From Sphaerotilus montanus (lineage in GTDB: Bacteria; Pseudomonadota; Gammaproteobacteria; Burkholderiales; Burkholderiaceae_C): a stretch of DNA of 64,000 nt. A model generated the notes under the pieces. The model saw nothing but the letters and a program-made list of their open reading frames with translations. It was not told the origin of the DNA and did not search any database. Below are positions 1-64,000 of the stretch, in pieces (position 1 is the first letter of the stretch; each line of letters begins with the position of its first letter). A program made the translations under genes and the position numbers. The stretch covers positions 1,736,001 through 1,800,000 of the forward strand of contig NZ_JACCFH010000001.1 of assembly GCF_013410775.1 (NCBI RefSeq). The letters run 5' to 3'.

Positions 1-388
1 GGCCCAGCAGCCACGCCAGCGGACACAGCACGGCCGCCATGAAGGCGAGGTAGGCCAGCCACGGCGACGGCATCCCCGCGAACAGCCCGTCCACGCTCAC
101 CCCAGCCAGCCCCACCCCGCAGACCACCGCCGACCACAGGAAGTTGCGCGACACGGCGGCGAGGTAGTCCCGCTCGACCTTGGCCCCCGTGTGGTACCCG
201 AGAGCCAGCGCGAGCAGGAACAGCCCGATCGTCGGGGCGGTGACGATGATGGAGCTGCCCAGGTGCGGCACGAGCTGCCGCAGCGCGAGCACCTCCGCGC
301 CCAGCGAGCAGAAGCCCTCGATGAAGACGATGGCGTAGAGCTGCGGCCGGGACAGCGCGGGCGGGCGGGCTGCCGCGGGTTCAGTCAT
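1..388 (-). CDS. Fused spermidine synthase-like membrane protein (N-terminal part)
   Basis: Partial gene cut by the window edge; about 129 N-terminal residues are visible. It starts at ATG 388-386, inside the last codons of the VOC gene, so the two overlap by 8 bp. The visible part is membrane-rich: a first segment beginning FIEGFCSLGAEVLALRQL, a second around IVTAPTIGLFLLALALGYH, then two more hydrophobic stretches. That opening with a glycine- and serine-rich turn is typical of the transmembrane module fused ahead of spermidine/spermine-synthase-like methyltransferase domains in proteobacteria. The catalytic domain is outside the window, so the enzyme activity is inferred from family resemblance only. 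Confidence 0.6.
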   Translation of the reverse strand, partial: MTEPAAARPPALSRPQLYAIVFIEGFCSLGAEVLALRQLVPHLGSSIIVTAPTIGLFLLALALGYHTGAKVERDYLAAVSRNFLWSAVVCGVGLAGVSVDGLFAGMPSPWLAYLAFMAAVLCPLAWLLG

Positions 389-803
389 CCGGCAGCAGAT
401 GGGGATTCCAGACCACCTCCCACAGGTGTCCGTCCGGATCCTGGAAGTAGCCGCCGTAGCCACCCCAGAACGTGTCCTGCGCCGGCTTGACGACCACCGC
501 GCCCGCGGCGGCGGCCTGCGCCATGACCGCATCGACCTCCTCGCGCGAACGCACGTTGTGGCCGAGGGAGAGTTCGGTGGCACTGGGCGGCTGCAGCGGC
601 AGGCCGGTGTCGTGCGCCAGGCTGCGGCGCGGCCAGAGCGCCAGCTTCAGGCCGGGCTGCAGGTCGATGAAGGCCACCGCGCCGTGTTCGAACTCGGTGC
701 CGAAGATGCCGGGTGTGGCGAAGCCGAGGCCATCGCGGTAGAAGCGTAGCGCGCGGTCGAGGTCGTCGACGGCCAGCGTGAGGACGGTGAGGCGGGGCTT
801 CAT
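381..803 (-). CDS. VOC family protein (glyoxalase/bleomycin-resistance fold)
   Basis: A 140-residue protein with the paired beta-alpha-beta-beta-beta layout of the vicinal oxygen chelate superfamily. It opens with LTLAVDDLDRALRFYRDGLGF and ends with GGYFQDPDGHLWEVVWNP, the usual first and last strands. Family members bind a divalent metal and act as lyases, dioxygenases or resistance proteins; the substrate here cannot be read from sequence. ATG 803-801 overlaps the stop of the upstream NUDIX gene (ATGA), and its own stop overlaps the next gene, so translational coupling in a three-gene minus-strand operon is likely. Confidence 0.8.
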   Translation of the reverse strand: MKPRLTVLTLAVDDLDRALRFYRDGLGFATPGIFGTEFEHGAVAFIDLQPGLKLALWPRRSLAHDTGLPLQPPSATELSLGHNVRSREEVDAVMAQAAAAGAVVVKPAQDTFWGGYGGYFQDPDGHLWEVVWNPHLLPDD

Positions 804-1312
804 GGCGTGCGGGTGCAGGTGATGGCGTCGTCGAAGTAGGCGCGGGTGTTGACGTGGACCGCGTCGCTGGCGAGCAGCGCGCCCACCGGCCACCACTGCA
901 GCGCGCTGTGCTGGCTGTCGAGCGAGCGGACCGAGTCTTCGCCGACGGTCACCTCGTAGGCGAGCACGACGTAGTGCGTCGTCACGTCCTCGGTGCCGGA
1001 GAAGTTGTCGGGGTAGAGGTGCTCGAACACGCCCAGCGGCCGGGCGGCGGCGACCTCGTCGGGGTGGAAACCGAGTTCGGCGGCGGCGATGCGGCGCAGC
1101 GCGTCGGCCACGCGCTCGTCCTTGAGGATGCGCCCGCCGGGGACGAACCACGTGCCCTGCGCCGGGCGGTTCTGGCGTAGGCCGAGCAGCACCTCGCCGC
1201 GGGCGTTGCGGCAGACGAGGTCGATCGAGACCAGGGGGGTGTGGCGGACGACGGTCAGCAGGGTGTCGTGGGGGAGGTAGTGGCGGTGGGTGGGGGTTGG
1301 CGGCGCGGTCAT
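800..1312 (-). CDS. GDP-mannose mannosyl hydrolase-type NUDIX protein
   Basis: A 170-residue NUDIX hydrolase. The motif region reads GGRILKDERVADALRR followed by IAAAELGF; the usual REUXEE core is altered in the way known for GDP-mannose mannosyl hydrolase (Gmm/NudD), which hydrolyses GDP-sugars to the sugar and GDP. The start PLVSIDLVCRNARGEVLLGLR and the conserved GTWFVPGG also match that subgroup. ATG 1312-1310 is chosen because an upstream extension in the same frame has poor composition and crosses the divergent gene. It is the first gene of a minus-strand operon with the VOC gene (ATGA overlap). Function as Gmm is a strong family inference; the sugar specificity is unproven. Confidence 0.8.
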   Translation of the reverse strand: MTAPPTPTHRHYLPHDTLLTVVRHTPLVSIDLVCRNARGEVLLGLRQNRPAQGTWFVPGGRILKDERVADALRRIAAAELGFHPDEVAAARPLGVFEHLYPDNFSGTEDVTTHYVVLAYEVTVGEDSVRSLDSQHSALQWWPVGALLASDAVHVNTRAYFDDAITCTRTP

Positions 1313-1365
1313 GGACACGAGTATTGCGGATCGCGTCGATAATTTTCGAAACCGAGGGCCATCCC

Positions 1366-3021
1366 ATGACGACATTCGAGACAGCACGCTCACCCGACAT
1401 GCTGGAGCACAGGCCCGAAGCGCGCGCATTCAAGATCGAGGATCTCATGCTGGAGATCCGACGGGGCCGGCTGAGAATTCCTTCATTTCAGCGCCGACTG
1501 GCCTGGGACCGCGAGGATGCCCGCAAACTGGTGGACAGCCTGTACCTGGGCTATCCGGTGGGTACTTTGCTGCTCTGGGAAACGACGGCACCAGCAGATC
1601 AGATCCGGTGGGGTGGCCTGCGTCTTCAGGCTGAGGCAAGACCGGACGCCCTGCTGGTGGTGGATGGCCAGCAACGCTTGGTATCACTGGCGCGCATCCT
1701 GTTGACCACTGACGACGATGCCGACGATTTCGCCCTGTACTTCGACCTTGACCGCAAGACCTTCGTCCTGCCACCCTCGCCGGGCAACCTCGAAGACGAC
1801 CCCGCCCGATGGTTTCCCCTGAACCGCCTGCTGGATTCGGAGCAGTTGTTCGAGTGGCTCTACAAACGTGAGCCCAGCCGTGAGCGCCGTGAGCGGGCGC
1901 TGCAACTCGGCAAGCGTCTGCGGGAATACGACATCCCGGCCTACATCGTGCGCAATGGCAGCGAGTCGATCCTTCGGGAAATCTTCGGGCGGCTCAATTC
2001 GATGGGGAAACAACTCAAGGCGGCCGAGGTATTTGACGCATTGAACGGCCTGCGTACCGGGAAAAACCCATCGTCCTTGGCCGACATGGTTCTCGCGCTG
2101 GCCCAGTCCCTTGATTTTGGTCATATCGAGGAGGACATCCTCTACCGGTTGTTGCGCGTGCTGCATGGGTTGGATGTCGTATCTGGTGGCAACGCTGACC
2201 CGCTGCGGTTAAGCCAGCACCTCGCCGGCGAGCTGTACAGACAGACAGAGCAGATTGCCCGCCAAGTGGTCTATTTCATACGCCGCGACGCAGGCATTCC
2301 TCACTACAACCTGCTGCCGTACAAGCAGCCGCTGGTCACGCTGGGCAAGTTCTTCAGTCACCACCCACAACCGAAGCCACGGTCACGCGAATTGCTGGCC
2401 CGCTGGCTCTGGCGCGGAGCACTCAATGGTGACCACCTCGGCAACGCAGTCTCAACCCGAGCGGCGCTGAATCGGATAGACCCGATTGACGAGGAACGGT
2501 CCGTTCAGTGCATGTTGGAGATGGTGGGCCACGAGCAGCCACTGCTACCAGCCTCCACAGAGCCCTTCAACTTTCGTTTTGCAGCCAGCAAGCTACAGGC
2601 ACTTGCTTTGCTGGAGTTGCAACCGCGCGATCTGGAAACGGGCGAACTGATCGACATGGGCGTACTGCTGGACTACCGGCAGGCGGGGCAGGAACCTCCG
2701 TTCGTGCCGCTGTTGAAGGGCTCGCATGCCGAAGGTGCTCTGGCCCTGTCCGTGGCCAATCGAATGGCACATCCCGTGCGACCCGGTCTGCGCAAGACAT
2801 TGCTGCAGGTGACAGATGACGCCACGCTGGCCTCGCACGGTATCAGCCCGGAAGCGTTGTCCGCCCTCCAGGGCGGAGACAACGTGCGATTCCTGAGTTT
2901 GCGTGCTGCGACGTTACAGCCGCACTTCGAGCAGGTCTTCGCCCGCCATGCCCGCTGGGATGCCTCAGACCGGCCCTCACTCTCCTCGCTGGTCGTGTCC
3001 GATGACGAGGAAGACACATGA
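1366..3021 (+). CDS. DUF262 (GmrSD/ParB-like) domain protein
   Basis: A 551-residue protein with an N-terminal DUF262 domain. Visible family motifs are IPSFQRRLAWD (residues 38-48), VVDGQQRLVSL (DGQQR at 100-104) and FGRLNSMGKQLKAAEVFDAL further on. DUF262 is related to ParB/Srx folds and is the NTP-binding and nuclease-associated part of GmrS/GmrSD type IV restriction enzymes and of other defence proteins. I see no HNH-type DUF1524 domain in the C-terminal half, so this is not a complete GmrSD. ATG 1366 is preferred because the frame upstream is non-coding-like. The stop overlaps the start of the HipA-like gene (ATGA), so the two are surely co-translated. Role unknown; a defence or toxin-antitoxin role is inferred. 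Confidence 0.8.
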   Translation: MTTFETARSPDMLEHRPEARAFKIEDLMLEIRRGRLRIPSFQRRLAWDREDARKLVDSLYLGYPVGTLLLWETTAPADQIRWGGLRLQAEARPDALLVVDGQQRLVSLARILLTTDDDADDFALYFDLDRKTFVLPPSPGNLEDDPARWFPLNRLLDSEQLFEWLYKREPSRERRERALQLGKRLREYDIPAYIVRNGSESILREIFGRLNSMGKQLKAAEVFDALNGLRTGKNPSSLADMVLALAQSLDFGHIEEDILYRLLRVLHGLDVVSGGNADPLRLSQHLAGELYRQTEQIARQVVYFIRRDAGIPHYNLLPYKQPLVTLGKFFSHHPQPKPRSRELLARWLWRGALNGDHLGNAVSTRAALNRIDPIDEERSVQCMLEMVGHEQPLLPASTEPFNFRFAASKLQALALLELQPRDLETGELIDMGVLLDYRQAGQEPPFVPLLKGSHAEGALALSVANRMAHPVRPGLRKTLLQVTDDATLASHGISPEALSALQGGDNVRFLSLRAATLQPHFEQVFARHARWDASDRPSLSSLVVSDDEEDT

Positions 3022-4247
3022 CACGTACCGTCAAGCGCCTGCGTGTGCTGCTCGGCGATCTGCCCGTCGGGCGACTGACGCTGGACGATGCGGCTCGCTG
3101 CGAGTTCCACCTGCTGGAGTCCTACCGCCACGGCCACCCCCGACCGGTGCTGGGCCAGAGCTTCGAGGACGATCTCGGTGCCCACCGACGTGCGTTGTCG
3201 CGATTGCCTGCGTGGTTCTCGAATCTGCTGCCCGAAGGCGCGCTGCGGGAACTGGTCGCTCGGGATGCTGGCGTCGAGCCCGCCCGGGAATTCAGGCTGC
3301 TGGAACACCTCAGTCACGATTTGCCCGGCGCGATTCGCATCGAGCAGGACGACCACCCAGCAGTGCGGGCAGACGCCGAGTCTGCGGACGCCCTGGAAGA
3401 CCTGGCAGCCGGCACACACGAGGACAGCGCTTGGCATTTTTCACTGGCTGGTGTGCAACTCAAGTTCTCCGCGCTGCGCAGCAACCGCGGCATGACGGTT
3501 CCCGTCTCGGGCCAGGGCGGGGACTGGATCCTCAAGCTGCCCGACCTGCGCTATCCCGGCGTACCCGCCAACGAGCACGCGACGATGCACTGGGCCGCCG
3601 CCAGCGGGATCACCATTCCCGAGATCGATCTGGTCGACATCGGGCAGGTGAGCGGGCTGCCGGCCACGGGCATCCCGCGGCAGGAGACGCAGGCATTTGT
3701 CATACGGCGTTTCGACCGGCCGGTGCCCGGGAAACGCCTCCACATGGAGGATTTCAACCAGATCCTCGGCCTGTACCCCGAGCAGAAATACGCCCGGTTC
3801 AACTACGAGACGATCGCCCGGCTGACGCTGGTGCTGACCGGCGTTGCGGGGCTGGAAGAGCTGATCCGCCGCTACGTGTTCATGCTCGCCAGCGGCAACG
3901 GCGACGCCCACCACAAGAACTGGACACTGATCTACCCGGACGGCGTGCAGGCAGCGCTGTCGCCCGCCTATGACCTGGTGTCCACCATCCAGTACATGCC
4001 CGACGACCGGCTGGCGCTGAACTTCGGCAGGTCCAAGCGGTGGGAGGACATGGGAATGGCCACCTTCCGTCGGCTGGCGCGCAAGATCGACTTCGACGAG
4101 GCGCAGATCGTCGGATGGACCCTGCAGGCGGTGGCCGCCACGCAGCAAGCGTGGTCGGCCTCGTCCCACGAGTTTGGCTACGACTTGGTGGCTCGGGAAC
4201 GGGTCGAGCAGCACATGCGCAGAGTGCCGCTGTTCTCGACGCCATGA
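3018..4247 (+). CDS. HipA-like Ser/Thr kinase toxin
   Basis: A 409-residue HipA family protein. The N-terminal subdomain carries LPAWFSNLLPEGALRELVA, the middle has HFSLAGVQLKFSA (HipA phosphate-binding and autophosphorylation region), and the kinase core has GNGDAHHKNW at 293-302 (catalytic Asp296, metal-binding Asn301) followed by SPAYDLVST. In E. coli HipA phosphorylates glutamyl-tRNA synthetase and is held in check by HipB, encoded just upstream. Here the upstream partner is the DUF262 protein (4-bp ATGA overlap) and there is no Xre-type hipB on either side. All catalytic motifs look intact, so an active kinase is likely. Whether DUF262 substitutes for HipB is speculation. Confidence 0.85.
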   Translation: MTRTVKRLRVLLGDLPVGRLTLDDAARCEFHLLESYRHGHPRPVLGQSFEDDLGAHRRALSRLPAWFSNLLPEGALRELVARDAGVEPAREFRLLEHLSHDLPGAIRIEQDDHPAVRADAESADALEDLAAGTHEDSAWHFSLAGVQLKFSALRSNRGMTVPVSGQGGDWILKLPDLRYPGVPANEHATMHWAAASGITIPEIDLVDIGQVSGLPATGIPRQETQAFVIRRFDRPVPGKRLHMEDFNQILGLYPEQKYARFNYETIARLTLVLTGVAGLEELIRRYVFMLASGNGDAHHKNWTLIYPDGVQAALSPAYDLVSTIQYMPDDRLALNFGRSKRWEDMGMATFRRLARKIDFDEAQIVGWTLQAVAATQQAWSASSHEFGYDLVARERVEQHMRRVPLFSTP

Positions 4248-4272
4248 AAAACGGCGCCCCGCAGAGCGCCGT
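4246..4272 (-). terminator. Intrinsic terminator for glcB
   Basis: The inverted repeat ACGGCGC (4251-4257) and GCGCCGT (4266-4272) forms a 7-bp stem with an 8-nt loop. Read on the minus strand it is followed by five T residues, about 30 bp past the malate synthase stop. It touches the hipA-like stop codon and may also slow transcription arriving from the plus strand, though there is no T run in that direction. Confidence 0.65.
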
Positions 4273-4301
4273 CCTCACGACTTCAGGCAGTCAGAGCCGG
4301 A

Positions 4302-6503
4302 TCAGGCCGCAGCTTTCACCTTCAACCGCCACGCATGCAGCAACGGCTCCGTGTACCCGCTCGGCTGCGTCTGCCCCTTGAACACCAGATCCAGCGCCGC
4401 CTGATAAGCCGCACCATCCTGATTCGCCGCCAGCGACTTGTAGAGCGGATCCCCGGCGTTCTGCCCGTCCACCACCACCGCCATGCGCGCAAACGCCTCG
4501 CGCACCTGCGCCTCGCTCACCACGCCGTGCAGCAGCCAGTTGCACAGGTGCTGGCTGGAGATCCGCAGCGTCGCGCGGTCTTCCATCAGGCCGATGTTGT
4601 GGATGTCCGGCACCTTCGAGCAGCCCACACCCTGGTCCACCCAGCGCACGACGTAGCCCAGGATGCCCTGCACGTTGTTGTCGATTTCCTGCTGGCGCTC
4701 GGCGTCGGACCACTTGGCCTCGGCCACGACCGGCACGGTCAGCAGGTCGGTCATCAGCTTGTCCGTCAGCGCCGGGTTCGCCGCGTCGCCGCTGGCCTCG
4801 ATCTGCTGCTGGACTGCGGCCACGCTGATCTGGTGGTAGTGCAGCGCGTGCAGCGTCGCCGCGGTCGGGCTCGGCACCCACGCCGTGTTGGCGCCGGCCT
4901 TCGGGTGGCCGACCTTCTGCTCCATCATCGCGGCCATCAGGTCGGGCATCGCCCACATGCCCTTGCCGATCTGCGCACGGCCACGCAGGCCGCAGGACAG
5001 GCCGATCAGCACGTTGCGGCGCTCGTAGGCCGCGATCCAGGCGCTGGACTTGATGTCACCCTTGCGCATCATCGGGCCGGCGTGCATGGCGGTGTGCATC
5101 TCGTCGCCGGTGCGGTCGAGGAAGCCGGTGTTGATGAAGGCCACGCGCGACGAGGCCGCCGCGATGCAGGCCTTCAGGTTCACCGACGTGCGGCGCTCCT
5201 CGTCCATGATGCCGAGCTTGACGGTGCTGTCAGGCAGGCCGAGCAGTTGCTCGACGCGGCCGAACAGCTCGCCCGCGAAGGCCACTTCGGCCGGGCCGTG
5301 CATCTTCGGCTTGACGATGTAGACGCTGCCGGTGCGGCTGTTCTTCAGGCCGTTGGCGCCGTGGCGCTGCAGGTCGTGCAGCGCGATGGTCGTGGTGACC
5401 ACGGCGTCCATGATGCCTTCCGGAATCTCCTTGCCCTCGGCGCCCCACAGGATCGCCGGGTTGGTCATCAGGTGACCGACATTGCGCACGAACATCAGCG
5501 AGCGGCCGTGCAACACGACCTCGCCGCCGTTCGGGCCGGTGTAGACACGGTCGGCGTTCAGGCGGCGGGTGAAGGTCTTGCTGCCCTTGCTGACTTCCTC
5601 GGTCAGCGTGCCGAGCTGGATGCCGAGCCAGTTGCGGTAGGCCAGCACCTTGTCCTCGGCATCCACCGCGGCGACCGAGTCTTCCAGGTCGAGGATGGTG
5701 GACAGCGCGGACTCGACCACCACGTCGGACACGCCAGCGGCGTCGGTCTTGCCGGTGGCGGTCGTGCGGTTGATCAGGATGTCGATGTGCATCCCGTTGT
5801 TCACCAGCAGCACCGAGGTCGGCGCCGCTGCGTCACCCTGGTAGCCGACGAACTGGGCCGGGTTGTCGAGGCCGGCAGTGGCCCCACCCTTCAGCGCGAC
5901 AACCAGCTTGCCGCCTTCGACGCGGTAGCCGGTGGCGTCCTTGTGGGTGGCGCCGGCCAGCGGGGTGGCCTGGTCGAGGAAGTTGCGGGCGAACTCGATC
6001 ACGCGGGCGCCGCGCACCGGGTTGTAGCCGCCGGCCTTCTCGGCGCCGTTGGCCTCGGAGATCGCGTCGGTGCCGTACAGCGCGTCGTACAGCGAACCCC
6101 AGCGGGCGTTGGCGGCGTTCAGCGCGTAGCGGGCGTTCAGGATCGGCACCACCAGTTGCGGGCCGGCCTGCAGCGCCAGTTCGGCGTCCACGTTGGCGGT
6201 CGTGGTCTGCACGGTCTCGGGCACCGGGACGAGGTAGCCGATCTGCGTCAGGAAGGCGCGGTAGGCGGCCATGTCGGCGATCGGGCCGGGGTTGGCCTGG
6301 TGCCACGCATCCATCTCCAGCTGGATGCGGTCACGCTCGGCCAGCAGCGCGGCGTTCTTCGGCGCGAGGTCGCTGACGATGGCGTCGAAGCCAGCCCAGA
6401 ACGTCGCCGAAGCAACGCCGGTGTTCGGCAGCACTTCATCCTCGATGAAGCGGAACAGCTCGGTGGCCACTTGCAGGCCGTGGATCGTGGTGCGTGCGGT
6501 CAT
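4302..6503 (-). CDS. glcB: Malate synthase G
   Basis: A 733-residue protein, close to the usual length of malate synthase G (about 720-730). It condenses glyoxylate with acetyl-CoA to malate in the glyoxylate and glycolate pathways. The sequence shows the characteristic TIM-barrel segments: [67 protein letters not shown] (with the catalytic-region glutamate and arginine) and [16 protein letters not shown], then the C-terminal [26 protein letters not shown] part with the general-base aspartate in MEDRA. ATG 6503-6501 has no better upstream choice. It lies 48 bp downstream of the haloacid dehalogenase gene on the same strand. Confidence 0.97.
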
Positions 6504-6551
6504 GGTGGGAACCTCGGGGTCGGATCGATGGAATGAACGGAAGGACAGGAA

Positions 6552-7256
6552 TCAGGAAGGAAAGAAATTCAGGACGTCGCGCAGGCTGGCACCCACGCGG
6601 GTCGGCTCGGTGCCGAGCGTTTCGAGCGGCGCGCCGGTCCGGTTGACCCACAGCGTCGTGAAGCCGAACCAGGTGGCGCCGAGCGCGTCCCAGCCATTGC
6701 TGGAAACGAACAGGATCTGTTTCGCGGGCAGGCCGAGCGTCTTCGGACCGAGGGCGTAGGCGCGGGGATCGGTCTTGAAGGCCCGCGCCGGCTCGACGCT
6801 GATGACGTGGTCGAGCAGCGGGCCGAGCCCGGCGCTGCGCACCGCGATGCCGAGCATGTCGGGGTCGCCGTTGCTGAGGATGCCGGTCGGAATGCCACGC
6901 GATTTCAGACCGTCCAGCACCTCGCGCACTTCGGGGAAGGCGCTCAGGTGGCGGTACTGGTTCATCAGGTGGTCTTCGGACGCCTGGGGCAGCGCGAGTT
7001 GCAGCCGCGCGCAGGCGTGGCGCAGGGCGGCGCGGGTGATGTCCCAGAACGGGCGGTAGCGGCTGCCGTCGGGCGCGCTCATGGTGATGAGGCGCGTGTA
7101 GTCGATCTGCTTCTCGCGCCACAGCAGCGAGAGCGCCTCGCCCCGGCCCGGAAAGAGCTGCTCGGCCGTCAGCGCGACGCTGTAGACGTCGAACAGCGTG
7201 CCGTAGGCGTCGAACAGGACGGCCTGGGGGGCGGTGGCAGGGGACAGCTTGTGCAT
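6552..7256 (-). CDS. Haloacid dehalogenase type II (HAD family)
   Basis: A 234-residue HAD hydrolase. Motif I is VLFDAYGTLFDV (nucleophile Asp), motif II is GILSNGDPDML, the conserved lysine is in RAFKTDPRAY and motif III is VSSNGWDALGATWFGF. The SSNGWD and FKTDPRAY signatures belong to the L-2-haloacid dehalogenase subgroup, which hydrolyses 2-haloalkanoic acids to 2-hydroxy acids. ATG 7256 is chosen because a longer frame would run into the divergent promoter. It probably shares a transcript with glcB, which would fit glycolate/haloacetate-type carbon metabolism (inference). The divergent LysR gene is the obvious candidate regulator. Confidence 0.88.
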   Translation of the reverse strand: MHKLSPATAPQAVLFDAYGTLFDVYSVALTAEQLFPGRGEALSLLWREKQIDYTRLITMSAPDGSRYRPFWDITRAALRHACARLQLALPQASEDHLMNQYRHLSAFPEVREVLDGLKSRGIPTGILSNGDPDMLGIAVRSAGLGPLLDHVISVEPARAFKTDPRAYALGPKTLGLPAKQILFVSSNGWDALGATWFGFTTLWVNRTGAPLETLGTEPTRVGASLRDVLNFFPS

Positions 7257-7285
7257 GGTGGCATCACTGTATTGCAACCCTGCAG

Positions 7286-7315
7286 AATCATTGATGGTCT
7301 GAAAATCGAATGATT
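7286..7315. promoter_or_regulatory. Inverted repeat in HAD-LysR divergent promoter
   Basis: AATCATT (7286-7292) and AATGATT (7309-7315) are perfect inverted arms with a 16-bp gap, in the 92-bp gap between the divergent dehalogenase and LysR genes. The region is markedly AT-richer than its surroundings. The arrangement suits binding by the LysR dimer/tetramer, but it is not a canonical T-N11-A match; assignment is inferred from position and symmetry. Confidence 0.4.
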
Positions 7316-7348
7316 TGTGACCTGGATGCAGGTAATCCACAATCCGGC

Positions 7349-8257
7349 ATGGACCGTCTCAAGCAACTCGAAACCTTCACCGCCGTCGTCAGCCGCGGCA
7401 GCCTGACCGCCGCCGCGCTGGCCGAAGGGGTGGCGCCCGCGGTGATCGGCCGGCGGCTGGACGCGCTGGAGGAGCGCCTGGGCGTCAAGCTGCTCGTGCG
7501 CACCACGCGCAAGCTCACGCTGACCCACGAGGGCAGCGCCTTCCTCGAAAACTGCACCCGCGTGCTCGCCGACCTCGCCAGCGCGGAGGCCAGCGTCAGC
7601 GCGGGCGGCGTCAAGGCGAGCGGCCATGTGCGCATCACGGCGCCGGGGGGGTTTGGCCGTCGGCATGTGGCGCCGCTGCTGCCGCGGTTCCTGGCGCTGC
7701 ACCCGGAGGTGTCGCTGTCGCTGAACCTGTCGGACCGGATCATCGACATGGTCAACGAGGGCTACGACTGCGCGGTGCGCGTCGGCGACATGCCCGACTC
7801 CAGCCTGATCTCGGTCCGGCTGGCCGACAACCGCCGCCGCTGCGTGGCCTCGCCCGCCTACCTCGCCCGCGCCGGCACGCCCCAGCAGCCGCTCGACCTG
7901 ATGCGCCACGAGTGCCTGACGCTCAGCTCCGAGGCGAGCCAGTCGCGCGGCTGGGCGTTCCTGGTCGACGGCGCGGTGCAGTACCTGCGGCCACCCGGTC
8001 GGCTCGACTGCTCGGACGGGCAGGTGCTGCATGCGTGGTGCGTTCAGGGCCTGGGCGTCGCGTGGCGCAGCACCTGGGAAGTGGAAGCCGACCTGCGCGC
8101 CGGCCGGCTCGTCAGCGTGCTGGACGACCACGCCGCGCCGCCCAACGGCATCTACGCCGTGCTGCCGCATGTGCGCCACCTGCCGCTGCGGGTGCGGCTG
8201 TGGGTGGACTTCCTCAAGCACAGCTACAGCGCGCCCGGTTACTGGAGTGCGGGCTGA
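7349..8257 (+). CDS. LysR family transcriptional regulator
   Basis: A 302-residue LysR-type regulator. The N-terminal winged helix-turn-helix reads MDRLKQLETFTAVVSRGSLT and continues through RRLDALEERLGVKLLVRTTRKLTLT. The C-terminal effector domain shows GHVRITAPGGFGRRHVAPLLPRF and the LNLSDRIIDMVNEGYDCAVRVG segment typical of the CrgA/DsdC-like branch. ATG 7349 is chosen because it begins the conserved helix; a longer upstream frame would overlap the palindrome at 7286-7315. Divergent orientation suggests that it controls the dehalogenase-glcB pair as well as itself. Confidence 0.9.
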   Translation: MDRLKQLETFTAVVSRGSLTAAALAEGVAPAVIGRRLDALEERLGVKLLVRTTRKLTLTHEGSAFLENCTRVLADLASAEASVSAGGVKASGHVRITAPGGFGRRHVAPLLPRFLALHPEVSLSLNLSDRIIDMVNEGYDCAVRVGDMPDSSLISVRLADNRRRCVASPAYLARAGTPQQPLDLMRHECLTLSSEASQSRGWAFLVDGAVQYLRPPGRLDCSDGQVLHAWCVQGLGVAWRSTWEVEADLRAGRLVSVLDDHAAPPNGIYAVLPHVRHLPLRVRLWVDFLKHSYSAPGYWSAG

Positions 8258-8317
8258 TGCGGCTGGCATGATGGCCGCAGAAGCGGTAACAATTCACACC
8301 AACTTGAGGAGCACGCC

Positions 8318-9211
8318 ATGAAGTGGGACGGACAGCGAGAGAGCAACCAGGTGGAGGACCGCCGCGGCCAGGGAGGCACCAGCGGCGGCGGTGGCCGCAT
8401 GGGCGGGCGGCGCGGGGTCGGGCTGGGCACGATCGCGATCGCGCTGGTGGCGAGCTGGGTGTTCGGCGTCAATCCGATGACGGTGATCGGCGTGCTCGGC
8501 GGCATGGGCGGTGGCGAGGCCGAGGTGGTGCAGCAGGCCCCGGCCGGCACGAACCGCGCAGCCCCCCAGGACCAGAACGCCCGCTTCATCTCGACCGTGC
8601 TCGCCTCGACCGAGGACGTGTGGGACGGCGTGTTCCGCCAGGCCAATGCGCAGTACCAGAAGCCCGGTCTCGTGCTCTACAGCAACGCCACCCGCACCGC
8701 CTGCGGCACCGGCCAGGCGGCGATGGGCCCGTTCTACTGCCCCGGCGACTCGAAGGTCTACCTCGACCTCGACTTCTTCGACACCATGCGCCGCCAGCTC
8801 GGCGCACCGGGCGACTTCGCGCAAGCCTATGTGGTGGCCCACGAGGTCGGCCACCACGTGCAGCACCTGATGGGCATCACCGACAAGATCGACGCGATGC
8901 GGGGCCGCGTCAGCGAAGCGCAGAACAACGCGCTGTCGGTGCGGCTGGAGCTGCAGGCCGACTGCTTCGCCGGCGTCTGGGCACACCACGCACAGCAGGC
9001 GAAGAACTGGCTCGAACAGGGTGACCTCGAAGAGGCGATGAATGCCGCGTCGCAGATCGGCGACGACACGCTGCAGCGCAACGCCGGGGGCCGCGTGCGC
9101 CCGGAGAGCTTCACCCACGGCACCAGCCAGCAGCGCATGACCTGGTTCAAGCGCGGCCTGCAGACGGGGCAGCTCGCGCAGTGCGACAGCTTCCAGGCGC
9201 GCAGCCTTTGA
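8318..9211 (+). CDS. ypfJ: Neutral zinc metallopeptidase (YpfJ family)
   Basis: A 297-residue putative membrane-anchored zinc metallopeptidase. After a charged, glycine-rich N-terminus there is one membrane segment (about residues 33-62, VGLGTIAIALVASWVFGV onwards), then the catalytic domain with the HEVGHH zinc motif at 175-180 and the downstream glutamate in LELQADCFAGVWAHH. The MKWDGQRESNQVEDRR start and ACGTGQAAMGPFYCPGDSKVYLD block are signatures of the YpfJ family. The substrate is unknown. An AAC-TTGAGGAG type ribosome site precedes the ATG. It is convergent with the next gene, with only 13 bp between the stops. Confidence 0.92.
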   Translation: MKWDGQRESNQVEDRRGQGGTSGGGGRMGGRRGVGLGTIAIALVASWVFGVNPMTVIGVLGGMGGGEAEVVQQAPAGTNRAAPQDQNARFISTVLASTEDVWDGVFRQANAQYQKPGLVLYSNATRTACGTGQAAMGPFYCPGDSKVYLDLDFFDTMRRQLGAPGDFAQAYVVAHEVGHHVQHLMGITDKIDAMRGRVSEAQNNALSVRLELQADCFAGVWAHHAQQAKNWLEQGDLEEAMNAASQIGDDTLQRNAGGRVRPESFTHGTSQQRMTWFKRGLQTGQLAQCDSFQARSL

Positions 9212-9224
9212 CCGGCTACGCGCC

Positions 9225-9776
9225 TCAGCGTATCTGGCAGCGTGCGCAGACGGTGTAGCGGACCATGAGCCGAGGCGACGCCACCTGCTCTGGCTCCTCC
9301 CAGGGCAGGCTGGCCCGCTGCAGTCGCAGGCACACGCTGCAGCGCATGATCGCCGACCCCACCGACTGCGGGCCCGGCGCATCGTCCGTGTAGCACGTCA
9401 GCCCGCGCACCCTGGCCTGCTGATCGATCAGGCGGTGTTCAATGCGCACCGCACCGCCCGCCCGCGGTCTCAAGGTCATCTCCATGCTGCGCCGGACGAC
9501 CGGGGTGTCGCAGCGGTAGCGCAGCGTGCGGGGCTGGCCTGTCACGCGCACAGCCTGCAGCGCAGCGTCCATGTACATCCGCGTCGCGTCGCCCGAAATG
9601 AAGCGTATGAGCGGCTGGCCGATCACGGACCCCTGCAGCGAGCCGGCCGGAGCACCACCCCGGCTCGCGACTGCGTCCCAGTCGGGGCAGACAGCGGTCA
9701 CACGGCCCTCGGCATCCAGCTCATACCACTCGGCAATGTCTGCTGCAGCCACTGGCGTCGCCAGTGAATCAGGCAT
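9225..9776 (-). CDS. PAS-like protein with two CxxC pairs
   Basis: A 183-residue protein without a firm family match. The N-terminal half (WYELDAEGRVTAVCPDWDAV ... VIGQPLIRFISGDATRMYMD) looks like a PAS fold, and the C-terminal part carries CSVC and CARC, a possible zinc-binding knuckle. It overlaps the stop of the upstream CheB-CheR-GGDEF-EAL gene by 8 bp, so it is translationally coupled and may be a sensory or adaptor partner of that giant protein. That role is inferred from position only. Confidence 0.6.
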   Translation of the reverse strand: MPDSLATPVAAADIAEWYELDAEGRVTAVCPDWDAVASRGGAPAGSLQGSVIGQPLIRFISGDATRMYMDAALQAVRVTGQPRTLRYRCDTPVVRRSMEMTLRPRAGGAVRIEHRLIDQQARVRGLTCYTDDAPGPQSVGSAIMRCSVCLRLQRASLPWEEPEQVASPRLMVRYTVCARCQIR

Positions 9777-12700
9777 GGCCCCATCCCTGCCGGTGGTCGA
9801 GCAGCCACCGGGAAGAAGTCTCGGCAGACATGGGCCGGGACACATGAAAGCCCTGGATGCCGACAGGCACTGCGCCTCCCCGGAAGTGCCCCATCTGCGC
9901 CGCAGTCTCGACGCCCTCCGCCACGACCCGCAGCCCCAGCGCCTGGCCAAGCCCGACGATGGCCGCCACGATCTCGCGGTCATCACGGCGGTCGAGCACG
10001 CCGTTGACAAAACTGCGGTCGATCTTCAGTTCATTGAGCGGCAGCCGACGCAGATAGCCCAGCGAGGAATAGCCGGTACCGAAATCGTCGAGCGACATCT
10101 GCACCCCCAGCTGGTTCAGCCGTTGCAGCAGCTGCGTGAGCGTGTCGTCCTGCTGCAGCAGCGCACTCTCGGTCAACTCCAGCATCAGGCATTCGCCGGG
10201 AATCTGGTGGCGGATCAGCACCTCCTGGAGCGCCTCGGCAAAACTGCGGTCGCGCAGCTGGCGCGGCGAGATGTTGACCGACATGCGCACCGACTCCAGC
10301 CCCGCCCGGCGCCAGGCCGAGAGCTGGCGCAAGGCCTCGTCGAGGACCCAGTGGCCGATCAGGTCGATCAGCGACGACTGCTCGGCGATGGGCAGGAACA
10401 CCGACGGCGCGATCAGCTCACCGCCCGTCGGCCGCCAGCGCAGCAGTGCCTCGACACCGAAGACACGGCCAGTGCCACCATCGATCTGCGGCTGGTAGTG
10501 CAGCACCAGCTCGTCACCCTTGAGGGCCTGGCGCAAGCCGCTCTCGATCATCAGCCGCGTGCGGGCACTGTCACCGACTTCCACCGAGAAGAACTCGTAG
10601 CTGCCGCGCCCGCTGGCCTTGGCACGGTACATCGCGGCATCGGCATGGCGCAGCAGCGTCGCGCCGTCGCTGGCATCGCCCGGGTACATCGCGATGCCGA
10701 CCGTCGCCCCCGTCGTCAGCAGCCGCCCCTGGAAAGGCATGTCCTGGGCCAGTGCCTTGCGGATGCGCTCGACGGTCTGCAGGCACTCGTGGCGGCTGGT
10801 GTTCTCCAGCAACAGCACGAACTCGTCGCCTCCCAGACGCGCCAGCGTATCCGCGCTGCGCACACCCTCGGCGATGCGGCGGGCAGCCATGCGCAGCACC
10901 TCGTCGCCGACGTCATGGCCGAGGCTGTCGTTGATGGTCTTGAAATGGTCGAGGTCGATGAAGCACAGCGCGATCTCGCTGCGGTGCCGCCGCGCACTGT
11001 CGATGGCGTGCGAGAGCCGGTCGGAAAGCAGGTTGCGGTTGGGCAGCCCGGTGAGCGGATCGTGGGTGGCGAGATGGCGCATGCTCTCGCGCGTCTCGGT
11101 CAGGGCGGACACATCGGTCAGCACCATGACCACCTGTGTCAGCTGACCTGTCTTGTCCCGGATGGCACTGGCCGACAGCCAGCCGGTGAACAGCGCGCCG
11201 GGGCGCTGGGCCTGGGCGGTGTTGGCTGCGGGTTTGCGGCAGACCTCGCCCTGCCAGCGACCGGTCTGCCCGACCTGGCGCCGGATCTCGTCGAAGAAAT
11301 GCGGCCCATGGCGTTCGACATCGAACAGCACCGGAGGCGGCGAGCCGACCAGCGCGGATTCGTCGTGTCCGGTCAGTCGACAGAAAGCGCCATTGACCCG
11401 CAGCACGCAGCCCTGCGCATCCAGGACCAGCACACCCTCGGTCGTGGCCTCGAACACCTGCGCGGCGATGCGCAACGCGGTGTCTGCCTCATGTGAGGCC
11501 GTGATATCGACCGCCTGCAGGCAGACCGCCTCCAGTGCGCCATGCACGTCGTAGAGCCCGAAACGGGTGGACCACCAGCAGCGTGTCTGGCCACCGATGT
11601 CGAACAGTTCCTCGCATTCGACAGGCTCGTTGTCACGCAGCAGCTCGACATCGCGCAGACGCAGCGCACGCGCCACTGCCAGTGGCAGCGCCTGCTCGTC
11701 GGTTCGCCCCAGCAGGGCCGCCGTCTCGACACCGAGAAAGGCTGCGTAGTGGCCGTTGGCAAACTCGTAGCGGCCCGCAAGATCCTTGATCGCCATCAGC
11801 GCGCGGCCGTGGTTGAGCACCGTCAGCAGACGCCGCTCGACCCGCTGGGTGTGGCGCTCGGCCAGTGCCAGCTCGGTGTTGTCGACCACCGTCAGCACCA
11901 CGCCACGCCGCTCGCCGCCCAAGACGTTGTGGCTGAAATGCAGCACGTATTCCTGTCCACGGGCCGAGGGCGGCAGCACCAGCGTGGTCGGGCTGGCCGA
12001 GCCGTGGGCCTGGGCCGCCGGCGCGATCAGGTCATCAATGCCTTCCGGCAGCCGCAAGGTGGACAGCGGCAGGCCCTCGGCCCCCGGGCTGATGCTGAAC
12101 AGGCGGGCGGCCGCCACGTTGTAGCGGCTGATGCGGTACTGGTCGTCAATGACCAGCAGGGGCATGGCGATGCTGTTCTGCACGCTCTGCAGCTCTTCAG
12201 CGAGCTGCTGGTGGCGCCGCCACTGGTGGTTGAGCTCGGCGTTGACCGTCGCCAGCTCCTGGTTGGTGGCCTGCAGCTCCTCGTTGGCAGACTCCAGCTC
12301 CTCGTTGCTGGCCTGCAGCTCCTCGTTGGTGGCCTGGGACTCCTCGTTGAGAGCCTGCATCTCCTCGTTGAACGATTCGAGCTGCTCGATCAGGCTCTTC
12401 ATGCGGTCGCGCGCATCGGCCAACTCCAGGGCCTCGCGGCTGTCGGGAGCCTTCGACGGCGCTTCACGGTGCACACGGGCCGGCTGCCGCAGGAAGGCCA
12501 GCAGGGCCTGGCGCTGCAGCGGCACATCGCCGATGAGGTGCAGCACCAGCTCCCAGCGCTCGCGGCGCCGACCGTTCTGGAGCGTGACAGCCATGCGGTG
12601 CGTGTCCCGGCTGCCATCGCCCAGCAGCGCACAGAGCAACCGCAGATCCTCCTCGATCTCCGGACGGGCCAGCGACACCACATCGAATCGCTGCGCCCCG

Positions 12701-14394
12701 GACCGCAGCTGCAAGAACGGCGACACATCCCCGTGCACCTGCAGCACCTGCAGCCGCTCGTCGAGCAGCACGCACGGAGGCAGATAGCGCTGTGACCCCT
12801 GGCGCAGCAAGCGCAACTCCAGCGGCTGGCCGACATCGAGACGGGGCTTCGGCGGGACCGGCTGCACCTCGGCCATCGGGATCAGTGCCACCTCGTGCAG
12901 CGGCGTCGGCCCGCTGCGCCGCGCGTAGAGCCGCACTTCGCGTCCGAGGTGGCTGAACAGCGCCTCGCTGTGCAGCACCGACTCGTTCTGGCCCAGCATC
13001 AACAGGCCGCGGGTGCCCAGTGCGTAGTGGAACATCCGCATCACGCGCTCCTGCGCCTGCGGCTTCAGGTAGATCAGCACGTTGCGGCAGCTGATCATGT
13101 CGAGCCGGGGAAAGGGAGGATCGCGGGTCAGGTCATGGCGCGAGAACACGATGCACTCGCGCAGCGCCTTCGAGACCTCGACCTGGGTGCCCCAGGGAGT
13201 GAAGTGGCGGGCGCGGAAACGCTCGGGCAGGGCCGCCAGCGACTGCGGGTCGTAGACACCGCGCCGGGCACGCTGCAGTGCCTCCAGGTCCAGGTCGGTG
13301 GCGAAGATCTGCAGCGGGTGGTCCTTGGCACGGTCACCGAGCGCATCCAGCCAGACCATGGCGACCGAGTACGCCTCCTCGCCCGTGGCACAGCCGGCCA
13401 CCCAGACGCGGATGGCCTCTCCTGCCGGCTTGTGCACCACACTGCGGGTGACCTGCTCCAGCAGGTGGTCGAAGGCCACCGGATTGCGCCAGAACGAGGT
13501 CACCGAGATCAGCGTCTCGCGGGCCAGGTGCTCCAGCTCTTCCGGATGGTCCAGGGTCAGCGCGAGGTATTCGGCCAGGTTGCTCACCTCGCAGGCCTGC
13601 AGGCGGCGGGCCAGGCGGCGCAGCAAGGTGCCTTCCTTGTAGTCCGCCAGGTTGACACCGCAGCGCCGCCGCACCCGCTGCAGCAGCTCGACCATCTGCG
13701 CGTCGTCACCCAGCTGCGGCGGCGACAGCACTTCGTCCTCGGCGTGGTCACGTGCCGCCACGATATCGGACACCGTCATCGGCAGCGCGCCGGGATCGCG
13801 CACCCAGTGGCACAGCGCCCGGCCCATCTCGCCGAGCGACATCATCCGGTCGAACCCCACCGAGCGGCTGGCCGCTTCGGGCATGCCGGTGTAGCGGGCA
13901 CTCTCGCTGGTCTGCACCAGCACCAGCCCGCCGGCGTCCCGGATACGCTGCAGTCCCTGCGCCCCGTCAGAACCGGTACCCGACAGCACGATGCCGCCCG
14001 CCAAGTGGCCCAGCCGATGGGCCAGCGACTGGAAGAACAGGTTGATCGACGGCCGCGGCAGCGAATGCGGCTCTGGCTCGGTCAGGCGCAGCGCGGCGCC
14101 GTCGAACTCGATGTGCGCATTCGTCGGGGTGATCAGGATTTCGTCGGGCTGCGGCTGGTCACCATCGCGGATCTCACGCACCTGCATCGGCGTGTGCGGC
14201 TGCAGGATCTCGGTCAGCATCGAGCGGTGCGTCGGCGACATGTGCTGGAGCACGACGTAGCACAGGCCCTGGTCCGCTGGCAGTGCCGCCAGCAGATTGC
14301 GCAGACTCTCCAGCCCTCCTGCAGAAGCTCCGATGCCCACCAGCTTGGGGACAGCCCCCGCCGAGTTCGAAAGCGTTGTCTGGCGTGTTTCCAT
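9769..14394 (-). CDS. CheB-CheR-PAS-GGDEF-EAL hybrid signalling protein
   Basis: A 1541-residue protein. Domain order: CheB methylesterase (about 15-195; IGASAGG with the catalytic Ser, VVLQHMS with the His, SGTGSDGAQGL with the Asp), CheR methyltransferase (about 215-470; SAM motif VWVAGCATGEEAY near 328), a linker, a coiled coil of NEELQ-type heptads (about 660-735), two to three PAS domains (about 740-1115), GGDEF diguanylate cyclase (RLGGDEF near 1188) and EAL phosphodiesterase (EALLRW near 1314; DDFGTGYSSLGYL later). Both c-di-GMP motifs look intact. There is no CheY-like receiver domain ahead of CheB. It would link methylation-type adaptation to c-di-GMP turnover (inference). The downstream PAS/CxxC gene overlaps its stop. 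Confidence 0.93.
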   Translation of the reverse strand: METRQTTLSNSAGAVPKLVGIGASAGGLESLRNLLAALPADQGLCYVVLQHMSPTHRSMLTEILQPHTPMQVREIRDGDQPQPDEILITPTNAHIEFDGAALRLTEPEPHSLPRPSINLFFQSLAHRLGHLAGGIVLSGTGSDGAQGLQRIRDAGGLVLVQTSESARYTGMPEAASRSVGFDRMMSLGEMGRALCHWVRDPGALPMTVSDIVAARDHAEDEVLSPPQLGDDAQMVELLQRVRRRCGVNLADYKEGTLLRRLARRLQACEVSNLAEYLALTLDHPEELEHLARETLISVTSFWRNPVAFDHLLEQVTRSVVHKPAGEAIRVWVAGCATGEEAYSVAMVWLDALGDRAKDHPLQIFATDLDLEALQRARRGVYDPQSLAALPERFRARHFTPWGTQVEVSKALRECIVFSRHDLTRDPPFPRLDMISCRNVLIYLKPQAQERVMRMFHYALGTRGLLMLGQNESVLHSEALFSHLGREVRLYARRSGPTPLHEVALIPMAEVQPVPPKPRLDVGQPLELRLLRQGSQRYLPPCVLLDERLQVLQVHGDVSPFLQLRSGAQRFDVVSLARPEIEEDLRLLCALLGDGSRDTHRMAVTLQNGRRRERWELVLHLIGDVPLQRQALLAFLRQPARVHREAPSKAPDSREALELADARDRMKSLIEQLESFNEEMQALNEESQATNEELQASNEELESANEELQATNQELATVNAELNHQWRRHQQLAEELQSVQNSIAMPLLVIDDQYRISRYNVAAARLFSISPGAEGLPLSTLRLPEGIDDLIAPAAQAHGSASPTTLVLPPSARGQEYVLHFSHNVLGGERRGVVLTVVDNTELALAERHTQRVERRLLTVLNHGRALMAIKDLAGRYEFANGHYAAFLGVETAALLGRTDEQALPLAVARALRLRDVELLRDNEPVECEELFDIGGQTRCWWSTRFGLYDVHGALEAVCLQAVDITASHEADTALRIAAQVFEATTEGVLVLDAQGCVLRVNGAFCRLTGHDESALVGSPPPVLFDVERHGPHFFDEIRRQVGQTGRWQGEVCRKPAANTAQAQRPGALFTGWLSASAIRDKTGQLTQVVMVLTDVSALTETRESMRHLATHDPLTGLPNRNLLSDRLSHAIDSARRHRSEIALCFIDLDHFKTINDSLGHDVGDEVLRMAARRIAEGVRSADTLARLGGDEFVLLLENTSRHECLQTVERIRKALAQDMPFQGRLLTTGATVGIAMYPGDASDGATLLRHADAAMYRAKASGRGSYEFFSVEVGDSARTRLMIESGLRQALKGDELVLHYQPQIDGGTGRVFGVEALLRWRPTGGELIAPSVFLPIAEQSSLIDLIGHWVLDEALRQLSAWRRAGLESVRMSVNISPRQLRDRSFAEALQEVLIRHQIPGECLMLELTESALLQQDDTLTQLLQRLNQLGVQMSLDDFGTGYSSLGYLRRLPLNELKIDRSFVNGVLDRRDDREIVAAIVGLGQALGLRVVAEGVETAAQMGHFRGGAVPVGIQGFHVSRPMSAETSSRWLLDHRQGWGHA

Positions 14395-14498
14395 GCTTGG
14401 TACTTATCAGTTTTTAGAACAACCGAATCAGCCCATCCTGAAACGGAAAATACCGACCAGATTCAAACACGGACGCACCCCGAGCACCCCGACTTTTT

Positions 14499-15500
14499 TC
14501 ACGCCAGACCCGCACCGAATCGCCACGCAACCAACGCAAAACTCCCGAACGCCAGCACGGTCGAGGCCAGGATGATCCGCGCCACCCGGCCGTTGTCCGC
14601 CCCGTAGCGCTCGGCCAGCAGCGAGACGTTGCTGGCACTCGGCAGCGCGGCGGCCAGCACCAGCACCATCAGCTGGAAGTCGCTCAGCGCCAGCCCCGCG
14701 GCCTGCGCGGCCGAGCCCGCCGCCCACACCAGCAGCGGGTGCACCACCAACTTGATCAGCGCCACCGGCAGGTAACGCGCGGCGGGCATCGGCGCGCCGG
14801 GGCGGCCCTGCGCGTCCAGCCCCGAGCGCCACAGCACCGCGCCGATCGTGAACAGTGCGACCGGGCTTGCAGCGTCGGCGAGCATGGCCACGACCTTGGC
14901 CAGCGGACCGGGCAGCGCGACCCCGGTCACCGAGGCCAGCGCCCCCAGCCCGATCGACCACGGCAGCGGATTGCCCAGCGCCGCGCGCAATGACCGCCCG
15001 ATCGCCGCCCGCAGCGCGGCAGCGTCCCCGGCGTGGCTGGCGGCCGGGTTGTCGTGGTGCAGTTGCGCGATGGCGATGCACAGCGAGCTGGTGACGAACA
15101 GGTCGGCCAGCACGGTCGTGATCGTCGGTCCCGCCGCTGCCGGCCCGACCAGCGCCACCAGCAACGGCACGCCCATGAAGCCGGTGTTCGGAAAGGCGGC
15201 CACCAGCGCGCCGAACGCCGCGTCGCGCAGATTGCCGGCGGCCCGGCGCGTGGTCACCACCGTGAGCGCCACCACTGCCAGCGCGCACAGCAGGTACACG
15301 CCCAGCACCACCGGATCGAACAGCTCGCGCACCGGCAGGTTCGCACCGAAGCGGAACAGCATGCACGGCAGCGCGAAGTAGAGAACAAACGCATTGAGCC
15401 CCGGCACCGCGACCAGCGGCAACAGCCCGCGCCGGGCCGCGAGATAGCCGATCAGGATCAGGGCGAAGAAGGGGACGGTGACGGAGAAGATGGCCTGCAT
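14499..15500 (-). CDS. AEC family transporter (auxin efflux carrier-like permease)
   Basis: A 333-residue membrane protein with about ten hydrophobic segments in the AEC/BART layout. The start (MQAIFSVTVPFFALILIGYL) and the central NTGFMGVPLLVAL and polar breaks are typical. Family members export or import organic acids or amino acid derivatives; the substrate cannot be told. ATG 15500 aligns with the family start; it lies 43 bp inside the 3' end of the response regulator gene, so it is probably coupled to the upstream signalling genes. A regulated transporter controlled by that two-component system is a reasonable inference. Confidence 0.88.
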   Translation of the reverse strand: MQAIFSVTVPFFALILIGYLAARRGLLPLVAVPGLNAFVLYFALPCMLFRFGANLPVRELFDPVVLGVYLLCALAVVALTVVTTRRAAGNLRDAAFGALVAAFPNTGFMGVPLLVALVGPAAAGPTITTVLADLFVTSSLCIAIAQLHHDNPAASHAGDAAALRAAIGRSLRAALGNPLPWSIGLGALASVTGVALPGPLAKVVAMLADAASPVALFTIGAVLWRSGLDAQGRPGAPMPAARYLPVALIKLVVHPLLVWAAGSAAQAAGLALSDFQLMVLVLAAALPSASNVSLLAERYGADNGRVARIILASTVLAFGSFALVAWRFGAGLA

Positions 15501-16435
15501 GGGCCGAAGTATCCCAGCCACTTGCGCACCTGGCGCACCGCATCGGCCTGCACCAGCGCCAGCGCGCGGTCGAGATGGCCCTGCACCACGGCACGGTGGC
15601 GCCGCTCGCGGTCGGTCTCGTCGAGCCAGCCGTGGGCGCGGGCGATCTGGGTGTCACTGCGGCCATCGACGGCGGCCATCAGCACGTCCCGCGCCAGCGG
15701 ATCGAGCAGGCCGAGGCGGTGGACCAGCTCGTGCTCGGCCAGCGCCGTCAGCGACTCGGCGCCGTGGCGGTCCAGCAGCGGCCGCAGCAGCTCGACCAGC
15801 AGATGCGGCGAGCGGCTGTCGCCGAGCAGCTTCTTCATCGCGCTGGCGCGCTGCAGCTCGACCACGCCCTCCTCCTTGTTCAGCTCGCGGGCGATGCCGT
15901 AGTTGGTCTGGCCGCGCAGCACGCGGCTGATCACCTCGCGCTCGGCGGGTGTCAGCACGTCCAGCACCAGTTGCAGCAGCCGCCGTTCCTCCTCGGCCTC
16001 TCGGCGCAATGCCGGCTCGCGGGCGAGGAAGAGGCGGATTTTGTCCTTCAGCTTGTCCAGCGGCGCCTGCTTGGAAAAGAAATGGACATCCGCCCGGCCG
16101 CGGAGACCGACCTGATCCAGCGCCAGGTCCATGTCGTTTCCGTGCGGTCCGGTCAGGAAGATCACCGGCATCGGGCAACGCTGTGCCAGCAGCAGATTGA
16201 AGATTTGCAGGCCGTTCATCGACCCCGGTGGATCGAAGTCGATGTCCAGCGTCACGACTCCCCGCCGCAACCAGAGCGGCTCGGCCAGGAACACCTCGCC
16301 ACTCGCGTAGCCCCGCGCCTCGAACCCCTCGGCGCGCAGGCTGTAGAGCAGGCCGTCGCGGTACTCGGCATAGTCATCGACGACATGCACCCGTGGTGCT
16401 TCAATGGCAGGGCGACGCGGATCATTCGGCAGCAT
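15458..16435 (-). CDS. Response regulator with receiver and LuxR-like HTH
   Basis: A 325-residue protein. The N-terminal receiver (VHVVDDYAEYRDGLLYSLRA ... VTLDIDFDPPGSMNGL ... VIFLTGPHGND ... FFSKQAPLDKL) keeps the acidic pair, the phospho-acceptor aspartate region and the conserved Thr and Lys. The middle part LTPAEREVISRVLRGQTNYG is a LuxR/FixJ-type helix-turn-helix. The C-terminal roughly 100 residues hold a second segment (LDPLARDVLMAAVDGRSDTQIA) that looks like another, degenerate HTH of the same kind. It overlaps the histidine kinase gene by 14 bp and should be its partner. Confidence 0.82.
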   Translation of the reverse strand: MLPNDPRRPAIEAPRVHVVDDYAEYRDGLLYSLRAEGFEARGYASGEVFLAEPLWLRRGVVTLDIDFDPPGSMNGLQIFNLLLAQRCPMPVIFLTGPHGNDMDLALDQVGLRGRADVHFFSKQAPLDKLKDKIRLFLAREPALRREAEEERRLLQLVLDVLTPAEREVISRVLRGQTNYGIARELNKEEGVVELQRASAMKKLLGDSRSPHLLVELLRPLLDRHGAESLTALAEHELVHRLGLLDPLARDVLMAAVDGRSDTQIARAHGWLDETDRERRHRAVVQGHLDRALALVQADAVRQVRKWLGYFGPCRPSSPSPSPSSP

Positions 16436-18332
16436 GGGTGCAGGCCTCCTGGGTGGATGTCAAGGGGAGGGTGATCACGAAGTCGGCGCCGCGGGGCTGG
16501 TTGTCCGTGACCACCAGACGGCCACCGAGCCGTTCGACCCAGCGCCGGCACAAGGGCAGCCCCCAGCCGTGGCCGCCCTGGCGGGTCGAATACTGGCGCT
16601 CGAAGATGGCCTCCCGCTGCGCCGGCGCGACGCCCGGGCCGCGGTCGCGCACATGGATCTGTACCTGCCCGGCGTCCTCGTCCAGGTAGTTTTCGACGCT
16701 GACCAGCCGGTTGGTGATGGACGTGGTGTCCATCACCGAGATGGCGTTGTGCAGCAGGTTGCTCAGCACCTCGCACAGGATCAGCCGGTCCATCGTGATG
16801 GGGGGCAGCTCGGCCGAAACGCCGTTGTGCATCACCACGTTCTGCGTGGCCGCGTACGCGCTGACCTGCGCCATCGCGTCGGCCACGGTGTCGCGCAGCA
16901 AGGACGGTTCCTTGGCCGCCTCGTCGCGCAGCACGGGGCGGTAGCGCTCGACGATGTCGTGCAGGTGCCGCGCGGCGCGTCCGGCAATGCGCACGCCCTC
17001 GCCCAGCAGGTCGTGGCGGCCGGCCTGCAGGTGCTTGACCACCCCATCCAGCGCCAGCAGGCAGGCGCCGCTGTGGTTGGACAGCTTGTGCAGCAGTTCG
17101 CCCGAGCGTTCGCCGATCAACTGGATCGAAGAATCCTGGCGCAGCTGCTCGTTCAGCGATTCGATGCGGCGCTGGGCCTCGACCTCGCTGGTGACATCGG
17201 TGCTGGCCAGGATCCAGCCCTCGCCGCTGCCGAGCGCGCGGGCGCTGACCTGCGCGGTCCAGCGCGTGCCGTCCGGGCGCACGAAGGGGACGCGGAAGCC
17301 GTCCGGACGCGACTGCCCGGCCAGGATGGCACGCAGGTGCTCGTCGAGCTGCCCGGCCTGGTCATCCGGCCAGAAGGGATATGGCGGCGGCACGCCGATC
17401 AGCGCGCCGCGCGGCCAGCACGAGGTCTCGCAGAAGGCGCGGTTGACGTAGGTGAGCTGCCCCGCGTGGTCGACCACCCGCAGGCCGACGCCGATCGACT
17501 CCTCGATGTCCTCGCGGAAGGCGATTTCGCTGCGCAGCGCCAGCGCCGTGCCCTGGCGGGCGGTGATCTCCTCGCGCAGGGTGCGCTGGTAGTCGCGCTG
17601 CGAGCGGCTGAGCCAGCGCAGGCTGACGCTGGCCAGCCCCACCAGCCCGAGGGCCAGCACCGACAGCAGCACCTGCGCCTGCCGGGCGGCCACGGCCACG
17701 GGCACGGCGTCCGGCGGGGCCTCCACCGGCGCAGCCGAGAACGCCGCCGGCTGGTAGCGCTGCACCAGCACGAGCGCCGGCTGGCTGCCCGGCACGGCGT
17801 GCAGGCGGTCGGTGAAGCGGCCGGCGGGCGCCTCCAGCTCGACCGGGCCACCGCGCGCCAGCGCCGTGCGGGCGCGGGCGAGGTAGTCGGGGGTCGCGAA
17901 GTCCTCGGTCTCGCCGTGCAGGTAACGCTCGGGCTGGCCGTCGTCGAGCCGCAGCAGGTGGGCCTCGACCAGCCCCGGCTGGCCAGCGCTGCAGCGCAAG
18001 GCGGCCGCGCTCAAGGGCTGGAGCGCGAGGTCGCTGCGGCGCTGGGTCGGACTCAGCTGGCCCCACGCGCTGATGAACTGGCGGGCACAGGCGTCGCCCG
18101 CCGCCGCGTTCCGCACGCCGCCCGCAGGCCCTGGAGCGGCCAGGGACGCCGGGGCGACGCGGGCCGGATCCAGCCGCGCGGGCAGCAGCTCCCAGATCAG
18201 CGCCAGCAGCAGCGTCACGGCACCGACCGCGGCGGCCACCGCCAGCCGCTGCAGCCAGCGGATGCGCCGGCGCGGCGCGGCGGGCAAGGCGTCGAGGGCC
18301 ACCATCTCAGGCTCCGACACGGGAACAGGCAT
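16422..18332 (-). CDS. PAS sensor histidine kinase
   Basis: A 636-residue membrane kinase. Two membrane segments (about 24-46 and 208-232) bracket a periplasmic domain of about 160 residues. A PAS domain follows (about 265-385; VGLRVVDHAGQLTYVNRAF). The dimerisation region contains ELLHKLSNHSGACLLALDGV, with a candidate phospho-acceptor His, and the ATPase part has EVLSNLLHNAIS (N box), DRGPGVAPAQREAIF (G1) and GHGWGLPLCRRW (G2). The H box is not of the common HisKA type. ATG 18332 lies 26 bp inside the TAXI-like gene, pointing to coupled expression of a periplasmic receptor, kinase and regulator. Confidence 0.87.
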   Translation of the reverse strand: MPVPVSEPEMVALDALPAAPRRRIRWLQRLAVAAAVGAVTLLLALIWELLPARLDPARVAPASLAAPGPAGGVRNAAAGDACARQFISAWGQLSPTQRRSDLALQPLSAAALRCSAGQPGLVEAHLLRLDDGQPERYLHGETEDFATPDYLARARTALARGGPVELEAPAGRFTDRLHAVPGSQPALVLVQRYQPAAFSAAPVEAPPDAVPVAVAARQAQVLLSVLALGLVGLASVSLRWLSRSQRDYQRTLREEITARQGTALALRSEIAFREDIEESIGVGLRVVDHAGQLTYVNRAFCETSCWPRGALIGVPPPYPFWPDDQAGQLDEHLRAILAGQSRPDGFRVPFVRPDGTRWTAQVSARALGSGEGWILASTDVTSEVEAQRRIESLNEQLRQDSSIQLIGERSGELLHKLSNHSGACLLALDGVVKHLQAGRHDLLGEGVRIAGRAARHLHDIVERYRPVLRDEAAKEPSLLRDTVADAMAQVSAYAATQNVVMHNGVSAELPPITMDRLILCEVLSNLLHNAISVMDTTSITNRLVSVENYLDEDAGQVQIHVRDRGPGVAPAQREAIFERQYSTRQGGHGWGLPLCRRWVERLGGRLVVTDNQPRGADFVITLPLTSTQEACTHAAE

Positions 18333-19521
18333 CGAGGCGCCAGCCGCTCACCGTGCGCTTCGGATTGACCTCGCCCCACTTGACGTGGTGCGGCGGCTTC
18401 GCCAGTGCCGGGAGTTCCTGCTCGATCAGCCGTCCCAGGCGCTGGAGCTGCTGGCAGCGGCGCTGCTGGTAGGCGGTGCGCTGCGGCGAGAAGTCGAAGG
18501 CCATCAGCAGCGCGCGCACCGCCAGCGTGGACACCGGCTGTGCGACCCAGGGGTAATCGCCGCGGTCGATGCGGGCCACCTCGTAGCCGGTGTTGTCGAG
18601 CGGCAGGTCGAGCGGCAGCAGGTGCACGCCGTCCAGGGGACGGGCCGGGTGGTCGCGCAGGGCATCGAGGCTGACCAGATGGGGCGTCGGCTTGCCGGCC
18701 ACGATCACCATGGCGTCGGCGCGGCCCGTGAGCACGCTGCACAGCGCGGCCGCTGCCGTCTGCTGGCTGTCCAGACTCGCGGGCACCACCCCGGCCGCGC
18801 GCAGCAGGGTTTCGGCGGTGTGGAGGCTGCCCTGCGAGCTGGACGCGGTGAGCACGCGCCGCCCGGCCAGATCCGCCAGCGTGTGCACGCCGGTGCGCGC
18901 GAGCACATGCACCTCCTCGGCATACAGCGGCAGCACCAGCCGCAGCAGCGTGGCGGTCTGCCGGTTGGCGGGATCGTCCGAGCGCGCCAACCACGCCAGG
19001 ATGTCCGACTGCGCGAAGCCCAGCGCGGCGTTTTCCTTCGGGTTGGCGAGCAGGTGCAGATTGTCCAGGCTGCCCAGGGTCTCGCGGTTGAACAGCGGCA
19101 CGCCCTGCTGGCGGGCGGTCGCGACCAGGTCGTCGGCCACCGCGTGGTAGGTCCCGGTGCCGCTGCCGCTGACCAGCCCGATCGGATCGGCTGGTGCCGG
19201 GGCACTGGCTGCCTTGGCGTGCGACGCCAGGCGGGACGCCGCGGTCAGCGCCCCCATGCGGGTCGACAGCGTGTCGATGCAGGCGGCGGCCGTCAGGACA
19301 GGTGGTGGCGGCGGCGGGTCGATCGACGGATCGGAGACCCGGTTCGCGCCGAACATCGGCAGCAGCGCATAGGCACACGCCAGCGCCCCGACCAGCACCA
19401 TCGTGCCCCGCAAGCCCCGGTCGGTGTTCAGCCCCGCCGTCAGCCACGGCAGCAGCAGGCCGATCAGCAGCACCCCCAGGCCCACGATCAGGACCGGTCC
19501 GTTGATCCCCGCCCATCCCAT
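18307..19521 (-). CDS. Membrane-anchored TAXI-type solute-binding protein
   Basis: A 404-residue protein with two N-terminal hydrophobic segments (about 4-26 and 36-57), a proline-rich linker and a domain resembling TAXI solute receptors of TRAP transporters: SGSGTGTYHAVADDLVATAR, then LGSLDNLHLLANPKENAALGFAQSDIL and later VHVLARTGVHTLADLAGRRV. No TRAP permease (DctQ/DctM) is encoded near it. Instead it overlaps a histidine kinase gene, as do sensory binding proteins that present ligand to a kinase. ATG 19521 is the first good start; a longer frame would extend into the divergent promoter. The sensory role is inferred. Confidence 0.72.
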   Translation of the reverse strand: MGWAGINGPVLIVGLGVLLIGLLLPWLTAGLNTDRGLRGTMVLVGALACAYALLPMFGANRVSDPSIDPPPPPPVLTAAACIDTLSTRMGALTAASRLASHAKAASAPAPADPIGLVSGSGTGTYHAVADDLVATARQQGVPLFNRETLGSLDNLHLLANPKENAALGFAQSDILAWLARSDDPANRQTATLLRLVLPLYAEEVHVLARTGVHTLADLAGRRVLTASSSQGSLHTAETLLRAAGVVPASLDSQQTAAAALCSVLTGRADAMVIVAGKPTPHLVSLDALRDHPARPLDGVHLLPLDLPLDNTGYEVARIDRGDYPWVAQPVSTLAVRALLMAFDFSPQRTAYQQRRCQQLQRLGRLIEQELPALAKPPHHVKWGEVNPKRTVSGWRLDACSRVGA

Positions 19522-19777
19522 CACAGCTCCCACCACCACAGCCTCCCAGCCAAGCGCGAAATCGTGAAATTCTCGGCATTCTAGAAGTGCAATCCTGTCG
19601 CAGCTTGACAAGCTGGATCCGATGGCCCGGGAGAAACGGCGGTGCAGCCTGCCACGCCGAGCGGGCAGGAGCGATCGGGGCCCTCCCGCAGGGGGTAGCC
19701 CATATGGAACGCGACCTCCGGCCGGCGCATTCTGGAATCAACGACGCGGTGGCGCGTCTTGAACCCAGGAGCCGACC

Positions 19778-20536
19778 ATGCCGACTGCAGCCCCTCTTGC
19801 ACACCCGCTGAACACCCGCACGGGCCGTGACGCGGCCCGCGCCACGCAGCTGGCCCGCCCCCTGACCTGGGCCCTCGGCCTGGGCACCGCGCTGGTGGTC
19901 GCGCCGGTGGCCTTCGCCGTCGTGCAGGGCGTGGCCGGGCTGGTGGTGGCTGGCGCGATCGGGATGGCCGGCGTGCAGCTCGCACCGGTCCTCGCCCTCA
20001 AGCTGGCGAACTGGCGCCTGCGCCTGATGCAGGGCGAAGCGCGCGGCAGCCCGCTGCCCACGCTGGACAACCTGCTGCTCGACCGCCGCGCCGCACTGGC
20101 CCAGGCCAGCTTCCAGCTGCAGAGCGCCATCGCGCAGATCGACGCCTTCGTCGAACAGGCCGGCGAGTACGCCCGCCGCCACCCGGACGCCGCCCCGCGC
20201 TGGCTGGAACGCGCCCGCCGCGCCGAGCAGATGCGCGCGCAGAAGAAACATGCGCTGCGCACCGCGGCGGAGTCGGTCGCCGCCTTCGAGCAGGAGGTGG
20301 AGCGCGCCCGCACCGAGTGGGCGCTGGTCGAGGCCGAGCGGGCACTGAACAGCGCGCTCGGCGCCACCCACGGCGACCCGATGGACCAGTTGCTGGAGCG
20401 CACCGCCCTCGACAGCGTGCGCCTGGAGATGAACCGCGCCTTCGCCAGCCTGGAGACCGAGCTGGTGCTCGACCTGCAGACCGTGCCCCCGAGCCAGCCC
20501 CACGCCGCGCTGGCCGACCAGGGAGACCGCGCATGA
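19778..20536 (+). CDS. Hypothetical membrane/coiled-coil protein
   Basis: A 252-residue protein I cannot assign. It has a hydrophobic hairpin at about residues 28-72 (WALGLGTALVVAPVAFAVVQ and following) and then a long, highly charged helical region (about 80-235) rich in Ala, Glu, Arg and Gln that should form a coiled coil, loosely like PspA-type proteins. An AGGAG ribosome site precedes ATG 19778. Its stop overlaps the start of a 48-residue membrane protein (ATGA), and a TAXI-like gene follows, so it belongs to a small operon divergent from the sensory TAXI gene. Confidence 0.65.
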   Translation: MPTAAPLAHPLNTRTGRDAARATQLARPLTWALGLGTALVVAPVAFAVVQGVAGLVVAGAIGMAGVQLAPVLALKLANWRLRLMQGEARGSPLPTLDNLLLDRRAALAQASFQLQSAIAQIDAFVEQAGEYARRHPDAAPRWLERARRAEQMRAQKKHALRTAAESVAAFEQEVERARTEWALVEAERALNSALGATHGDPMDQLLERTALDSVRLEMNRAFASLETELVLDLQTVPPSQPHAALADQGDRA

Positions 20537-20679
20537 ACTACCGCCTCTTCACCTCGCTGCTGCTGATGGCCGTGCTGACGGCGCTCTACCTGTGGTTCTG
20601 CCCGCCCGAGGAGACGGCCGCGCCAGGCATCGAAGCTGGCCAGCGAACCGGGCCACTCGGCGCCCTCAAGATTCTCTGA
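20533..20679 (+). CDS. Small single-span membrane protein (48 aa)
   Basis: Starts at ATG 20533 in a 4-bp overlap with the previous stop and ends at TGA 20679. One membrane helix covers about residues 5-22 (LFTSLLLMAVLTALYLWF), followed by a short polar tail. The position, overlap and codon use match the neighbouring genes, so it is likely real. It lies 14 bp ahead of the second TAXI-like gene. Function unknown. Confidence 0.6.
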   Translation: MNYRLFTSLLLMAVLTALYLWFCPPEETAAPGIEAGQRTGPLGALKIL

Positions 20680-20693
20680 CACCGGAGCACACC

Positions 20694-21644
20694 ATGACCA
20701 CCCGCACCGCCCTCCGCGCCTGGACCCTGGCCACCACGGCCGCGCTCACCACCACGCTGGCCGCCGCCCAGGGACCGGCCCCGATCCCGGTGTCCACCGG
20801 CCTGCCGCAAGGCACCTACGCCTCGATGTTCAAGGACCTGAGCGAGATCTGTGGCGCAGCAGCCGGCCTGGCACTGGTGGAAAAGCCCGCGTCCGGCTCG
20901 GACGAGTCGATCGACCGGCTGCTGCGCAACGAGGTGTCGGCCGCCTTCGTGCAGACCGACGTGCTGCATGCCCGGCGCACCACCGAGGACCTCGGCGGTG
21001 TGAAGGCGCTGGTGGCACTGCACCCGGAACCGGTGCACCTGCTGGCGCTGACGGCGCCGCTGGTCGAAGGCGGCGTGTTCGGCCTGGGCGGGCGGGAGGT
21101 GCCGTTCAACACCCTGGGCGACCTGGGCAAGCGGCGGGTCGGCGCCTGGGGCGGCGCGCTGGTGACGGCGCGGCTGGTCCAGCTCCAGGCCGAGGTGGAC
21201 TTCCGCGTGACCGAGTTCAACGGCCCGGAGGACGCGATGCAGGCGCTGCGCGCACGGCGCATCGACGCGGTGCTGGCCGTGGGTGGCGCGCCGCTGGCGT
21301 GGATGCGCGGGCTGGACCGCAGCGTGAAGCTGCTGTCGGTGCCGGAGCCCTGGGCGGGCAAGCTGCGCCACGTCTACCGCCCCGCCACGCTGCGCTACAG
21401 CCACCTCGGCACGCAGAGCGTGGCGACCGTGGCGACCGAAGCCGTGCTGGCGGTGCGCGATGTGCGCTCGGTCGCCGCCGCCGCCCCCCTGCTGCGGCTG
21501 CGCACCTGCCTGCAGCAGGAACTCGACCAGTTGCGCGACACCGTCGGCCGGCACAGCGCCTGGGCCCAGGTGGATGCGACCGCCATGCCGCACTGGCCCG
21601 TGTTCGAGCGCGTCAGCGGCCGGGCCACGACTGCGAAGAATTGA
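20694..21644 (+). CDS. TAXI family solute-binding protein, exported
   Basis: A 316-residue periplasmic binding protein with a signal peptide (residues 1-26, ending in LAAAQ). The body matches the TAXI/TRAP receptor fold: STGLPQGTYASMFKDLSEIC near the start, then SDESIDRLLRNEVSAAFVQTDVLH, LGDLGKRRVGAWGGALVTAR and ALRARRIDAVLAVGG. ATG 20694 gives the proper signal peptide. No TRAP membrane subunits are nearby, so it may serve signalling or an unlinked transporter. It is the third gene of an operon with the coiled-coil membrane protein and the 48-residue protein, divergent from another TAXI gene. Confidence 0.75.
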   Translation: MTTRTALRAWTLATTAALTTTLAAAQGPAPIPVSTGLPQGTYASMFKDLSEICGAAAGLALVEKPASGSDESIDRLLRNEVSAAFVQTDVLHARRTTEDLGGVKALVALHPEPVHLLALTAPLVEGGVFGLGGREVPFNTLGDLGKRRVGAWGGALVTARLVQLQAEVDFRVTEFNGPEDAMQALRARRIDAVLAVGGAPLAWMRGLDRSVKLLSVPEPWAGKLRHVYRPATLRYSHLGTQSVATVATEAVLAVRDVRSVAAAAPLLRLRTCLQQELDQLRDTVGRHSAWAQVDATAMPHWPVFERVSGRATTAKN

Positions 21645-21692
21645 AACAGCCCGCAGACCAGCCACGGCAGCCCCGGACACGGGGGCGACAAT

Positions 21693-22796
21693 GTGCCCTC
21701 TGCTCCGGAGTCCCGCCCCTTGAGTTCCCCCTCGTCTTCCTTCCCTGCCGCACTCCAGTGGCTCGCCCGCCTCGCCATCGCCCTGTCGCTGCTGTGCGCG
21801 GTCGGTCTGGCCGGGCTGTACCACTTCGGCCCGGCGCGCAGCGGCTGGGCCGAGCTGCTGCGCTACGTGCCCTTCCTGCTCTACACGGCACCGGCGGCCC
21901 TCGCGCTGCTGCTGTCCCTGGCGCTGGGCTGGTGGTGGCGGCTGGGCGCGCTGCTGGCGCTCGCCCTGATGGCCACGGCGGTGATGGACCTCCGCCTCGG
22001 CCTGGGCCGCACCGACCTGCCGCCGGACGCGCCGGGCACCCGCACCGTGCGCTTCATGACCTACAACATCAAGTCCTACCGCGCAGTGTTCAAGGCAGGT
22101 GGCTTCGTGCCGCTGAACAACGAGATCGAACAGCACCAGCCCGACATCCTCGTGATGCAGGACGCCCGCGAGGTGTCGCGCGTGGGCGACCTGCCCTACG
22201 GCATGCGCGCCGTGCTGCCGAAGCACAAGCTCTACGCCTACGGACAGTACGCCGTCGCCAGCCGGTTTCCGATCAGCGGCTGCGCGCCGTTCGACATGTC
22301 GCTCAAGGACGAGAAGTCCGACTACGTGCGCTGCACCGTGGACATCGACGGCACCCGCATCGACCTCGTCACCGCCCACCTGCTCACCCCGCGCGAGGGC
22401 CTGAACGCCACCCGCGAGGAGCGCCTCGGCGGTCTGGACGACTGGAGCGGCAACTTCGCCGACCGCCTCTCGCAGGCGGAACGCATCACCGCGGCGCTGA
22501 CCCCGCTCAAGCGCCCCACCATCGTCGCCGGCGACCTGAACGCGCCCGAGCACTCGGTCGTCGTGGGGCGCTTCCTGGACCTGGGTCTGCGGGACGCCTT
22601 CTCCGCGGGCGGCATCGGCTGGGGCTTCACGCACGGCCATTCGTTCAAGCCGGGCGTGAGCTTCCTGCGCATCGACCACATCCTCGTCAGCCCAGACATC
22701 GGCGTGCGCGACGCCTGGGTCGGCTGGCGCGGTGGCTCGGAGCACCGGCCGGTGGTGGCCGATCTGGTGATCCCCACGCGGGCAGCCAAGCCATGA
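21693..22796 (+). CDS. Endonuclease/exonuclease/phosphatase family membrane protein
   Basis: A 367-residue protein starting at GTG 21693 (TTG 21720 is an alternative). Three hydrophobic segments occupy the first 110 residues; the rest is an EEP (DNase I/Mg-dependent phosphodiesterase) domain with FMTYNIKSYRAV, a modified VMQDARE motif, VDIDGTRIDLVTAHLLTP, IVAGDLNAPEHS and the final RIDHILVS and EHRPVVADL (Asp and His of the active site). It probably hydrolyses phosphodiesters or lipids outside the cytoplasm; substrate unknown. Its stop overlaps trhO (ATGA). Confidence 0.85.
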   Translation: MPSAPESRPLSSPSSSFPAALQWLARLAIALSLLCAVGLAGLYHFGPARSGWAELLRYVPFLLYTAPAALALLLSLALGWWWRLGALLALALMATAVMDLRLGLGRTDLPPDAPGTRTVRFMTYNIKSYRAVFKAGGFVPLNNEIEQHQPDILVMQDAREVSRVGDLPYGMRAVLPKHKLYAYGQYAVASRFPISGCAPFDMSLKDEKSDYVRCTVDIDGTRIDLVTAHLLTPREGLNATREERLGGLDDWSGNFADRLSQAERITAALTPLKRPTIVAGDLNAPEHSVVVGRFLDLGLRDAFSAGGIGWGFTHGHSFKPGVSFLRIDHILVSPDIGVRDAWVGWRGGSEHRPVVADLVIPTRAAKP

Positions 22797-23668
22797 GCCC
22801 CCACGCGATCACGGTGGGTGAAGTGATCCACAGCGCGTTCTACCGCTTCACCCGGCTCGACGATCCCGTCGCCACCGCCGAGGTGTTGCGTGCGCGCAGC
22901 CGCGACACCGGCGTGCTCGGCAGCCTCGTCGTCGCGACCGAAGGCCTCAGCGGCGTGGTCGCCGGCCCGGCCGCGGCGGTGGCCGCCTTCGAGGTGGCGC
23001 TGACCGGCGACCCGGTGTTCGGCGGCGCCTTCACCGGCCTGCACTTCAAGCGCAGCCTGTGCATGACTCCACCCTTCGCCCGGATGAAGGTCCACGTCAA
23101 GCCGGAGATCGTCGCCCTCGGCCTCGACGGCGTCAGCGGCCTGGACGAAACCGCGGAACAACGCGCCGCGACCCACCTCAGCCCCGCCGCCTGGCGCGAG
23201 TTGCTCACAGACGAAGACGTGGTGGTGCTGGACAACCGCAACCGCTTCGAGTGGCGGCTCGGACACTTCCGCGGCGCGGTTGATCCGGGTGTGGATAACT
23301 TCCGGGACTTCGCCGAACTGGTGCGCACCCAGGCGCCGCACTGGAAAGCCTGTGGACAACGGGTGGCGATGTACTGCACCGGCGGCATCCGCTGCGAGAA
23401 GACGGGGGTGTGGATGCGCGAGGAACTCGGGCTGGAGGTGTTCCAGCTCGACGGCGGCATCCTGAACTACCTGGAACAGACCGCACGCACCGGCCAGCCG
23501 GACGACACCTGGCGCGGCGAGTGCTTCGTGTTCGACAACCGCATCGCGCTGGACGCCCAGCTGCACGAGACCGCCACCACCGCCGAGCAGGTCTACGACC
23601 CGGCGCAGCCCGACGAGGCCTGGCGGCTCGCACGCGCCCGCCGGCTCGACACGGCCACCGGCGCATGA
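22793..23668 (+). CDS. trhO: tRNA uridine(34) hydroxylase, rhodanese-like
   Basis: A 291-residue TrhO/YceA protein. The N-terminal acylphosphatase-like domain has TEGLSGVVAGP and LHFKRSLCMTPPFARMKVHVKPEIV; the rhodanese domain has VVVLDNRNRFEWRLGHFRGA and the active loop YCTGGIRCEKTGVWM, with the catalytic cysteine. The enzyme introduces the 5-hydroxyl on uridine 34 of tRNAs, the first step to cmo5U/mo5U, using oxygen. The start is fixed by a 4-bp overlap with the upstream gene and the stop overlaps the downstream pseudouridine synthase, giving a tRNA/rRNA-modification pair. A perfect TTATCCACA motif lies at 23290-23298 within the coding region. Confidence 0.95.
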   Translation: MSPHAITVGEVIHSAFYRFTRLDDPVATAEVLRARSRDTGVLGSLVVATEGLSGVVAGPAAAVAAFEVALTGDPVFGGAFTGLHFKRSLCMTPPFARMKVHVKPEIVALGLDGVSGLDETAEQRAATHLSPAAWRELLTDEDVVVLDNRNRFEWRLGHFRGAVDPGVDNFRDFAELVRTQAPHWKACGQRVAMYCTGGIRCEKTGVWMREELGLEVFQLDGGILNYLEQTARTGQPDDTWRGECFVFDNRIALDAQLHETATTAEQVYDPAQPDEAWRLARARRLDTATGA

Positions 23669-24184
23669 GCCGCGCCCGGCCCGCCTGGACGCCGCCGATG
23701 CGCGACGGCGTGAGCGCCAGCCGCGTGGCCGTCACGCCGGGGCCTTGGCGCACGGTGCTGGACTTTCTTGTCCACAGGTTATCCACAATTCCGGAGACTG
23801 GCTGGCGCGAGCGGCTCGGGCGCGGCGAGGTGCTCGATGCACAGGGCCACGCCCTCGCGGTGGATGCGCCCTGCGTTATCCACAGCACGCTCTGGTACTG
23901 GCGCACGCTGGACGCGCCCGAGCCACGCATCCCGTTCGAGGTCGAGGTGCTGCACCAGGACGACTGGCTGCTGGCTGTGGATAAACCGCATTTCCTGCCG
24001 ATGACGCCCAAGGGCCGCTATGTGCAGGAGACGCTGCTGGTGCGGCTGAAGCGGCTGACCGGCATCGAGACGCTGGTGCCGATGCACCGGCTGGACCGGG
24101 AGACGGCGGGGGTCGTGCTGTTCTCGGTGCGGCCGGAGACGCGGCATGCGTACCAGTCGATGTTCCGGGACAGAGTTATCCACA
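23290..24184. repeat. Cluster of five perfect DnaA-box motifs
   Basis: Exact TTATCCACA (either strand) at 23290-23298, 23779-23787, 23876-23884, 23976-23984 and 24176-24184, with single-mismatch copies TGTGGACAA at 23351-23359 and TTGTCCACA at 23768-23776. They lie inside trhO and the pseudouridine synthase gene, in different reading frames (coding for VDN, LSTI, VIH, VDK, VIH). Identity with the consensus R-type DnaA box is exact; what they do here is unknown. Confidence 0.8.
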
Positions 24185-24600
24185 AGGTCTACGAGGCGGT
24201 GGCGCCGTGGTCCGATGCGCTGGCGGCCACGCTGCCACTGGAGCGCCGCAGCCGGCTGGCCGAGCGCGAAGACGCCTTCATGCAGATGCACGAGGTGGAC
24301 GGCGAGCCGAACGCCGTGACCCGCATCGAGTTGATCGAACGCCACGGCCCGCGGGCCCGCTACCGCCTGACGCCGCAGACGGGGCAGAAGCACCAGCTGC
24401 GGGTGCACCTGAACGCGCTGGGCATCCCGATCGTCGGCGACCGGATCTATCCCGTGCTGCAGCCGGAGCTGGCGTCCGGCGCCGAGCCGGACTACACGGA
24501 GCCGCTGCGGCTGCTGGCGCGGGAGATCGCGTTCACGGATCCGGTGACGGGGGAGGCGCGGCGGTTCGCGAGTCGGCGGGGGCTGCGTGTATCGGCCTGA
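23665..24600 (+). CDS. RluA family pseudouridine synthase
   Basis: A 311-residue RluA-type pseudouridine synthase. The catalytic motif is MHRLDRETAGVVLFS (active-site Asp in HRLDRETAG); other family blocks are LAVDKPHFLPMTP, HKVYEAVAP and QTGQKHQLRVHLNALGIPIVGD. There is no separate S4 domain. It isomerises uridine in rRNA or tRNA; the target site is unknown. ATG 23665 overlaps the trhO stop. Four perfect DnaA-box 9-mers sit inside the gene, one forcing a rare TTA leucine codon. Confidence 0.92.
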   Translation: MSRARPAWTPPMRDGVSASRVAVTPGPWRTVLDFLVHRLSTIPETGWRERLGRGEVLDAQGHALAVDAPCVIHSTLWYWRTLDAPEPRIPFEVEVLHQDDWLLAVDKPHFLPMTPKGRYVQETLLVRLKRLTGIETLVPMHRLDRETAGVVLFSVRPETRHAYQSMFRDRVIHKVYEAVAPWSDALAATLPLERRSRLAEREDAFMQMHEVDGEPNAVTRIELIERHGPRARYRLTPQTGQKHQLRVHLNALGIPIVGDRIYPVLQPELASGAEPDYTEPLRLLAREIAFTDPVTGEARRFASRRGLRVSA

Positions 24601-25554
24601 CTAACGCGCCACAGGCAGGTGCTGCGGCAGATGCGAATGCAGCAGTTGTTCGACCAGATCCGCCTGCAGGGCATCCTTGTGCCGTTTGCGTGGGTCTCGG
24701 TTGGCGCGGGTCGCGATCTGTCGCTTGATCTGGATGAACGCCAGTGGATGCATGGTGTGCATGACGGCCATCCGCCCGGTCACAGACACCACGACCTGGC
24801 TGAACCGCTGGGCACTCAGGATCTTGTTCCCGGTGTCGATCTGCACCGCCCAGAGGTCGTCCTCGTGGTCGCTCAAGCGCAGCGGGTGGGGATCGCCCTC
24901 GCGGGCCACCCGGCGGATGACATCCACCTCGAAACCTGACGCATTGATGGCCGTCTGCAGCTGGTCCGATTTCACCCGGAAGGTCGGATCGGCCTTGCGC
25001 AGCGCGCCAATGAACGACGTGTCCAGGCGGCGCATCTGCGTCACGAAGCCGATGCGCTTGCGGGTGTCGAACAGCAGATCAATGTCCTGGGTCGCCATCG
25101 CCTCGGGCATGAAACGCGCACCCGCCGCGCTTTCGTAGGCATACAGCGCGTGGGTGCCGACCGTGGTGAAGTGCGTGGCCAGACCGAGGTCGTCGATCGC
25201 ATTCAGGACCCGGACCACCAGATCCGGGACACGGCCCACGCGCAGGGCCTTGTTCAAGCGCTGCTGCACCTGTGCGGCGGCGTTCAGATCCGCCAGCCGC
25301 CGCTCGCACATCCCCTTGCGCGCCATGAAGCTGTCAAAGATCGTCGCTGTCTGTGCGGACTTCGACCCCAGCGAGGTCTGACCGCCGCGGGCACTCGTGC
25401 GGATCAGGTACTCGGTGCCCTTGATCTCGCGCCACAGCATGGACCCACGCACTTCGGCCGCCTCGCGCCGTATCCGGAGCAACTCCAGGAACACCGTCTC
25501 GGCATCAATGAACTGACGGGCCTGGTCTTCACGCAAGTCAATGATCTGGCTCAT
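24601..25554 (-). CDS. GSU2403-type nucleotidyltransferase-fold protein
   Basis: A 317-residue protein of the nucleotidyltransferase-fold group named after GSU2403. Visible blocks are YLIRTSARGGQTSLGSKS in the N-terminal helical part and VGTHALYAYESAAGARFMPE followed by ATQDIDLLFD, an NT-fold signature with the acidic pair, near residue 150. The C-terminal part (HTMHPLAFIQIKRQIATRAN, RKRHKDALQADLVEQLL) is conserved in the family. Related NT proteins act in toxin-antitoxin and abortive-infection systems, but the activity of this family is not known to me. It is monocistronic, and a near-perfect inverted repeat sits directly before its ATG. Confidence 0.78.
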   Translation of the reverse strand: MSQIIDLREDQARQFIDAETVFLELLRIRREAAEVRGSMLWREIKGTEYLIRTSARGGQTSLGSKSAQTATIFDSFMARKGMCERRLADLNAAAQVQQRLNKALRVGRVPDLVVRVLNAIDDLGLATHFTTVGTHALYAYESAAGARFMPEAMATQDIDLLFDTRKRIGFVTQMRRLDTSFIGALRKADPTFRVKSDQLQTAINASGFEVDVIRRVAREGDPHPLRLSDHEDDLWAVQIDTGNKILSAQRFSQVVVSVTGRMAVMHTMHPLAFIQIKRQIATRANRDPRKRHKDALQADLVEQLLHSHLPQHLPVAR

Positions 25555-25555
25555 G

Positions 25556-25595
25556 TTTCAATGTTGGAGACTGGTTTTGCCAATCTACATTGAAA
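25556..25595 (-). promoter_or_regulatory. Inverted repeat abutting nucleotidyltransferase start
   Basis: TTTCAATGT (25556-25564) and ACATTGAAA (25587-25595) are perfect 9-bp arms, with an inner TTGG/CCAA pair, ending one base before ATG 25554. It lies in an AT-rich pocket. It could be an operator covering the promoter or an mRNA hairpin hiding the ribosome site; both fit an autoregulated gene. Inference from symmetry and position. Confidence 0.45.
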
Positions 25596-25626
25596 AACAA
25601 TTCAAATCAAAGACTTGGTGCTTCAT

Positions 25627-26874
25627 TCAAGAAAGCCCGGCACTGTCGAGCGCCAGCAGGAACAGCGCCGCCCGCGCCCGGCTCGCGCCGACATAGAGCC
25701 ACTCCGGATGCTGCCCGGCCTTGCGGTCCAGTCCGGCGACGATCACCACGTCCGCCTCCAGCCCCTTGAAGCCCTGGATCGTGCCGATGCGCACCTGCCC
25801 CGGCACGGCATTCACCACATCGAGGTTGAGCGTCACCTCGTCCAGCCCCGCCGCCCAGCCCGAGGTGGTGTTGGTGTGGCGGTACGGCGCGAGGATGACG
25901 ACCTGCTCCGGGCGCAGTCCATCGCGCTTGAGCAGTGTGCGCAAGACCTGCCGCAACTGCCCCGCCATCTCGGCGAAATCGCCGCTGTGCTGGAGTTGCG
26001 GCGCCGGCCCATGCTCGACGCGGAACTCGGTCGGCACCACACACTGCCCGAGCAAGGCCGCCCGCTCACCGATCGGCCGGGCATTGCGCAGGTTCGCCTC
26101 CAGCACCAGCGGCTCGGCGGCGAACGGCGGCTCCCACTGCGCCTGCGCGCGGAACACCGACTGGCGCCGGTCGAAGAAGCAGTACCACGCGAACCCCGCC
26201 GCGCCCAGCGACTCCAGCGCGACCCACCACATCGGCGAGAAGTCGGCCGCCTCGTCCACGATCAGCGTGTCGAAGCGCAGATCGAGCCGCTCGGCCGCGT
26301 TCAGCAGCAGCTCGGCGCAGTCCTCGTTGAAGAACTGGCGTCGCGCCGCCTCGTCGGCCGGCACCTTGAAACCCAGCCCGGATTGCTCCGCCAGCAGCTT
26401 GACCAGCTCATGGAAGTTGCACACCGTCAGGCCCGGCACGCCGTCGAGCTGCGCCGACAGGTGCGACGCCAGTGCGCGGTTGAAGCAGGTGAGCAGGACC
26501 GACTTGCCCTTCGCCGCGTGCTCCCGCGCCAGCGTCACCGCCAGCATCGTCTTGCCCGAACCGGCGCCGCCCTCGATCAACAGGCGTGACTGGCTCCGCA
26601 GCAGCCGCAGGGCCCGGATCTGCTCGTCGGTCGCCCGCTGCAGCGCCGACACCGTGTCATCGACACGGCTGCCCAGCGGCACGAGCAGGTGGCAATCCGG
26701 CGCCAGCAGGTCACGCAACACCTGCTGCTGCGGGCGGGTCCACGGCTTCGGATCGGGGAAGGCCTCGCGCAGCAGCCTGGTCAGCGCGGGGGCGGGGTCG
26801 GCCAGATCGCTGCGGTCGAGCAGGAAGGACCGCGAGGGGATCTCACAGCCGGGCAGCGGGCCGCTCCAGTTCAC
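25627..26874 (-). CDS. UvrD-like superfamily I helicase lacking its N-terminus
   Basis: A 415-residue UvrD/Rep-type helicase core. Walker A is LLIEGGAGSGKTMLAVTLA, Walker B is TLIVDEAADFSP, motif IV-VI regions include VRIGTIQGFKGLEADVVIVA and LYVGASRARAAL. The opening IPSRSFLLDRSDLADPAPAL resembles the link that follows the NERD nuclease-related domain in NERD-helicases, but no NERD domain is present: the frame starts at GTG 26874, immediately behind the prematurely ended WYL gene. I read this as an N-terminally deleted helicase; whether the short form is expressed is unclear. It ends the minus-strand accessory pair. Confidence 0.7.
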   Translation of the reverse strand: MNWSGPLPGCEIPSRSFLLDRSDLADPAPALTRLLREAFPDPKPWTRPQQQVLRDLLAPDCHLLVPLGSRVDDTVSALQRATDEQIRALRLLRSQSRLLIEGGAGSGKTMLAVTLAREHAAKGKSVLLTCFNRALASHLSAQLDGVPGLTVCNFHELVKLLAEQSGLGFKVPADEAARRQFFNEDCAELLLNAAERLDLRFDTLIVDEAADFSPMWWVALESLGAAGFAWYCFFDRRQSVFRAQAQWEPPFAAEPLVLEANLRNARPIGERAALLGQCVVPTEFRVEHGPAPQLQHSGDFAEMAGQLRQVLRTLLKRDGLRPEQVVILAPYRHTNTTSGWAAGLDEVTLNLDVVNAVPGQVRIGTIQGFKGLEADVVIVAGLDRKAGQHPEWLYVGASRARAALFLLALDSAGLS

Positions 26875-27365
26875 CTCGGGAACGGCGCGACATCGGCATA
26901 GCGCTTCTCGCCATCGTCCTTGCGGTAGCGGAAGCCGATGCGCTCGCCGCGCAGGATGTGCTGTTCGAGTTGCCGGAAGGTGCGCGTCTGCGCCGTGTCC
27001 AGCGCCTCGTAGTTCGGCCCCTTGACCAGCAGCGCCGACGCGATCCGGCTGTCCAGCAACTCGCGCAGGAAGCCGCTCGTCAGCACCGGGTACAGCCCCT
27101 GGATACCGGCCAGACAGGCGAAGCGCTCCAGATCCGTGCTGCCGAGTGGCCCCAGGCGGCTCGGCTCCAGCCGATAGCCGCCCTCGACGCGCTCCAGCCC
27201 GAGGAATGCGAAGCGTTCGATCAGGTCGCGCTGCACCGTGCGCAGGCTGACGTGGAACTCCTCGGCCAGCGCCCGCGGGTCCAGCGTCTCGCCTTGGTGG
27301 AGGCGGTCGAGGATCTGCGTCAGGCGATGCGGCAGCTTGTCGTGGGGGGTGTCGCGCAGGGGCAT
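26871..27365 (-). CDS. WYL-type transcriptional regulator, C-terminally truncated
   Basis: A 164-residue protein with a DeoR-like helix-turn-helix (LHQGETLDPRALAEEFHVSL, RTVQRDLIERFAFL) and the beginning of a WYL domain that stops after IGFRYRKDDGEKRYADVAPF. Full WYL regulators are about 300 residues, so roughly half is missing, including the ligand-binding WYL strand itself. Its TGA overlaps the GTG of the headless helicase. WYL regulators often sit in front of defence genes. The truncation at exactly the point where the helicase lost its N-terminus suggests one deletion joining two genes. Confidence 0.7.
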   Translation of the reverse strand: MPLRDTPHDKLPHRLTQILDRLHQGETLDPRALAEEFHVSLRTVQRDLIERFAFLGLERVEGGYRLEPSRLGPLGSTDLERFACLAGIQGLYPVLTSGFLRELLDSRIASALLVKGPNYEALDTAQTRTFRQLEQHILRGERIGFRYRKDDGEKRYADVAPFPR

Positions 27366-27516
27366 GTCGGGCCAGGCAAGAGGAAACAGGGTCTGGCGGC
27401 GGACGGCGTTTTCTTGTTCTTGTGCTGTGCCAGATCGACTTTTTCTATCGTTCTTTTCAGTCCGGGAGTCTGAACAGGTGCCGCGACAGGTGGTGTCGCG
27501 CGCTCAAATAGTTCCG

Positions 27517-27548
27517 TGACATTTTTGTCATTCGAGCGAACTCGCTCG
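27517..27548. promoter_or_regulatory. Two adjacent palindromes between WYL and AAA genes
   Basis: TGACA (27517-27521) and TGTCA (27526-27530) form one palindrome; CGAGCGA (27533-27539) and TCGCTCG (27542-27548) form a second, 2 bp further. They lie in the divergent gap between the WYL regulator and the AAA/nuclease gene and could be operators for the (now truncated) regulator. Seen directly; function inferred. Confidence 0.4.
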
Positions 27549-27611
27549 TACCAGCCAAGACCGCCGACACCAGGACGCCCGGCGGCGGTACCGCGCACTA
27601 AACTCGCCCCC

Positions 27612-29177
27612 ATGAACGCCCCCCACCCCGGTGCCCTGCCCCGGCGCAAGCTGCCCATCGGCCTCCAGTCCTTCGTCAAGTTGCGCGAGGAGGACCACTA
27701 CTACGTGGACAAGACGGGGCTGCTGATCGACCTGATCGCGTCGGGCTCGTACTACTTCCTGAGTCGGCCGCGGCGCTTTGGCAAGAGCCTGCTACTGGAC
27801 ACGTTCAAGGCGCTGTTCGAGGGCGAGCGGTCGCTGTTCGACGGGCTGGTGGCCGAGACACGCTGGGACTGGACGCGCCGGCACCCGGTCATCCGCATCG
27901 ACCTCGGCAGCGGCGTGCTGCAGAGCCGCGCCGAACTGGACCAGCGTGTCCACGAGATCCTGCTGGATGTCCAACGCGATCTGGGGTTGCCGGACCCGGT
28001 GGGCTATGACAGTGTGACGGGCCAGTTCGCCGAGTTGATCCGGCTGGCACACGCCAAGTTCGGCGCGACCGTCGTGGTGCTGATCGACGAGTACGACAAA
28101 CCGATCCTCGACAACATCACCGACCGGGAAACAGCCACAGCGATGCGCGATGGTCTGCGCAACCTGTACTCGGTGCTCAAGGGGGCGGATGCACACCTCA
28201 AGTTCGTCTTCATCACCGGCGTGTCGAAGTTCAGCAAGGTCAGCCTGTTCTCGGGCCTGAACAACCTCAAGGACATCACGCTGGATGCCCGCTACAGCGC
28301 ACTGTGCGGCTACACGGACGCCGACGTGGACACGGTGTTCGCACCCGAGCTGCCGGGGCTGGACCGGGAGGAGATCCGCCGCTGGTACAACGGCTACAAC
28401 TGGCTGGGCACGTCGGTGTACAACCCGTTCGATCTGCTGCTGCTGTTCGACACCCGCGAGTTCAAACCCTACTGGTTCGAGACCGGGACGCCCACGTTCC
28501 TGGTCAACATGCTGACCAGCCGCCACTGGTTCACACCGGACCTCACGCGCACCGTGGCGACGGAAACGCTGCTGTCGGCGTTCGACGTGGACATGATCGA
28601 GTCGGAGGCCCTGCTGTTCCAGGCCGGCTACCTCACGATCGACAGCGTCTGGGCGATTCCGGGGCGCAAGGAGTTCACGCTCAAGTACCCGAACAAGGAG
28701 GTGCAGGCGAGCCTCAACGACAGCCTGCTGCGGGTGCTCACGGGCGGGGCGCGCTACTCGGAGCCGCAGGTGAGCCGCTTGTACCGGCTGCTGCAGGCGC
28801 AGGACGTGGCCGGGCTGCGCGGCTTGTTCCACGCCTTCTACGCCAGCATCCCGCATGACTGGTACCGCACGAACGACATCGCGAAGTACGAGGGCTATGA
28901 CGCGAGCGTGTTCTACAGCCACTTCGCAGCGCTCGGCCTCGACATCCGCGTGGAGGACACGACCAACCATGGCCGCATCGACATGGCGGTGGAGTTCGAC
29001 TCCGCGGTGTGGGTGTTCGAGTTCAAGGTGGTCGAACTCGTGCCCGCGGGCCAGGCGCTGCAGCAGATCAAGGACCGGGGCTACGCCGACAAGTACCTCG
29101 GCCGCAGCGGACCGGTCCACCTCGTCGGGGTGGAGTTCAGTCGGGACTCGCGCAACATCGTCGGCTTCGAGACCTAG
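27612..29177 (+). CDS. AAA-ATPase-like / PD-(D/E)XK nuclease family protein (DUF1703 type)
   Basis: A 521-residue protein. The AAA-like domain begins LPIGLQSFVKLREEDHYYVD and has a modified P-loop SRPRRFGKSLLLDTFKALF; Walker B is VVLIDEYDKPIL. The middle carries NGYNW and NPFDLLLLF, and the C-terminal PD-(D/E)XK part has GRIDMAVEFDSAVWVFEFK (Asp and ExK pattern). This family is abundant in some bacteria, often in multiple, variable copies, and is suspected to belong to mobile or defence gene pools; its activity is unproven. ATG 27612 matches the family start. It is divergent from the WYL gene. Confidence 0.88.
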   Translation: MNAPHPGALPRRKLPIGLQSFVKLREEDHYYVDKTGLLIDLIASGSYYFLSRPRRFGKSLLLDTFKALFEGERSLFDGLVAETRWDWTRRHPVIRIDLGSGVLQSRAELDQRVHEILLDVQRDLGLPDPVGYDSVTGQFAELIRLAHAKFGATVVVLIDEYDKPILDNITDRETATAMRDGLRNLYSVLKGADAHLKFVFITGVSKFSKVSLFSGLNNLKDITLDARYSALCGYTDADVDTVFAPELPGLDREEIRRWYNGYNWLGTSVYNPFDLLLLFDTREFKPYWFETGTPTFLVNMLTSRHWFTPDLTRTVATETLLSAFDVDMIESEALLFQAGYLTIDSVWAIPGRKEFTLKYPNKEVQASLNDSLLRVLTGGARYSEPQVSRLYRLLQAQDVAGLRGLFHAFYASIPHDWYRTNDIAKYEGYDASVFYSHFAALGLDIRVEDTTNHGRIDMAVEFDSAVWVFEFKVVELVPAGQALQQIKDRGYADKYLGRSGPVHLVGVEFSRDSRNIVGFET

Positions 29178-29201
29178 ACACTGGGCTGAAGCCGCGCGGG
29201 C

Positions 29202-30431
29202 TCACCCCATCGACGGCTTGAGAAAGATGTCCTTGTCCGGAAAGAACTGCGTGTGCAGCGGCAGCAGCGAGCCGCCCAGCGCACGGGCGTGGGCGCCGAC
29301 CCGGCCGGCCAGCAGCGCCGGCTGGTGCATGCCGTCGAACTTGTAGGCGGCCAGCCGCTCGCGGGTGCGTGCCAGCAGCGCATCGATCAGGGAGCGGGCC
29401 AGCGAGCCGTCGATGATGACGGCGTCCAGATCCAGCATCGCCGCGCCGCTGGCCACGGTCATCGCCAGCGCCAGGCCGGCCTGCTCCAGCCAGGGTTCGG
29501 TATAGCCGGCGTAGGCCATGTCCATGATGCTGTCCTGCTGCACCAGCAGCGGATCGAGCCCGGCCTTCAGCAGCGCCTGCTCCAGCTGCCAGCCGGAGGC
29601 GACTTCGAGCAGCTGCGGCGGCGCGCTGCCGTTCGCGGCCGCCAGCCCGACCGGCAGCGAGCCGATGGCGCCTGCGTTGCCGCGGTGGCCGATGTCAATG
29701 TGGCCCGACAGCACCAGCCCGCCACCGACAAAGGTACCGACGAAGACGTAGAGGAAGCTGCGCACGTTCTGGCCGTGGCCCTGCAGCAGCTCGGCCACGC
29801 AGGCGGCGGTCGTGTCCTTGGCGAAGCTCACCGGCAGGTGGGTCATCGCCTCGACCTCCTGCTTGAGGTCCATGTGCTGCCAGCCCGCCAGCGCGTTGTG
29901 CGCCTGCGAGCCGAGCAGGCTGGACCACTTGTCCATCGACAGCGGCGACGTCAGCCCGAGGCCGACCACGCGGCTCCACAGCGGGCCGAGCTGGGTCTGC
30001 AGCGCGTCCAGCCCCTGCTGGATGCAGGGCAGCACCTGCGCCGGATCGGGGTAGGCGTAGTGGAATTCATGGCGGAAGCGCACCTTGCCGACAAAGTCGC
30101 AGGCCAGCACTTCGAGGCTGCGCCGGCCGACCTGCACGCCCAGGCTGATCGCGCCATCCGGGTCGAGCGACAGCGGCACCGAGGGCTGGCCGATCTTGCC
30201 GCGGATGCGCTCCTGCTTGATGAGCAGCCCGTCGTCGAGCAGCCGGCTGACGATGACCGAGACCGTCTGCGACGAGAGCTGCGTCAGGCGGGCGAGGTCG
30301 GCCTTCGGGATCGCGCCGTGCAGGCGGATCGCCTGCAGCACGATGCGCTCGTTGAACTGGCGCATGCCGGTGTGGTTGGAGCCGCGAACGGCCCGTTCAT
30401 CGGCTTCGAAGGTCGGAGTCATCAGGTGCAT
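29202..30431 (-). CDS. ROK family transcriptional regulator
   Basis: A 409-residue ROK (NagC/XylR type) repressor. N-terminal winged HTH: RIVLQAIRLHGAIPKADLAR, then LTQLSSQTVSVIVSRLLDDG. The sugar-kinase-like domain has ISLGVQVGRRSLEVLACDF, FAKDTTAACVAELL and a changed GGG region (VGTFVGGGLVLSGHI). The usual zinc-binding cysteine cluster is not obvious. ATG 30431 or ATG 30422 may be used. It lies 11 bp after the ABC ATPase gene on the same strand and probably represses the sugar uptake operons in response to their substrate. Confidence 0.85.
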   Translation of the reverse strand: MHLMTPTFEADERAVRGSNHTGMRQFNERIVLQAIRLHGAIPKADLARLTQLSSQTVSVIVSRLLDDGLLIKQERIRGKIGQPSVPLSLDPDGAISLGVQVGRRSLEVLACDFVGKVRFRHEFHYAYPDPAQVLPCIQQGLDALQTQLGPLWSRVVGLGLTSPLSMDKWSSLLGSQAHNALAGWQHMDLKQEVEAMTHLPVSFAKDTTAACVAELLQGHGQNVRSFLYVFVGTFVGGGLVLSGHIDIGHRGNAGAIGSLPVGLAAANGSAPPQLLEVASGWQLEQALLKAGLDPLLVQQDSIMDMAYAGYTEPWLEQAGLALAMTVASGAAMLDLDAVIIDGSLARSLIDALLARTRERLAAYKFDGMHQPALLAGRVGAHARALGGSLLPLHTQFFPDKDIFLKPSMG

Positions 30432-30442
30432 CGGAATCAGGT

Positions 30443-31243
30443 TCAGGGAGTGGCGACAGGCTCCCGCACCAGCCGGGCCGGATCGATGGCCCCGGTGATG
30501 AGGCCGACGATCTGCTCGGGGTGGGTGTGGCGCGTCTCCAGGTTCGCAATGATGCGCCCTTGGCGGAAAACCCAGATGCGGTCGACGAGATCGAAGACCT
30601 GGCGCAGGTTGTGGCTGATGATGATCAGCGGCACGCCGCGCGCCTTCAGGCCCTTGATGATCTGCTCGACGCGGGCGGTTTCCTGCACGCCGAGGGCGGC
30701 AGTCGGCTCGTCGAGGATGATGAGCTTCTTGGCAAACCCCGCCGCCCGTGCGATGGCCACGCACTGGCGCTGGCCACCGGACATGCCGCGCAGGCTCTCG
30801 CTCAGGTCCTGGATCTTCACGCCGGTGGTGGACAGCATCTCGACCGACCGGGCGCGCATCGCCTTGTGGTTGAGGATGGACAGCGGCCCCAGCGACAGCC
30901 ACGTGAGTTCGCGTCCCAGGAAGATGTTGGCCGGCACGTCGAGGTCCTCGGCCAGCGCGAGCGTCTGGTAGACGGTCTCGATGCCCTGCTCGCGGGCGTC
31001 CAGCGGGGAGTCGAAGTGCACCGGCTGGCCGTCGAGCGCGATGGAGCCGCTGTTGGGCTGCTCGGCACCGGTGATCAGGCGCACGAAGGTGCTCTTGCCC
31101 GCGCCGTTGTCGCCCACGATCGCGGCGTGCTCGCCCGGCGCCAGCGAGAACTGCGCATCCGTCAGCGCCTTCACGCCGCCGTAGTGCTTGGTCAGGCCGC
31201 TGATCTCCAGCACGGGCCGCGGGGTGTTCGTGGAAAGGGCCAT
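30443..31243 (-). CDS. Sugar ABC transporter ATP-binding protein
   Basis: A 266-residue single-domain ATPase of the carbohydrate ABC class (FrcA-like, unlike the double-length RbsA). Walker A GDNGAGKSTFVRLI, Q-loop in GIETVYQTLALAEDLDVPAN, signature GMSGGQRQCVAIARA, Walker B KLIILDEPTAALG and the switch His in IIISHNL. It energises import by the permease encoded divergently at 32431. Encoding the ATPase with the repressor on the opposite strand from the binding protein and permease is unusual but close-coupled through one 215-bp divergent promoter. Confidence 0.93.
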   Translation of the reverse strand: MALSTNTPRPVLEISGLTKHYGGVKALTDAQFSLAPGEHAAIVGDNGAGKSTFVRLITGAEQPNSGSIALDGQPVHFDSPLDAREQGIETVYQTLALAEDLDVPANIFLGRELTWLSLGPLSILNHKAMRARSVEMLSTTGVKIQDLSESLRGMSGGQRQCVAIARAAGFAKKLIILDEPTAALGVQETARVEQIIKGLKARGVPLIIISHNLRQVFDLVDRIWVFRQGRIIANLETRHTHPEQIVGLITGAIDPARLVREPVATP

Positions 31244-31311
31244 GGCAGGGACATCCTTGACAGTCCGGGAAGGTGAGACGGAGGATGCCCCACTCTCCGC
31301 TGCATCGCATT

Positions 31312-31332
31312 AGTAAATCACCTAGGTTTACT
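31312..31332. promoter_or_regulatory. Candidate ROK operator in divergent sugar promoter
   Basis: AGTAAA (31312-31317) and TTTACT (31327-31332) are perfect 6-bp inverted arms around a central CCTAGG, in the gap between the divergent ATPase and binding-protein genes. The spacing and A/T arms resemble sites of ROK repressors such as XylR/NagC. It is the only strong symmetry I saw in that gap. Confidence 0.5.
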
Positions 31333-31458
31333 TACATACACCGGACGCATCCAATGCAATGCACCACAGGTTGACCCTGACGCCCCGACATGGACGCCGA
31401 GCCGGGCCTGCTGGACACCCCACCATCGATTCCTAGATTCCATTCCTGGAGACAAGCC

Positions 31459-32415
31459 ATGTCCATCCATCGCACCCTGGGCCGTCTGGCGGCAGTCATG
31501 TTCACCGCTGGCCTGCTGATGTCGGCTGCGCAGGCGCAAACCATCGCCTACATCACCAACGGCAACACCAACGAAGGCTGGACGCTGATCAACGGCGGTG
31601 CCAAGGATGCGGCCAAGAAGGCGGGCGTGAAGTTCATCGAGCTGGCGGCCGAAAAGGGCGAGCTGTCCAAGCAGCTGGCGATCGTGGAAGACATGATCAC
31701 CCGCAAGGTCAACGCCATCGCCATCGCCCCGGTCGACAGTGCCGGCATCGCCCCCGCGATCAACAAGGCCATGGCCGCCGGCATCCACGTGGTGGCGGTC
31801 GACACCGGCATCACCGGCGCCAAGATCACCAGCTACGTCGCCACCGACAACATCAAGGCGGCCAATGTCCAGGGTTCGTGGGCCGCTGACCAGGTCGCGG
31901 ACGGCGACACCGTCATCTACGTGACCGGCGACCAGGGCCAGTCCACCGGCCGCGAGCGCCGCGACGGCTTCCTGCAGGGTCTGAACGCCAAGCGCAAGAA
32001 CGTCAAGGTCGTCGACGTGCCCACCACCTGGGACCAGACCATGGCCCAGAACGGCGTCGAAGCCGCGCTGCGCACCAACCCGAACGCCAAGGTCATCGCC
32101 TGCGCCTGGGACGGCGGCGCGCTCGGCGCCAAGGCGGCGATGCTGTCGGCCGGCCTGAAGGCCGGCTCGGTCAAGATCGCCGGCTTCGACGGCTCGCCCG
32201 GCGGCCTGGACATGATGAAGGACGGCTGGCAGCAGGCCAACGCCGCCCAGATGCTGGCCAAGATCGGCGCCGTCGGCGTGGAAACCGCCATCGCCGCGGC
32301 CAACGGCAAGAAGGTCGACGCCCGCATCGACACCGGCAGCTTCCTGGTCCTGCCGTCCAACGTCGACCAGTTCGCCAAGGACTCCGGCGTCGGCCAGTTC
32401 ATGAAGAAGAAGTGA
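31459..32415 (+). CDS. Sugar ABC transporter substrate-binding protein
   Basis: A 318-residue periplasmic-binding protein of the ribose/LacI-like class (Peripla_BP_4). Signal peptide residues 1-26 (AAVMFTAGLLMSAAQAQ). Family blocks include TIAYITNGNTNEGWTLINGG, IAPVDSAGIAPAINKAMAAG, YVTGDQGQSTGRERRDGFLQ and KIAGFDGSPGG. ATG 31459 has a CTGGAGA ribosome site and gives a proper signal peptide. Start of the plus-strand operon with permease and transaldolase-family gene; the ligand is probably a monosaccharide such as fructose or a related sugar (inference from the partner enzyme). Confidence 0.93.
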   Translation: MSIHRTLGRLAAVMFTAGLLMSAAQAQTIAYITNGNTNEGWTLINGGAKDAAKKAGVKFIELAAEKGELSKQLAIVEDMITRKVNAIAIAPVDSAGIAPAINKAMAAGIHVVAVDTGITGAKITSYVATDNIKAANVQGSWAADQVADGDTVIYVTGDQGQSTGRERRDGFLQGLNAKRKNVKVVDVPTTWDQTMAQNGVEAALRTNPNAKVIACAWDGGALGAKAAMLSAGLKAGSVKIAGFDGSPGGLDMMKDGWQQANAAQMLAKIGAVGVETAIAAANGKKVDARIDTGSFLVLPSNVDQFAKDSGVGQFMKKK

Positions 32416-32430
32416 CGGAGACGGCCGCCC

Positions 32431-33375
32431 ATGCGCTACATCACACGACAAGAGTGGTACGGGGCCCTGGTCGCCGTGCTGGTGCTGGGGGTGTTCCTCT
32501 CGGTGGCCTCGCCGTTCTTCCTGAGCGGCCGTAACCTGAGCAACATCCTCGTGCAGGCGTCGGTGATCGCGCTGCTCGCGGGCGGCCAGACCTTCGTGAT
32601 CCTGACCGGCGGTGTCGACCTGGCGGTCGGCGCGCTGACCGCACTGGCCGGCGCGGTGGCCGGCTACATGATGGTCAAGCTGGGCATCAACCCGTATCTG
32701 GCGATCCTGGCCGCGTTCGGCATTGGCGCCGCGGTGGGCCTCTTCAACGGCTATCTGGTCGCCTTCGTCGGCATTCCAGCCTTCATCGTCACGCTGGGCG
32801 GCCTGACGCTGTGGCGCGGTCTGGCGTTCGAATCGACCGGCGGCTTCGACATGGCCGGCCTGCCCGAGCCCTTCCCCTTCATCGGCAACGGCGAGCTGCT
32901 CGGCATCCCGATGCCGATCATCGTGATGGCGCTGTTCTACGGCGTGATGGGCTTCATCCTGTCGAGCACCAAGCTCGGCCGCTACGTCTACGCCATCGGC
33001 TCCAACGAGATGGGTGCGCGCCAGGTCGGCATCAACATCCGCTGGTACAAGCTGGGCGTCTACCTGGTGTCGGGGCTGTCGTGCGCGCTGGCGGCGATCG
33101 TGCTGATGGGCCGCATGGACTCGTCGAGCGGCAAGATGGCGCAGATGTTCGAGCTGGACGCGATCGCCGCCGTGATCCTGGGCGGCACTTCGCTGTTCGG
33201 TGGCCGCGGCAGCCTCTGGGGCAGTCTGCTGGGCGCGATCCTGATCGGCATGATCCGCAACGGCATGAACCTGCTGGAGGTCTCGCAGTTCAAGCAGATG
33301 ATGGCCATCGGCGCGGTGGTGATCCTGGCGGTGTGGATCGACGTGGTGCGGCGCAAGCGGCTGCTGCGCAAGTGA
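32431..33375 (+). CDS. Sugar ABC transporter permease (RbsC/FrcC type)
   Basis: A 314-residue inner-membrane permease with eight to ten hydrophobic segments. Conserved parts: LAGGQTFVILTGGVDLAVGA near the start, YAIGSNEMGARQVGINIRWY (EAA-like ATPase contact loop) and LDAIAAVILGGTSLFGGRGS. It lies 15 bp after the binding-protein gene, so the two are co-transcribed. It works with the divergently encoded ATPase. Confidence 0.94.
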   Translation: MRYITRQEWYGALVAVLVLGVFLSVASPFFLSGRNLSNILVQASVIALLAGGQTFVILTGGVDLAVGALTALAGAVAGYMMVKLGINPYLAILAAFGIGAAVGLFNGYLVAFVGIPAFIVTLGGLTLWRGLAFESTGGFDMAGLPEPFPFIGNGELLGIPMPIIVMALFYGVMGFILSSTKLGRYVYAIGSNEMGARQVGINIRWYKLGVYLVSGLSCALAAIVLMGRMDSSSGKMAQMFELDAIAAVILGGTSLFGGRGSLWGSLLGAILIGMIRNGMNLLEVSQFKQMMAIGAVVILAVWIDVVRRKRLLRK

Positions 33376-33386
33376 ACCGCACCGTC

Positions 33387-34853
33387 TGTGGATAACATCG
33401 GCCTGTGAACAAGTCCTTCCACCTTTACCTCGACAGCGCCGACCTTGGCGCCCTGCGCACCTGCCTGCCGCACCCGGTGGTGCACGGCGTGACGACCAAT
33501 CCGACGCTGCTCAAGCGCGCCGGTGTCACCTGGGAAGCCCTGCCCGGCCTGCTGACGGCGCTGCTGCGGCTGGGCGCGCAGCAGGTGCAGGCACAGGTCC
33601 GCTCGCCCGACGTGGACGGCATGCTGGCAGACGCGGACACGCTGCTGCGGCAGTTCGACCCGGGCCAGCTCGTCGTGAAGATCCCCGCCACGCGCGCGGG
33701 CCTGGCGGCCGGCGCGGCGCTCACGGCCCGCGGTGTGCCCGTCACCTACACCGCCGTCTATGCGCTGGAGCAGGCGCACTTCGCCGCCCAGCTCGGCGCC
33801 GCCTATGCCGCGCCGTACCTCGGGCGGCTGAACGATTCCGGTGTCGATGGCCTCGCGCTGATCGACCGGATGCAGGCCCTGGTGGCCGCCAGCGGCACGC
33901 CGATGCGGCTGCTGGTGGCGAGCATCCGCAGCCGGCAGGCCTACCTCGACCTGCTCGCGCTCGGCGTCGGCAGCATCACGATTCCGCCCGCGCTGTTCAC
34001 CGAGTTGATGGACCACGAGGCGACGATCGCGGCAGAACGCGGCTTCCTGGCGGACGCTGCGGAGTGACCGGACGCTCGACGCTCAAGCGTTGACGTCCAC
34101 CACCACCCGCCCGCGGACCTTGCCAGCCAAGATATCCACAGCCACCTGCGGCGCCTCGGCCAGCCCGACCGTGCGGGTCATCGACGCCAGCTTGGCCAGG
34201 TCCAGATCCTTGGCCAGCCGCGCCCACGCCTGCTGGCGCCGCGCCGTCGGGCACATCACCGAATCGACACCCAGCAGCCGCACGCCGCGCAGGATGAAGG
34301 GCGCAACACTGGTGGACAAGTCCATGCCCTGCGCCAGTCCACAGGCCGCGACCGCTCCGCCATAGCGCGTCTGCGCCAGCGCGTTGGCCAGCGTGTGCGA
34401 GCCGACCGAGTCGACGACACCCGCCCAGCGCTCCTTCTGCAGCGGCTTGCCGGCTGTGGATAACCCAGCCCGGTCGAGGATCTCCACAGCCCCGAGCGAC
34501 CGCAGGTACTCGGCTTCGTCCAGCTTGCCGGTGGACGCCACGACCCGGTAGCCCAGGCCGCTCAGCAGCGCCACGGCCACGCTGCCCACGCCGCCGCTCG
34601 CGCCCGTGACGAGGATCTCGCCGCTGTCCGGCCGCACGCCCGCGTCTTCCAGCGCCATCACGCACAGCATCGCGGTGTAGCCCGCGGTGCCGATGGCCAT
34701 GGCCTGGGCTGTGGATAACCCTGCAGGTCGCGCGATCAGCCAGTCGCCTTTCAGGCGCGCCTTCTGCGACAGGCAGCCCCAGTGCGTCTCGCCAACGCCC
34801 CAGCCGTTGTGGATAACCTGGTCGCCGACCTGCCAGCGCGGGTCTGTGGACAA
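33387..34853. repeat. Second cluster of DnaA-box motifs
   Basis: Exact TTATCCACA (either strand) at 33387-33395, 34455-34463, 34710-34718 and 34808-34816, with one-mismatch copies at 34131-34139 (ATATCCACA) and 34845-34853 (TGTGGACAA). The first is in the 29-bp gap before the transaldolase-family gene; the rest are within the acuI-like gene, twice forcing a rare TTA codon. Two of them share the extended form GGTTATCCACAGCC. Confidence 0.8.
33405..34067 (+). CDS. Transaldolase family / fructose-6-phosphate aldolase-like enzyme
   Basis: A 220-residue class I aldolase of the small transaldolase (FSA/TalC) type. The Schiff-base lysine is in LVVKIPATRAG; other blocks are LYLDSADLGALRTCLPHPVV, HGVTTNPTLLKRAGV and VASIRSRQAYLDL. 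It starts at GTG 33405; no strong ribosome site is visible and a perfect TTATCCACA motif (33387-33395) sits 9 bp before the start. It is the third gene of the sugar-uptake operon, which suggests that it acts on the phosphorylated form of the imported sugar. Confidence 0.85.
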   Translation: MNKSFHLYLDSADLGALRTCLPHPVVHGVTTNPTLLKRAGVTWEALPGLLTALLRLGAQQVQAQVRSPDVDGMLADADTLLRQFDPGQLVVKIPATRAGLAAGAALTARGVPVTYTAVYALEQAHFAAQLGAAYAAPYLGRLNDSGVDGLALIDRMQALVAASGTPMRLLVASIRSRQAYLDLLALGVGSITIPPALFTELMDHEATIAAERGFLADAAE

Positions 34854-35084
34854 CTCGACCGTGCCCGCGCCGTCGATGCCCGGCACCATCGGCCACTGGC
34901 GCACGACCGGGCTGCGGTTGGTCAGCGCGAGGCCGTCCTTGTAGTTGATCGTCGAGTGGTCGAGGCGCACGACGACGCTGGCGTCACCGGTGTGCGCGAC
35001 CAGTTCCTCGTCGGTCAGGTCGTCGCGCAGGCGGGCCGCGAAGGCGCCGTCGGTCTTGGTGAGGTACAGGGCGGTGAAGGACAT
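34083..35084 (-). CDS. acuI: Acrylyl-CoA reductase-type quinone oxidoreductase (AcuI/YhdH)
   Basis: A 333-residue medium-chain dehydrogenase of the YhdH/AcuI group, which reduces acryloyl-CoA to propionyl-CoA with NADPH. Diagnostic segments: STINYKDGLALTNRSPVVRQ, WPMVPGIDGAGTVELS, IGTAGYTAMLCVMALE, ILVTGASGGVGSVAVALLS (nucleotide-binding) and LGVDSVMCP. No structural zinc cysteines are present, as expected. ATG 35084 is the family start. The gene carries three perfect DnaA boxes. It is convergent with the transaldolase-family gene (15 bp between stops). Confidence 0.92.
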   Translation of the reverse strand: MSFTALYLTKTDGAFAARLRDDLTDEELVAHTGDASVVVRLDHSTINYKDGLALTNRSPVVRQWPMVPGIDGAGTVELSTDPRWQVGDQVIHNGWGVGETHWGCLSQKARLKGDWLIARPAGLSTAQAMAIGTAGYTAMLCVMALEDAGVRPDSGEILVTGASGGVGSVAVALLSGLGYRVVASTGKLDEAEYLRSLGAVEILDRAGLSTAGKPLQKERWAGVVDSVGSHTLANALAQTRYGGAVAACGLAQGMDLSTSVAPFILRGVRLLGVDSVMCPTARRQQAWARLAKDLDLAKLASMTRTVGLAEAPQVAVDILAGKVRGRVVVDVNA

Positions 35085-35449
35085 GGTGGGTCTCCGGTGG
35101 GGTGCAGCCGAAGATTGAAGCATGTCGCTCACCGCCCCCGCTGTCACGCGGGTTCAGGCGTTCATGGCGCGCTCTGCGGGCGAGAAGGCGGTGGCCTGGT
35201 CGCCGTCATCCAGCCGGGCTTGCGGCTCGAAGCCGAAGGCCGCCGACTGCGCGCTGATGTGCTCAGTCGCTGCGCAGCATCACGCCTGAAGGTGAGCGGC
35301 TCGTCTCTGCTGAGGCCGCTTGAGAACACCATTACAAATACCAATCAATCACTTCACGGTCATGGCTTTCTGAGTAGCGATTGGCATCTTGTTGATGACG
35401 CTTTGAGTGGGTTCTTCATGGCGGATCAGGTAGTGGCAGGATTTGTGAC
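35085..35449. other. Intergenic region with no supported gene
   Basis: The part near 35085-35300 keeps high GC and holds a short plus-strand frame from ATG 35122 (starts MSLTAPAVTRVQAFMA) of about 55 codons, possibly a remnant of an acuI neighbour; I could not assign it. From about 35320 the composition drops and the sequence enters the low-GC island. No convincing promoter or terminator was seen. Confidence 0.4.
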
Positions 35450-35525
35450 GCCTAACAAATTTGGACCTCTAGCGCTTGACTGTGCGCCTATACGAAATAG
35501 TGGAAAGACTCCGAAGTGGTTAAGT
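35450..35525 (-). other. Candidate attC site after 145-aa ORF
   Basis: On the minus strand a core ACTTAAC (35525-35519, RYYYAAC type) containing the ORF stop codon is followed 76 nt later by GTTAGGC (35456-35450, GTTRRRY type). The inner palindrome is weak. ACTTAAC is complementary to GTTAAGT at the ORF's other border (35981-35975), as expected if both belong to the same circular cassette. Moderate evidence only. Confidence 0.4.
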
Positions 35526-35957
35526 ATCGGTGCCCCGTTCTGCTTTGAAGTAAACTAGCGGTGGTTGCGAAAGCCACCTGAAGCAGGTTATCGAAACAAC
35601 AACTCCGTAGAGAAGACTAATGACATTTATTAGTATTGCATAATTGCGAGCCCAGCCTTGCACCGGAACATCGAAGCCTTGATCCGGAACATCGAAAATC
35701 AAGAGTGCGAGCACCACAACCGTTGCACAGAGGATTCTCAGCAAAGTGGAGTCCTGCCGGACGATGAACAGTGTCTCAGCGGCTCCGATAATAATTGCAA
35801 AGAAGCTGGCAATCATGAGTGGAATTACCAAAAGAAAAAACACTCCGCCTAGATTAGGAAGTAGTGCTCCAATACCGCCGACGAGGGCAGTAATGGCGAT
35901 AATCAAGAAGCAGCCGTAGGCAATGCCTTGATGCGTTCGAACTTTCGCTGCGTCCAT
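35520..35957 (-). CDS. Hypothetical four-span membrane protein (cassette-like)
   Basis: A 145-residue protein of unknown family with four predicted membrane helices (about 13-34, 38-60, 72-90 and 104-128). Base composition is clearly lower in GC than the surrounding chromosome. The coding region is bracketed by an 11-bp inverted repeat: CGATACTTAAC (35971-35981) just before the ATG and GTTAAGTATCG (35519-35529) covering the stop. This compact layout, short leader, single ORF and stop inside the core site, is what integron gene cassettes look like. No function can be assigned. Confidence 0.6.
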   Translation of the reverse strand: MDAAKVRTHQGIAYGCFLIIAITALVGGIGALLPNLGGVFFLLVIPLMIASFFAIIIGAAETLFIVRQDSTLLRILCATVVVLALLIFDVPDQGFDVPVQGWARNYAILINVISLLYGVVVSITCFRWLSQPPLVYFKAERGTDT

Positions 35958-36361
35958 CGTCGGTTCCTCTCGATACTTAACGAATGAAAGAGACTTCCCC
36001 CCGAGGGGGAGTTGGCACCGACGCTGAACCCTCAGCGCCCGAGTGCAACGATCGGATTTCGATGCTCATCGACCACCCTTTCTTGCTTTGCTTGCGGAGA
36101 CGACTATAACCATCGCGCTGCTCGGCATTGATCTGGCCAAGCCAGTCCGCACCTGGTGCTCGAAGAATGGATCAGCGAAGGCGTTGCGAACGCGGCGGGA
36201 TGCATGAATGGCCGGTCAGTCTGGCGGATTGGCTGGGGAGACTTTTATTCAAAAACTGTTTGTCGGACGGGGAAGCCCTTGTAGTTCGAGCTAAACGGGC
36301 GACGACGCCAGGCCCGGGCCTGGCTTGGTGGCCTGCCGTTGGCGCTCCGCTTGAGCGAGGG
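35958..36361. other. Low-GC spacer with cassette core site
   Basis: Holds the GTTAAGT core (minus strand, 35981-35975) 17 bp ahead of the 145-aa ORF, a C/G-rich hairpin near 36000, and the arm of a candidate attC reaching to about 36275. A minus-strand frame of about 50 codons ends in the core-site TAA, but nothing supports it as a gene. Possibly a degraded cassette. Confidence 0.4.
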
Positions 36362-36368
36362 GTTAGGC
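36275..36368 (-). other. Candidate attC recombination site
   Basis: On the minus strand the sequence begins GCCTAAC (36368-36362), continues with a CCCTCGCTCAAGCGGAGCGCC arm-like segment split over 36361-36341, has a strong central palindrome GCCAGGCCCGGGCCTGGC and ends in a CGTTTAGCTCGAAC arm before a decayed core near 36280. The R''-L''-stem-L' order and wording match known chromosomal integron attC sites; the closing core GTTRRRY is not intact. Confidence 0.55.
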
Positions 36369-36866
36369 TTCACTCGCGAAACTCAGAAGATGGTCCACGT
36401 TGGTCTTGAACTGCAACTTATAGGTTTTCGTTTGGTCATGGGTTGTAGTGACGACCCCGTTGATGACCGAAGTGCCCTTGAGAGGCACGTACTGCCAATA
36501 GTCCTGTTGGTCTATTTCCCGGCCGTCGTCACCCAAGCGGTAGCGATTCCAGCTCTCGGCAAAGGCCTTGCGCTTGTACCAAGGAACATACGTCTCGAAC
36601 TCCGCAACGGCGGTTTGCAGTCCAGGAAATCGTTCCTTCAGTTCATCTCGGATACGAAGCTCGTTTTTCGGCCATGCGACAGGCACCGGGTATAGACCTT
36701 GTAGCGCGGTCAGTACCGCAGCCCTGAACTTCGCGGCCGCCGCGGCGCGGCGAGCCTTATAGCCGTTTCTCCAAGCGAGGTATGCGCCAAAGCACGCCAA
36801 GAGGATTGCTCCAAGGATTGCAGGCCAGTTCGATTCGATGATCTGGATGACGTCGGGAGCGGGCAC
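36363..36866 (-). CDS. Hypothetical membrane-anchored protein (cassette-like)
   Basis: A 167-residue protein with one N-terminal membrane helix (about 13-32, WPAILGAILLACFGAYLAW) and a charged cytoplasmic part ending YKLQFKTNVDHLLSF. I do not recognise the family. It starts at GTG 36866, 16 bp after the core GTTAGGC (minus strand, 36888-36882); its TAA is inside the next core at 36368-36362. The ends form a 12-bp inverted repeat, GTTAGGCTTCAC (36362-36373) with GTGAAGCCTAAC (36877-36888). Together with low GC this marks it as an integron-type cassette gene. Confidence 0.6.
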   Translation of the reverse strand: MPAPDVIQIIESNWPAILGAILLACFGAYLAWRNGYKARRAAAAAKFRAAVLTALQGLYPVPVAWPKNELRIRDELKERFPGLQTAVAEFETYVPWYKRKAFAESWNRYRLGDDGREIDQQDYWQYVPLKGTSVINGVVTTTHDQTKTYKLQFKTNVDHLLSFASEA

Positions 36867-37112
36867 GGGTGTTTTTGTGAAGCCTAACTTAATATCGACG
36901 TCACACCTTGCTGGCGTAACAACCTTGCTGCTGCGTATCAGCTTGCGAGCAGCGGAACGTAAGTCCGCGCCGGGATTGAAGTTTTTCTCTGTCTGGCATG
37001 GTTTGCCCCCCGTAAAAACGCCCCAAAGCCTGCACTGCTGACGTAACCCATTACGCCGTCAGACTCAGCACCAGCATACTCGCGCCCGGATCCGCTCGTC
37101 CACTGGGCACTT
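36867..37112. other. Intergenic region between cassette and IS5 element
   Basis: Contains the GCCTAAC core at 36882-36888 (see cassette ORF) and then about 220 bp of mixed composition with no supported gene. An upstream attC partner for the core is not recognisable. The IS5-family element starts near 37113. Confidence 0.4.
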
Positions 37113-38375
37113 CTAGAAACCGACCCTGACCGCCACCTGAGCCGCGCGCTGCGGCAAGATGCCGCCCCATGATCACGCCCCGCACCAAGCCATCGAGCTT
37201 CTTTCCTGAGGAGGCCGCGGACGACCTGTTCGTGGTGCAGCAGCGCAAGGCCAAGCTGGAGGGCTACGTGCAGACGCTGGCGGCGATGGACGAACTGATC
37301 GACTTCGCAGCGATGGCCTCGGCGGTGGACAAGGCCTGCCCTCGCGCTGACCGCAGCAAGGGCGGACGCCCGCCGTACCCGACCGAGGCGCTGGTGCGCA
37401 TGGTGTTCCTGCAGGGGCTGTACAACCTGTCGGACGAGCAGTGCGAGCACCAGGTGCTGGACAGGCTGAGCTTCCAGCGCTTCTGCCGGCTGGACGGCGC
37501 GCTGAACATCCCGGACGCACGCACGCTGTGGAGCTTCCGGCAGCGGCTGGCCGAAGGCGGGCTGGGAGGCCGGGCGATTTTCGAGGCGTTGAGCCAGCAG
37601 TTGCAGCGGCACGGCTTCATCCCGAGGGGCGGGCAGATCGTGGACGCCAGCATCGTGCAGGCGCCGATCACGCAGGCCAACGCCCGGGAGCGCGAGGCGC
37701 TGAACAAGGGGGAGGCGCCCGAGGGCTGGAGCAAGAAGCGCCTGGCGCACACCGACCGGGACGCGCGCTGGACGCAAAAGCACGGCAAGTCGTACTACGG
37801 CTACAAGCTGCACGGCAACGTGGACGCACGCTACAAGCTGATCCGCCAGATGAAGATCACGGCGGCCAACGCGGACGACGGACAGCAACTGCCCGACGTG
37901 CTGCAGGTGGCGAACACGCGCAAGCGGCTGCTGGCCGACCGGGGCTACGACAGCGCGGCCAACCGTCAGACGCTGCAGCAGCACGGACTGGCCGACGGCA
38001 TCGCACGTCGCGCCAAGCCTGGGCAGACGGCCAAGGTTCGGCTCAAGCAGCGCAACAAGACGATCAACCGCACGCGGGCACGGGTCGAGCACGTCTTTGC
38101 GGCGCTGAGCCAGCAGGGCGGCAAGTGCGTGCGGGCGATGACGCTGGCGCGCAATGCGCTGGCGATCACGCTGCAGTGCGCGGCCTACAACGCACGCAGG
38201 CTGGTGTGGCTGGTCAAGAGCGCAGGTCCGTCCGCACAGCCCGCGTGAGGGGAAAAACCCCGTCGCGGGGTACCGCGACGGTGGGGACAGGGGCTCGCCG
38301 CCGTCATCCACTGCTCGTCTGAGCTGGATTTGTGCAGGCTCAGACCAGGTTCAGGGCTGCCGGGCCGGTTTCTAG
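37113..38375 (+). mobile_element. IS5-family insertion sequence
   Basis: About 1.26 kb carrying one transposase gene. Ends are CACTTCTAGAAACCG at 37108-37122 and its inverse CGGTTTCTAGAAGTG at 38366-38380, the inner halves continuing with partial similarity. The CTAG at each end (37113-37116 and 38372-38375) may be the target duplication, typical of IS5 (CTAR), so the exact tips are uncertain by a few bases. Removing the element would rejoin CACTTCTAGAAGTG, itself a palindrome. It sits directly against the IS3-family copy that begins at 38379. Confidence 0.8.
37169..38248 (+). CDS. IS5-family transposase
   Basis: A 359-residue DDE transposase. N-terminal part (GGRPPYPTEALVRMVFLQGL, YNLSDEQCEHQVLDRLSFQR) matches the IS5-family DUF772 domain; the catalytic core has QIVDASIVQAP (first Asp), RLLADRGYDS (second Asp, GYDS signature) and TRARVEHVF (Glu). 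The reading frame is complete without frameshift, so it may be active. No passenger gene. Confidence 0.95.
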   Translation: MITPRTKPSSFFPEEAADDLFVVQQRKAKLEGYVQTLAAMDELIDFAAMASAVDKACPRADRSKGGRPPYPTEALVRMVFLQGLYNLSDEQCEHQVLDRLSFQRFCRLDGALNIPDARTLWSFRQRLAEGGLGGRAIFEALSQQLQRHGFIPRGGQIVDASIVQAPITQANAREREALNKGEAPEGWSKKRLAHTDRDARWTQKHGKSYYGYKLHGNVDARYKLIRQMKITAANADDGQQLPDVLQVANTRKRLLADRGYDSAANRQTLQQHGLADGIARRAKPGQTAKVRLKQRNKTINRTRARVEHVFAALSQQGGKCVRAMTLARNALAITLQCAAYNARRLVWLVKSAGPSAQPA

Positions 38376-38386
38376 AAGTGTCCTGG

Positions 38387-39594
<1,208 letters not shown>

Positions 39595-39630
39595 CTATCG
39601 GTGTGTGCGAAATCATTAGACCAGGACAGG

Positions 39631-41430
39631 TCAGGGCCGCTCGCGATCGTCGCGCTGCGCCCGCTCCTGCGCGAACAGCTCTTCCAGCTGCTGGCGCCCC
39701 TTGCGCGCCATCGACACCAGCGCCTTCTCGTCGCGGTGGTGCGGCCAGAGCGCTTCGAGCTGGGCCACCGAATGGGTCCGGAACCGGCTGGCGAGTTCGC
39801 TGGCACGCTCCGGCGCCCAGCCCATGCTTTCGAGCACGCTGCGTCCGCTGGCCAGTGCCGAGTCCAGCGTCTCGCGCTCGACCAGCGTGACCCCGCGGTC
39901 GCGCAGCGCGAAGTAATGCTGCACGTTGCGCGCCCGCGCCACCAGCGTCAGGTGGGGAAAGTGTTCCCGCGCCAGATCGACCAGCCTCAGGCTCTGGTCG
40001 ACATCGTCGATGGCCACCACCAGCACCTTGGCCGAGGCCGCACCAGCCATGCGCAGCAGGTCGAGCCGCGTGGCATCGCCATAGTGGACCCGGAAACCGA
40101 ACCCGCGCAGCGAGGCGATCTGCTCGGCATCGTGGTCGAGCACGGTCGCCTTCAGGCCGTTGGCATAGAGCAGCCGCCCGACCACCTGTCCGTAGCGGCC
40201 GAAGCCGGCAATGATCACGGGCGCCTCCTGCGGCTCGGTCAGCGCATGGGGCGAGTTATCCACAGACTGCTGTGCATAACGTGGCAGCACCCAGCGGTCC
40301 ATCACCACCAGCAGCAGCGGCGTGACGAGCATCGACAGCGCCACCGTGCCAATCAGCACCGAGACCTGTGACTCGGTCAGCACATGCGCATCCGCCCCCT
40401 GCTGGAACACCACGAACGCAAATTCGCCGCCCTGCGCCAGCAGCAAGGTGAACACCGGCCGCTCAGGCCCAGGCACGGCCACCGTGCGCGCCAGCACCCA
40501 CAGCACCAGCGCCTTGATCGCCAGAAACCCCGCCAGCAGCAGCAGCACGCTGCCCAGGTGCTCGCGCACGGCATGGAAGTCGATCGACATGCCCACCGCC
40601 ATGAAGAACAGCCCGAGCAGCAGGCCCTTGAACGGCTCGACGTCGGTCTCCAGCTCGCGCCGGTATTCGCTCTCGGCCAGCAGCACGCCGCCCAGGAAGG
40701 CACCGAGCGCAGCCGACAGCTCCACCGCATGCATCAGGCTGGCCAGCCCGACGACCAGCCCGAGCGAGGCGGCGGTGAAGATCTCCGGCGAGCCGCTGCG
40801 CGCGATCCAGCGCAAGGCATGGCGCAGCAGCAGGCGGCCGACCACGATGATGCCGACGATCACCGCCAGCGCCCGCAGCGCCTCGCTCCACGGGTTGCCG
40901 CTGTCCTGCACCTTGGGCGCCAGCAGCGGGATCAGCGCCAGGATCGGAATGGCCGCCACGTCCTGAAACAGCAGGATGGAGAACCCGGCCTGCCCACCCG
41001 CGGTGCCCATCAGGTTGCGCTCCTGCATGACCTGCAGCGCCACCGCCGTGGACGACAGCGCCAGCCCCAGCCCGGTGACCACCGCGACCGGCCAGGACAC
41101 GCCCAGCAGCAGCGCCACGCCACCCACCGCCAGCGCACAGCCCAGCACCTGCGCGCTGCCCCAGCCGAAGATCGAGCGCCGCATGGCCCACAGGCGCGGC
41201 GGCTCCAGCTCCAGCCCGATCAGGAACAGCATCAGCACGACGCCGAACTCGGCGAACTGCAGGATCGCGTCCGGGTCACGGACGAACTGCAGGCCGAAGG
41301 GGCCGATCGCGATGCCCGCCCCCAGGTAGCCGATGATCGAGCCCAGTCCCAGCTTGCGCGCCAGCGGCACCGCGATCACCGCCGCAGCGAGGTAAACCAG
41401 TGAGGCGTTGAGCCAGTGTCCGTGTTCCAT
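39631..41430 (-). CDS. Monovalent cation:proton antiporter-2 (KefB/KefC type)
   Basis: A 599-residue CPA2 antiporter. About twelve to thirteen membrane segments cover residues 8-385, with the conserved ALSSTAVALQVMQERNLMGT, SILLFQDVAAIPILAL (Asp of the ion path) and LAQGGEFAFVVFQQGA. The RCK/KTN domain starts near 405 (VIIAGFGRYGQVVGRLLYAN, a Rossmann GxGxxG variant). It probably exports K+ in exchange for H+ and responds to NAD(H) or glutathione conjugates as Kef systems do; no KefF/KefG partner is nearby. One perfect TTATCCACA lies at 40256-40264. IS3 copy 1 inserted just past its stop. Confidence 0.92.
   Translation of the reverse strand: MEHGHWLNASLVYLAAAVIAVPLARKLGLGSIIGYLGAGIAIGPFGLQFVRDPDAILQFAEFGVVLMLFLIGLELEPPRLWAMRRSIFGWGSAQVLGCALAVGGVALLLGVSWPVAVVTGLGLALSSTAVALQVMQERNLMGTAGGQAGFSILLFQDVAAIPILALIPLLAPKVQDSGNPWSEALRALAVIVGIIVVGRLLLRHALRWIARSGSPEIFTAASLGLVVGLASLMHAVELSAALGAFLGGVLLAESEYRRELETDVEPFKGLLLGLFFMAVGMSIDFHAVREHLGSVLLLLAGFLAIKALVLWVLARTVAVPGPERPVFTLLLAQGGEFAFVVFQQGADAHVLTESQVSVLIGTVALSMLVTPLLLVVMDRWVLPRYAQQSVDNSPHALTEPQEAPVIIAGFGRYGQVVGRLLYANGLKATVLDHDAEQIASLRGFGFRVHYGDATRLDLLRMAGAASAKVLVVAIDDVDQSLRLVDLAREHFPHLTLVARARNVQHYFALRDRGVTLVERETLDSALASGRSVLESMGWAPERASELASRFRTHSVAQLEALWPHHRDEKALVSMARKGRQQLEELFAQERAQRDDRERP
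40256..40264. repeat. Isolated DnaA-box motif in antiporter gene
   Basis: Exact TTATCCACA inside the KefB-type coding sequence (encoding VDN on the minus strand). Part of the window-wide excess of this 9-mer. Confidence 0.75.
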
Positions 41431-41475
41431 CGCGCCATTCTCCTGGCGCGCAGCATACCGGCCGTACCTGCTGGA

Positions 41476-42318
41476 TCAGGTGTAGTTGCAGCCCGCGGGC
41501 AGCGGCCAGCTCGTCGCCGGCTTCATCGCCTTGACGGCGGCGGGCGCGGTGATGCCGACCAGTCCGGTGCCGACCAGACGCTCCAGCTCGTCGATGCTGA
41601 CGAGGTAGGGATCGAGCGCGGTCAGCCCTTCGACGTTGGGGATGTACCAGGCGATGGCCTTGGCCGCACCCGTGGCCGGGTCGGTGGTGAGGATGGCCTT
41701 CCAGAAGAACTCGGGCGTGCGGATGCCGTGGCTGGCGAGGAACCAGTCGTTGGTCGGATCGCTGTAGACCACGCCGCCATAGACCTGCACCGGAGCGATG
41801 TCGCGGTAGCACTCGGCGACGTTCTCGGCGTCGAGCCAGACATTGCGGTTGAACGTCGCCACCTGCGGGACGATGTTCGTCATGTAGTTGGCCCGCAGGA
41901 TGTAGTCCGCGTTGTAGTCCATGTGGTTGGACGAGACGAGGTGGCCGCGGTCGTAGCCGGGGTGGATGGCCGCGGCGTAGCTGTTGGCCGTCGTCTGTTG
42001 TCCACAGCCCTCGGGCAGGGTGGGATCGAGCTTGAAGCTGGTGGGGCGAGCGACGGTGCCGTCGTCGAAACCGAGGGTGTAGCTGTACTGCAGCGCGGTG
42101 TGCGTGGTGCAGTCGTAGGTGAGCTGGTAGCCGCCGTAGTCCTGGCGGATGACCCGGTCGGTGGCCACCGGACCGTTCGGGGCGGGATACACCGTTGGCA
42201 CTGGCGTAGTGTCCTCGCCCGGATCCTCGTCACCGCCGCCGCAGGCCGCGAGCAGGACCGCGAACCCCAGCCCCGCCAGCAGGCGCAGGGCGCGCCCGAA
42301 GCCCTCAGCGGCTGCCAC
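41476..42318 (-). CDS. DNA/RNA non-specific endonuclease, lipoprotein-like
   Basis: A 280-residue NUC1-family nuclease (ββα-metal). The catalytic DRGH motif is in GYDRGHLVSSNHMD, followed by NYMTNIVPQVATFNRNVWLD with the metal-ligand Asn. The N-terminal region has a signal sequence ending in LAACGGG, a lipobox, so the enzyme is probably anchored in the envelope or secreted. GTG 42318 is preferred over starts up to 42402, which would lengthen the overlap with the DUF4124 gene and give an odd signal peptide. Operon with the upstream DUF4124 and Rossmann genes. Role may be nutrient scavenging of DNA. Confidence 0.85.
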   Translation of the reverse strand: MAAAEGFGRALRLLAGLGFAVLLAACGGGDEDPGEDTTPVPTVYPAPNGPVATDRVIRQDYGGYQLTYDCTTHTALQYSYTLGFDDGTVARPTSFKLDPTLPEGCGQQTTANSYAAAIHPGYDRGHLVSSNHMDYNADYILRANYMTNIVPQVATFNRNVWLDAENVAECYRDIAPVQVYGGVVYSDPTNDWFLASHGIRTPEFFWKAILTTDPATGAAKAIAWYIPNVEGLTALDPYLVSIDELERLVGTGLVGITAPAAVKAMKPATSWPLPAGCNYT

Positions 42319-42817
42319 TGGCGGACCTGATTGCCGAAGCCGCAGGGCCGCAATCGCGCTGCTGGTACACCACCATCCCGTCCGCCTGGACGCACTTGAC
42401 AACCCCGGAGCCGCTGCCCGTGGCCGGTCCCGCCGCCGTGGCTGGCAGGTTGGCGGGGAATTCGAGCGGGAAGGCCTCGGCCTGCTTCGGCGTGCGGCCC
42501 CAGTGCGCCTCGCCCGTCCACGGATTGACCGCCGAGGCGGCCCGGTCCGGCACCGGCAGCCGGGTCGTCGTCGTGCCCATGAGCACGGGCAGGATCCGGT
42601 CGCTGCGCAGATAGAACATCAGCCCCGCCACGCACAGCAGCCCCAGCAGCACCGGCCGGCTCGGCACCAGCCAGGACCGTTCGACATGGTGCCGATACCC
42701 GCCCGGGACGCTGTAGTCCACCCCGCGCAGACTCGGCGGCGAGACGTACGGCTCGACGCCATCGGCAGCCGAGGCAGTCGAGAAGGGGTTGTGGGCGGGG
42801 GACGACAGGCGGGCCAT
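42305..42817 (-). CDS. DUF4124-like membrane protein
   Basis: A 170-residue protein with one membrane segment (about 53-70, PVLLGLLCVAGLMFYL) and a C-terminal domain with VVKCVQADGMVVYQQRDCG, which resembles DUF4124 (two conserved cysteines). Function unknown. ATG 42817 is chosen over longer frames that lack ribosome sites. It overlaps the start of the nuclease gene by 14 bp, so they are coupled. Confidence 0.65.
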   Translation of the reverse strand: MARLSSPAHNPFSTASAADGVEPYVSPPSLRGVDYSVPGGYRHHVERSWLVPSRPVLLGLLCVAGLMFYLRSDRILPVLMGTTTTRLPVPDRAASAVNPWTGEAHWGRTPKQAEAFPLEFPANLPATAAGPATGSGSGVVKCVQADGMVVYQQRDCGPAASAIRSASGSR

Positions 42818-42861
42818 GGCAGATGAAAGCTGGATTTGCGCAAATTGTGTCGTTCTTTTTC

Positions 42862-43767
42862 TTAACAGTCCGCATCCCGGAGTAAAAAATCGAGGCGCCT
42901 GCACAAATCCTCATCCAAACGTCCGGCCTGCCGCGCCAGCGCGGGCTGCGGGCCGGCCAGGAAGCGGTAGAACGCCGCCCGCTGCGGCCCGAGCGCCTCT
43001 AGCGCTTCCAGGTGGCGCTGCACCACGCCGAGGTCACCCCGTGCGATCGGCCCCGACACCGCCCCGGCCAGTCCCCGCGCCCCGACGGCCTCCAGCGTGC
43101 CGCGCGACAGCGGCAGCAGCGCCCGCAGCGCCTCGGCCTCGTCCACGCCGAAGCTGGCCCACAGCGCCACCGCCTCCTGCAGCACCGGCAGCAGGAAACT
43201 CGCCGCGTAGCCGGCCGCCACGTGGTAGCGCACCCGCATACCCGGCGGCAGCACGGTGGCCGGCATGCCGAGCGCCGCCGCCAGCGCATGCAGCGTCGGC
43301 ATCAGCGCGGGGCCGGCCTCGATCGCCGCGGTGCTGCCGGCCAGGCGGTGCGCGGCTTGTTCCGGGTCGGAGAAGATCTGCAGCGGATGGAAGCCGCCCG
43401 TGTGGGCGCCGGCCTGCGCGGCGGGGGCGAGCGCGGCGACCTCGGTGGCGCCGCTGCAGTGCACCACGGCCTGCCCGGCCCGCCAGCGCAGCGACGCCGC
43501 CACCGGCGCGATCGCATCGTCCGCCACGGTGAGCAGCACCAGATCGGCACGGTCGACCGCCTGCTGCTGCGGCGTGCTGGGCTGTGGATAACTTGCTGCG
43601 GACAGCCGCTCGGGCTGCCGGCTGCCGACCGCGACCACCGGCAGGCCGGCTCGGTCCAGCGCGAGCACCAGCGCCCGCGCCACGCGGCCAGCGCCGACCA
43701 GGCCGATGCGCAATGCAGGCAGGTCCGGCAGGGGTGAGGAAACGGAAGAAACGTCAGGGGTGTTCAT
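42862..43767 (-). CDS. Rossmann-like and DUF2520 domain protein
   Basis: A 301-residue protein with an N-terminal NAD(P)-type Rossmann fold (LRIGLVGAGRVARALVLAL, DLVLLTVADDAIAPVAASL, VVHCSGATEV) and a C-terminal helical DUF2520 domain with RYHVAAGYAASFLLPVLQEA. Related to ketopantoate reductase and pyrroline-5-carboxylate reductase, but the reaction is unknown. ATG 43767. A perfect TTATCCACA lies at 43583-43591. Its start is only 6 bp from the divergent MazG gene. Confidence 0.85.
   Translation of the reverse strand: MNTPDVSSVSSPLPDLPALRIGLVGAGRVARALVLALDRAGLPVVAVGSRQPERLSAASYPQPSTPQQQAVDRADLVLLTVADDAIAPVAASLRWRAGQAVVHCSGATEVAALAPAAQAGAHTGGFHPLQIFSDPEQAAHRLAGSTAAIEAGPALMPTLHALAAALGMPATVLPPGMRVRYHVAAGYAASFLLPVLQEAVALWASFGVDEAEALRALLPLSRGTLEAVGARGLAGAVSGPIARGDLGVVQRHLEALEALGPQRAAFYRFLAGPQPALARQAGRLDEDLCRRLDFLLRDADC
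43583..43591. repeat. Isolated DnaA-box motif in Rossmann-protein gene
   Basis: Exact TTATCCACA on the minus strand, in the third reading frame (spans SYPQ), outside the two clusters. Confidence 0.75.
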
Positions 43768-43773
43768 GGCAGG

Positions 43774-44118
43774 ATGATGCCCATGGACATCCCCGCACTG
43801 CAGGCCCGCCTGCGCGATTTCTCGGCCGAACGTGGCTGGGAGCCCTACCAGACGCCCAAGAACCTGGCGATGGCCATGGTGGTCGAGGCGGCCGAGCTGG
43901 TCGAGATCTTCCAGTGGATGACGCCCGAGGCCTCCACCCGCGTCGCGGACGATCCCGCCGTGCAGCAGCACCTGGGCGAGGAGATCGCCGACGTGCTGGT
44001 CTACCTGGTGCAGATCGCCGACCGCTGCGGCGTGGACGTCGCGGCGGCCGTGGACCGCAAGATCGGGCTGAACGCGGTCAAGTACCCGCCGGGGCGCCCG
44101 GCCGATCCGGGCCTCTGA
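43774..44118 (+). CDS. MazG-like nucleotide pyrophosphohydrolase
   Basis: A 114-residue single-domain MazG/RS21-C6 enzyme that hydrolyses NTPs or dNTPs to monophosphate and pyrophosphate. The metal-binding motif is MVVEAAELVEIFQW (ExxE) with the second EEIADVLVYLVQIAD (ExxD). ATG 43774 or 43783 could be used; the sequence between is MMP. Divergent, with only 6-15 bp between its start and that of the Rossmann gene, so at least one promoter must lie inside the opposite coding region. Confidence 0.9.
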   Translation: MMPMDIPALQARLRDFSAERGWEPYQTPKNLAMAMVVEAAELVEIFQWMTPEASTRVADDPAVQQHLGEEIADVLVYLVQIADRCGVDVAAAVDRKIGLNAVKYPPGRPADPGL

Positions 44119-44183
44119 GCGCGTTTTCCCGGCCCGCAAGCCCCGGGGGGGCCTGGCGGTGGCGCCAGGCGCTGCAAGGCCCC

Positions 44184-46862
44184 TCAGAGCGCCTTGACGA
44201 CCAGCTTGAAGTCCGGATCCTCCGGGAAGGGCCGCACCTCGTAGCCCAGACCGCGCATCAGCCGCAGCATGTTGGGGTTGTTGGCCAGCACCAGCCCCTC
44301 GATGTGCGCCAGCCCCTTGTTGCGCGCGAAGTCGGCGATCGACAGCATCAGCCGCGAGCCCAGCCCCTGGCCCTTGTAGTCGTCCGACACCACCAGCGAG
44401 AACTCGCAGGTGGTCTGGTCCGGGTTGGTGATGAAGCGCGACACGCCGATGATCTGCTCGGTCTCGACGAAGACCCCGTCCTCGCCGGGGCGCCGGTCGA
44501 CATGCACCGCCACCAGCGCCATCTCGCGGTCGTAGTCGATCAGCGTGTAGCGGGCCAGCATGCGCGCTGGCAGCTCGTGCATCGCGCTGGCGAAGCGGAA
44601 GTAGCGGCTCTCCTCCGACAGGCTGCGGGTGAAGGCCTGCAGCATGTCGGCATCGTCCGGGCGGATCGGGCGGATGGTGTAAAGGTCTCCGCCCTTCATC
44701 GGCCACTCGCGCTCGTAGCTGCTCGGGTAGGGCAGGATGGCCAGGTGGTTGTAGTCGCGGGCGGTCGGGCCGGCATGGTCGATGACGATGCGCGCGTCCA
44801 CCGCCACCGCGCCCTCGTGGTCCACGATGATGGGGTTGATGTCCATCTCGCGCAGCTGCGGCAGCTCGCAGACCATCTCCGAAACACGCAGCAGGATCTG
44901 CTCGACCGCCTCGACATCGGCCGCCGGCGCACCGCGCCACTCGCCCAGCAGGGTCGACACCCGCGCCCGCTCGATCAGCCGGCGGGCCAGGAACTGGTTC
45001 AGCGGCGGAAGTTCCATCGCCCGGTCGGCGATCAGCTCGATCATCGTGCCGCCCGAGCCGAAGGTGATCACCGGGCCGAAGGGCACGTCGGTGGTCAGGC
45101 CGATGTAGATCTCGCGGCCGCGCTTCTTGCCGCTCATGGGCTGGATGGTCACGCCGTTGATGCGCGCCTGCGGCTGCACCCGGCGCACGGCGGCCAGCAT
45201 GTCGGTGAAGACATCGCGCACCTGGGTGGCGGTCAGGATGTTGAGCGCCACGCCCTCGACATCGGACTTGTGGCTGATGTCGGGCGAGTCGATCTTCAGC
45301 GCCACCGGGTAGCCGAGCTGGCTGGCGATCAGCATCGCCTCGGTGGCGGTGCGGGCCAGCATGGTGCGGGTGACCGGGATGTGGAAGGCGGCCAGCAGCG
45401 CCTTGGACTCCATCTCGGTCAGCACGCGCCGGCGCTCGGCCAGCACACCCTCGATCAGCAGCCGCGCGCCCTCGACATCGGGCCGTGCCAGCGTGGACTG
45501 CGGCGGCGGTGTCTGCTGCAGCAGTTGCTGGTTCTGGTAGAAGCTCGCCACGTTGGCGAAGGCATCGACGGCGGCCTCCGGCGTGCGGAAGGTCGGGATG
45601 GCGATCGCGTTGAGCATGATGCGGGCATCGCGCACCCGCTCGTCGCCCATCCAGCAGGTCATCACCGGTTTGCCCATGGCGTGCACGTTGTCGCAGACGA
45701 CCTGCGCGATGGCGTCCGGGTCGCTGTCGAGCTTGGGCGAGTAGATCACCAGGACGCCGTGGACCGAGCGGTCCTTGGCGCAGGCCTGCAACGCGGCACG
45801 GAACTGGGCCGGCGTGGCCTCTTCGCCCAGGTCGATGACGGATTCCAGCGTGGCGTGGGGTGACAGGTGGGGCGCGAGTTCGGTGCAGCTGGTGTCCACC
45901 AGGCGCGCCACCTCCAGGCCGATCTCGTTGGCACGGTCGGCCGCCAGCACCGCCGGACCGCCGCCGTTGGTGACGATCGCCAGCCCCTTGCCGATCGGCT
46001 TGTAGCGCGAGGCCAGACACTTGGCGGCCGAGAACAGCTGCGTGAAGGCCCGCACCCGCACGACCCCCGCGCGGCGCAACGCCGCCTCGAACACGTCGTC
46101 CGAGCCGACGATGCTGGCCGAGTGGGTCAGCGCGGCCTTGGAGCCCGCCGGCTGGCGCCCGGCCTTCATCACCACCACCGGCTTGGCAAACGCCGCCGCC
46201 CGCAGCGCGCTCATGAAGCGGCGGGCATCGTGGATGCCCTCCATGTAGACGAGGATGCTCTGGGTGGAGGCGTCGTTGGCCAGGAAGTCCAGTACCTGCG
46301 TCAGGTCGACAGCGGTATTGGCCCCGAGCGAGACCACGGTGGAGAACCCGACCGCATTGCGTGCCGCCCAGTCGAGGATGGACGCCGTCAGCGCCCCCGA
46401 CTGGCAGACCAGCGCGAGCGGGCCGGTGGCGGCGAGTCGTCCGGCGGCACTGGCGTTGAGCTTGAGCAAGGGACGCTGCAGGCCCAGGCTGTTCGGCCCC
46501 AGCAGGTGCATGCCGTGTCGGCGCGCGATCGCGTGCAGGTCCGCGCACTCCGCAGCCGGAAGCCCGGTGGACAGCACCAGCGCGGCGCGGCAGCGGATGC
46601 GGCCGGCAATCTCCAGCGCGGCCGCGATGCGCGGGTGTGGCAGCGCGATGATCGCCAGATCGGCCCGCGACTGGGCCAGATCGGACAGCGTGCCCGTCAT
46701 GTCGACATCGAGAAAGGTCAGCGTGCCGTCGAACTTGTGCGCCTGCAGCTCGCGGAGCATGGCGCGGGCCAGCGACGGTGCCTCGTCCAGATGGTCCGGC
46801 GGCCCCGCGAACACGACGATCGACTTGGGGGAAAACAGCGGCGTCAGGAAATGATGGTCCAC
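44184..46862 (-). CDS. Bifunctional acetyl-CoA synthetase-like / GNAT acetyltransferase (Pat/YfiQ type)
   Basis: An 892-residue protein with the Pat domain order: CoA-binding Rossmann domain, ligase-CoA domain (ALVCQSGALTASILDWAARN), ATP-grasp domain, and a C-terminal GNAT acetyltransferase (about 730-885; GQGLGSRLMLSIADFARNKG is the acetyl-CoA loop). In enterobacteria this enzyme acetylates lysines, notably of acetyl-CoA synthetase. The NDP-forming ligase domain is usually catalytically inert. GTG 46862 (start of VDHHFLTPLF) is the best start: further upstream the frame runs into IS3 copy 2, whose end is 23 bp away. Confidence 0.88.
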   Translation of the reverse strand: MDHHFLTPLFSPKSIVVFAGPPDHLDEAPSLARAMLRELQAHKFDGTLTFLDVDMTGTLSDLAQSRADLAIIALPHPRIAAALEIAGRIRCRAALVLSTGLPAAECADLHAIARRHGMHLLGPNSLGLQRPLLKLNASAAGRLAATGPLALVCQSGALTASILDWAARNAVGFSTVVSLGANTAVDLTQVLDFLANDASTQSILVYMEGIHDARRFMSALRAAAFAKPVVVMKAGRQPAGSKAALTHSASIVGSDDVFEAALRRAGVVRVRAFTQLFSAAKCLASRYKPIGKGLAIVTNGGGPAVLAADRANEIGLEVARLVDTSCTELAPHLSPHATLESVIDLGEEATPAQFRAALQACAKDRSVHGVLVIYSPKLDSDPDAIAQVVCDNVHAMGKPVMTCWMGDERVRDARIMLNAIAIPTFRTPEAAVDAFANVASFYQNQQLLQQTPPPQSTLARPDVEGARLLIEGVLAERRRVLTEMESKALLAAFHIPVTRTMLARTATEAMLIASQLGYPVALKIDSPDISHKSDVEGVALNILTATQVRDVFTDMLAAVRRVQPQARINGVTIQPMSGKKRGREIYIGLTTDVPFGPVITFGSGGTMIELIADRAMELPPLNQFLARRLIERARVSTLLGEWRGAPAADVEAVEQILLRVSEMVCELPQLREMDINPIIVDHEGAVAVDARIVIDHAGPTARDYNHLAILPYPSSYEREWPMKGGDLYTIRPIRPDDADMLQAFTRSLSEESRYFRFASAMHELPARMLARYTLIDYDREMALVAVHVDRRPGEDGVFVETEQIIGVSRFITNPDQTTCEFSLVVSDDYKGQGLGSRLMLSIADFARNKGLAHIEGLVLANNPNMLRLMRGLGYEVRPFPEDPDFKLVVKAL

Positions 46863-46919
46863 GTGGGCACACCCGTTGAGAAGGATGTCCTGGTCTAATG
46901 ATTTCGCACACACCGATAG

Positions 46920-48127
<1,208 letters not shown>

Positions 48128-48189
48128 CCAGGACAGGAGACGGTCCAGCATACGGCAAGGAACGGCCCGACTGGTGCAGCGCAGCAGAC

Positions 48190-48231
48190 AACAGAAAACC
48201 CGCTTGCTGTTGCGCAAACAGCAAGCGGGTT
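48190..48231 (-). terminator. Strong intrinsic terminator after livK
   Basis: AACCCGCTTGCTGTT (48197-48211) and AACAGCAAGCGGGTT (48217-48231) form a perfect 15-bp stem with a 5-nt loop. On the minus strand the stem is followed by TTTTC, as for a terminator of the livK gene, 54 bp past its stop. It also insulates livK from IS3 copy 2. Confidence 0.85.
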
Positions 48232-48284
48232 CTGGTGTGCAAAACGCCGCATGGACGCTTTGCGGGTCCCTCAGGAAATGAGGA

Positions 48285-49424
48285 TCAGCGCACGACGGCG
48301 ATCTGCTCGCGGTTGCCGCCCTTGTAGGTGAACATCGTCAGCGCGCCGTTCTTCACGTCGCCCTTCTCGTCGAAGCTGATGTTGCCCGTCACGCCCTTGT
48401 AGCCCGCCGTCTTCGCCAGCACCGGCAGGTACTTCGCCGGATCGCTCGACCCCGCCTTCTCCATCGCCGCCACCATCACGTTCAGCGCGTCGTACACGTA
48501 CGGTGCGTAGATCTGCACGTCCGCGTTGAACTTCGTCTTGAAGCGCGCCTTGAAGTCCTCCATGCCCTTCTTCTGCTCGCCTTCGACGCCGCCCGCTTCC
48601 GCGCACACGACTTGCCCGTCGTCCATCGCGCCGCCCGACAGCTTCGGCAGCTCGCCCGAGCAGATGCCGTCGCCGCCCATGAACTTCGCCTTGATGCCCA
48701 GCTGCTTCATCTGGCGGATCATCGGGCCCGCCACCGCGTCCATGCCGCCGAAGAACACGATGTCCGGCTTCTTGGCCTTCAGGTTGGTCAAGATCGCGGT
48801 GAAGTCCGTCGCCTTGTCGTTCGTGAACTCGCGTGCCACCGTCTTGCCGCCCGCGCCCTTCACGCCCTTCTCGAACTCGTCGGCCTCGCCCTGGCCATAC
48901 GCCGTGCGGTCATCGATCACCGCGATCGACTTGCCCTTCAGCTCCTTGGCGGCGTAACGGCCCAGCGTGCCACCCAGGTGCACGTCGTCCGCCACCACGC
49001 GGAACGTCGTCTTGAAGCCCTGGCGCGTGAACTTCGGGTTCGTCGCCGACGGCGAGATCTGCGGAATGCCCGCGTCGCTGTAGATCTTCGACGCCGGGAT
49101 CGAGGTGCCCGAGTTCAGGTGACCCACCACACCGACGACCTTCGAGTCCACCAGCTTCTGCGCTGCGGCCGTGCCCTGCTTCGGGTCACCACCATCGTCT
49201 TCGGCCAGCAGTTCGAACTTGACCTTCTTGCCACCGATCGACACGCCCTTGGCGTTGAGTTCGTCGATCGCCATGCGCGCGCCGTTCTCGTTGTCCTTGC
49301 CCAGGTGGGCAATGCCGCCGCTGGTCGGGCCCACATGGCCGATCTTGACCACTTCCTGGGCGCTGACCTGGGTGACCGCTGCAAAAGCAGCTGCGGCGAT
49401 GACGACGTTGAGCTTGTGATTCAT
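48285..49424 (-). CDS. livK: Branched-chain amino acid ABC transporter substrate-binding protein
   Basis: A 379-residue Leu/Ile/Val-binding family protein. Signal peptide residues 1-22 (VVIAAAAFAAVTQVSA). Conserved parts: VVKIGHVGPTSGGIAHLGKD, VGVVGHLNSGTSIPASKIYS, PQISPSATNPKFT, IAVIDDRTAYGQGEADEFEK and APYVYDALNVMVAAM. ATG 49424. No permease or ATPase genes are adjacent in the window, so the transporter is encoded elsewhere, as is common in this group. Its own terminator follows. Confidence 0.94.
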   Translation of the reverse strand: MNHKLNVVIAAAAFAAVTQVSAQEVVKIGHVGPTSGGIAHLGKDNENGARMAIDELNAKGVSIGGKKVKFELLAEDDGGDPKQGTAAAQKLVDSKVVGVVGHLNSGTSIPASKIYSDAGIPQISPSATNPKFTRQGFKTTFRVVADDVHLGGTLGRYAAKELKGKSIAVIDDRTAYGQGEADEFEKGVKGAGGKTVAREFTNDKATDFTAILTNLKAKKPDIVFFGGMDAVAGPMIRQMKQLGIKAKFMGGDGICSGELPKLSGGAMDDGQVVCAEAGGVEGEQKKGMEDFKARFKTKFNADVQIYAPYVYDALNVMVAAMEKAGSSDPAKYLPVLAKTAGYKGVTGNISFDEKGDVKNGALTMFTYKGGNREQIAVVR

Positions 49425-49992
49425 GGATTCAGACTCCGACTAGGACCAGGGATGAGAAGAACCGGGAAACCGTCTGCCAGCAGCCTGGAGGCCTTGCGCT
49501 GGCAAGCCCCGCTGTCTTTCAAGATGTGTGCCAGCGCTGCGTGTCTTCACTGGAGCCCTCTCGGGTTCGGTGCTTCGCCAGATGCGCAGCCAAGGTCTTT
49601 CCTGTTCAGCACGCGTTCTTTCCAAGAAGGCTCCTGCGATTCAGGGTCTTGTTGTCCGGACTTCTTTTTTGTTCTTCTCTGCTCTTATTTATGTTTTTAT
49701 AGATAGTAGATAGTAGTAGAGGGGGCGGTTTTTTGTGCATAACCCTGTTTTCTCCTTATAAATCAAGCACTTGAGCTGGTGACAAGTCTGTGTGTGACCC
49801 GGTGGAGCAACATGGGAGTCAGAGGGATCAACTTTCCGGGCGGCCGGTTTTTCATGAACAACTCCACACCTGTTCATCGGTTCTCCACAGAGTTGTTCAT
49901 GCAGCGCGCCGTGACCGTGTGCTGCGCCTCGCTGCTCGCTCCGGTGACGGCAACCCGTACCATCCACGGCTTTCACGATCGGGGATCCGTCC
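49425..49992. other. Long intergenic region between livK and SET gene
   Basis: 568 bp without a supported gene. The half nearest livK (49690-49770) is AT-rich with TATAAA-like stretches on the minus strand and probably holds the livK promoter. The half nearest the SET gene carries an 11-bp inverted repeat (see separate entry). I saw no small RNA or riboswitch fold that I can name. Confidence 0.5.
49853..49901. promoter_or_regulatory. 11-bp inverted repeat upstream of SET gene
   Basis: CATGAACAACT (49853-49863) and AGTTGTTCATG (49891-49901) are perfect inverted arms with a 27-bp gap that itself contains another TGTTCAT. Three GTTCAT elements in 50 bp suggest a multi-copy operator. It lies 90-140 bp ahead of the SET gene. 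Confidence 0.45.
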
Positions 49993-50412
49993 ATGGGCAC
50001 GCCTGCCAACCCTCAGAAGTACGCCGTCCTGGCCGCACCCAGTCCGATCGAAGGCACCGGCGCTTTTGCCGGTGAAGCGATTCCGGCCCGGCGCAAGATC
50101 GGCGAGATCCGTGGAGAGATGATCAGCGTCCACGAGGCCTGGGAACGCGTGAAGACGATGGAACGCATCATGATGGTCGAAATTTCGCCAAGAAGAGCGA
50201 TCGATGCGTCCAGATCGAGCGATCCGCTGCGTTTCACGAACCACTCCTGTGCGCCCAATGCGGTGCTGCGCATCCGGCAGGGACGCATCGAGATCTATGC
50301 GATGCGGGCGATTTCAGCAGGCGAGGAAATCACCTGCAACTACGGTGAAACGCACCACGAAGGCCGCCTGACCTGCCGTTGTGGTGCGGTCAACTGTGCG
50401 GGAAAGCTGTGA
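49993..50412 (+). CDS. SET domain protein (putative lysine methyltransferase)
   Basis: A 139-residue minimal SET domain. It shows the start segment SPIEGTGAFAGEAIPARRKI, the pseudoknot core RFTNHSCAPNAVLRI and EEITCNYGE with the catalytic-region Tyr, and a post-SET CRCGAVNC cysteine cluster for zinc. SET proteins methylate lysines using SAM; a few bacterial ones act on histone-like proteins or ribosomal proteins or are secreted effectors. There is no signal peptide. Its substrate is unknown. It is monocistronic, convergent with fadD. Confidence 0.88.
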   Translation: MGTPANPQKYAVLAAPSPIEGTGAFAGEAIPARRKIGEIRGEMISVHEAWERVKTMERIMMVEISPRRAIDASRSSDPLRFTNHSCAPNAVLRIRQGRIEIYAMRAISAGEEITCNYGETHHEGRLTCRCGAVNCAGKL

Positions 50413-50471
50413 ACAACCGGTGAAGCAGCGGTGCACAGCCGGTGCACAGGGCTGTGGAGAGTCGGTGGATA

Positions 50472-52160
50472 TCAGGTGCGCAATTCACGACGCAGGATCT
50501 TGCCGACGTTGCTCTTGGGCAGCTCGTCACGAAACTCGATGAGCTTCGGCCGCTTGTAGGCGGTGAAGTTTTCCTTGCAGTAAGCCGCCAGATCCTCTTC
50601 GGCGAGCGCCGGATCGTCCTTGACGACGAACAGCTTGACCGCTTCGCCGGTGCGCGCGTCCGGGATGCCGATCGCCGCACACTCGAGCACGCCGGGGTGC
50701 AGGTTGACCACCTGCTCGATCTCGGTCGGGTACACGTTGAAGCCGGACACCAGGATCATGTCCTTCTTGCGGTCGACGATGCGGACGTAGCCGCGCTCGT
50801 CCATCACGCCGATGTCGCCGGACTTGAAGTAGCCGTCGGCGGTCATGACCTGGGCCGTCTCGTCGGGGCGCCGCCAGTAGCCGGCCATCACCTGCGGCCC
50901 ACGGATGCAGATCTCGCCCGGCTGGCCGGCCGGCACGTCCTGGCCGTCATCGTCGCGGATGGCGATGTCGGTCGAAGGCACCGGCAGGCCGATGGTGCCC
51001 GTGAACTCCTTCAGGTCGATGCGGTTGGCGGTGGCCACGGGCGAGGTTTCCGACAGGCCGTAGCCCTCGGCGATCGGGCAGCCGGTGACCTTGAGCCACT
51101 TCTCGGCCGTGGCCTGCTGCACCGCCATGCCGCCACCGTTGGAGACGACGAGCTGCGAGAAGTCGAGCCGCGCGAACTCGGCGTTGTGGGCCAGCGCGTT
51201 GTAGAGCGTGTTGACGGCCGGGAACATGTGGATGCGGTGCCCCTGGAGCGCGCCGATCAGCGCCGGCAGGTCGCGCGGATTCGGAATCAGGATCAGCCGC
51301 TGGCCCAGGCGCGCGCCCAGGAAGTACGACACCGTCAGGGCGAAGATGTGGTAGAGCGGCAGCGCGCACACGCTGGTCATCTGCTGGTTGCCGAACCGGT
51401 CCAGCATGGGCTGGAACCACGCTTCGCTCTGCAGGATGTTGGCCACCACGTTGCGGTGCAGCAGTGTCGCGCCCTTGGACACGCCGGTCGTGCCACCGGT
51501 GTACTGCAGGAAGGCGACATCGTCGGGGCCGACCGCGCTGCGTGCGAGTTTCAGGCGACTGCCTGCCGCGACGGCGTCGTTGAAGCGCGTGACGCTGTGT
51601 CCGTTGCCGGACGGCAGCCGGTATTCGGGCACCATCTTGCGCACATGGCGCACCACGAAGTTCACCAGATGACGTCGCCACGGCGGCAGCATGTCGCCCA
51701 TCGCGGCCAGCACGACGTGCTTCACCGGCGTCTGATGGAGGACCTCCGCGAGCGTGCCGGCGAAGTTTTCCAGGATGACGATGGCCTCGGCACCGGAGTC
51801 GACGAGCTGGTGCTGGAGTTCGCGGGCGGTGTAGAGCGGGTTGACGTTGACGACGATGAGGCCGGCACGCAGCACGGCAGCGAGGGCCACCATGTATTGC
51901 GGCAGGTTGGGCATCATCAGTGCCACGCGGGTGCCGCGGGCCAGTCCCCTGGACTGCAGCCAGGCCCCCAGGGCGACCGACTGTTCGTCGATGGTGCGAA
52001 AGGAGATCGGCTGGCCGAGGAACAGGGCGGCCTGCCGGTTGGCGTGGCGGTGGAAGCTGGTGTCCAGCAGATCGATCAGCGAACGGTGCGTCTCGACATC
52101 GATGGTCGCAGGCACGCCTTCCGGGTAGCTCTGCAGCCAGGGGCGGGTGGTGGTGTGCAT
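50472..52160 (-). CDS. fadD: Long-chain fatty acid-CoA ligase
   Basis: A 562-residue AMP-binding enzyme that activates fatty acids to acyl-CoA for beta-oxidation. Motifs: LQYTGGTTGVSKGATLLHRN (P-loop), EGYGLSETSPVATAN (motif II), YFKSGDIGVMDERGY and the FadD linker VDRKKDMILVSGFNVYPTEI. ATG 52160 starts MHTTTRPW; a 9-residue longer form is possible. Divergent from the Lrp-type gene. Confidence 0.93.
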   Translation of the reverse strand: MHTTTRPWLQSYPEGVPATIDVETHRSLIDLLDTSFHRHANRQAALFLGQPISFRTIDEQSVALGAWLQSRGLARGTRVALMMPNLPQYMVALAAVLRAGLIVVNVNPLYTARELQHQLVDSGAEAIVILENFAGTLAEVLHQTPVKHVVLAAMGDMLPPWRRHLVNFVVRHVRKMVPEYRLPSGNGHSVTRFNDAVAAGSRLKLARSAVGPDDVAFLQYTGGTTGVSKGATLLHRNVVANILQSEAWFQPMLDRFGNQQMTSVCALPLYHIFALTVSYFLGARLGQRLILIPNPRDLPALIGALQGHRIHMFPAVNTLYNALAHNAEFARLDFSQLVVSNGGGMAVQQATAEKWLKVTGCPIAEGYGLSETSPVATANRIDLKEFTGTIGLPVPSTDIAIRDDDGQDVPAGQPGEICIRGPQVMAGYWRRPDETAQVMTADGYFKSGDIGVMDERGYVRIVDRKKDMILVSGFNVYPTEIEQVVNLHPGVLECAAIGIPDARTGEAVKLFVVKDDPALAEEDLAAYCKENFTAYKRPKLIEFRDELPKSNVGKILRRELRT

Positions 52161-52321
52161 GGGGAGACTCCGGATCGGTCGGTTCAACAGGGTTCCGATT
52201 GTTCAGCTGCGTGTCAGGATCAACGCTCGGGGCTTGCCCGTAGCCGTTGCCACAGGTTGTCTCTGTTGCGACAGTGGAACGCGCTGTCCACCGGCCCTCA
52301 GCGCTGATTCAGGATGGTACG

Positions 52322-52340
52322 GATCATTGCTGCAATGATC
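52322..52340. promoter_or_regulatory. Perfect palindrome ahead of Lrp-type gene
   Basis: GATCATTGCTGCAATGATC is a perfect 19-bp palindrome (9-bp arms around a central T) ending 5 bp before ATG 52346. Position and symmetry suit an autoregulatory operator for the Lrp/AsnC protein, and it would block both its own ribosome site and the divergent fadD promoter region. Function inferred. Confidence 0.6.
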
Positions 52341-52345
52341 TTTCG

Positions 52346-52828
52346 ATGGACTCCGAATTGACGCTGGACGCCGTGGACCGGCGCATTCTTGCGGCGCTGC
52401 AACTGCAGGGACGCATCACCTATGACGAACTTGCCGCGCAGGTGCAGTTGTCCGCCTCGGCCGTGCTCCGGCGGGTGCGCCGGCTGGAGGACTCGGGGGT
52501 GATCGCCGGCTATGCCGCGATCGTGCCACCGCACAAGCTGGGCCTGGCACTGACCGCCTTCGTCGAGGTGCATCTGCAGCGTCCGGCCGATGCGTCGGGG
52601 GCGCGGATCGCCGAGCGCTTTCGCGCCACTGTCCAGGACTGGCCGGAAGTCACCGAGTGCGTCTGCCTGAGCACGGAAATGAGCTACCTGCTGCGGGTCG
52701 TGGTGACCGACATGGCGCACCATGGCCGCTTCATGATGGACACGCTGCTGCAGCACCCCGGCGTGCAGGAATGCAGGACCAGTTTCGTGCTCGATCAGAT
52801 CAAGCTCCAGCACGCATTGCCGATCTGA
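52346..52828 (+). CDS. Lrp/AsnC family transcriptional regulator
   Basis: A 160-residue Lrp-type regulator: N-terminal HTH (LDAVDRRILAALQLQGRITY, then LSASAVLRRVRRLEDSGVIA) and C-terminal RAM domain (AFVEVHLQR ... WPEVTECVCLSTEMSYLLRV ... TSFVLDQIKLQHALP). ATG 52346 begins the conserved start. Binds DNA as a dimer of dimers in response to amino acids. Its gene is preceded by a perfect palindrome. Confidence 0.92.
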   Translation: MDSELTLDAVDRRILAALQLQGRITYDELAAQVQLSASAVLRRVRRLEDSGVIAGYAAIVPPHKLGLALTAFVEVHLQRPADASGARIAERFRATVQDWPEVTECVCLSTEMSYLLRVVVTDMAHHGRFMMDTLLQHPGVQECRTSFVLDQIKLQHALPI

Positions 52829-52937
52829 ACGTTTGTCCACGGCGGACTGCTCGACCGAGCGTGGCGTGCCCTGTTTCCGGGATGGATTTGCAGCGTGATA
52901 TTTTGTAACTTCCGTTTTCATCGGAAACGTTTGCAAA

Positions 52938-53468
52938 ATGACCTGGCTGCGCAACTTCCTGAAATCGATCCTGGCATGGATGGTGGTGCTGGTGCTGGCG
53001 GCCTACGCCCTGCCTGACCGGCATCTGGTCGAGCGGCAGAAGGTCATCGCGGCGACGCCCGCCCGGCTCTGGCCGCTGCTGGCATCGCCGCGGCAGTGGA
53101 TGCGCTGGTCGCCCTGGCCGGTCCGGGATCCGCAGATGCGCATCGGCTACGACGGACCCGAGTCGGGTCTGGGGGCGCAGTGGTCCTGGGACAGTGCGGT
53201 GCTGGGGCAGGGACGCATGCGCTTCGACGATGTCCAGATGCCGACCCGGCTGGGCTACACGGTCAGCTTCGACCGGCTGAGGTCGGGTGCCCGTGGCGAG
53301 TTCCGGCTGGAGCCTGTGGCAGGCGGGACCCGGGTGACCTGGACCCTGGAGTCCCAGGTGGGTCCGAACGCCCTGCTGCGCTGGCTCAGCCTGGTGGTCG
53401 ATGCCCGGCTGGGACGGGATTTCGACCAGGGGCTGGAGCGGCTGGCGGTCGCTGCGAACCCGCCCTGA
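52938..53468 (+). CDS. SRPBCC family (polyketide cyclase-like) protein
   Basis: A 176-residue protein with an N-terminal membrane helix (residues 4-24, FLKSILAWMVVLVLAAYAL) and an SRPBCC/START-like domain (RQKVIAATPARLWPLLASPR, WSWDSAVLGQGRM, GGTRVTWTLESQVG). It would bind a hydrophobic ligand at the membrane; the ligand is unknown. ATG 52938 fits the helix start. It is convergent with the HDOD gene, 5 bp between stops. Confidence 0.75.
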   Translation: MTWLRNFLKSILAWMVVLVLAAYALPDRHLVERQKVIAATPARLWPLLASPRQWMRWSPWPVRDPQMRIGYDGPESGLGAQWSWDSAVLGQGRMRFDDVQMPTRLGYTVSFDRLRSGARGEFRLEPVAGGTRVTWTLESQVGPNALLRWLSLVVDARLGRDFDQGLERLAVAANPP

Positions 53469-53473
53469 GTCGT

Positions 53474-54322
53474 TCAGGCCAGCGTGTTGTCGATCAGTCG
53501 CTGGACTGCTGGCGTCGACAGGGTCAGCAGCGAGGAGAGTTCTTCCAGTTCGTCCAGCGTCGGCGTGGCCGTGGCCCCTTCGCGTTCCAGCCGCTCGGCC
53601 AGCGTCAATGCGAGTACCAGCAGGCGACGCTGGGGCTGCAGCAGCACCATGCTGCGCTGGTCATCGGGATCGGTCAGCCGCCGCAGCGTGGACGGCAGTC
53701 CCCAGTCCCGGGCCAGCCGGTGTTCCAGCGGAGCCAGCGCGACGTTCAGCACTTCCTGTTCGAGCGCGGCAGCCTCCTGGTGCGGATCCTGTTCTCGCCG
53801 CTCCTGCAGGGTCTGCGCCAGCGCTGGTGCATGGCACCACAGCAGGAGTTCCGCATGGCCGTTCAGCAGCGCTGCCTTCTGCAGCGCGCTGGCGTGGCTG
53901 TCCGCGTGCAGCAGCGCGAACTCGGTCACCAGCCGTGCCGCGCACCAGGACCGGCGGATCCGCCGGTGGATCCCGGCGATGGCCTGCGGGCAGGCCTGCA
54001 GGTGCTCGTCCAGCACAGGCAGCGGCAGGAAGGCCCGGAAGAAGGGCCCGATGCCCATCAGCACGACGGCTGCGGTCACCGTGTCGACGTCGGTCACCTG
54101 GCGGTCGGCCCGGTGCCGCATCGCATGCGAGAACACGCGCAGCGTCATCAGCGGGTCGTCGCCGATGGCTTCGTTGATCAGGTGGGCATCGACCGTGCCG
54201 CGCCGGACCTCGATGTCGGCCAGCGACTCCAGCTCCTCCGCCGTGTCGGCGAGGACCGGGATCGGCTGGCTCGTGAGGTAGCGTGACCAGGCGTCGAGAT
54301 CGGGCAGGGGCTGCGCCAGCAT
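53474..54322 (-). CDS. HDOD domain protein
   Basis: A 282-residue protein with an HDOD domain: LTSQPIPVLADTAEELESLA, VDAHLINEAIGDDPLMTLRV, TAAVVLMGIGPFFRAFLP, then a helical region. HDOD proteins are non-hydrolytic relatives of HD-GYP and act in signalling, often under c-di-GMP or stress control. ATG 54322 gives a start aligned with the domain; longer frames lack support. Downstream partner of the 90-residue gene. Confidence 0.8.
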   Translation of the reverse strand: MLAQPLPDLDAWSRYLTSQPIPVLADTAEELESLADIEVRRGTVDAHLINEAIGDDPLMTLRVFSHAMRHRADRQVTDVDTVTAAVVLMGIGPFFRAFLPLPVLDEHLQACPQAIAGIHRRIRRSWCAARLVTEFALLHADSHASALQKAALLNGHAELLLWCHAPALAQTLQERREQDPHQEAAALEQEVLNVALAPLEHRLARDWGLPSTLRRLTDPDDQRSMVLLQPQRRLLVLALTLAERLEREGATATPTLDELEELSSLLTLSTPAVQRLIDNTLA

Positions 54323-54402
54323 GTTCGGCTCCGGGAAGATGGATATCGGCGTTATCGGCGGTGCCCGGGCCGGACTTGAGTTGCCCCGGATCGGCCCGCC
54401 TG

Positions 54403-54675
54403 TCAGATGTCCTGTGCCGGGGGCAGCAGGCAGACCAGTTCGCCGTTGCGGTAGAGCGCTCCGTAGCGCTGCCCGTCCAGTTCGACCGAACCCAGCGCCA
54501 CTTCGGCGCCTTCGCTGGCACAGGCTTCGAGTGCGGCCTGTTCGCGGTCGAGGCGCCGGCGCACCCGGCGCTGGCGCAGCGTCTGCAGCCAGGTGCCTGC
54601 CGTGGTGTCCCCGGGCGGGCGGTTCATCAGCGTCGACAGCGACGTCAGGGACAGGTGCGCGAAGAGGTGGGACAT
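54403..54675 (-). CDS. Small hypothetical protein (90 aa)
   Basis: A 90-residue protein with a basic central helix (LRQRRVRRRLDREQAALEA) and a C-terminal beta-rich part ending VCLLPPAQDI. I do not recognise the family. Codon use matches real genes of the window. It lies 80 bp ahead of the HDOD gene on the same strand. Confidence 0.5.
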   Translation of the reverse strand: MSHLFAHLSLTSLSTLMNRPPGDTTAGTWLQTLRQRRVRRRLDREQAALEACASEGAEVALGSVELDGQRYGALYRNGELVCLLPPAQDI

Positions 54676-54879
54676 GGACGGCTTTCATCGGGAGATCAGG
54701 GATCACGGGGTTTCATGCAGTACATCGACCACCGGGACGGATTCTTCATCAGGGTCATTCCGTACATTCCATGGAGCACAGGAGGGAAAGACCATGCCGC
54801 AGCGCGCCTGGATCGTGGGAGGCAGCACGGGCCAGGCGTGACACGGGCGGGTGTCGGTCTGCAGGGAATGTTGCTCAGA

Positions 54880-54899
54880 TGATAAACGAATGTTTATCA
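54880..54899. promoter_or_regulatory. 20-bp palindrome, candidate operator
   Basis: TGATAAACGAATGTTTATCA has perfect 8-bp arms around GAAT, in an AT-rich pocket 205 bp upstream of the 90-aa gene. The form resembles TetR/GntR-family sites. No regulator of such a type lies within the window's immediate surroundings. Confidence 0.45.
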
Positions 54900-54954
54900 A
54901 TCCGTGAAGAGCCTGTCGGCCGGGCCGCCGATCGACAGGCGGTCAGCGCGGGGC

Positions 54955-55515
54955 TCAGCGCTTCTTTTTCAGGGGCGCGATGCTCTGGCGGGTCTGTGCC
55001 CAGAGGGCGGCATCGGCCGCGGCCACCGTGGGCAGCGGTGCGGGCGGTGGTGGTGGGGCCGGCACCGGGACCAGCACCTCGCCCAGCAGATCGAGCAGCC
55101 GCTGGCGGGCGCGCTGCGGGTTGCGGCGGTAGTAGGTCAGCACCAGTTCGACGATGAAGCGTTCGTCCTCGTCGCGTGGCGTGCCGGTGTCGGGCGGGCG
55201 CACAGCGGAGCGGGTCGAGGTGGGCGCCACAACCGCTGGTGCGGGGGCGCCGTGCGCGTGGTCGAGCCAGCCGGCGGGCTTGCCGCAGCGCTGCTCGAAC
55301 TGGCGTGCCAGCCGCTCGCCGATCTGGCGGGTGCGGCCCTTGATCTGGCTCCAGTAGCTGGGCTGGATCTCGATGCGCTCGGCGAATCGCCGCTCCAGTC
55401 CGCGCAGCGCCGCTGCATCGGGTGCCGTGCTGGCGGCCGTGCGCACGAATTCATCGAAAAGGGCCAGCGCATTGAGGTAACGCTGTGTGGCGGTGTCGTG
55501 GCCGGGGGAAATCAT
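54955..55515 (-). CDS. HTH DNA-binding protein, repressor-like
   Basis: A 186-residue protein. Residues 38-80 resemble a phage-repressor-type helix-turn-helix family: RIEIQPSYWSQIKGRTRQIG, then ERLARQFEQRCGKPAGWLDH. A proline/alanine linker and C-terminal helices follow (FIVELVLTYYRRNPQRARQR). ATG 55515; it is divergent from a DUF2189 gene. Target unknown. Confidence 0.6.
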   Translation of the reverse strand: MISPGHDTATQRYLNALALFDEFVRTAASTAPDAAALRGLERRFAERIEIQPSYWSQIKGRTRQIGERLARQFEQRCGKPAGWLDHAHGAPAPAVVAPTSTRSAVRPPDTGTPRDEDERFIVELVLTYYRRNPQRARQRLLDLLGEVLVPVPAPPPPPAPLPTVAAADAALWAQTRQSIAPLKKKR

Positions 55516-55591
55516 GCCGGGATGATATGTCGCTGCGCCTCGGGGGTGGCACGGGTATCGCTGCAGCATTTCTGGCTCTAGCATCGGGGGC

Positions 55592-56350
55592 ATGAATGCG
55601 CCTGCTGTTGTCCCCTCTGCCGTCCGGTTGCTGCGTCCGCTGCAGCCCATGACCTGGCTGGAACGTTCCTGGCATGACATCCGTCAGGTTCCGGGTGTGA
55701 GCTTCGGCCATGGGGCCCTGCTGGCAGGGTTGGGGCTGCTGCTGATGCTGTTTGCCAGGGACCGGTTCTGGGTGCTGGCCGGGTCGTTGTCGGGGTTCCT
55801 GCTGGTGGCGCCCATCCTGGCGACCGGGCTCTACGCCGTGAGCCGTGCGCTGGAGCGGGGCGAGGTGGCCGGCTGGCCGACCGTGGTGGCCGTGTGGCGG
55901 TCGATGGACCGGCGGCTGGTGGTGTTCGGCCTGCTGCTGGCCGCCGCCGGGACCTGCTGGGTGATGACCTCGGCGGCGCTGATCACGCTGCTGGCACCGC
56001 ACCGGATCGACACGCCGGTCGATTTCCTGCGCCATGTGGTGGCCAACCGCGATTCATGGCTGTTCGAGTTGTGGCTGGCACTGGGGGGGCTGCTGGCTGC
56101 GCCGGTGTTCGCTTCCAGCGTGGTGGCGATTCCGATGATGCTCGACCGACCGGTCGGGGTGTGGGCGGCGGTGCTGGCGAGCTGGCGCACGGTGCTGGAG
56201 AACCCGGTGCCGATGGCCGTCTGGGCCATGCTGGTGATGGGCTTCACGGTGCTCGGCCTGGGGGCGATGCTGGTCGGGCTGGTGTTCGTCGTGCCGATGC
56301 TGGGCCACGCGAGCTGGTACGCCTACCGGGATCTGTACGCCGCGCCATGA
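55592..56350 (+). CDS. DUF2189 family membrane protein
   Basis: A 252-residue inner-membrane protein with six membrane helices. Typical DUF2189 features: PLQPMTWLERSWHDIRQVPG at the N-terminus, LVAPILATGLYAVSRALERG and the final LVFVVPMLGHASWYAYRDLY. Function not known. ATG 55592. Confidence 0.88.
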   Translation: MNAPAVVPSAVRLLRPLQPMTWLERSWHDIRQVPGVSFGHGALLAGLGLLLMLFARDRFWVLAGSLSGFLLVAPILATGLYAVSRALERGEVAGWPTVVAVWRSMDRRLVVFGLLLAAAGTCWVMTSAALITLLAPHRIDTPVDFLRHVVANRDSWLFELWLALGGLLAAPVFASSVVAIPMMLDRPVGVWAAVLASWRTVLENPVPMAVWAMLVMGFTVLGLGAMLVGLVFVVPMLGHASWYAYRDLYAAP

Positions 56351-56495
56351 CCGACCGCAGTGCATGCCCGCTGGCGGGCTTGCGCTGGATCAAGTCATTT
56401 GCGGTGGTGTTGTCGGTGTGGCTGCGGGCTCTGCGCGTAAGATCGCGGCGCCCTGCCTCCACCCACCTCCTGCACCGCCTCCAGCGTCCCTGTCC

Positions 56496-56705
56496 ATGTT
56501 CGGCTACAACGAGGAACAGCTTGCCCAGTTCGGCCTGACGGTCGGTGTCGGTGCGTTCATCCTCTACATGCTGTTTGTCATCGCGCAACTGGCGCGCGAG
56601 GCGAAAGCCGGCCGCTTCGGCACCTTCGTGCTGTTCATCGTGCTGGCCTTCGGCATGGTGGGCTTCGTGGCCAAGAGCGTGATCGCCTGGCTGCTGGACA
56701 TGTGA
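56496..56705 (+). CDS. DUF2788 family small membrane protein
   Basis: A 69-residue protein with two membrane helices (FGLTVGVGAFILYMLFVIAQ and GTFVLFIVLAFGMVGFVAK). It matches the short DUF2788 family of betaproteobacteria. Its last four codons (LLDM) are the left border of the 1008-bp duplicated unit. ATG 56496. Confidence 0.85.
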   Translation: MFGYNEEQLAQFGLTVGVGAFILYMLFVIAQLAREAKAGRFGTFVLFIVLAFGMVGFVAKSVIAWLLDM

Positions 56706-56732
56706 GCCACGCCCGGAGCCTGGCGCGTCGCT

Positions 56733-57017
56733 TCAGAGCACCATCTTCACCATCGGATGTGTCGTCAGCGTGCGGTACAGCTCGTCGAGCTGCGGCCGGC
56801 TGGTGGCACGGATGGTGATGGTCAGGCCGAGGTAGTTGCCGCCCTTGCTCGGGCGCTGCTCGATGGTCAGGGCGTCGAAGCCCGGGTCGAACTGGAGCGC
56901 CACGTGCGCGATGGCCGCCGCAAAGCCCTCCACGTTCGCGCCCATGACCTTGATCGGGAAGTCGCAGGGATACTCGATCAGCGACTGCTCGGGTGGAATG
57001 TCGTGCGGGCTGCTCAT
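56733..57017 (-). CDS. DUF493 (YbeD-like) protein, copy 1
   Basis: A 94-residue ACT-like small protein of the YbeD/DUF493 family: LIEYPCDFPIKVMGANVEGF, then GGNYLGLTITIRATSRPQLD. Role unknown, sometimes linked to lipoate metabolism. It lies 13 bp downstream of the dacA fragment, in the duplicated unit; identical to copy 2 at 57741-58025. Confidence 0.9.
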   Translation of the reverse strand: MSSPHDIPPEQSLIEYPCDFPIKVMGANVEGFAAAIAHVALQFDPGFDALTIEQRPSKGGNYLGLTITIRATSRPQLDELYRTLTTHPMVKMVL

Positions 57018-57030
57018 GTCCGGCTCCTGC

Positions 57031-57699
57031 TCAGCGCATCCACAGACGCAGCGTGTCCCAGGCGCGGCCGAACATGCCTGCCTGCTCCACCGCTTCCAGC
57101 ACGGTCACCGGAATCTCGCTCACCACCCGTGTGCCCGACAGCACCTTGAGCGTGCCGACCTGCTGGCCCTTGGTCAGCGGCGCGATCAGCGGATCGGTGC
57201 GCACGAGCTGGGTCTTGAGCTGCCCGCCCTCGCCACGCGGTACCGAGACGACCACTGGCGCCTGCGTGCCGAGCTTGGCGGTGGCGGAGGCGCCCTTCCA
57301 GAGTTCGGCCTGCGTGATGACCTGGCGGGCGTCGTAGACCTTGACCGAATCCCAGGCGCTGTAACCCCAGTTGAGCAGCTTCTGGCTCTCGACGGCGCGG
57401 GCTTCCTTGGAGGTCGCGCCCACGACCACGGTGATCAGCCTGCGCGGCCCGTTGGGGAAATCGCGCTTGGCGGTGGCGATCAGGCAGTAGCCGGCGGCGT
57501 CCGTGTAGCCGGTCTTCAGGCCATCGACGCTCGGGTCGCGCCACAGCAGCAGGTTGCGGTTCTGCTGCGTGATCTTGTTGAAGGTGAATTCCTTGAGGGC
57601 GTAGTAGCGCACGTCGCCAGGGAAGTCGACCAGCAGCCGCGTGGCGATGGTGCCGAGTTCGCGCACCGTGCTGACGTGGCCGGGCGCGGGCAGGCCTTC
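57031..57699 (-). pseudogene. 3' fragment of dacA left by duplication
   Basis: Repeats residues 161-382 of the complete carboxypeptidase at 58039-59187 without its N-terminus: SxxK and SGN active-site motifs are missing, the KTG (VDGLKTGYTD) is retained. At the joint the frame runs into the tail of the DUF2788 unit. A GTG/ATG inside the frame could allow translation of the remnant, but it would not be an active peptidase. Confidence 0.85.
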
Positions 57700-57740
57700 T
57701 GCTGGACATGTGAGCCACGCCCGGAGCCTGGCGCGTCGCT

Positions 57741-58025
57741 TCAGAGCACCATCTTCACCATCGGATGTGTCGTCAGCGTGCGGTACAGCTCGTCGAGCTG
57801 CGGCCGGCTGGTGGCACGGATGGTGATGGTCAGGCCGAGGTAGTTGCCGCCCTTGCTCGGGCGCTGCTCGATGGTCAGGGCGTCGAAGCCCGGGTCGAAC
57901 TGGAGCGCCACGTGCGCGATGGCCGCCGCAAAGCCCTCCACGTTCGCGCCCATGACCTTGATCGGGAAGTCGCAGGGATACTCGATCAGCGACTGCTCGG
58001 GTGGAATGTCGTGCGGGCTGCTCAT
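57741..58025 (-). CDS. DUF493 (YbeD-like) protein, copy 2
   Basis: A 94-residue protein identical to copy 1. This copy is in the native position, 13 bp after the full-length dacA. ATG 58025. The dacA-DUF493 order is common in betaproteobacteria, often followed by lipB/lipA; those genes are not seen here. Confidence 0.92.
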   Translation of the reverse strand: MSSPHDIPPEQSLIEYPCDFPIKVMGANVEGFAAAIAHVALQFDPGFDALTIEQRPSKGGNYLGLTITIRATSRPQLDELYRTLTTHPMVKMVL

Positions 58026-58038
58026 GTCCGGCTCCTGC

Positions 58039-59187
58039 TCAGCGCATCCACAGACGCAGCGTGTCCCAGGCGCGGCCGAACATGCCTGCCTGCTCCACCG
58101 CTTCCAGCACGGTCACCGGAATCTCGCTCACCACCCGTGTGCCCGACAGCACCTTGAGCGTGCCGACCTGCTGGCCCTTGGTCAGCGGCGCGATCAGCGG
58201 ATCGGTGCGCACGAGCTGGGTCTTGAGCTGCCCGCCCTCGCCACGCGGTACCGAGACGACCACTGGCGCCTGCGTGCCGAGCTTGGCGGTGGCGGAGGCG
58301 CCCTTCCAGAGTTCGGCCTGCGTGATGACCTGGCGGGCGTCGTAGACCTTGACCGAATCCCAGGCGCTGTAACCCCAGTTGAGCAGCTTCTGGCTCTCGA
58401 CGGCGCGGGCTTCCTTGGAGGTCGCGCCCACGACCACGGTGATCAGCCTGCGCGGCCCGTTGGGGAAATCGCGCTTGGCGGTGGCGATCAGGCAGTAGCC
58501 GGCGGCGTCCGTGTAGCCGGTCTTCAGGCCATCGACGCTCGGGTCGCGCCACAGCAGCAGGTTGCGGTTCTGCTGCGTGATCTTGTTGAAGGTGAATTCC
58601 TTGAGGGCGTAGTAGCGCACGTCGCCAGGGAAGTCGACCAGCAGCCGCGTGGCGATGGTGCCGAGTTCGCGCACCGTGCTGACGTGGCCGGGCGCGGGCA
58701 GGCCTTCCGGGTTCTTGAACTGCGAGACCTTCAGCCCGAAGGCCTGCGCCTGGCGGTTCATCATCGCGACGAAGTTTTCCACCGAGCCGCCGATGGCTTC
58801 GGCCAGCAGCACGGTGGCGTCGTTGCCGCTCTGCACGATCATGCCCTTGATGAGGTCTTCCACCTTCACCTTGTTGCCGACCTGGATGTACATGCGCGAC
58901 GCGTCGGTCATGCCGGTGCGCCAGGCGCGCTCGGAGACGGTCAGCTCCTGGTCGAGCGTGAGCTTCTTGTCGCGCAGGGCCTGGAAGACCAGGTAGGCGG
59001 TCATCAGCTTGGTGAGCGACGCGGGCTCGACGGTGGCGTCGGGGTTGCGGCCGGCCAGGGCCTGGTCGGCGCTCAGATCGAGCAGCACGTAGGCCTTGGC
59101 GGCAATTTCGGGGGGCTGCGGCGGGGTCTGTGCCAGGGTATGCGGCAGAACCAGGGCCATCGCCAGGGTGGCAAGGAGTCGTTTCAT
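58039..59187 (-). CDS. dacA: D-alanyl-D-alanine carboxypeptidase (PBP5/6 type)
   Basis: A 382-residue penicillin-binding protein that trims the terminal D-Ala of the peptidoglycan pentapeptide. Signal peptide residues 1-19. Active-site motifs: SLTK (57-60), SGN (120-122) and KTG (222-224). The C-terminal PBP5-like beta-sandwich is present, ending in an amphipathic tail (AWDTLRLWMR) that anchors to the membrane. ATG 59187. Part of it (residues 161-382) is duplicated downstream. Confidence 0.95.
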   Translation of the reverse strand: MKRLLATLAMALVLPHTLAQTPPQPPEIAAKAYVLLDLSADQALAGRNPDATVEPASLTKLMTAYLVFQALRDKKLTLDQELTVSERAWRTGMTDASRMYIQVGNKVKVEDLIKGMIVQSGNDATVLLAEAIGGSVENFVAMMNRQAQAFGLKVSQFKNPEGLPAPGHVSTVRELGTIATRLLVDFPGDVRYYALKEFTFNKITQQNRNLLLWRDPSVDGLKTGYTDAAGYCLIATAKRDFPNGPRRLITVVVGATSKEARAVESQKLLNWGYSAWDSVKVYDARQVITQAELWKGASATAKLGTQAPVVVSVPRGEGGQLKTQLVRTDPLIAPLTKGQQVGTLKVLSGTRVVSEIPVTVLEAVEQAGMFGRAWDTLRLWMR

Positions 59188-59213
59188 CGGTGGAGTCGGT
59201 TCAGGTGCAGGGG

Positions 59214-59831
59214 TCAGTGCCAGCTGCGCACGATGAGCTGGCGCAGGCGGGGCAGTTGACCGTGGAAGAAATGGCCGACACCGGGCATCACGGTGACGGG
59301 CAGGTGTTGCGGGCGGGCCCAGTCGAGCGTGGCGGTCAGGGGCACGACGTCGTCGGTCTCGCCGTGGATGACCACGGTGTCCTCGGGCACATCGGCCGGC
59401 CGGGCGCGCTGCGTGGAGGGGCCGACCAGCAGCAGGCGCTCGGCCCGCTCGGCGCCTTCCAGCCGGGCGGCCGCCAGCGTGGTCACGTAGGCGCCGAAGG
59501 AGAAGCCGCCGAGCACCAGCGGCAGGCCGGTGGTGCGCTGGGCGGCGACCACCGCGAGCAGGTCGTCGCTCTCGCCACGGCCCTCGTCGTGCACGCCCTC
59601 GGTGCTGCCGACACCGCGGAAGTTGAAGCGCACCGTGCGGTAGCCCATCTGCAGGAAGGCGCGCGCCATGGTCTGCACGACCTTGTTGTCCATCGTGCCG
59701 CCGAACAGCGGGTGCGGGTGGGCCAGCACGGCCACGCCGCGTGGCGCATCGACGCCCGGCGGCTGGTCGACGGCCACCTCGATGGCACCGGCCGGTCCGG
59801 CCACGTGCAGGCGTTCGGTCTGGGCGTTCAT
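59214..59831 (-). CDS. Alpha/beta hydrolase
   Basis: A 205-residue alpha/beta hydrolase of the YpfH/dienelactone-like group: GVAVLAHPHPLFGGTMDNKV, YRTVRFNFRGVGSTEG, nucleophile LGGFSFGAYVTTLAA (Ser in GFSFG), IHGETDDVVPL with the acid and VMPGVGHFFHG with the His. Substrate unknown. Upstream on the strand lies a ferredoxin gene, 15 bp away, and dacA follows 26 bp downstream. Confidence 0.88.
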   Translation of the reverse strand: MNAQTERLHVAGPAGAIEVAVDQPPGVDAPRGVAVLAHPHPLFGGTMDNKVVQTMARAFLQMGYRTVRFNFRGVGSTEGVHDEGRGESDDLLAVVAAQRTTGLPLVLGGFSFGAYVTTLAAARLEGAERAERLLLVGPSTQRARPADVPEDTVVIHGETDDVVPLTATLDWARPQHLPVTVMPGVGHFFHGQLPRLRQLIVRSWH

Positions 59832-59846
59832 CGGCGAACCGTCCTG

Positions 59847-60176
59847 TCAGCGACCGACGTCGGCCGGCAGCACCAGGCGTTCGACGACCTGGCCGTTCTT
59901 CAGGTGCGACTCGACGATCTCGTCGATGTCGCTGTCATCGACGAAGGTGTACCAGGTCGCTTCGGGATAGACCACGGCGACGGGGCCGCCCGCGCAGCGG
60001 TCGAGGCAGCCCGCCTTGTTGACCCGGACCTGCCCGGGACCGGCCAGTCCGGCCGCCTTGACCTGCTGCTTGCAGCGGTCGAAGCCGGCCTGTGCCTGGT
60101 GGTCACCGCAACTGGACTGGCCGTTGTCGCGCTGGTTCAGGCAGAAGAAGATGTGGCGCTGGTAGTAACTGCTCAT
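59847..60176 (-). CDS. (2Fe-2S) thioredoxin-like ferredoxin
   Basis: A 109-residue ferredoxin of the thioredoxin-like type. The cluster ligands are in RHIFFCLNQR, the SSCG of the next segment, and VNKAGCLDRCAGGPVAVVYP. Probable electron carrier with an unknown partner. ATG 60176 (MSSYYQRHIFF) or 60185 (MSSMSS) may start it. Confidence 0.85.
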   Translation of the reverse strand: MSSYYQRHIFFCLNQRDNGQSSCGDHQAQAGFDRCKQQVKAAGLAGPGQVRVNKAGCLDRCAGGPVAVVYPEATWYTFVDDSDIDEIVESHLKNGQVVERLVLPADVGR

Positions 60177-60201
60177 GCTGCTCATGCCGGGATTGTAGGA
60201 G

Positions 60202-61350
60202 TCAGGCTGTCGGGGGCGTCGCTTGCGGGACATCCGGGGGGCGCGGCCGGGGGGGTGTGATGACCTGGATCATCAGGAATATCAAAGCCGCCAGCGGCCA
60301 CACCCAGCCGATCCACTGTGCCAGACCATGGAAGCGGATGAAGCGCCCCTGCTCCCAGCCTTTCAGGCTCAGGGCGAAATACGGGTCTGCGCTGGTCTGG
60401 TTGACCAGCGCGATCAGGATGGTCAGCAGGACCAGCCCGATGGCCGCGACCACCCGGCGGTGCATGAACGCCAGCGCTCCCCCCAGGATCATGCCCATCA
60501 GCACGCCTGGAATCACCGGCGGCGCCAGCCAGGACATGGCGTGGTCCGGGCCGAAATTCAGGGCGGTGGACAGGGCCGTGGCGCTGATGCCCAGCACGCA
60601 GGCGCCGGCCAGGGTGACCAGGCGGTGGCGGGCGCGGCGCAGCATCACGAAGCTCACCAGACAGGGCGCCAGCAGGCCCAGGGCGGTGACCAGGGCCTCG
60701 ATGCCCGGCGCGAGCGTGCTGCCGGGCACCGGCAGCGGCACCCAGCCGGCGAAGGGCGTGTCGGCCAGCCAGCCGTCCAGCAGCGTGGCCAGCCGCACGA
60801 GGCCCTGGCCCGGGCTCAGCGGCACCGGCGCCGGAAACAGCAGCCCGATCGGCCACGACAGCAGCAGCATCAGGCCCAGCGTGCCATGGGGCACGAAGAG
60901 TCCGTCGCGCAGGCGTTGCCAGTGCGTCAGCAGGCCCAGGCGCTGCAGCACCAGCGCGAGCAGCGCCCCGGTCAGTGCGCCCGCACTGTTGAGGGCCCAG
61001 TCCATCCGCGAGGGCACACGCAGCGGCAGGAAGTACTGCGTCCACTCCATGGCCAGCGACAGCCCCGCGCCGACCAGCGTGGCCTGCAGGCCGGCTCGCC
61101 AGGGCGGCACACCACCCCCCCGCAGCCAGGCCAGCCCCAGCAGCAGGCCGAGCGGCTGGTAGGCCAGGTAGTTGGACCAGAAATCGAAGCGCGTGTAGCG
61201 CGACATCGGCAGCCACAGCAGACCGCGCCAGTCCTGTCCGGGCGGCTGCACTGGCCATTGCCAGGGCCAGAAGGGATGCAGGCTGGCGTAGACGATCAGT
61301 CCCGCCCACATCCAGGCCAGCGGCCAGGAAGAGGATCGGTAGGCAGGCAT
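60202..61350 (-). CDS. VanZ family membrane protein
   Basis: A 382-residue membrane protein with about ten hydrophobic segments. The N-terminal VanZ-like domain carries DFWSNYLAYQPLGLLLGL and LSLAMEWTQYFLP with RVPSRMDWALNSAGALTGAL (acidic residue and DxxxN-type motif). Function unknown; VanZ itself confers low-level teicoplanin resistance. It is 15 bp downstream of hemJ. Confidence 0.85.
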   Translation of the reverse strand: MPAYRSSSWPLAWMWAGLIVYASLHPFWPWQWPVQPPGQDWRGLLWLPMSRYTRFDFWSNYLAYQPLGLLLGLAWLRGGGVPPWRAGLQATLVGAGLSLAMEWTQYFLPLRVPSRMDWALNSAGALTGALLALVLQRLGLLTHWQRLRDGLFVPHGTLGLMLLLSWPIGLLFPAPVPLSPGQGLVRLATLLDGWLADTPFAGWVPLPVPGSTLAPGIEALVTALGLLAPCLVSFVMLRRARHRLVTLAGACVLGISATALSTALNFGPDHAMSWLAPPVIPGVLMGMILGGALAFMHRRVVAAIGLVLLTILIALVNQTSADPYFALSLKGWEQGRFIRFHGLAQWIGWVWPLAALIFLMIQVITPPRPRPPDVPQATPPTA

Positions 61351-61365
61351 CGGCAGACCGATGCG

Positions 61366-61806
61366 TCAGAACGGCTTGAACACCACCAGGGTGACGATGG
61401 CCGCGAACAGCAGCACCGACACCTCGTTGTAGACGCGGAACCAGACATGGCTGCGCCGGTTGGCGGCGTGCTCGAACTGGCGCAGCAGGCGCGCGTTGAC
61501 GTGGTGGAAGCCGATCACGGCCACGACCAGCGCCAGCTTGGCGTGCAGCCAGCCGTTGCCGGGTCCGCGCCACACGCTGTAGCCCAGCCACAGCCACAGG
61601 CCGCTGGCGAGCGCGACCACCATCAGCAGCGTGGCGAAACGCTGCAGCTTGCGCGCCATCAGCAGCAGGCGCTCGCGCTCGGCGTGGCTGTCGGGCGCGA
61701 CCATCGCCAGGTTGACCAGAATGCGGGGCAGGTAGAACAGCCCGGCAAACCAGCTGGCGATGAAGATGATGTGCAGGGTCTTGACCCCGAGATAGAGCGT
61801 GTCCAT
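61366..61806 (-). CDS. hemJ: Protoporphyrinogen IX oxidase HemJ (CopD/UPF0093 family)
   Basis: A 146-residue protein with four membrane helices. Conserved HemJ residues are visible: TLHIIFIASWFAGLFYLPRI with His and Arg, and NGWLHAKLALVVAVIGFHHV with Lys. HemJ converts protoporphyrinogen IX to protoporphyrin IX in haem synthesis in bacteria without HemY or HemG. ATG 61806. Confidence 0.88.
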   Translation of the reverse strand: MDTLYLGVKTLHIIFIASWFAGLFYLPRILVNLAMVAPDSHAERERLLLMARKLQRFATLLMVVALASGLWLWLGYSVWRGPGNGWLHAKLALVVAVIGFHHVNARLLRQFEHAANRRSHVWFRVYNEVSVLLFAAIVTLVVFKPF

Positions 61807-61864
61807 GGCGGCATGATAAGGACCGCCCGACCCGGGCGTGGCCGGCACATCGGTCGTGGGGGGA

Positions 61865-62140
61865 TCAGCCCGCGGCGGCGTCCTTCACGCACTTCTTGAC
61901 GAAGCTGTTCTTGGCGGCACCCGCCAGCTTCTTCTCGGCGGCCTTGGCGTCGCAGGCGGCTTGCGCGTCGCCACCGCCACCGCCACCGGCTTCGCGCTCG
62001 CATTTCTTCATGAAGCTGTTCTTGGCGGCACCTGCCAGCTTCTTTTCCCCGGCCTTGGCTTCGCAGGCGGCATTGGCGGCGTAGGCGGTGGAGGACAGGC
62101 TGGCCAGCGCCAGGGCAATCACGGTGATGAGCTTGTTCAT
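61865..62140 (-). CDS. PsiF repeat family protein
   Basis: A 91-residue exported protein with a signal peptide (residues 1-21, ASLSSTAYA) and two copies of the PsiF repeat around KKLAGAAKNSFMKKC and KKLAGAAKNSFVKKC separated by a glycine-rich linker. PsiF in E. coli is phosphate-starvation inducible; its role is unknown. ATG 62140. Confidence 0.9.
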   Translation of the reverse strand: MNKLITVIALALASLSSTAYAANAACEAKAGEKKLAGAAKNSFMKKCEREAGGGGGGDAQAACDAKAAEKKLAGAAKNSFVKKCVKDAAAG

Positions 62141-62247
62141 GGGGCAGTTCCGTCCAGAGCAAAGTGGAGTTGAGCGAAGGGCCATTGTCCAACGCCATGG
62201 CCGGTCACGGCGTTGACGTTGACCCTGAAGCCGGGCTCGGAACTGGT

Positions 62248-63588
62248 TCAGAGGATGCGCCGCGGATGGGCCAGCGCCTCGTGCGCGGCGTGCAGGCGGC
62301 GCACCAGCACGCGGATGAAGGCCTCGTCGAACAGGTGGCGGGTCTGCGGGCTCAGCCGGGCCAGCGTTTCCGGGGTGAAGGAAATCGCGGTGGCGGACTC
62401 GGTGACGACGATGTCGGTGCTGTGGCGGCGCAGCTCCGGGTTGGGCGCGAGGTAGGCCATCTCGCCGACCGAGGTGCCGGCGCCGAGCTGCGCGACACGG
62501 CGGGCGTCGCGGTAGACCTCGACCGCGCCGCTGGCGATGATGTGGAAGGTGCGCCCCTCCTCGCCGCGGTTGTAGAGCGCATGGCCGACCGGAAAGCGCT
62601 GCCAGCGCGCCCGGTGCACGACCTCCCACAGCGCCACGTCGCCGAAGGCGGTGAAGAAGTCCAGCGTGCGCAGCAGCGTGAAGCGCTCCGAGTCGAGCAC
62701 GCCCTGCGAGGTGCCGCGCGGCACGTGGTGCATGGTGATGAGCTGCGACAGCGCCTCGCCCACGGCGTCCCACGAGACATAGCGGTCGTCGGCGCGCTTG
62801 GCCAGGCAGCGCTGGATCACCTGGTCCAGCGCCGGCGTGACCCCCGTGCGCAGGCCCACCAGGCTCGGCGCCTGGAGGTGGCAGATCTGGTGCATCAGGC
62901 TGGCCTGGCTGGTCGCCTCGAACGGTGCACGCCCGGCGACCAGGTGGTAGAGCACGGCACCCAGCCCGTAGACATCGGCCCGTGCGTCCAGCTCGCTGCC
63001 ATCGAGCTGTTCGGGCGACATGTAGGCCAGCGAGCCGACGCGGTGCACCTGCGTGGCATCCGAGGTCAGGTTGAGCGCGCTGCCGAAGTCGGTCAGCTTG
63101 ATGTCGTGGATCTCGGTGCTGTGACCCTGCGTCAGGGTCAGGATGTTGGCGGGCTTGACGTCACGGTGGACGAGGCCCTGCCGGTAGCAGTAGCCCAGCG
63201 CCATCGCGCACTTGAAGCCGATTTCCACGATCTGCTCCAGCGGCAGCAGGTGGCCAGGCTGGCAGAAGGCGCGCAGCGTCGTGCCGGGCACGTACTCCAT
63301 CACCACGTAGGGGGCGACCGGGTCGGGCACGGCGTCGAAGATCTCGACCACGTTGGGGTGGTGCAGCCGGCCCGCCAGCGCCGCCTCCGAGGCGAAGAAG
63401 CGCGAGAACATGTGGCCGTCGTTGGTGTCGCTCAGCACGCTGGCGCGCACCTGCTTGACCGCGACGGGGCGGTCGTTGAACTCGTCATGGCACAGGAAGA
63501 CCTCGCTCGTCGTGCCTTCGCCGAGGCGACGGATGACGCGGTACTTGCCGATGCGCTGGGGCAGAACCGGTGCGGTGCAGTCGATCAT
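62248..63588 (-). CDS. Ser/Thr protein kinase with cyclic-nucleotide-binding domain
   Basis: A 446-residue protein. Eukaryotic-type kinase domain (about 10-280): GEGTTSEVFLCHDE (glycine loop), VAVKQVR (ATP Lys), GLVHRDVKPANIL (catalytic loop), LTDFGSALNL (DFG) and AYMSPEQLDGSE (APE equivalent). The C-terminal roughly 120 residues (LLRTLDFFTAFGDVALWEVV ... ASGAVEVYRDARRVAQLGAG ... VGEMAYLAPN) form a cyclic-nucleotide-binding fold. A kinase likely switched by a nucleotide. No membrane helix, no partner phosphatase adjacent. ATG 63588 is preferred to an upstream TTG. Confidence 0.92.
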   Translation of the reverse strand: MIDCTAPVLPQRIGKYRVIRRLGEGTTSEVFLCHDEFNDRPVAVKQVRASVLSDTNDGHMFSRFFASEAALAGRLHHPNVVEIFDAVPDPVAPYVVMEYVPGTTLRAFCQPGHLLPLEQIVEIGFKCAMALGYCYRQGLVHRDVKPANILTLTQGHSTEIHDIKLTDFGSALNLTSDATQVHRVGSLAYMSPEQLDGSELDARADVYGLGAVLYHLVAGRAPFEATSQASLMHQICHLQAPSLVGLRTGVTPALDQVIQRCLAKRADDRYVSWDAVGEALSQLITMHHVPRGTSQGVLDSERFTLLRTLDFFTAFGDVALWEVVHRARWQRFPVGHALYNRGEEGRTFHIIASGAVEVYRDARRVAQLGAGTSVGEMAYLAPNPELRRHSTDIVVTESATAISFTPETLARLSPQTRHLFDEAFIRVLVRRLHAAHEALAHPRRIL

Positions 63589-63680
63589 GGGGGGTTCAGA
63601 GGGCAATCGCCGATCTTTTCACTCCCGGGCTGCCGGGGCAAGTGCGGATTGCGCGCCGACCTGCCCCGTAGAATCCCCGC

Positions 63681-64000
63681 ATGATTCAAGCCAAAGAGCA
63701 ACTCCTCGCCGCGCTCGGCGACGCGCTGGCCGAGATCGCGCCCGGTGCGGCGGTCGAGCCTGCCTTCGAGAACCCCAAGCAGGCCGCCCACGGCGACCTC
63801 GCCTGCACGCTGGCGATGCAGCTCGCCCGTCCGCTGAAGCAGAACCCGCGCGCGCTCGCGCAGGCGCTGATCGCGGCCCTGCAGGCCCGCCCCGCGGCGC
63901 AGCAGTGGGTCGAGTCGATGGAGATCGCCGGTCCCGGCTTCATCAACATCCGCCTCAAGCCCGCCGCCCGCCAGCAGGTGGTCGCGCAGGTGCTGGCCGA
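63681..64000 (+). CDS. argS: Arginyl-tRNA synthetase (N-terminal part)
   Basis: Partial gene cut by the window end, about 106 residues visible. The sequence [20 protein letters not shown], then [20 protein letters not shown] and [14 protein letters not shown] is the N-terminal additional domain of ArgS, which charges tRNA-Arg. ATG 63681. Divergent from the kinase gene, 92 bp between starts. Confidence 0.93.

Follow-up and report, generated by a model that had tools for sequence, protein, structure and literature searches.

Clusters of DnaA boxes close to oriC were reportedly described in Bacillus subtilis by Okumura in 2012 and in Streptomyces by Smulczyk-Krawczyszyn in 2006. In E. coli, datA, about 470 kb from oriC, is a group of DnaA boxes distant from dnaA that lowers active DnaA, and the available excerpts describe it as a non-coding region. 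According to the accessible part of a review, deleting six oriC-proximal DnaA-box clusters of B. subtilis leads to early initiation (PMC13220808). The basal unwinding system (BUS), as set out in the available portion of another paper, joins a DnaA box to three or more trios (consensus 3'-GAT-5', with a central A) through a spacer no longer than 16 bp (PMC8287927). Published excerpts further state that oriC does not lie beside dnaA in E. coli and in Synechococcus lividus PCC 6715 (PMC6669920, PMC6323995), and that the main-chromosome origin of Burkholderia cenocepacia, a relative of the family studied here, is uncertain (PMC4948915). In the portions covered of the literature on Leptothrix, Sphaerotilus, Comamonadaceae, Acidovorax and Burkholderiales origins, we found no report of such a dnaA-distant oriC, DoriC, which possibly holds one, being outside that scope.

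Here we analysed a 64-kb stretch of contig C1 of Sphaerotilus montanus (the window). Like the B. subtilis and Streptomyces chromosomes, it has several DnaA-box clusters outside but near a putative oriC, with several consensus boxes per ~1-2 kb; unlike there, the boxes lie mostly in coding sequence, round a putative origin far from dnaA, and their function is one that we infer. They recall datA in being DnaA-box groups distant from dnaA, but form several clusters, mostly in genes (trhO, an RluA-type gene and a dehydrogenase gene, and, in the case of cluster C, kinase, DTW and luciferase-like genes). We consider it likely that the boxes in trhO and the RluA-type gene are one of several genic clusters round the true oriC, at 49.4-50.0 kb of the window and 459 kb from dnaA, and that they serve, most probably, as DnaA titration sites.

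The perfect box TTATCCACA occurs 11 times in the window, where 100 dinucleotide shuffles gave 0.05 on average and never as many as 11, confirming the initial annotation, in which fewer than one copy was expected. Five of these, together with two copies of the single-mismatch form TTGTCCACA, lie in 23290-24184, precisely where they had been annotated. The boxes and the two genes of cluster A are:

22793-23668, plus strand: trhO, with one perfect box and one TTGTCCACA
23665-24600, plus strand: RluA-type pseudouridine synthase gene, with four perfect boxes and one TTGTCCACA
23290-24184: cluster A, in trhO and the RluA-type gene; perfect boxes at 23290 (minus), 23779 (plus), 23876 (plus), 23976 (minus) and 24176 (plus), and TTGTCCACA at 23351 (minus) and 23768 (plus)
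33387-34853: cluster B; perfect boxes at 33387, 34455, 34710 and 34808 (all minus), and TTGTCCACA at 34845 (minus)
40256-40264, plus strand: lone perfect box, within a gene for a sodium/hydrogen exchanger with a TrkA domain (KefB-like)
43583-43591, minus strand: single perfect box
C1:1811644-1814143: cluster C, just beyond the window edge and denser than cluster A; eight perfect boxes and five TTGTCCACA

Genome-wide (5,068,925 bases, three contigs), TTATCCACA has 37 copies compared to 2 for the reversed control word. All 37 are on contig C1, 30 of them within the 355 kb of C1:1759290-2113630. The other form, TTGTCCACA, has 33 copies compared to 17 for its reversed word and clusters partially, in the same places as TTATCCACA, with 9 of the 33 at most 30 kb from the trio-spacer-box module described below; for both forms together (TTRTCCACA), 28 of 70 genomic copies lie inside +/-30 kb of that module. 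Furthermore, the top-ranked enriched 9- and 10-mers of C1:1759000-1825000, compared to other stretches, are the box words and their overlaps, a result obtained against a background partly made of stretches chosen for boxes, which is a bias that works against it. Measured from the module, cluster A lies 25.5 kb to the left and cluster C 26 kb to the right. Boxes on the right arm extend to +328 kb, and on the left arm there is no perfect box from -26 kb as far as the dnaA promoter, an excess on the right arm only that is odd for a simple origin-centred reservoir. An Rfam scan of the window gave no match.

Nine of the 11 perfect window boxes lie within four genes, on coding and template strands, and the genic boxes occupy phases 0, 1 and 2, in agreement with the earlier observation that all frames and both strands are used. 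As for the host genes, trhO holds as named (NF001133, 222.3 bits for a cut-off of 170), while the second protein is RluA-type by a match to TIGR00005, the RluA subfamily model, of 121.3 bits, under the 192.7 cut-off; the best named relatives of its gene are from Sphaerotilus and Leptothrix. The boxes at 34455, 34710 and 34808 are inside the zinc-type dehydrogenase gene, where two of them read TTA TCC ACA. Box 23779 likewise reads TTA TCC ACA in frame, and all three TTA among the 195 leucine codons of the four box-carrying genes are within boxes.

The boxes are kept above their flanks in two close relatives, the Sphaerotilus MAGs G004 and G005. Of the five perfect boxes of cluster A, G005 keeps four intact and has TTGTCCACA in place of the fifth; G004 keeps two, has TTGTCCACA at a third and lacks the remaining two. 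Overall, 23 of 32 TTRTCCACA boxes are unchanged in G004, against 35% of same-phase control 9-mers, and 19 of 26 in G005, against 38% of controls, with box identities of 95.5% versus 87.1% for control 9-mers (resampling p 0.00005) and 94.4% versus 86.2% (p 0.0006), respectively, all figures that are inflated because the contigs of both MAGs were chosen for carrying boxes; subtracting one unchanged box for each of the six G004 contigs leaves, by plain arithmetic, 17 of 26. An A/G swap at the third base, which gives the other box form, is the sole difference in 4 of the 9 changed boxes of G004 and in 3 of the 7 of G005. Leptothrix sp. C29, S. natans and S. sulfidivorans, too, have boxes at three of these loci (the trhO/RluA junction, C1:1779.6 kb and cluster C), mostly at other positions: S. 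natans and S. sulfidivorans have theirs ~15 bp and ~150 bp from the 43583 box in the aligned locus, and the C29 boxes at the first two loci are all TTGTCCACA. Since the boxes outconserve their flanks, force TTA and recur in the same loci of S. natans and S. sulfidivorans, these results support the earlier proposal that selection acts on the DNA and not on the protein.

Across the genus, perfect copies number 14-39 in 7 of 13 genomes (two of which, G005 and G007, are 83% and 68% complete) and 4-7 in the remaining six, which means that the genus does not depend on the clusters. TTRTCCACA is absent from the 20.9 kb surrounding the RluA-type gene in S. hippei, S. mobilis and L. discophora. On a tree of the RluA-type gene the box-rich state needs two changes, and a single origin stays compatible with it. 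Mutational or mobile spread of the box word, also put forward in the initial annotation, is unlikely because the box words lead the enrichment list and because the RluA-type and DTW genes are common to box-rich and box-poor species but the boxes are not. Outside the genus, PBB6 and two Ideonella genomes (L063, L066, L067) have one TTATCCACA and two TTGTCCACA near the RluA-type gene.

The DnaA protein of S. montanus has an intact DNA-binding domain by profile (PF08299), and its C-terminal part matches chain 1j1v, a 94-residue DnaA piece that we take to be E. coli DnaA domain IV, at 4.5e-30. The protein, encoded at L041 5126-7111, has a long Ala/Pro-rich linker. The DnaA open frame has 662, 735, 774 and 754 codons in four box-rich species, 514-605 in four box-poor members of the genus and 676 in G143, another genome of the family; a longer DnaA may accompany the box excess. 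A second, short DnaA-like frame in the genome, under the DnaA cut-off, may by its sequence be Hda.

Next we consider the position of the origin. A GC-skew flip, a trio-spacer-box module and the order dnaA-module-parS make it likely that the true oriC is in the window. The features of the region are:

49425-49992: likely oriC, a divergent intergenic region of 55% GC
49661-49760: AT peak, candidate unwinding element; 66% AT, the most AT-rich 100 bp of C1:1740001-1830000 (90 kb)
49700-49719, plus strand: DnaA-trio run TAGATAGTAGATAGTAGTAG, with the box-side reading 3'-GATGATGAT-A-GATGAT-A-GAT-5'
49720-49733, plus strand: 14-bp spacer, GC-rich toward the trios
49734-49742, minus strand: DnaA box TTATGCACA, one mismatch to TTATCCACA, adjoining the trios across the 14-bp spacer
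49853-49901: 12-bp perfect inverted repeat CATGAACAACTC/GAGTTGTTCATG, read by eye, with arms at 49853-49864 and 49890-49901 and a 25-bp gap
49881-49889, plus strand: weaker box TTCTCCACA, likewise inside the likely oriC
49993-50412, plus strand: SET-domain gene (PF00856)
C1:1325141-1327102: dnaA, with dnaN adjoining

On the top strand the module thus reads TAGATAGTAGATAGTAGTAG, the 14-bp spacer and TGTGCATAA, with the DnaA box on the opposite strand. It resembles the BUS in having a DnaA box, a spacer of permitted length and at least three trios with a central A, and is unlike it in lying far from dnaA with a single clear box by the trios. At least three TAG trios followed by a box are found at six places in the 4.17 Mb of sequence examined, namely one each in S. 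montanus, C29, S. sulfidivorans and S. natans and two in G009 (4,909,403 bases, one contig), presumably L. cholodnii SP-6. The two G009 modules (C1:4753851 and 4754197) are 346 bp apart, and their boxes fall within its only group of three TTGTCCACA. The trio core ATAGTAGTAGAGG is invariant across the other four species, and its flanks vary. The likely oriC is flanked by a BraC-like periplasmic binding protein gene and the SET-domain gene, and C29, S. natans, S. sulfidivorans and G009 each have a frame orthologous to the latter next to the module (tblastn, 75-86% identity, 139 residues); queries with the SET, BraC-like and acyl-CoA synthetase proteins found none of the 30 module loci of 2-3 kb in other genera. 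The wider pattern TAGTAGTAGN{4,20}TGTGNNNAA has a single match in the S. montanus genome; of 150 genomes of the family, 38 (S. montanus among them) contain it, versus 8 for the reversed pattern. Those eight genomes count against the oriC reading, as does the one-mismatch state of the module box in S. montanus itself. No trio pattern is present in the examined dnaA region, nor at cluster C, which argues against a second origin there.

Some further features of the region were observed. The 12-bp inverted repeat neighbours the SET-domain gene, and aligned relatives differ at that spot. Two opposite copies of an insertion-sequence-like element with identical translations (38330-39619 and 46895-48217) bracket ~7 kb beside the likely oriC, where they could drive inversion. 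Box-poor G003 has six TTGTCCACA in 0.8 kb (C1:88973-89797), at distances of 22 kb to parS and 213 kb to dnaA; from the sequence, this is a candidate for an origin lacking the exact trio pattern.

As the sampled stretches had no skew flip at dnaA, we analysed the contiguous 752 kb of C1:1300001-2052000. The best single skew change point in 1-kb bins is C1:1781001, or 45001 in the window (bootstrap 95% C1:1707001-1852001), and none of 4000 block permutations was equally good. G-C per kb changes there from -9.7 on the left to +11.6 on the right, and the fit score, 47.1 at best, is 46.5 at the module (1.7857 Mb) and 0.01 at dnaA. KOPS words number +25/-45 to the left of the module and +34/-14 to the right; a nearly identical word appears in the accessible part of work on Burkholderia cenocepacia (PMC4948915). 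Skew and KOPS turn the opposite way at ~4.28-4.38 Mb, giving balanced arms of ~2.5 and ~2.3 Mb from a start near 1.78 Mb. The terminus was placed in this way because the XerD half-site gave no dif there, its seven one-mismatch matches genome-wide including none in 4.0-4.83 Mb. In C29 (115 kb stretch) the lowest cumulative G-C is at 159.0 kb and the module at 158.1 kb, and in S. sulfidivorans (100 kb stretch) they are at 83.0 and 82.8 kb, with a slight rise afterwards; the examined stretches of these two and of S. natans have few KOPS and no clear turn. For a start at the module, then, skew, KOPS and parS order agree in S. montanus, but the skew of G009 does not: its sampled skew has a broad minimum, still falling past the modules and lowest at dnaA, 150 kb from them, and its KOPS turn near 4.80 Mb, ~45 kb from the modules. 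This discrepancy could stem from a recent inversion or from an origin persisting at dnaA.

As with the oriC of E. coli and S. lividus, the likely origin is not beside dnaA; what sets it apart is the distance, 459 kb, and the occurrence in other genera of a similar module whose distance from dnaA varies. We sought dnaA in 35 of the 38 module genomes (G078, G160 and G162 left out) and found it on the same contig as the module in 24. In four of these the module lies no more than 0.3 kb beyond the dnaA 3' end; it is at 7.6-260 kb in 18, at 459 kb in S. montanus and at 958 kb in G139, where the match is perhaps due to chance. In S. natans, the contig with cluster A ends short of the module, which lies with dnaA, ~292 kb apart, on another contig. 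The parS words were sought in 15 genomes, comprising eight of the genus including S. montanus and seven others in which one long contig carries both module and dnaA (G139, G093 and G167 left out). They were found in 12, and not in box-rich Leptothrix sp. C29 (G001), S. sulfidivorans D-501 (G006) and S. natans ATCC 13338 (G010), an absence that counts against the oriC reading. Of these 12, nine have a known module and one, G003, lacks it; the other two, G008 and G012, were outside the module search. The order is dnaA-module-parS in all nine genomes having the three, and parS is closer to the module than dnaA is: module and parS are 11-50 kb apart (163 kb in S. montanus), and dnaA and parS 73-284 kb (621 kb in S. 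montanus). This order is evidence independent of skew. Boxes in S. montanus lie 5-6 kb away from its parS sites, and in G009 two of seven perfect boxes (C1:4702173, 4704011) are <2 kb from a parS site.

Under the titration reading, DnaA bound to the module box would load onto the trios and open the AT-rich stretch. The flanking clusters would be copied soon after initiation, upon which the high-affinity sites would double and free DnaA would fall; by soaking up spare DnaA, the clusters would help to hold copying to once per cycle. We infer binding of DnaA to the boxes, firing at the module, and clusters that delay rather than aid re-initiation. A DnaA reservoir or titration role had been among the proposals of the initial annotation and is, from the sequence, still the best guess for function; the likely origin 25.5 kb away had gone unseen.

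Alternatively, with the origin at the new site, the clusters might promote initiation by recruiting or delivering DnaA, like the distal boxes of B. subtilis incC or like DARS, which we hold to be unlikely. Many boxes are indeed at most 30 kb from the module, and the available part of an EMBO J 2019 paper describes a distal box that raises local DnaA and works at great distance from the trios (PMC6669920). However, boxes as far as +328 kb are remote for local delivery, and the oriC-proximal clusters of B. subtilis and Streptomyces repress untimely initiation, according to the accessible text of two papers (PMC4585315, PMC13220808). Distinctly less probable is that the boxes mark a transcription regulon of DnaA, or sites of some other DNA-binding protein sharing the word, a reading that we give little credit: boxes do occur in and near several unrelated genes, and TTGTCCACA is enriched alongside TTATCCACA, but the 9 of 11 window boxes inside four genes are on either strand and not at promoters, and the clusters surround the skew minimum.

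Replication might instead start at dnaA, the clusters being a datA-like locus ~435-490 kb away and the skew flip the product of a recent inversion. The distance of E. coli datA from its oriC, ~470 kb, the one perfect box and one TTGTCCACA in the rpmH-dnaA gap, and the G009 skew minimum near dnaA speak for this. Against it, there is no skew change at dnaA, an origin near 1.78 Mb, not 1.325 Mb, agrees with the terminus near 4.3 Mb, the skew of C29 and S. sulfidivorans is lowest at the corresponding module, parS is closer than dnaA to the module in all nine genomes, and the dnaA region examined lacks trios. We consider a start at dnaA quite improbable, somewhat less so than the regulon.

Beyond the titration reading for S. 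montanus, we give about even credence to a broader one, in which this large betaproteobacterial family has a portable box-spacer-trio origin that has left dnaA and now lies 8-460 kb off, between dnaA and parS, and in which, in part of Sphaerotilus/Leptothrix, the genes round the moved origin were rewritten into a DnaA reservoir and the DnaA linker was lengthened. If true, the chromosome origin would be far from dnaA, where several of the examined genomes start their numbering, and there would be a sequence signature for origins across a family related to Burkholderia cenocepacia. Related species with and without DnaA reservoirs would then provide a direct test of the initiator-titration model.
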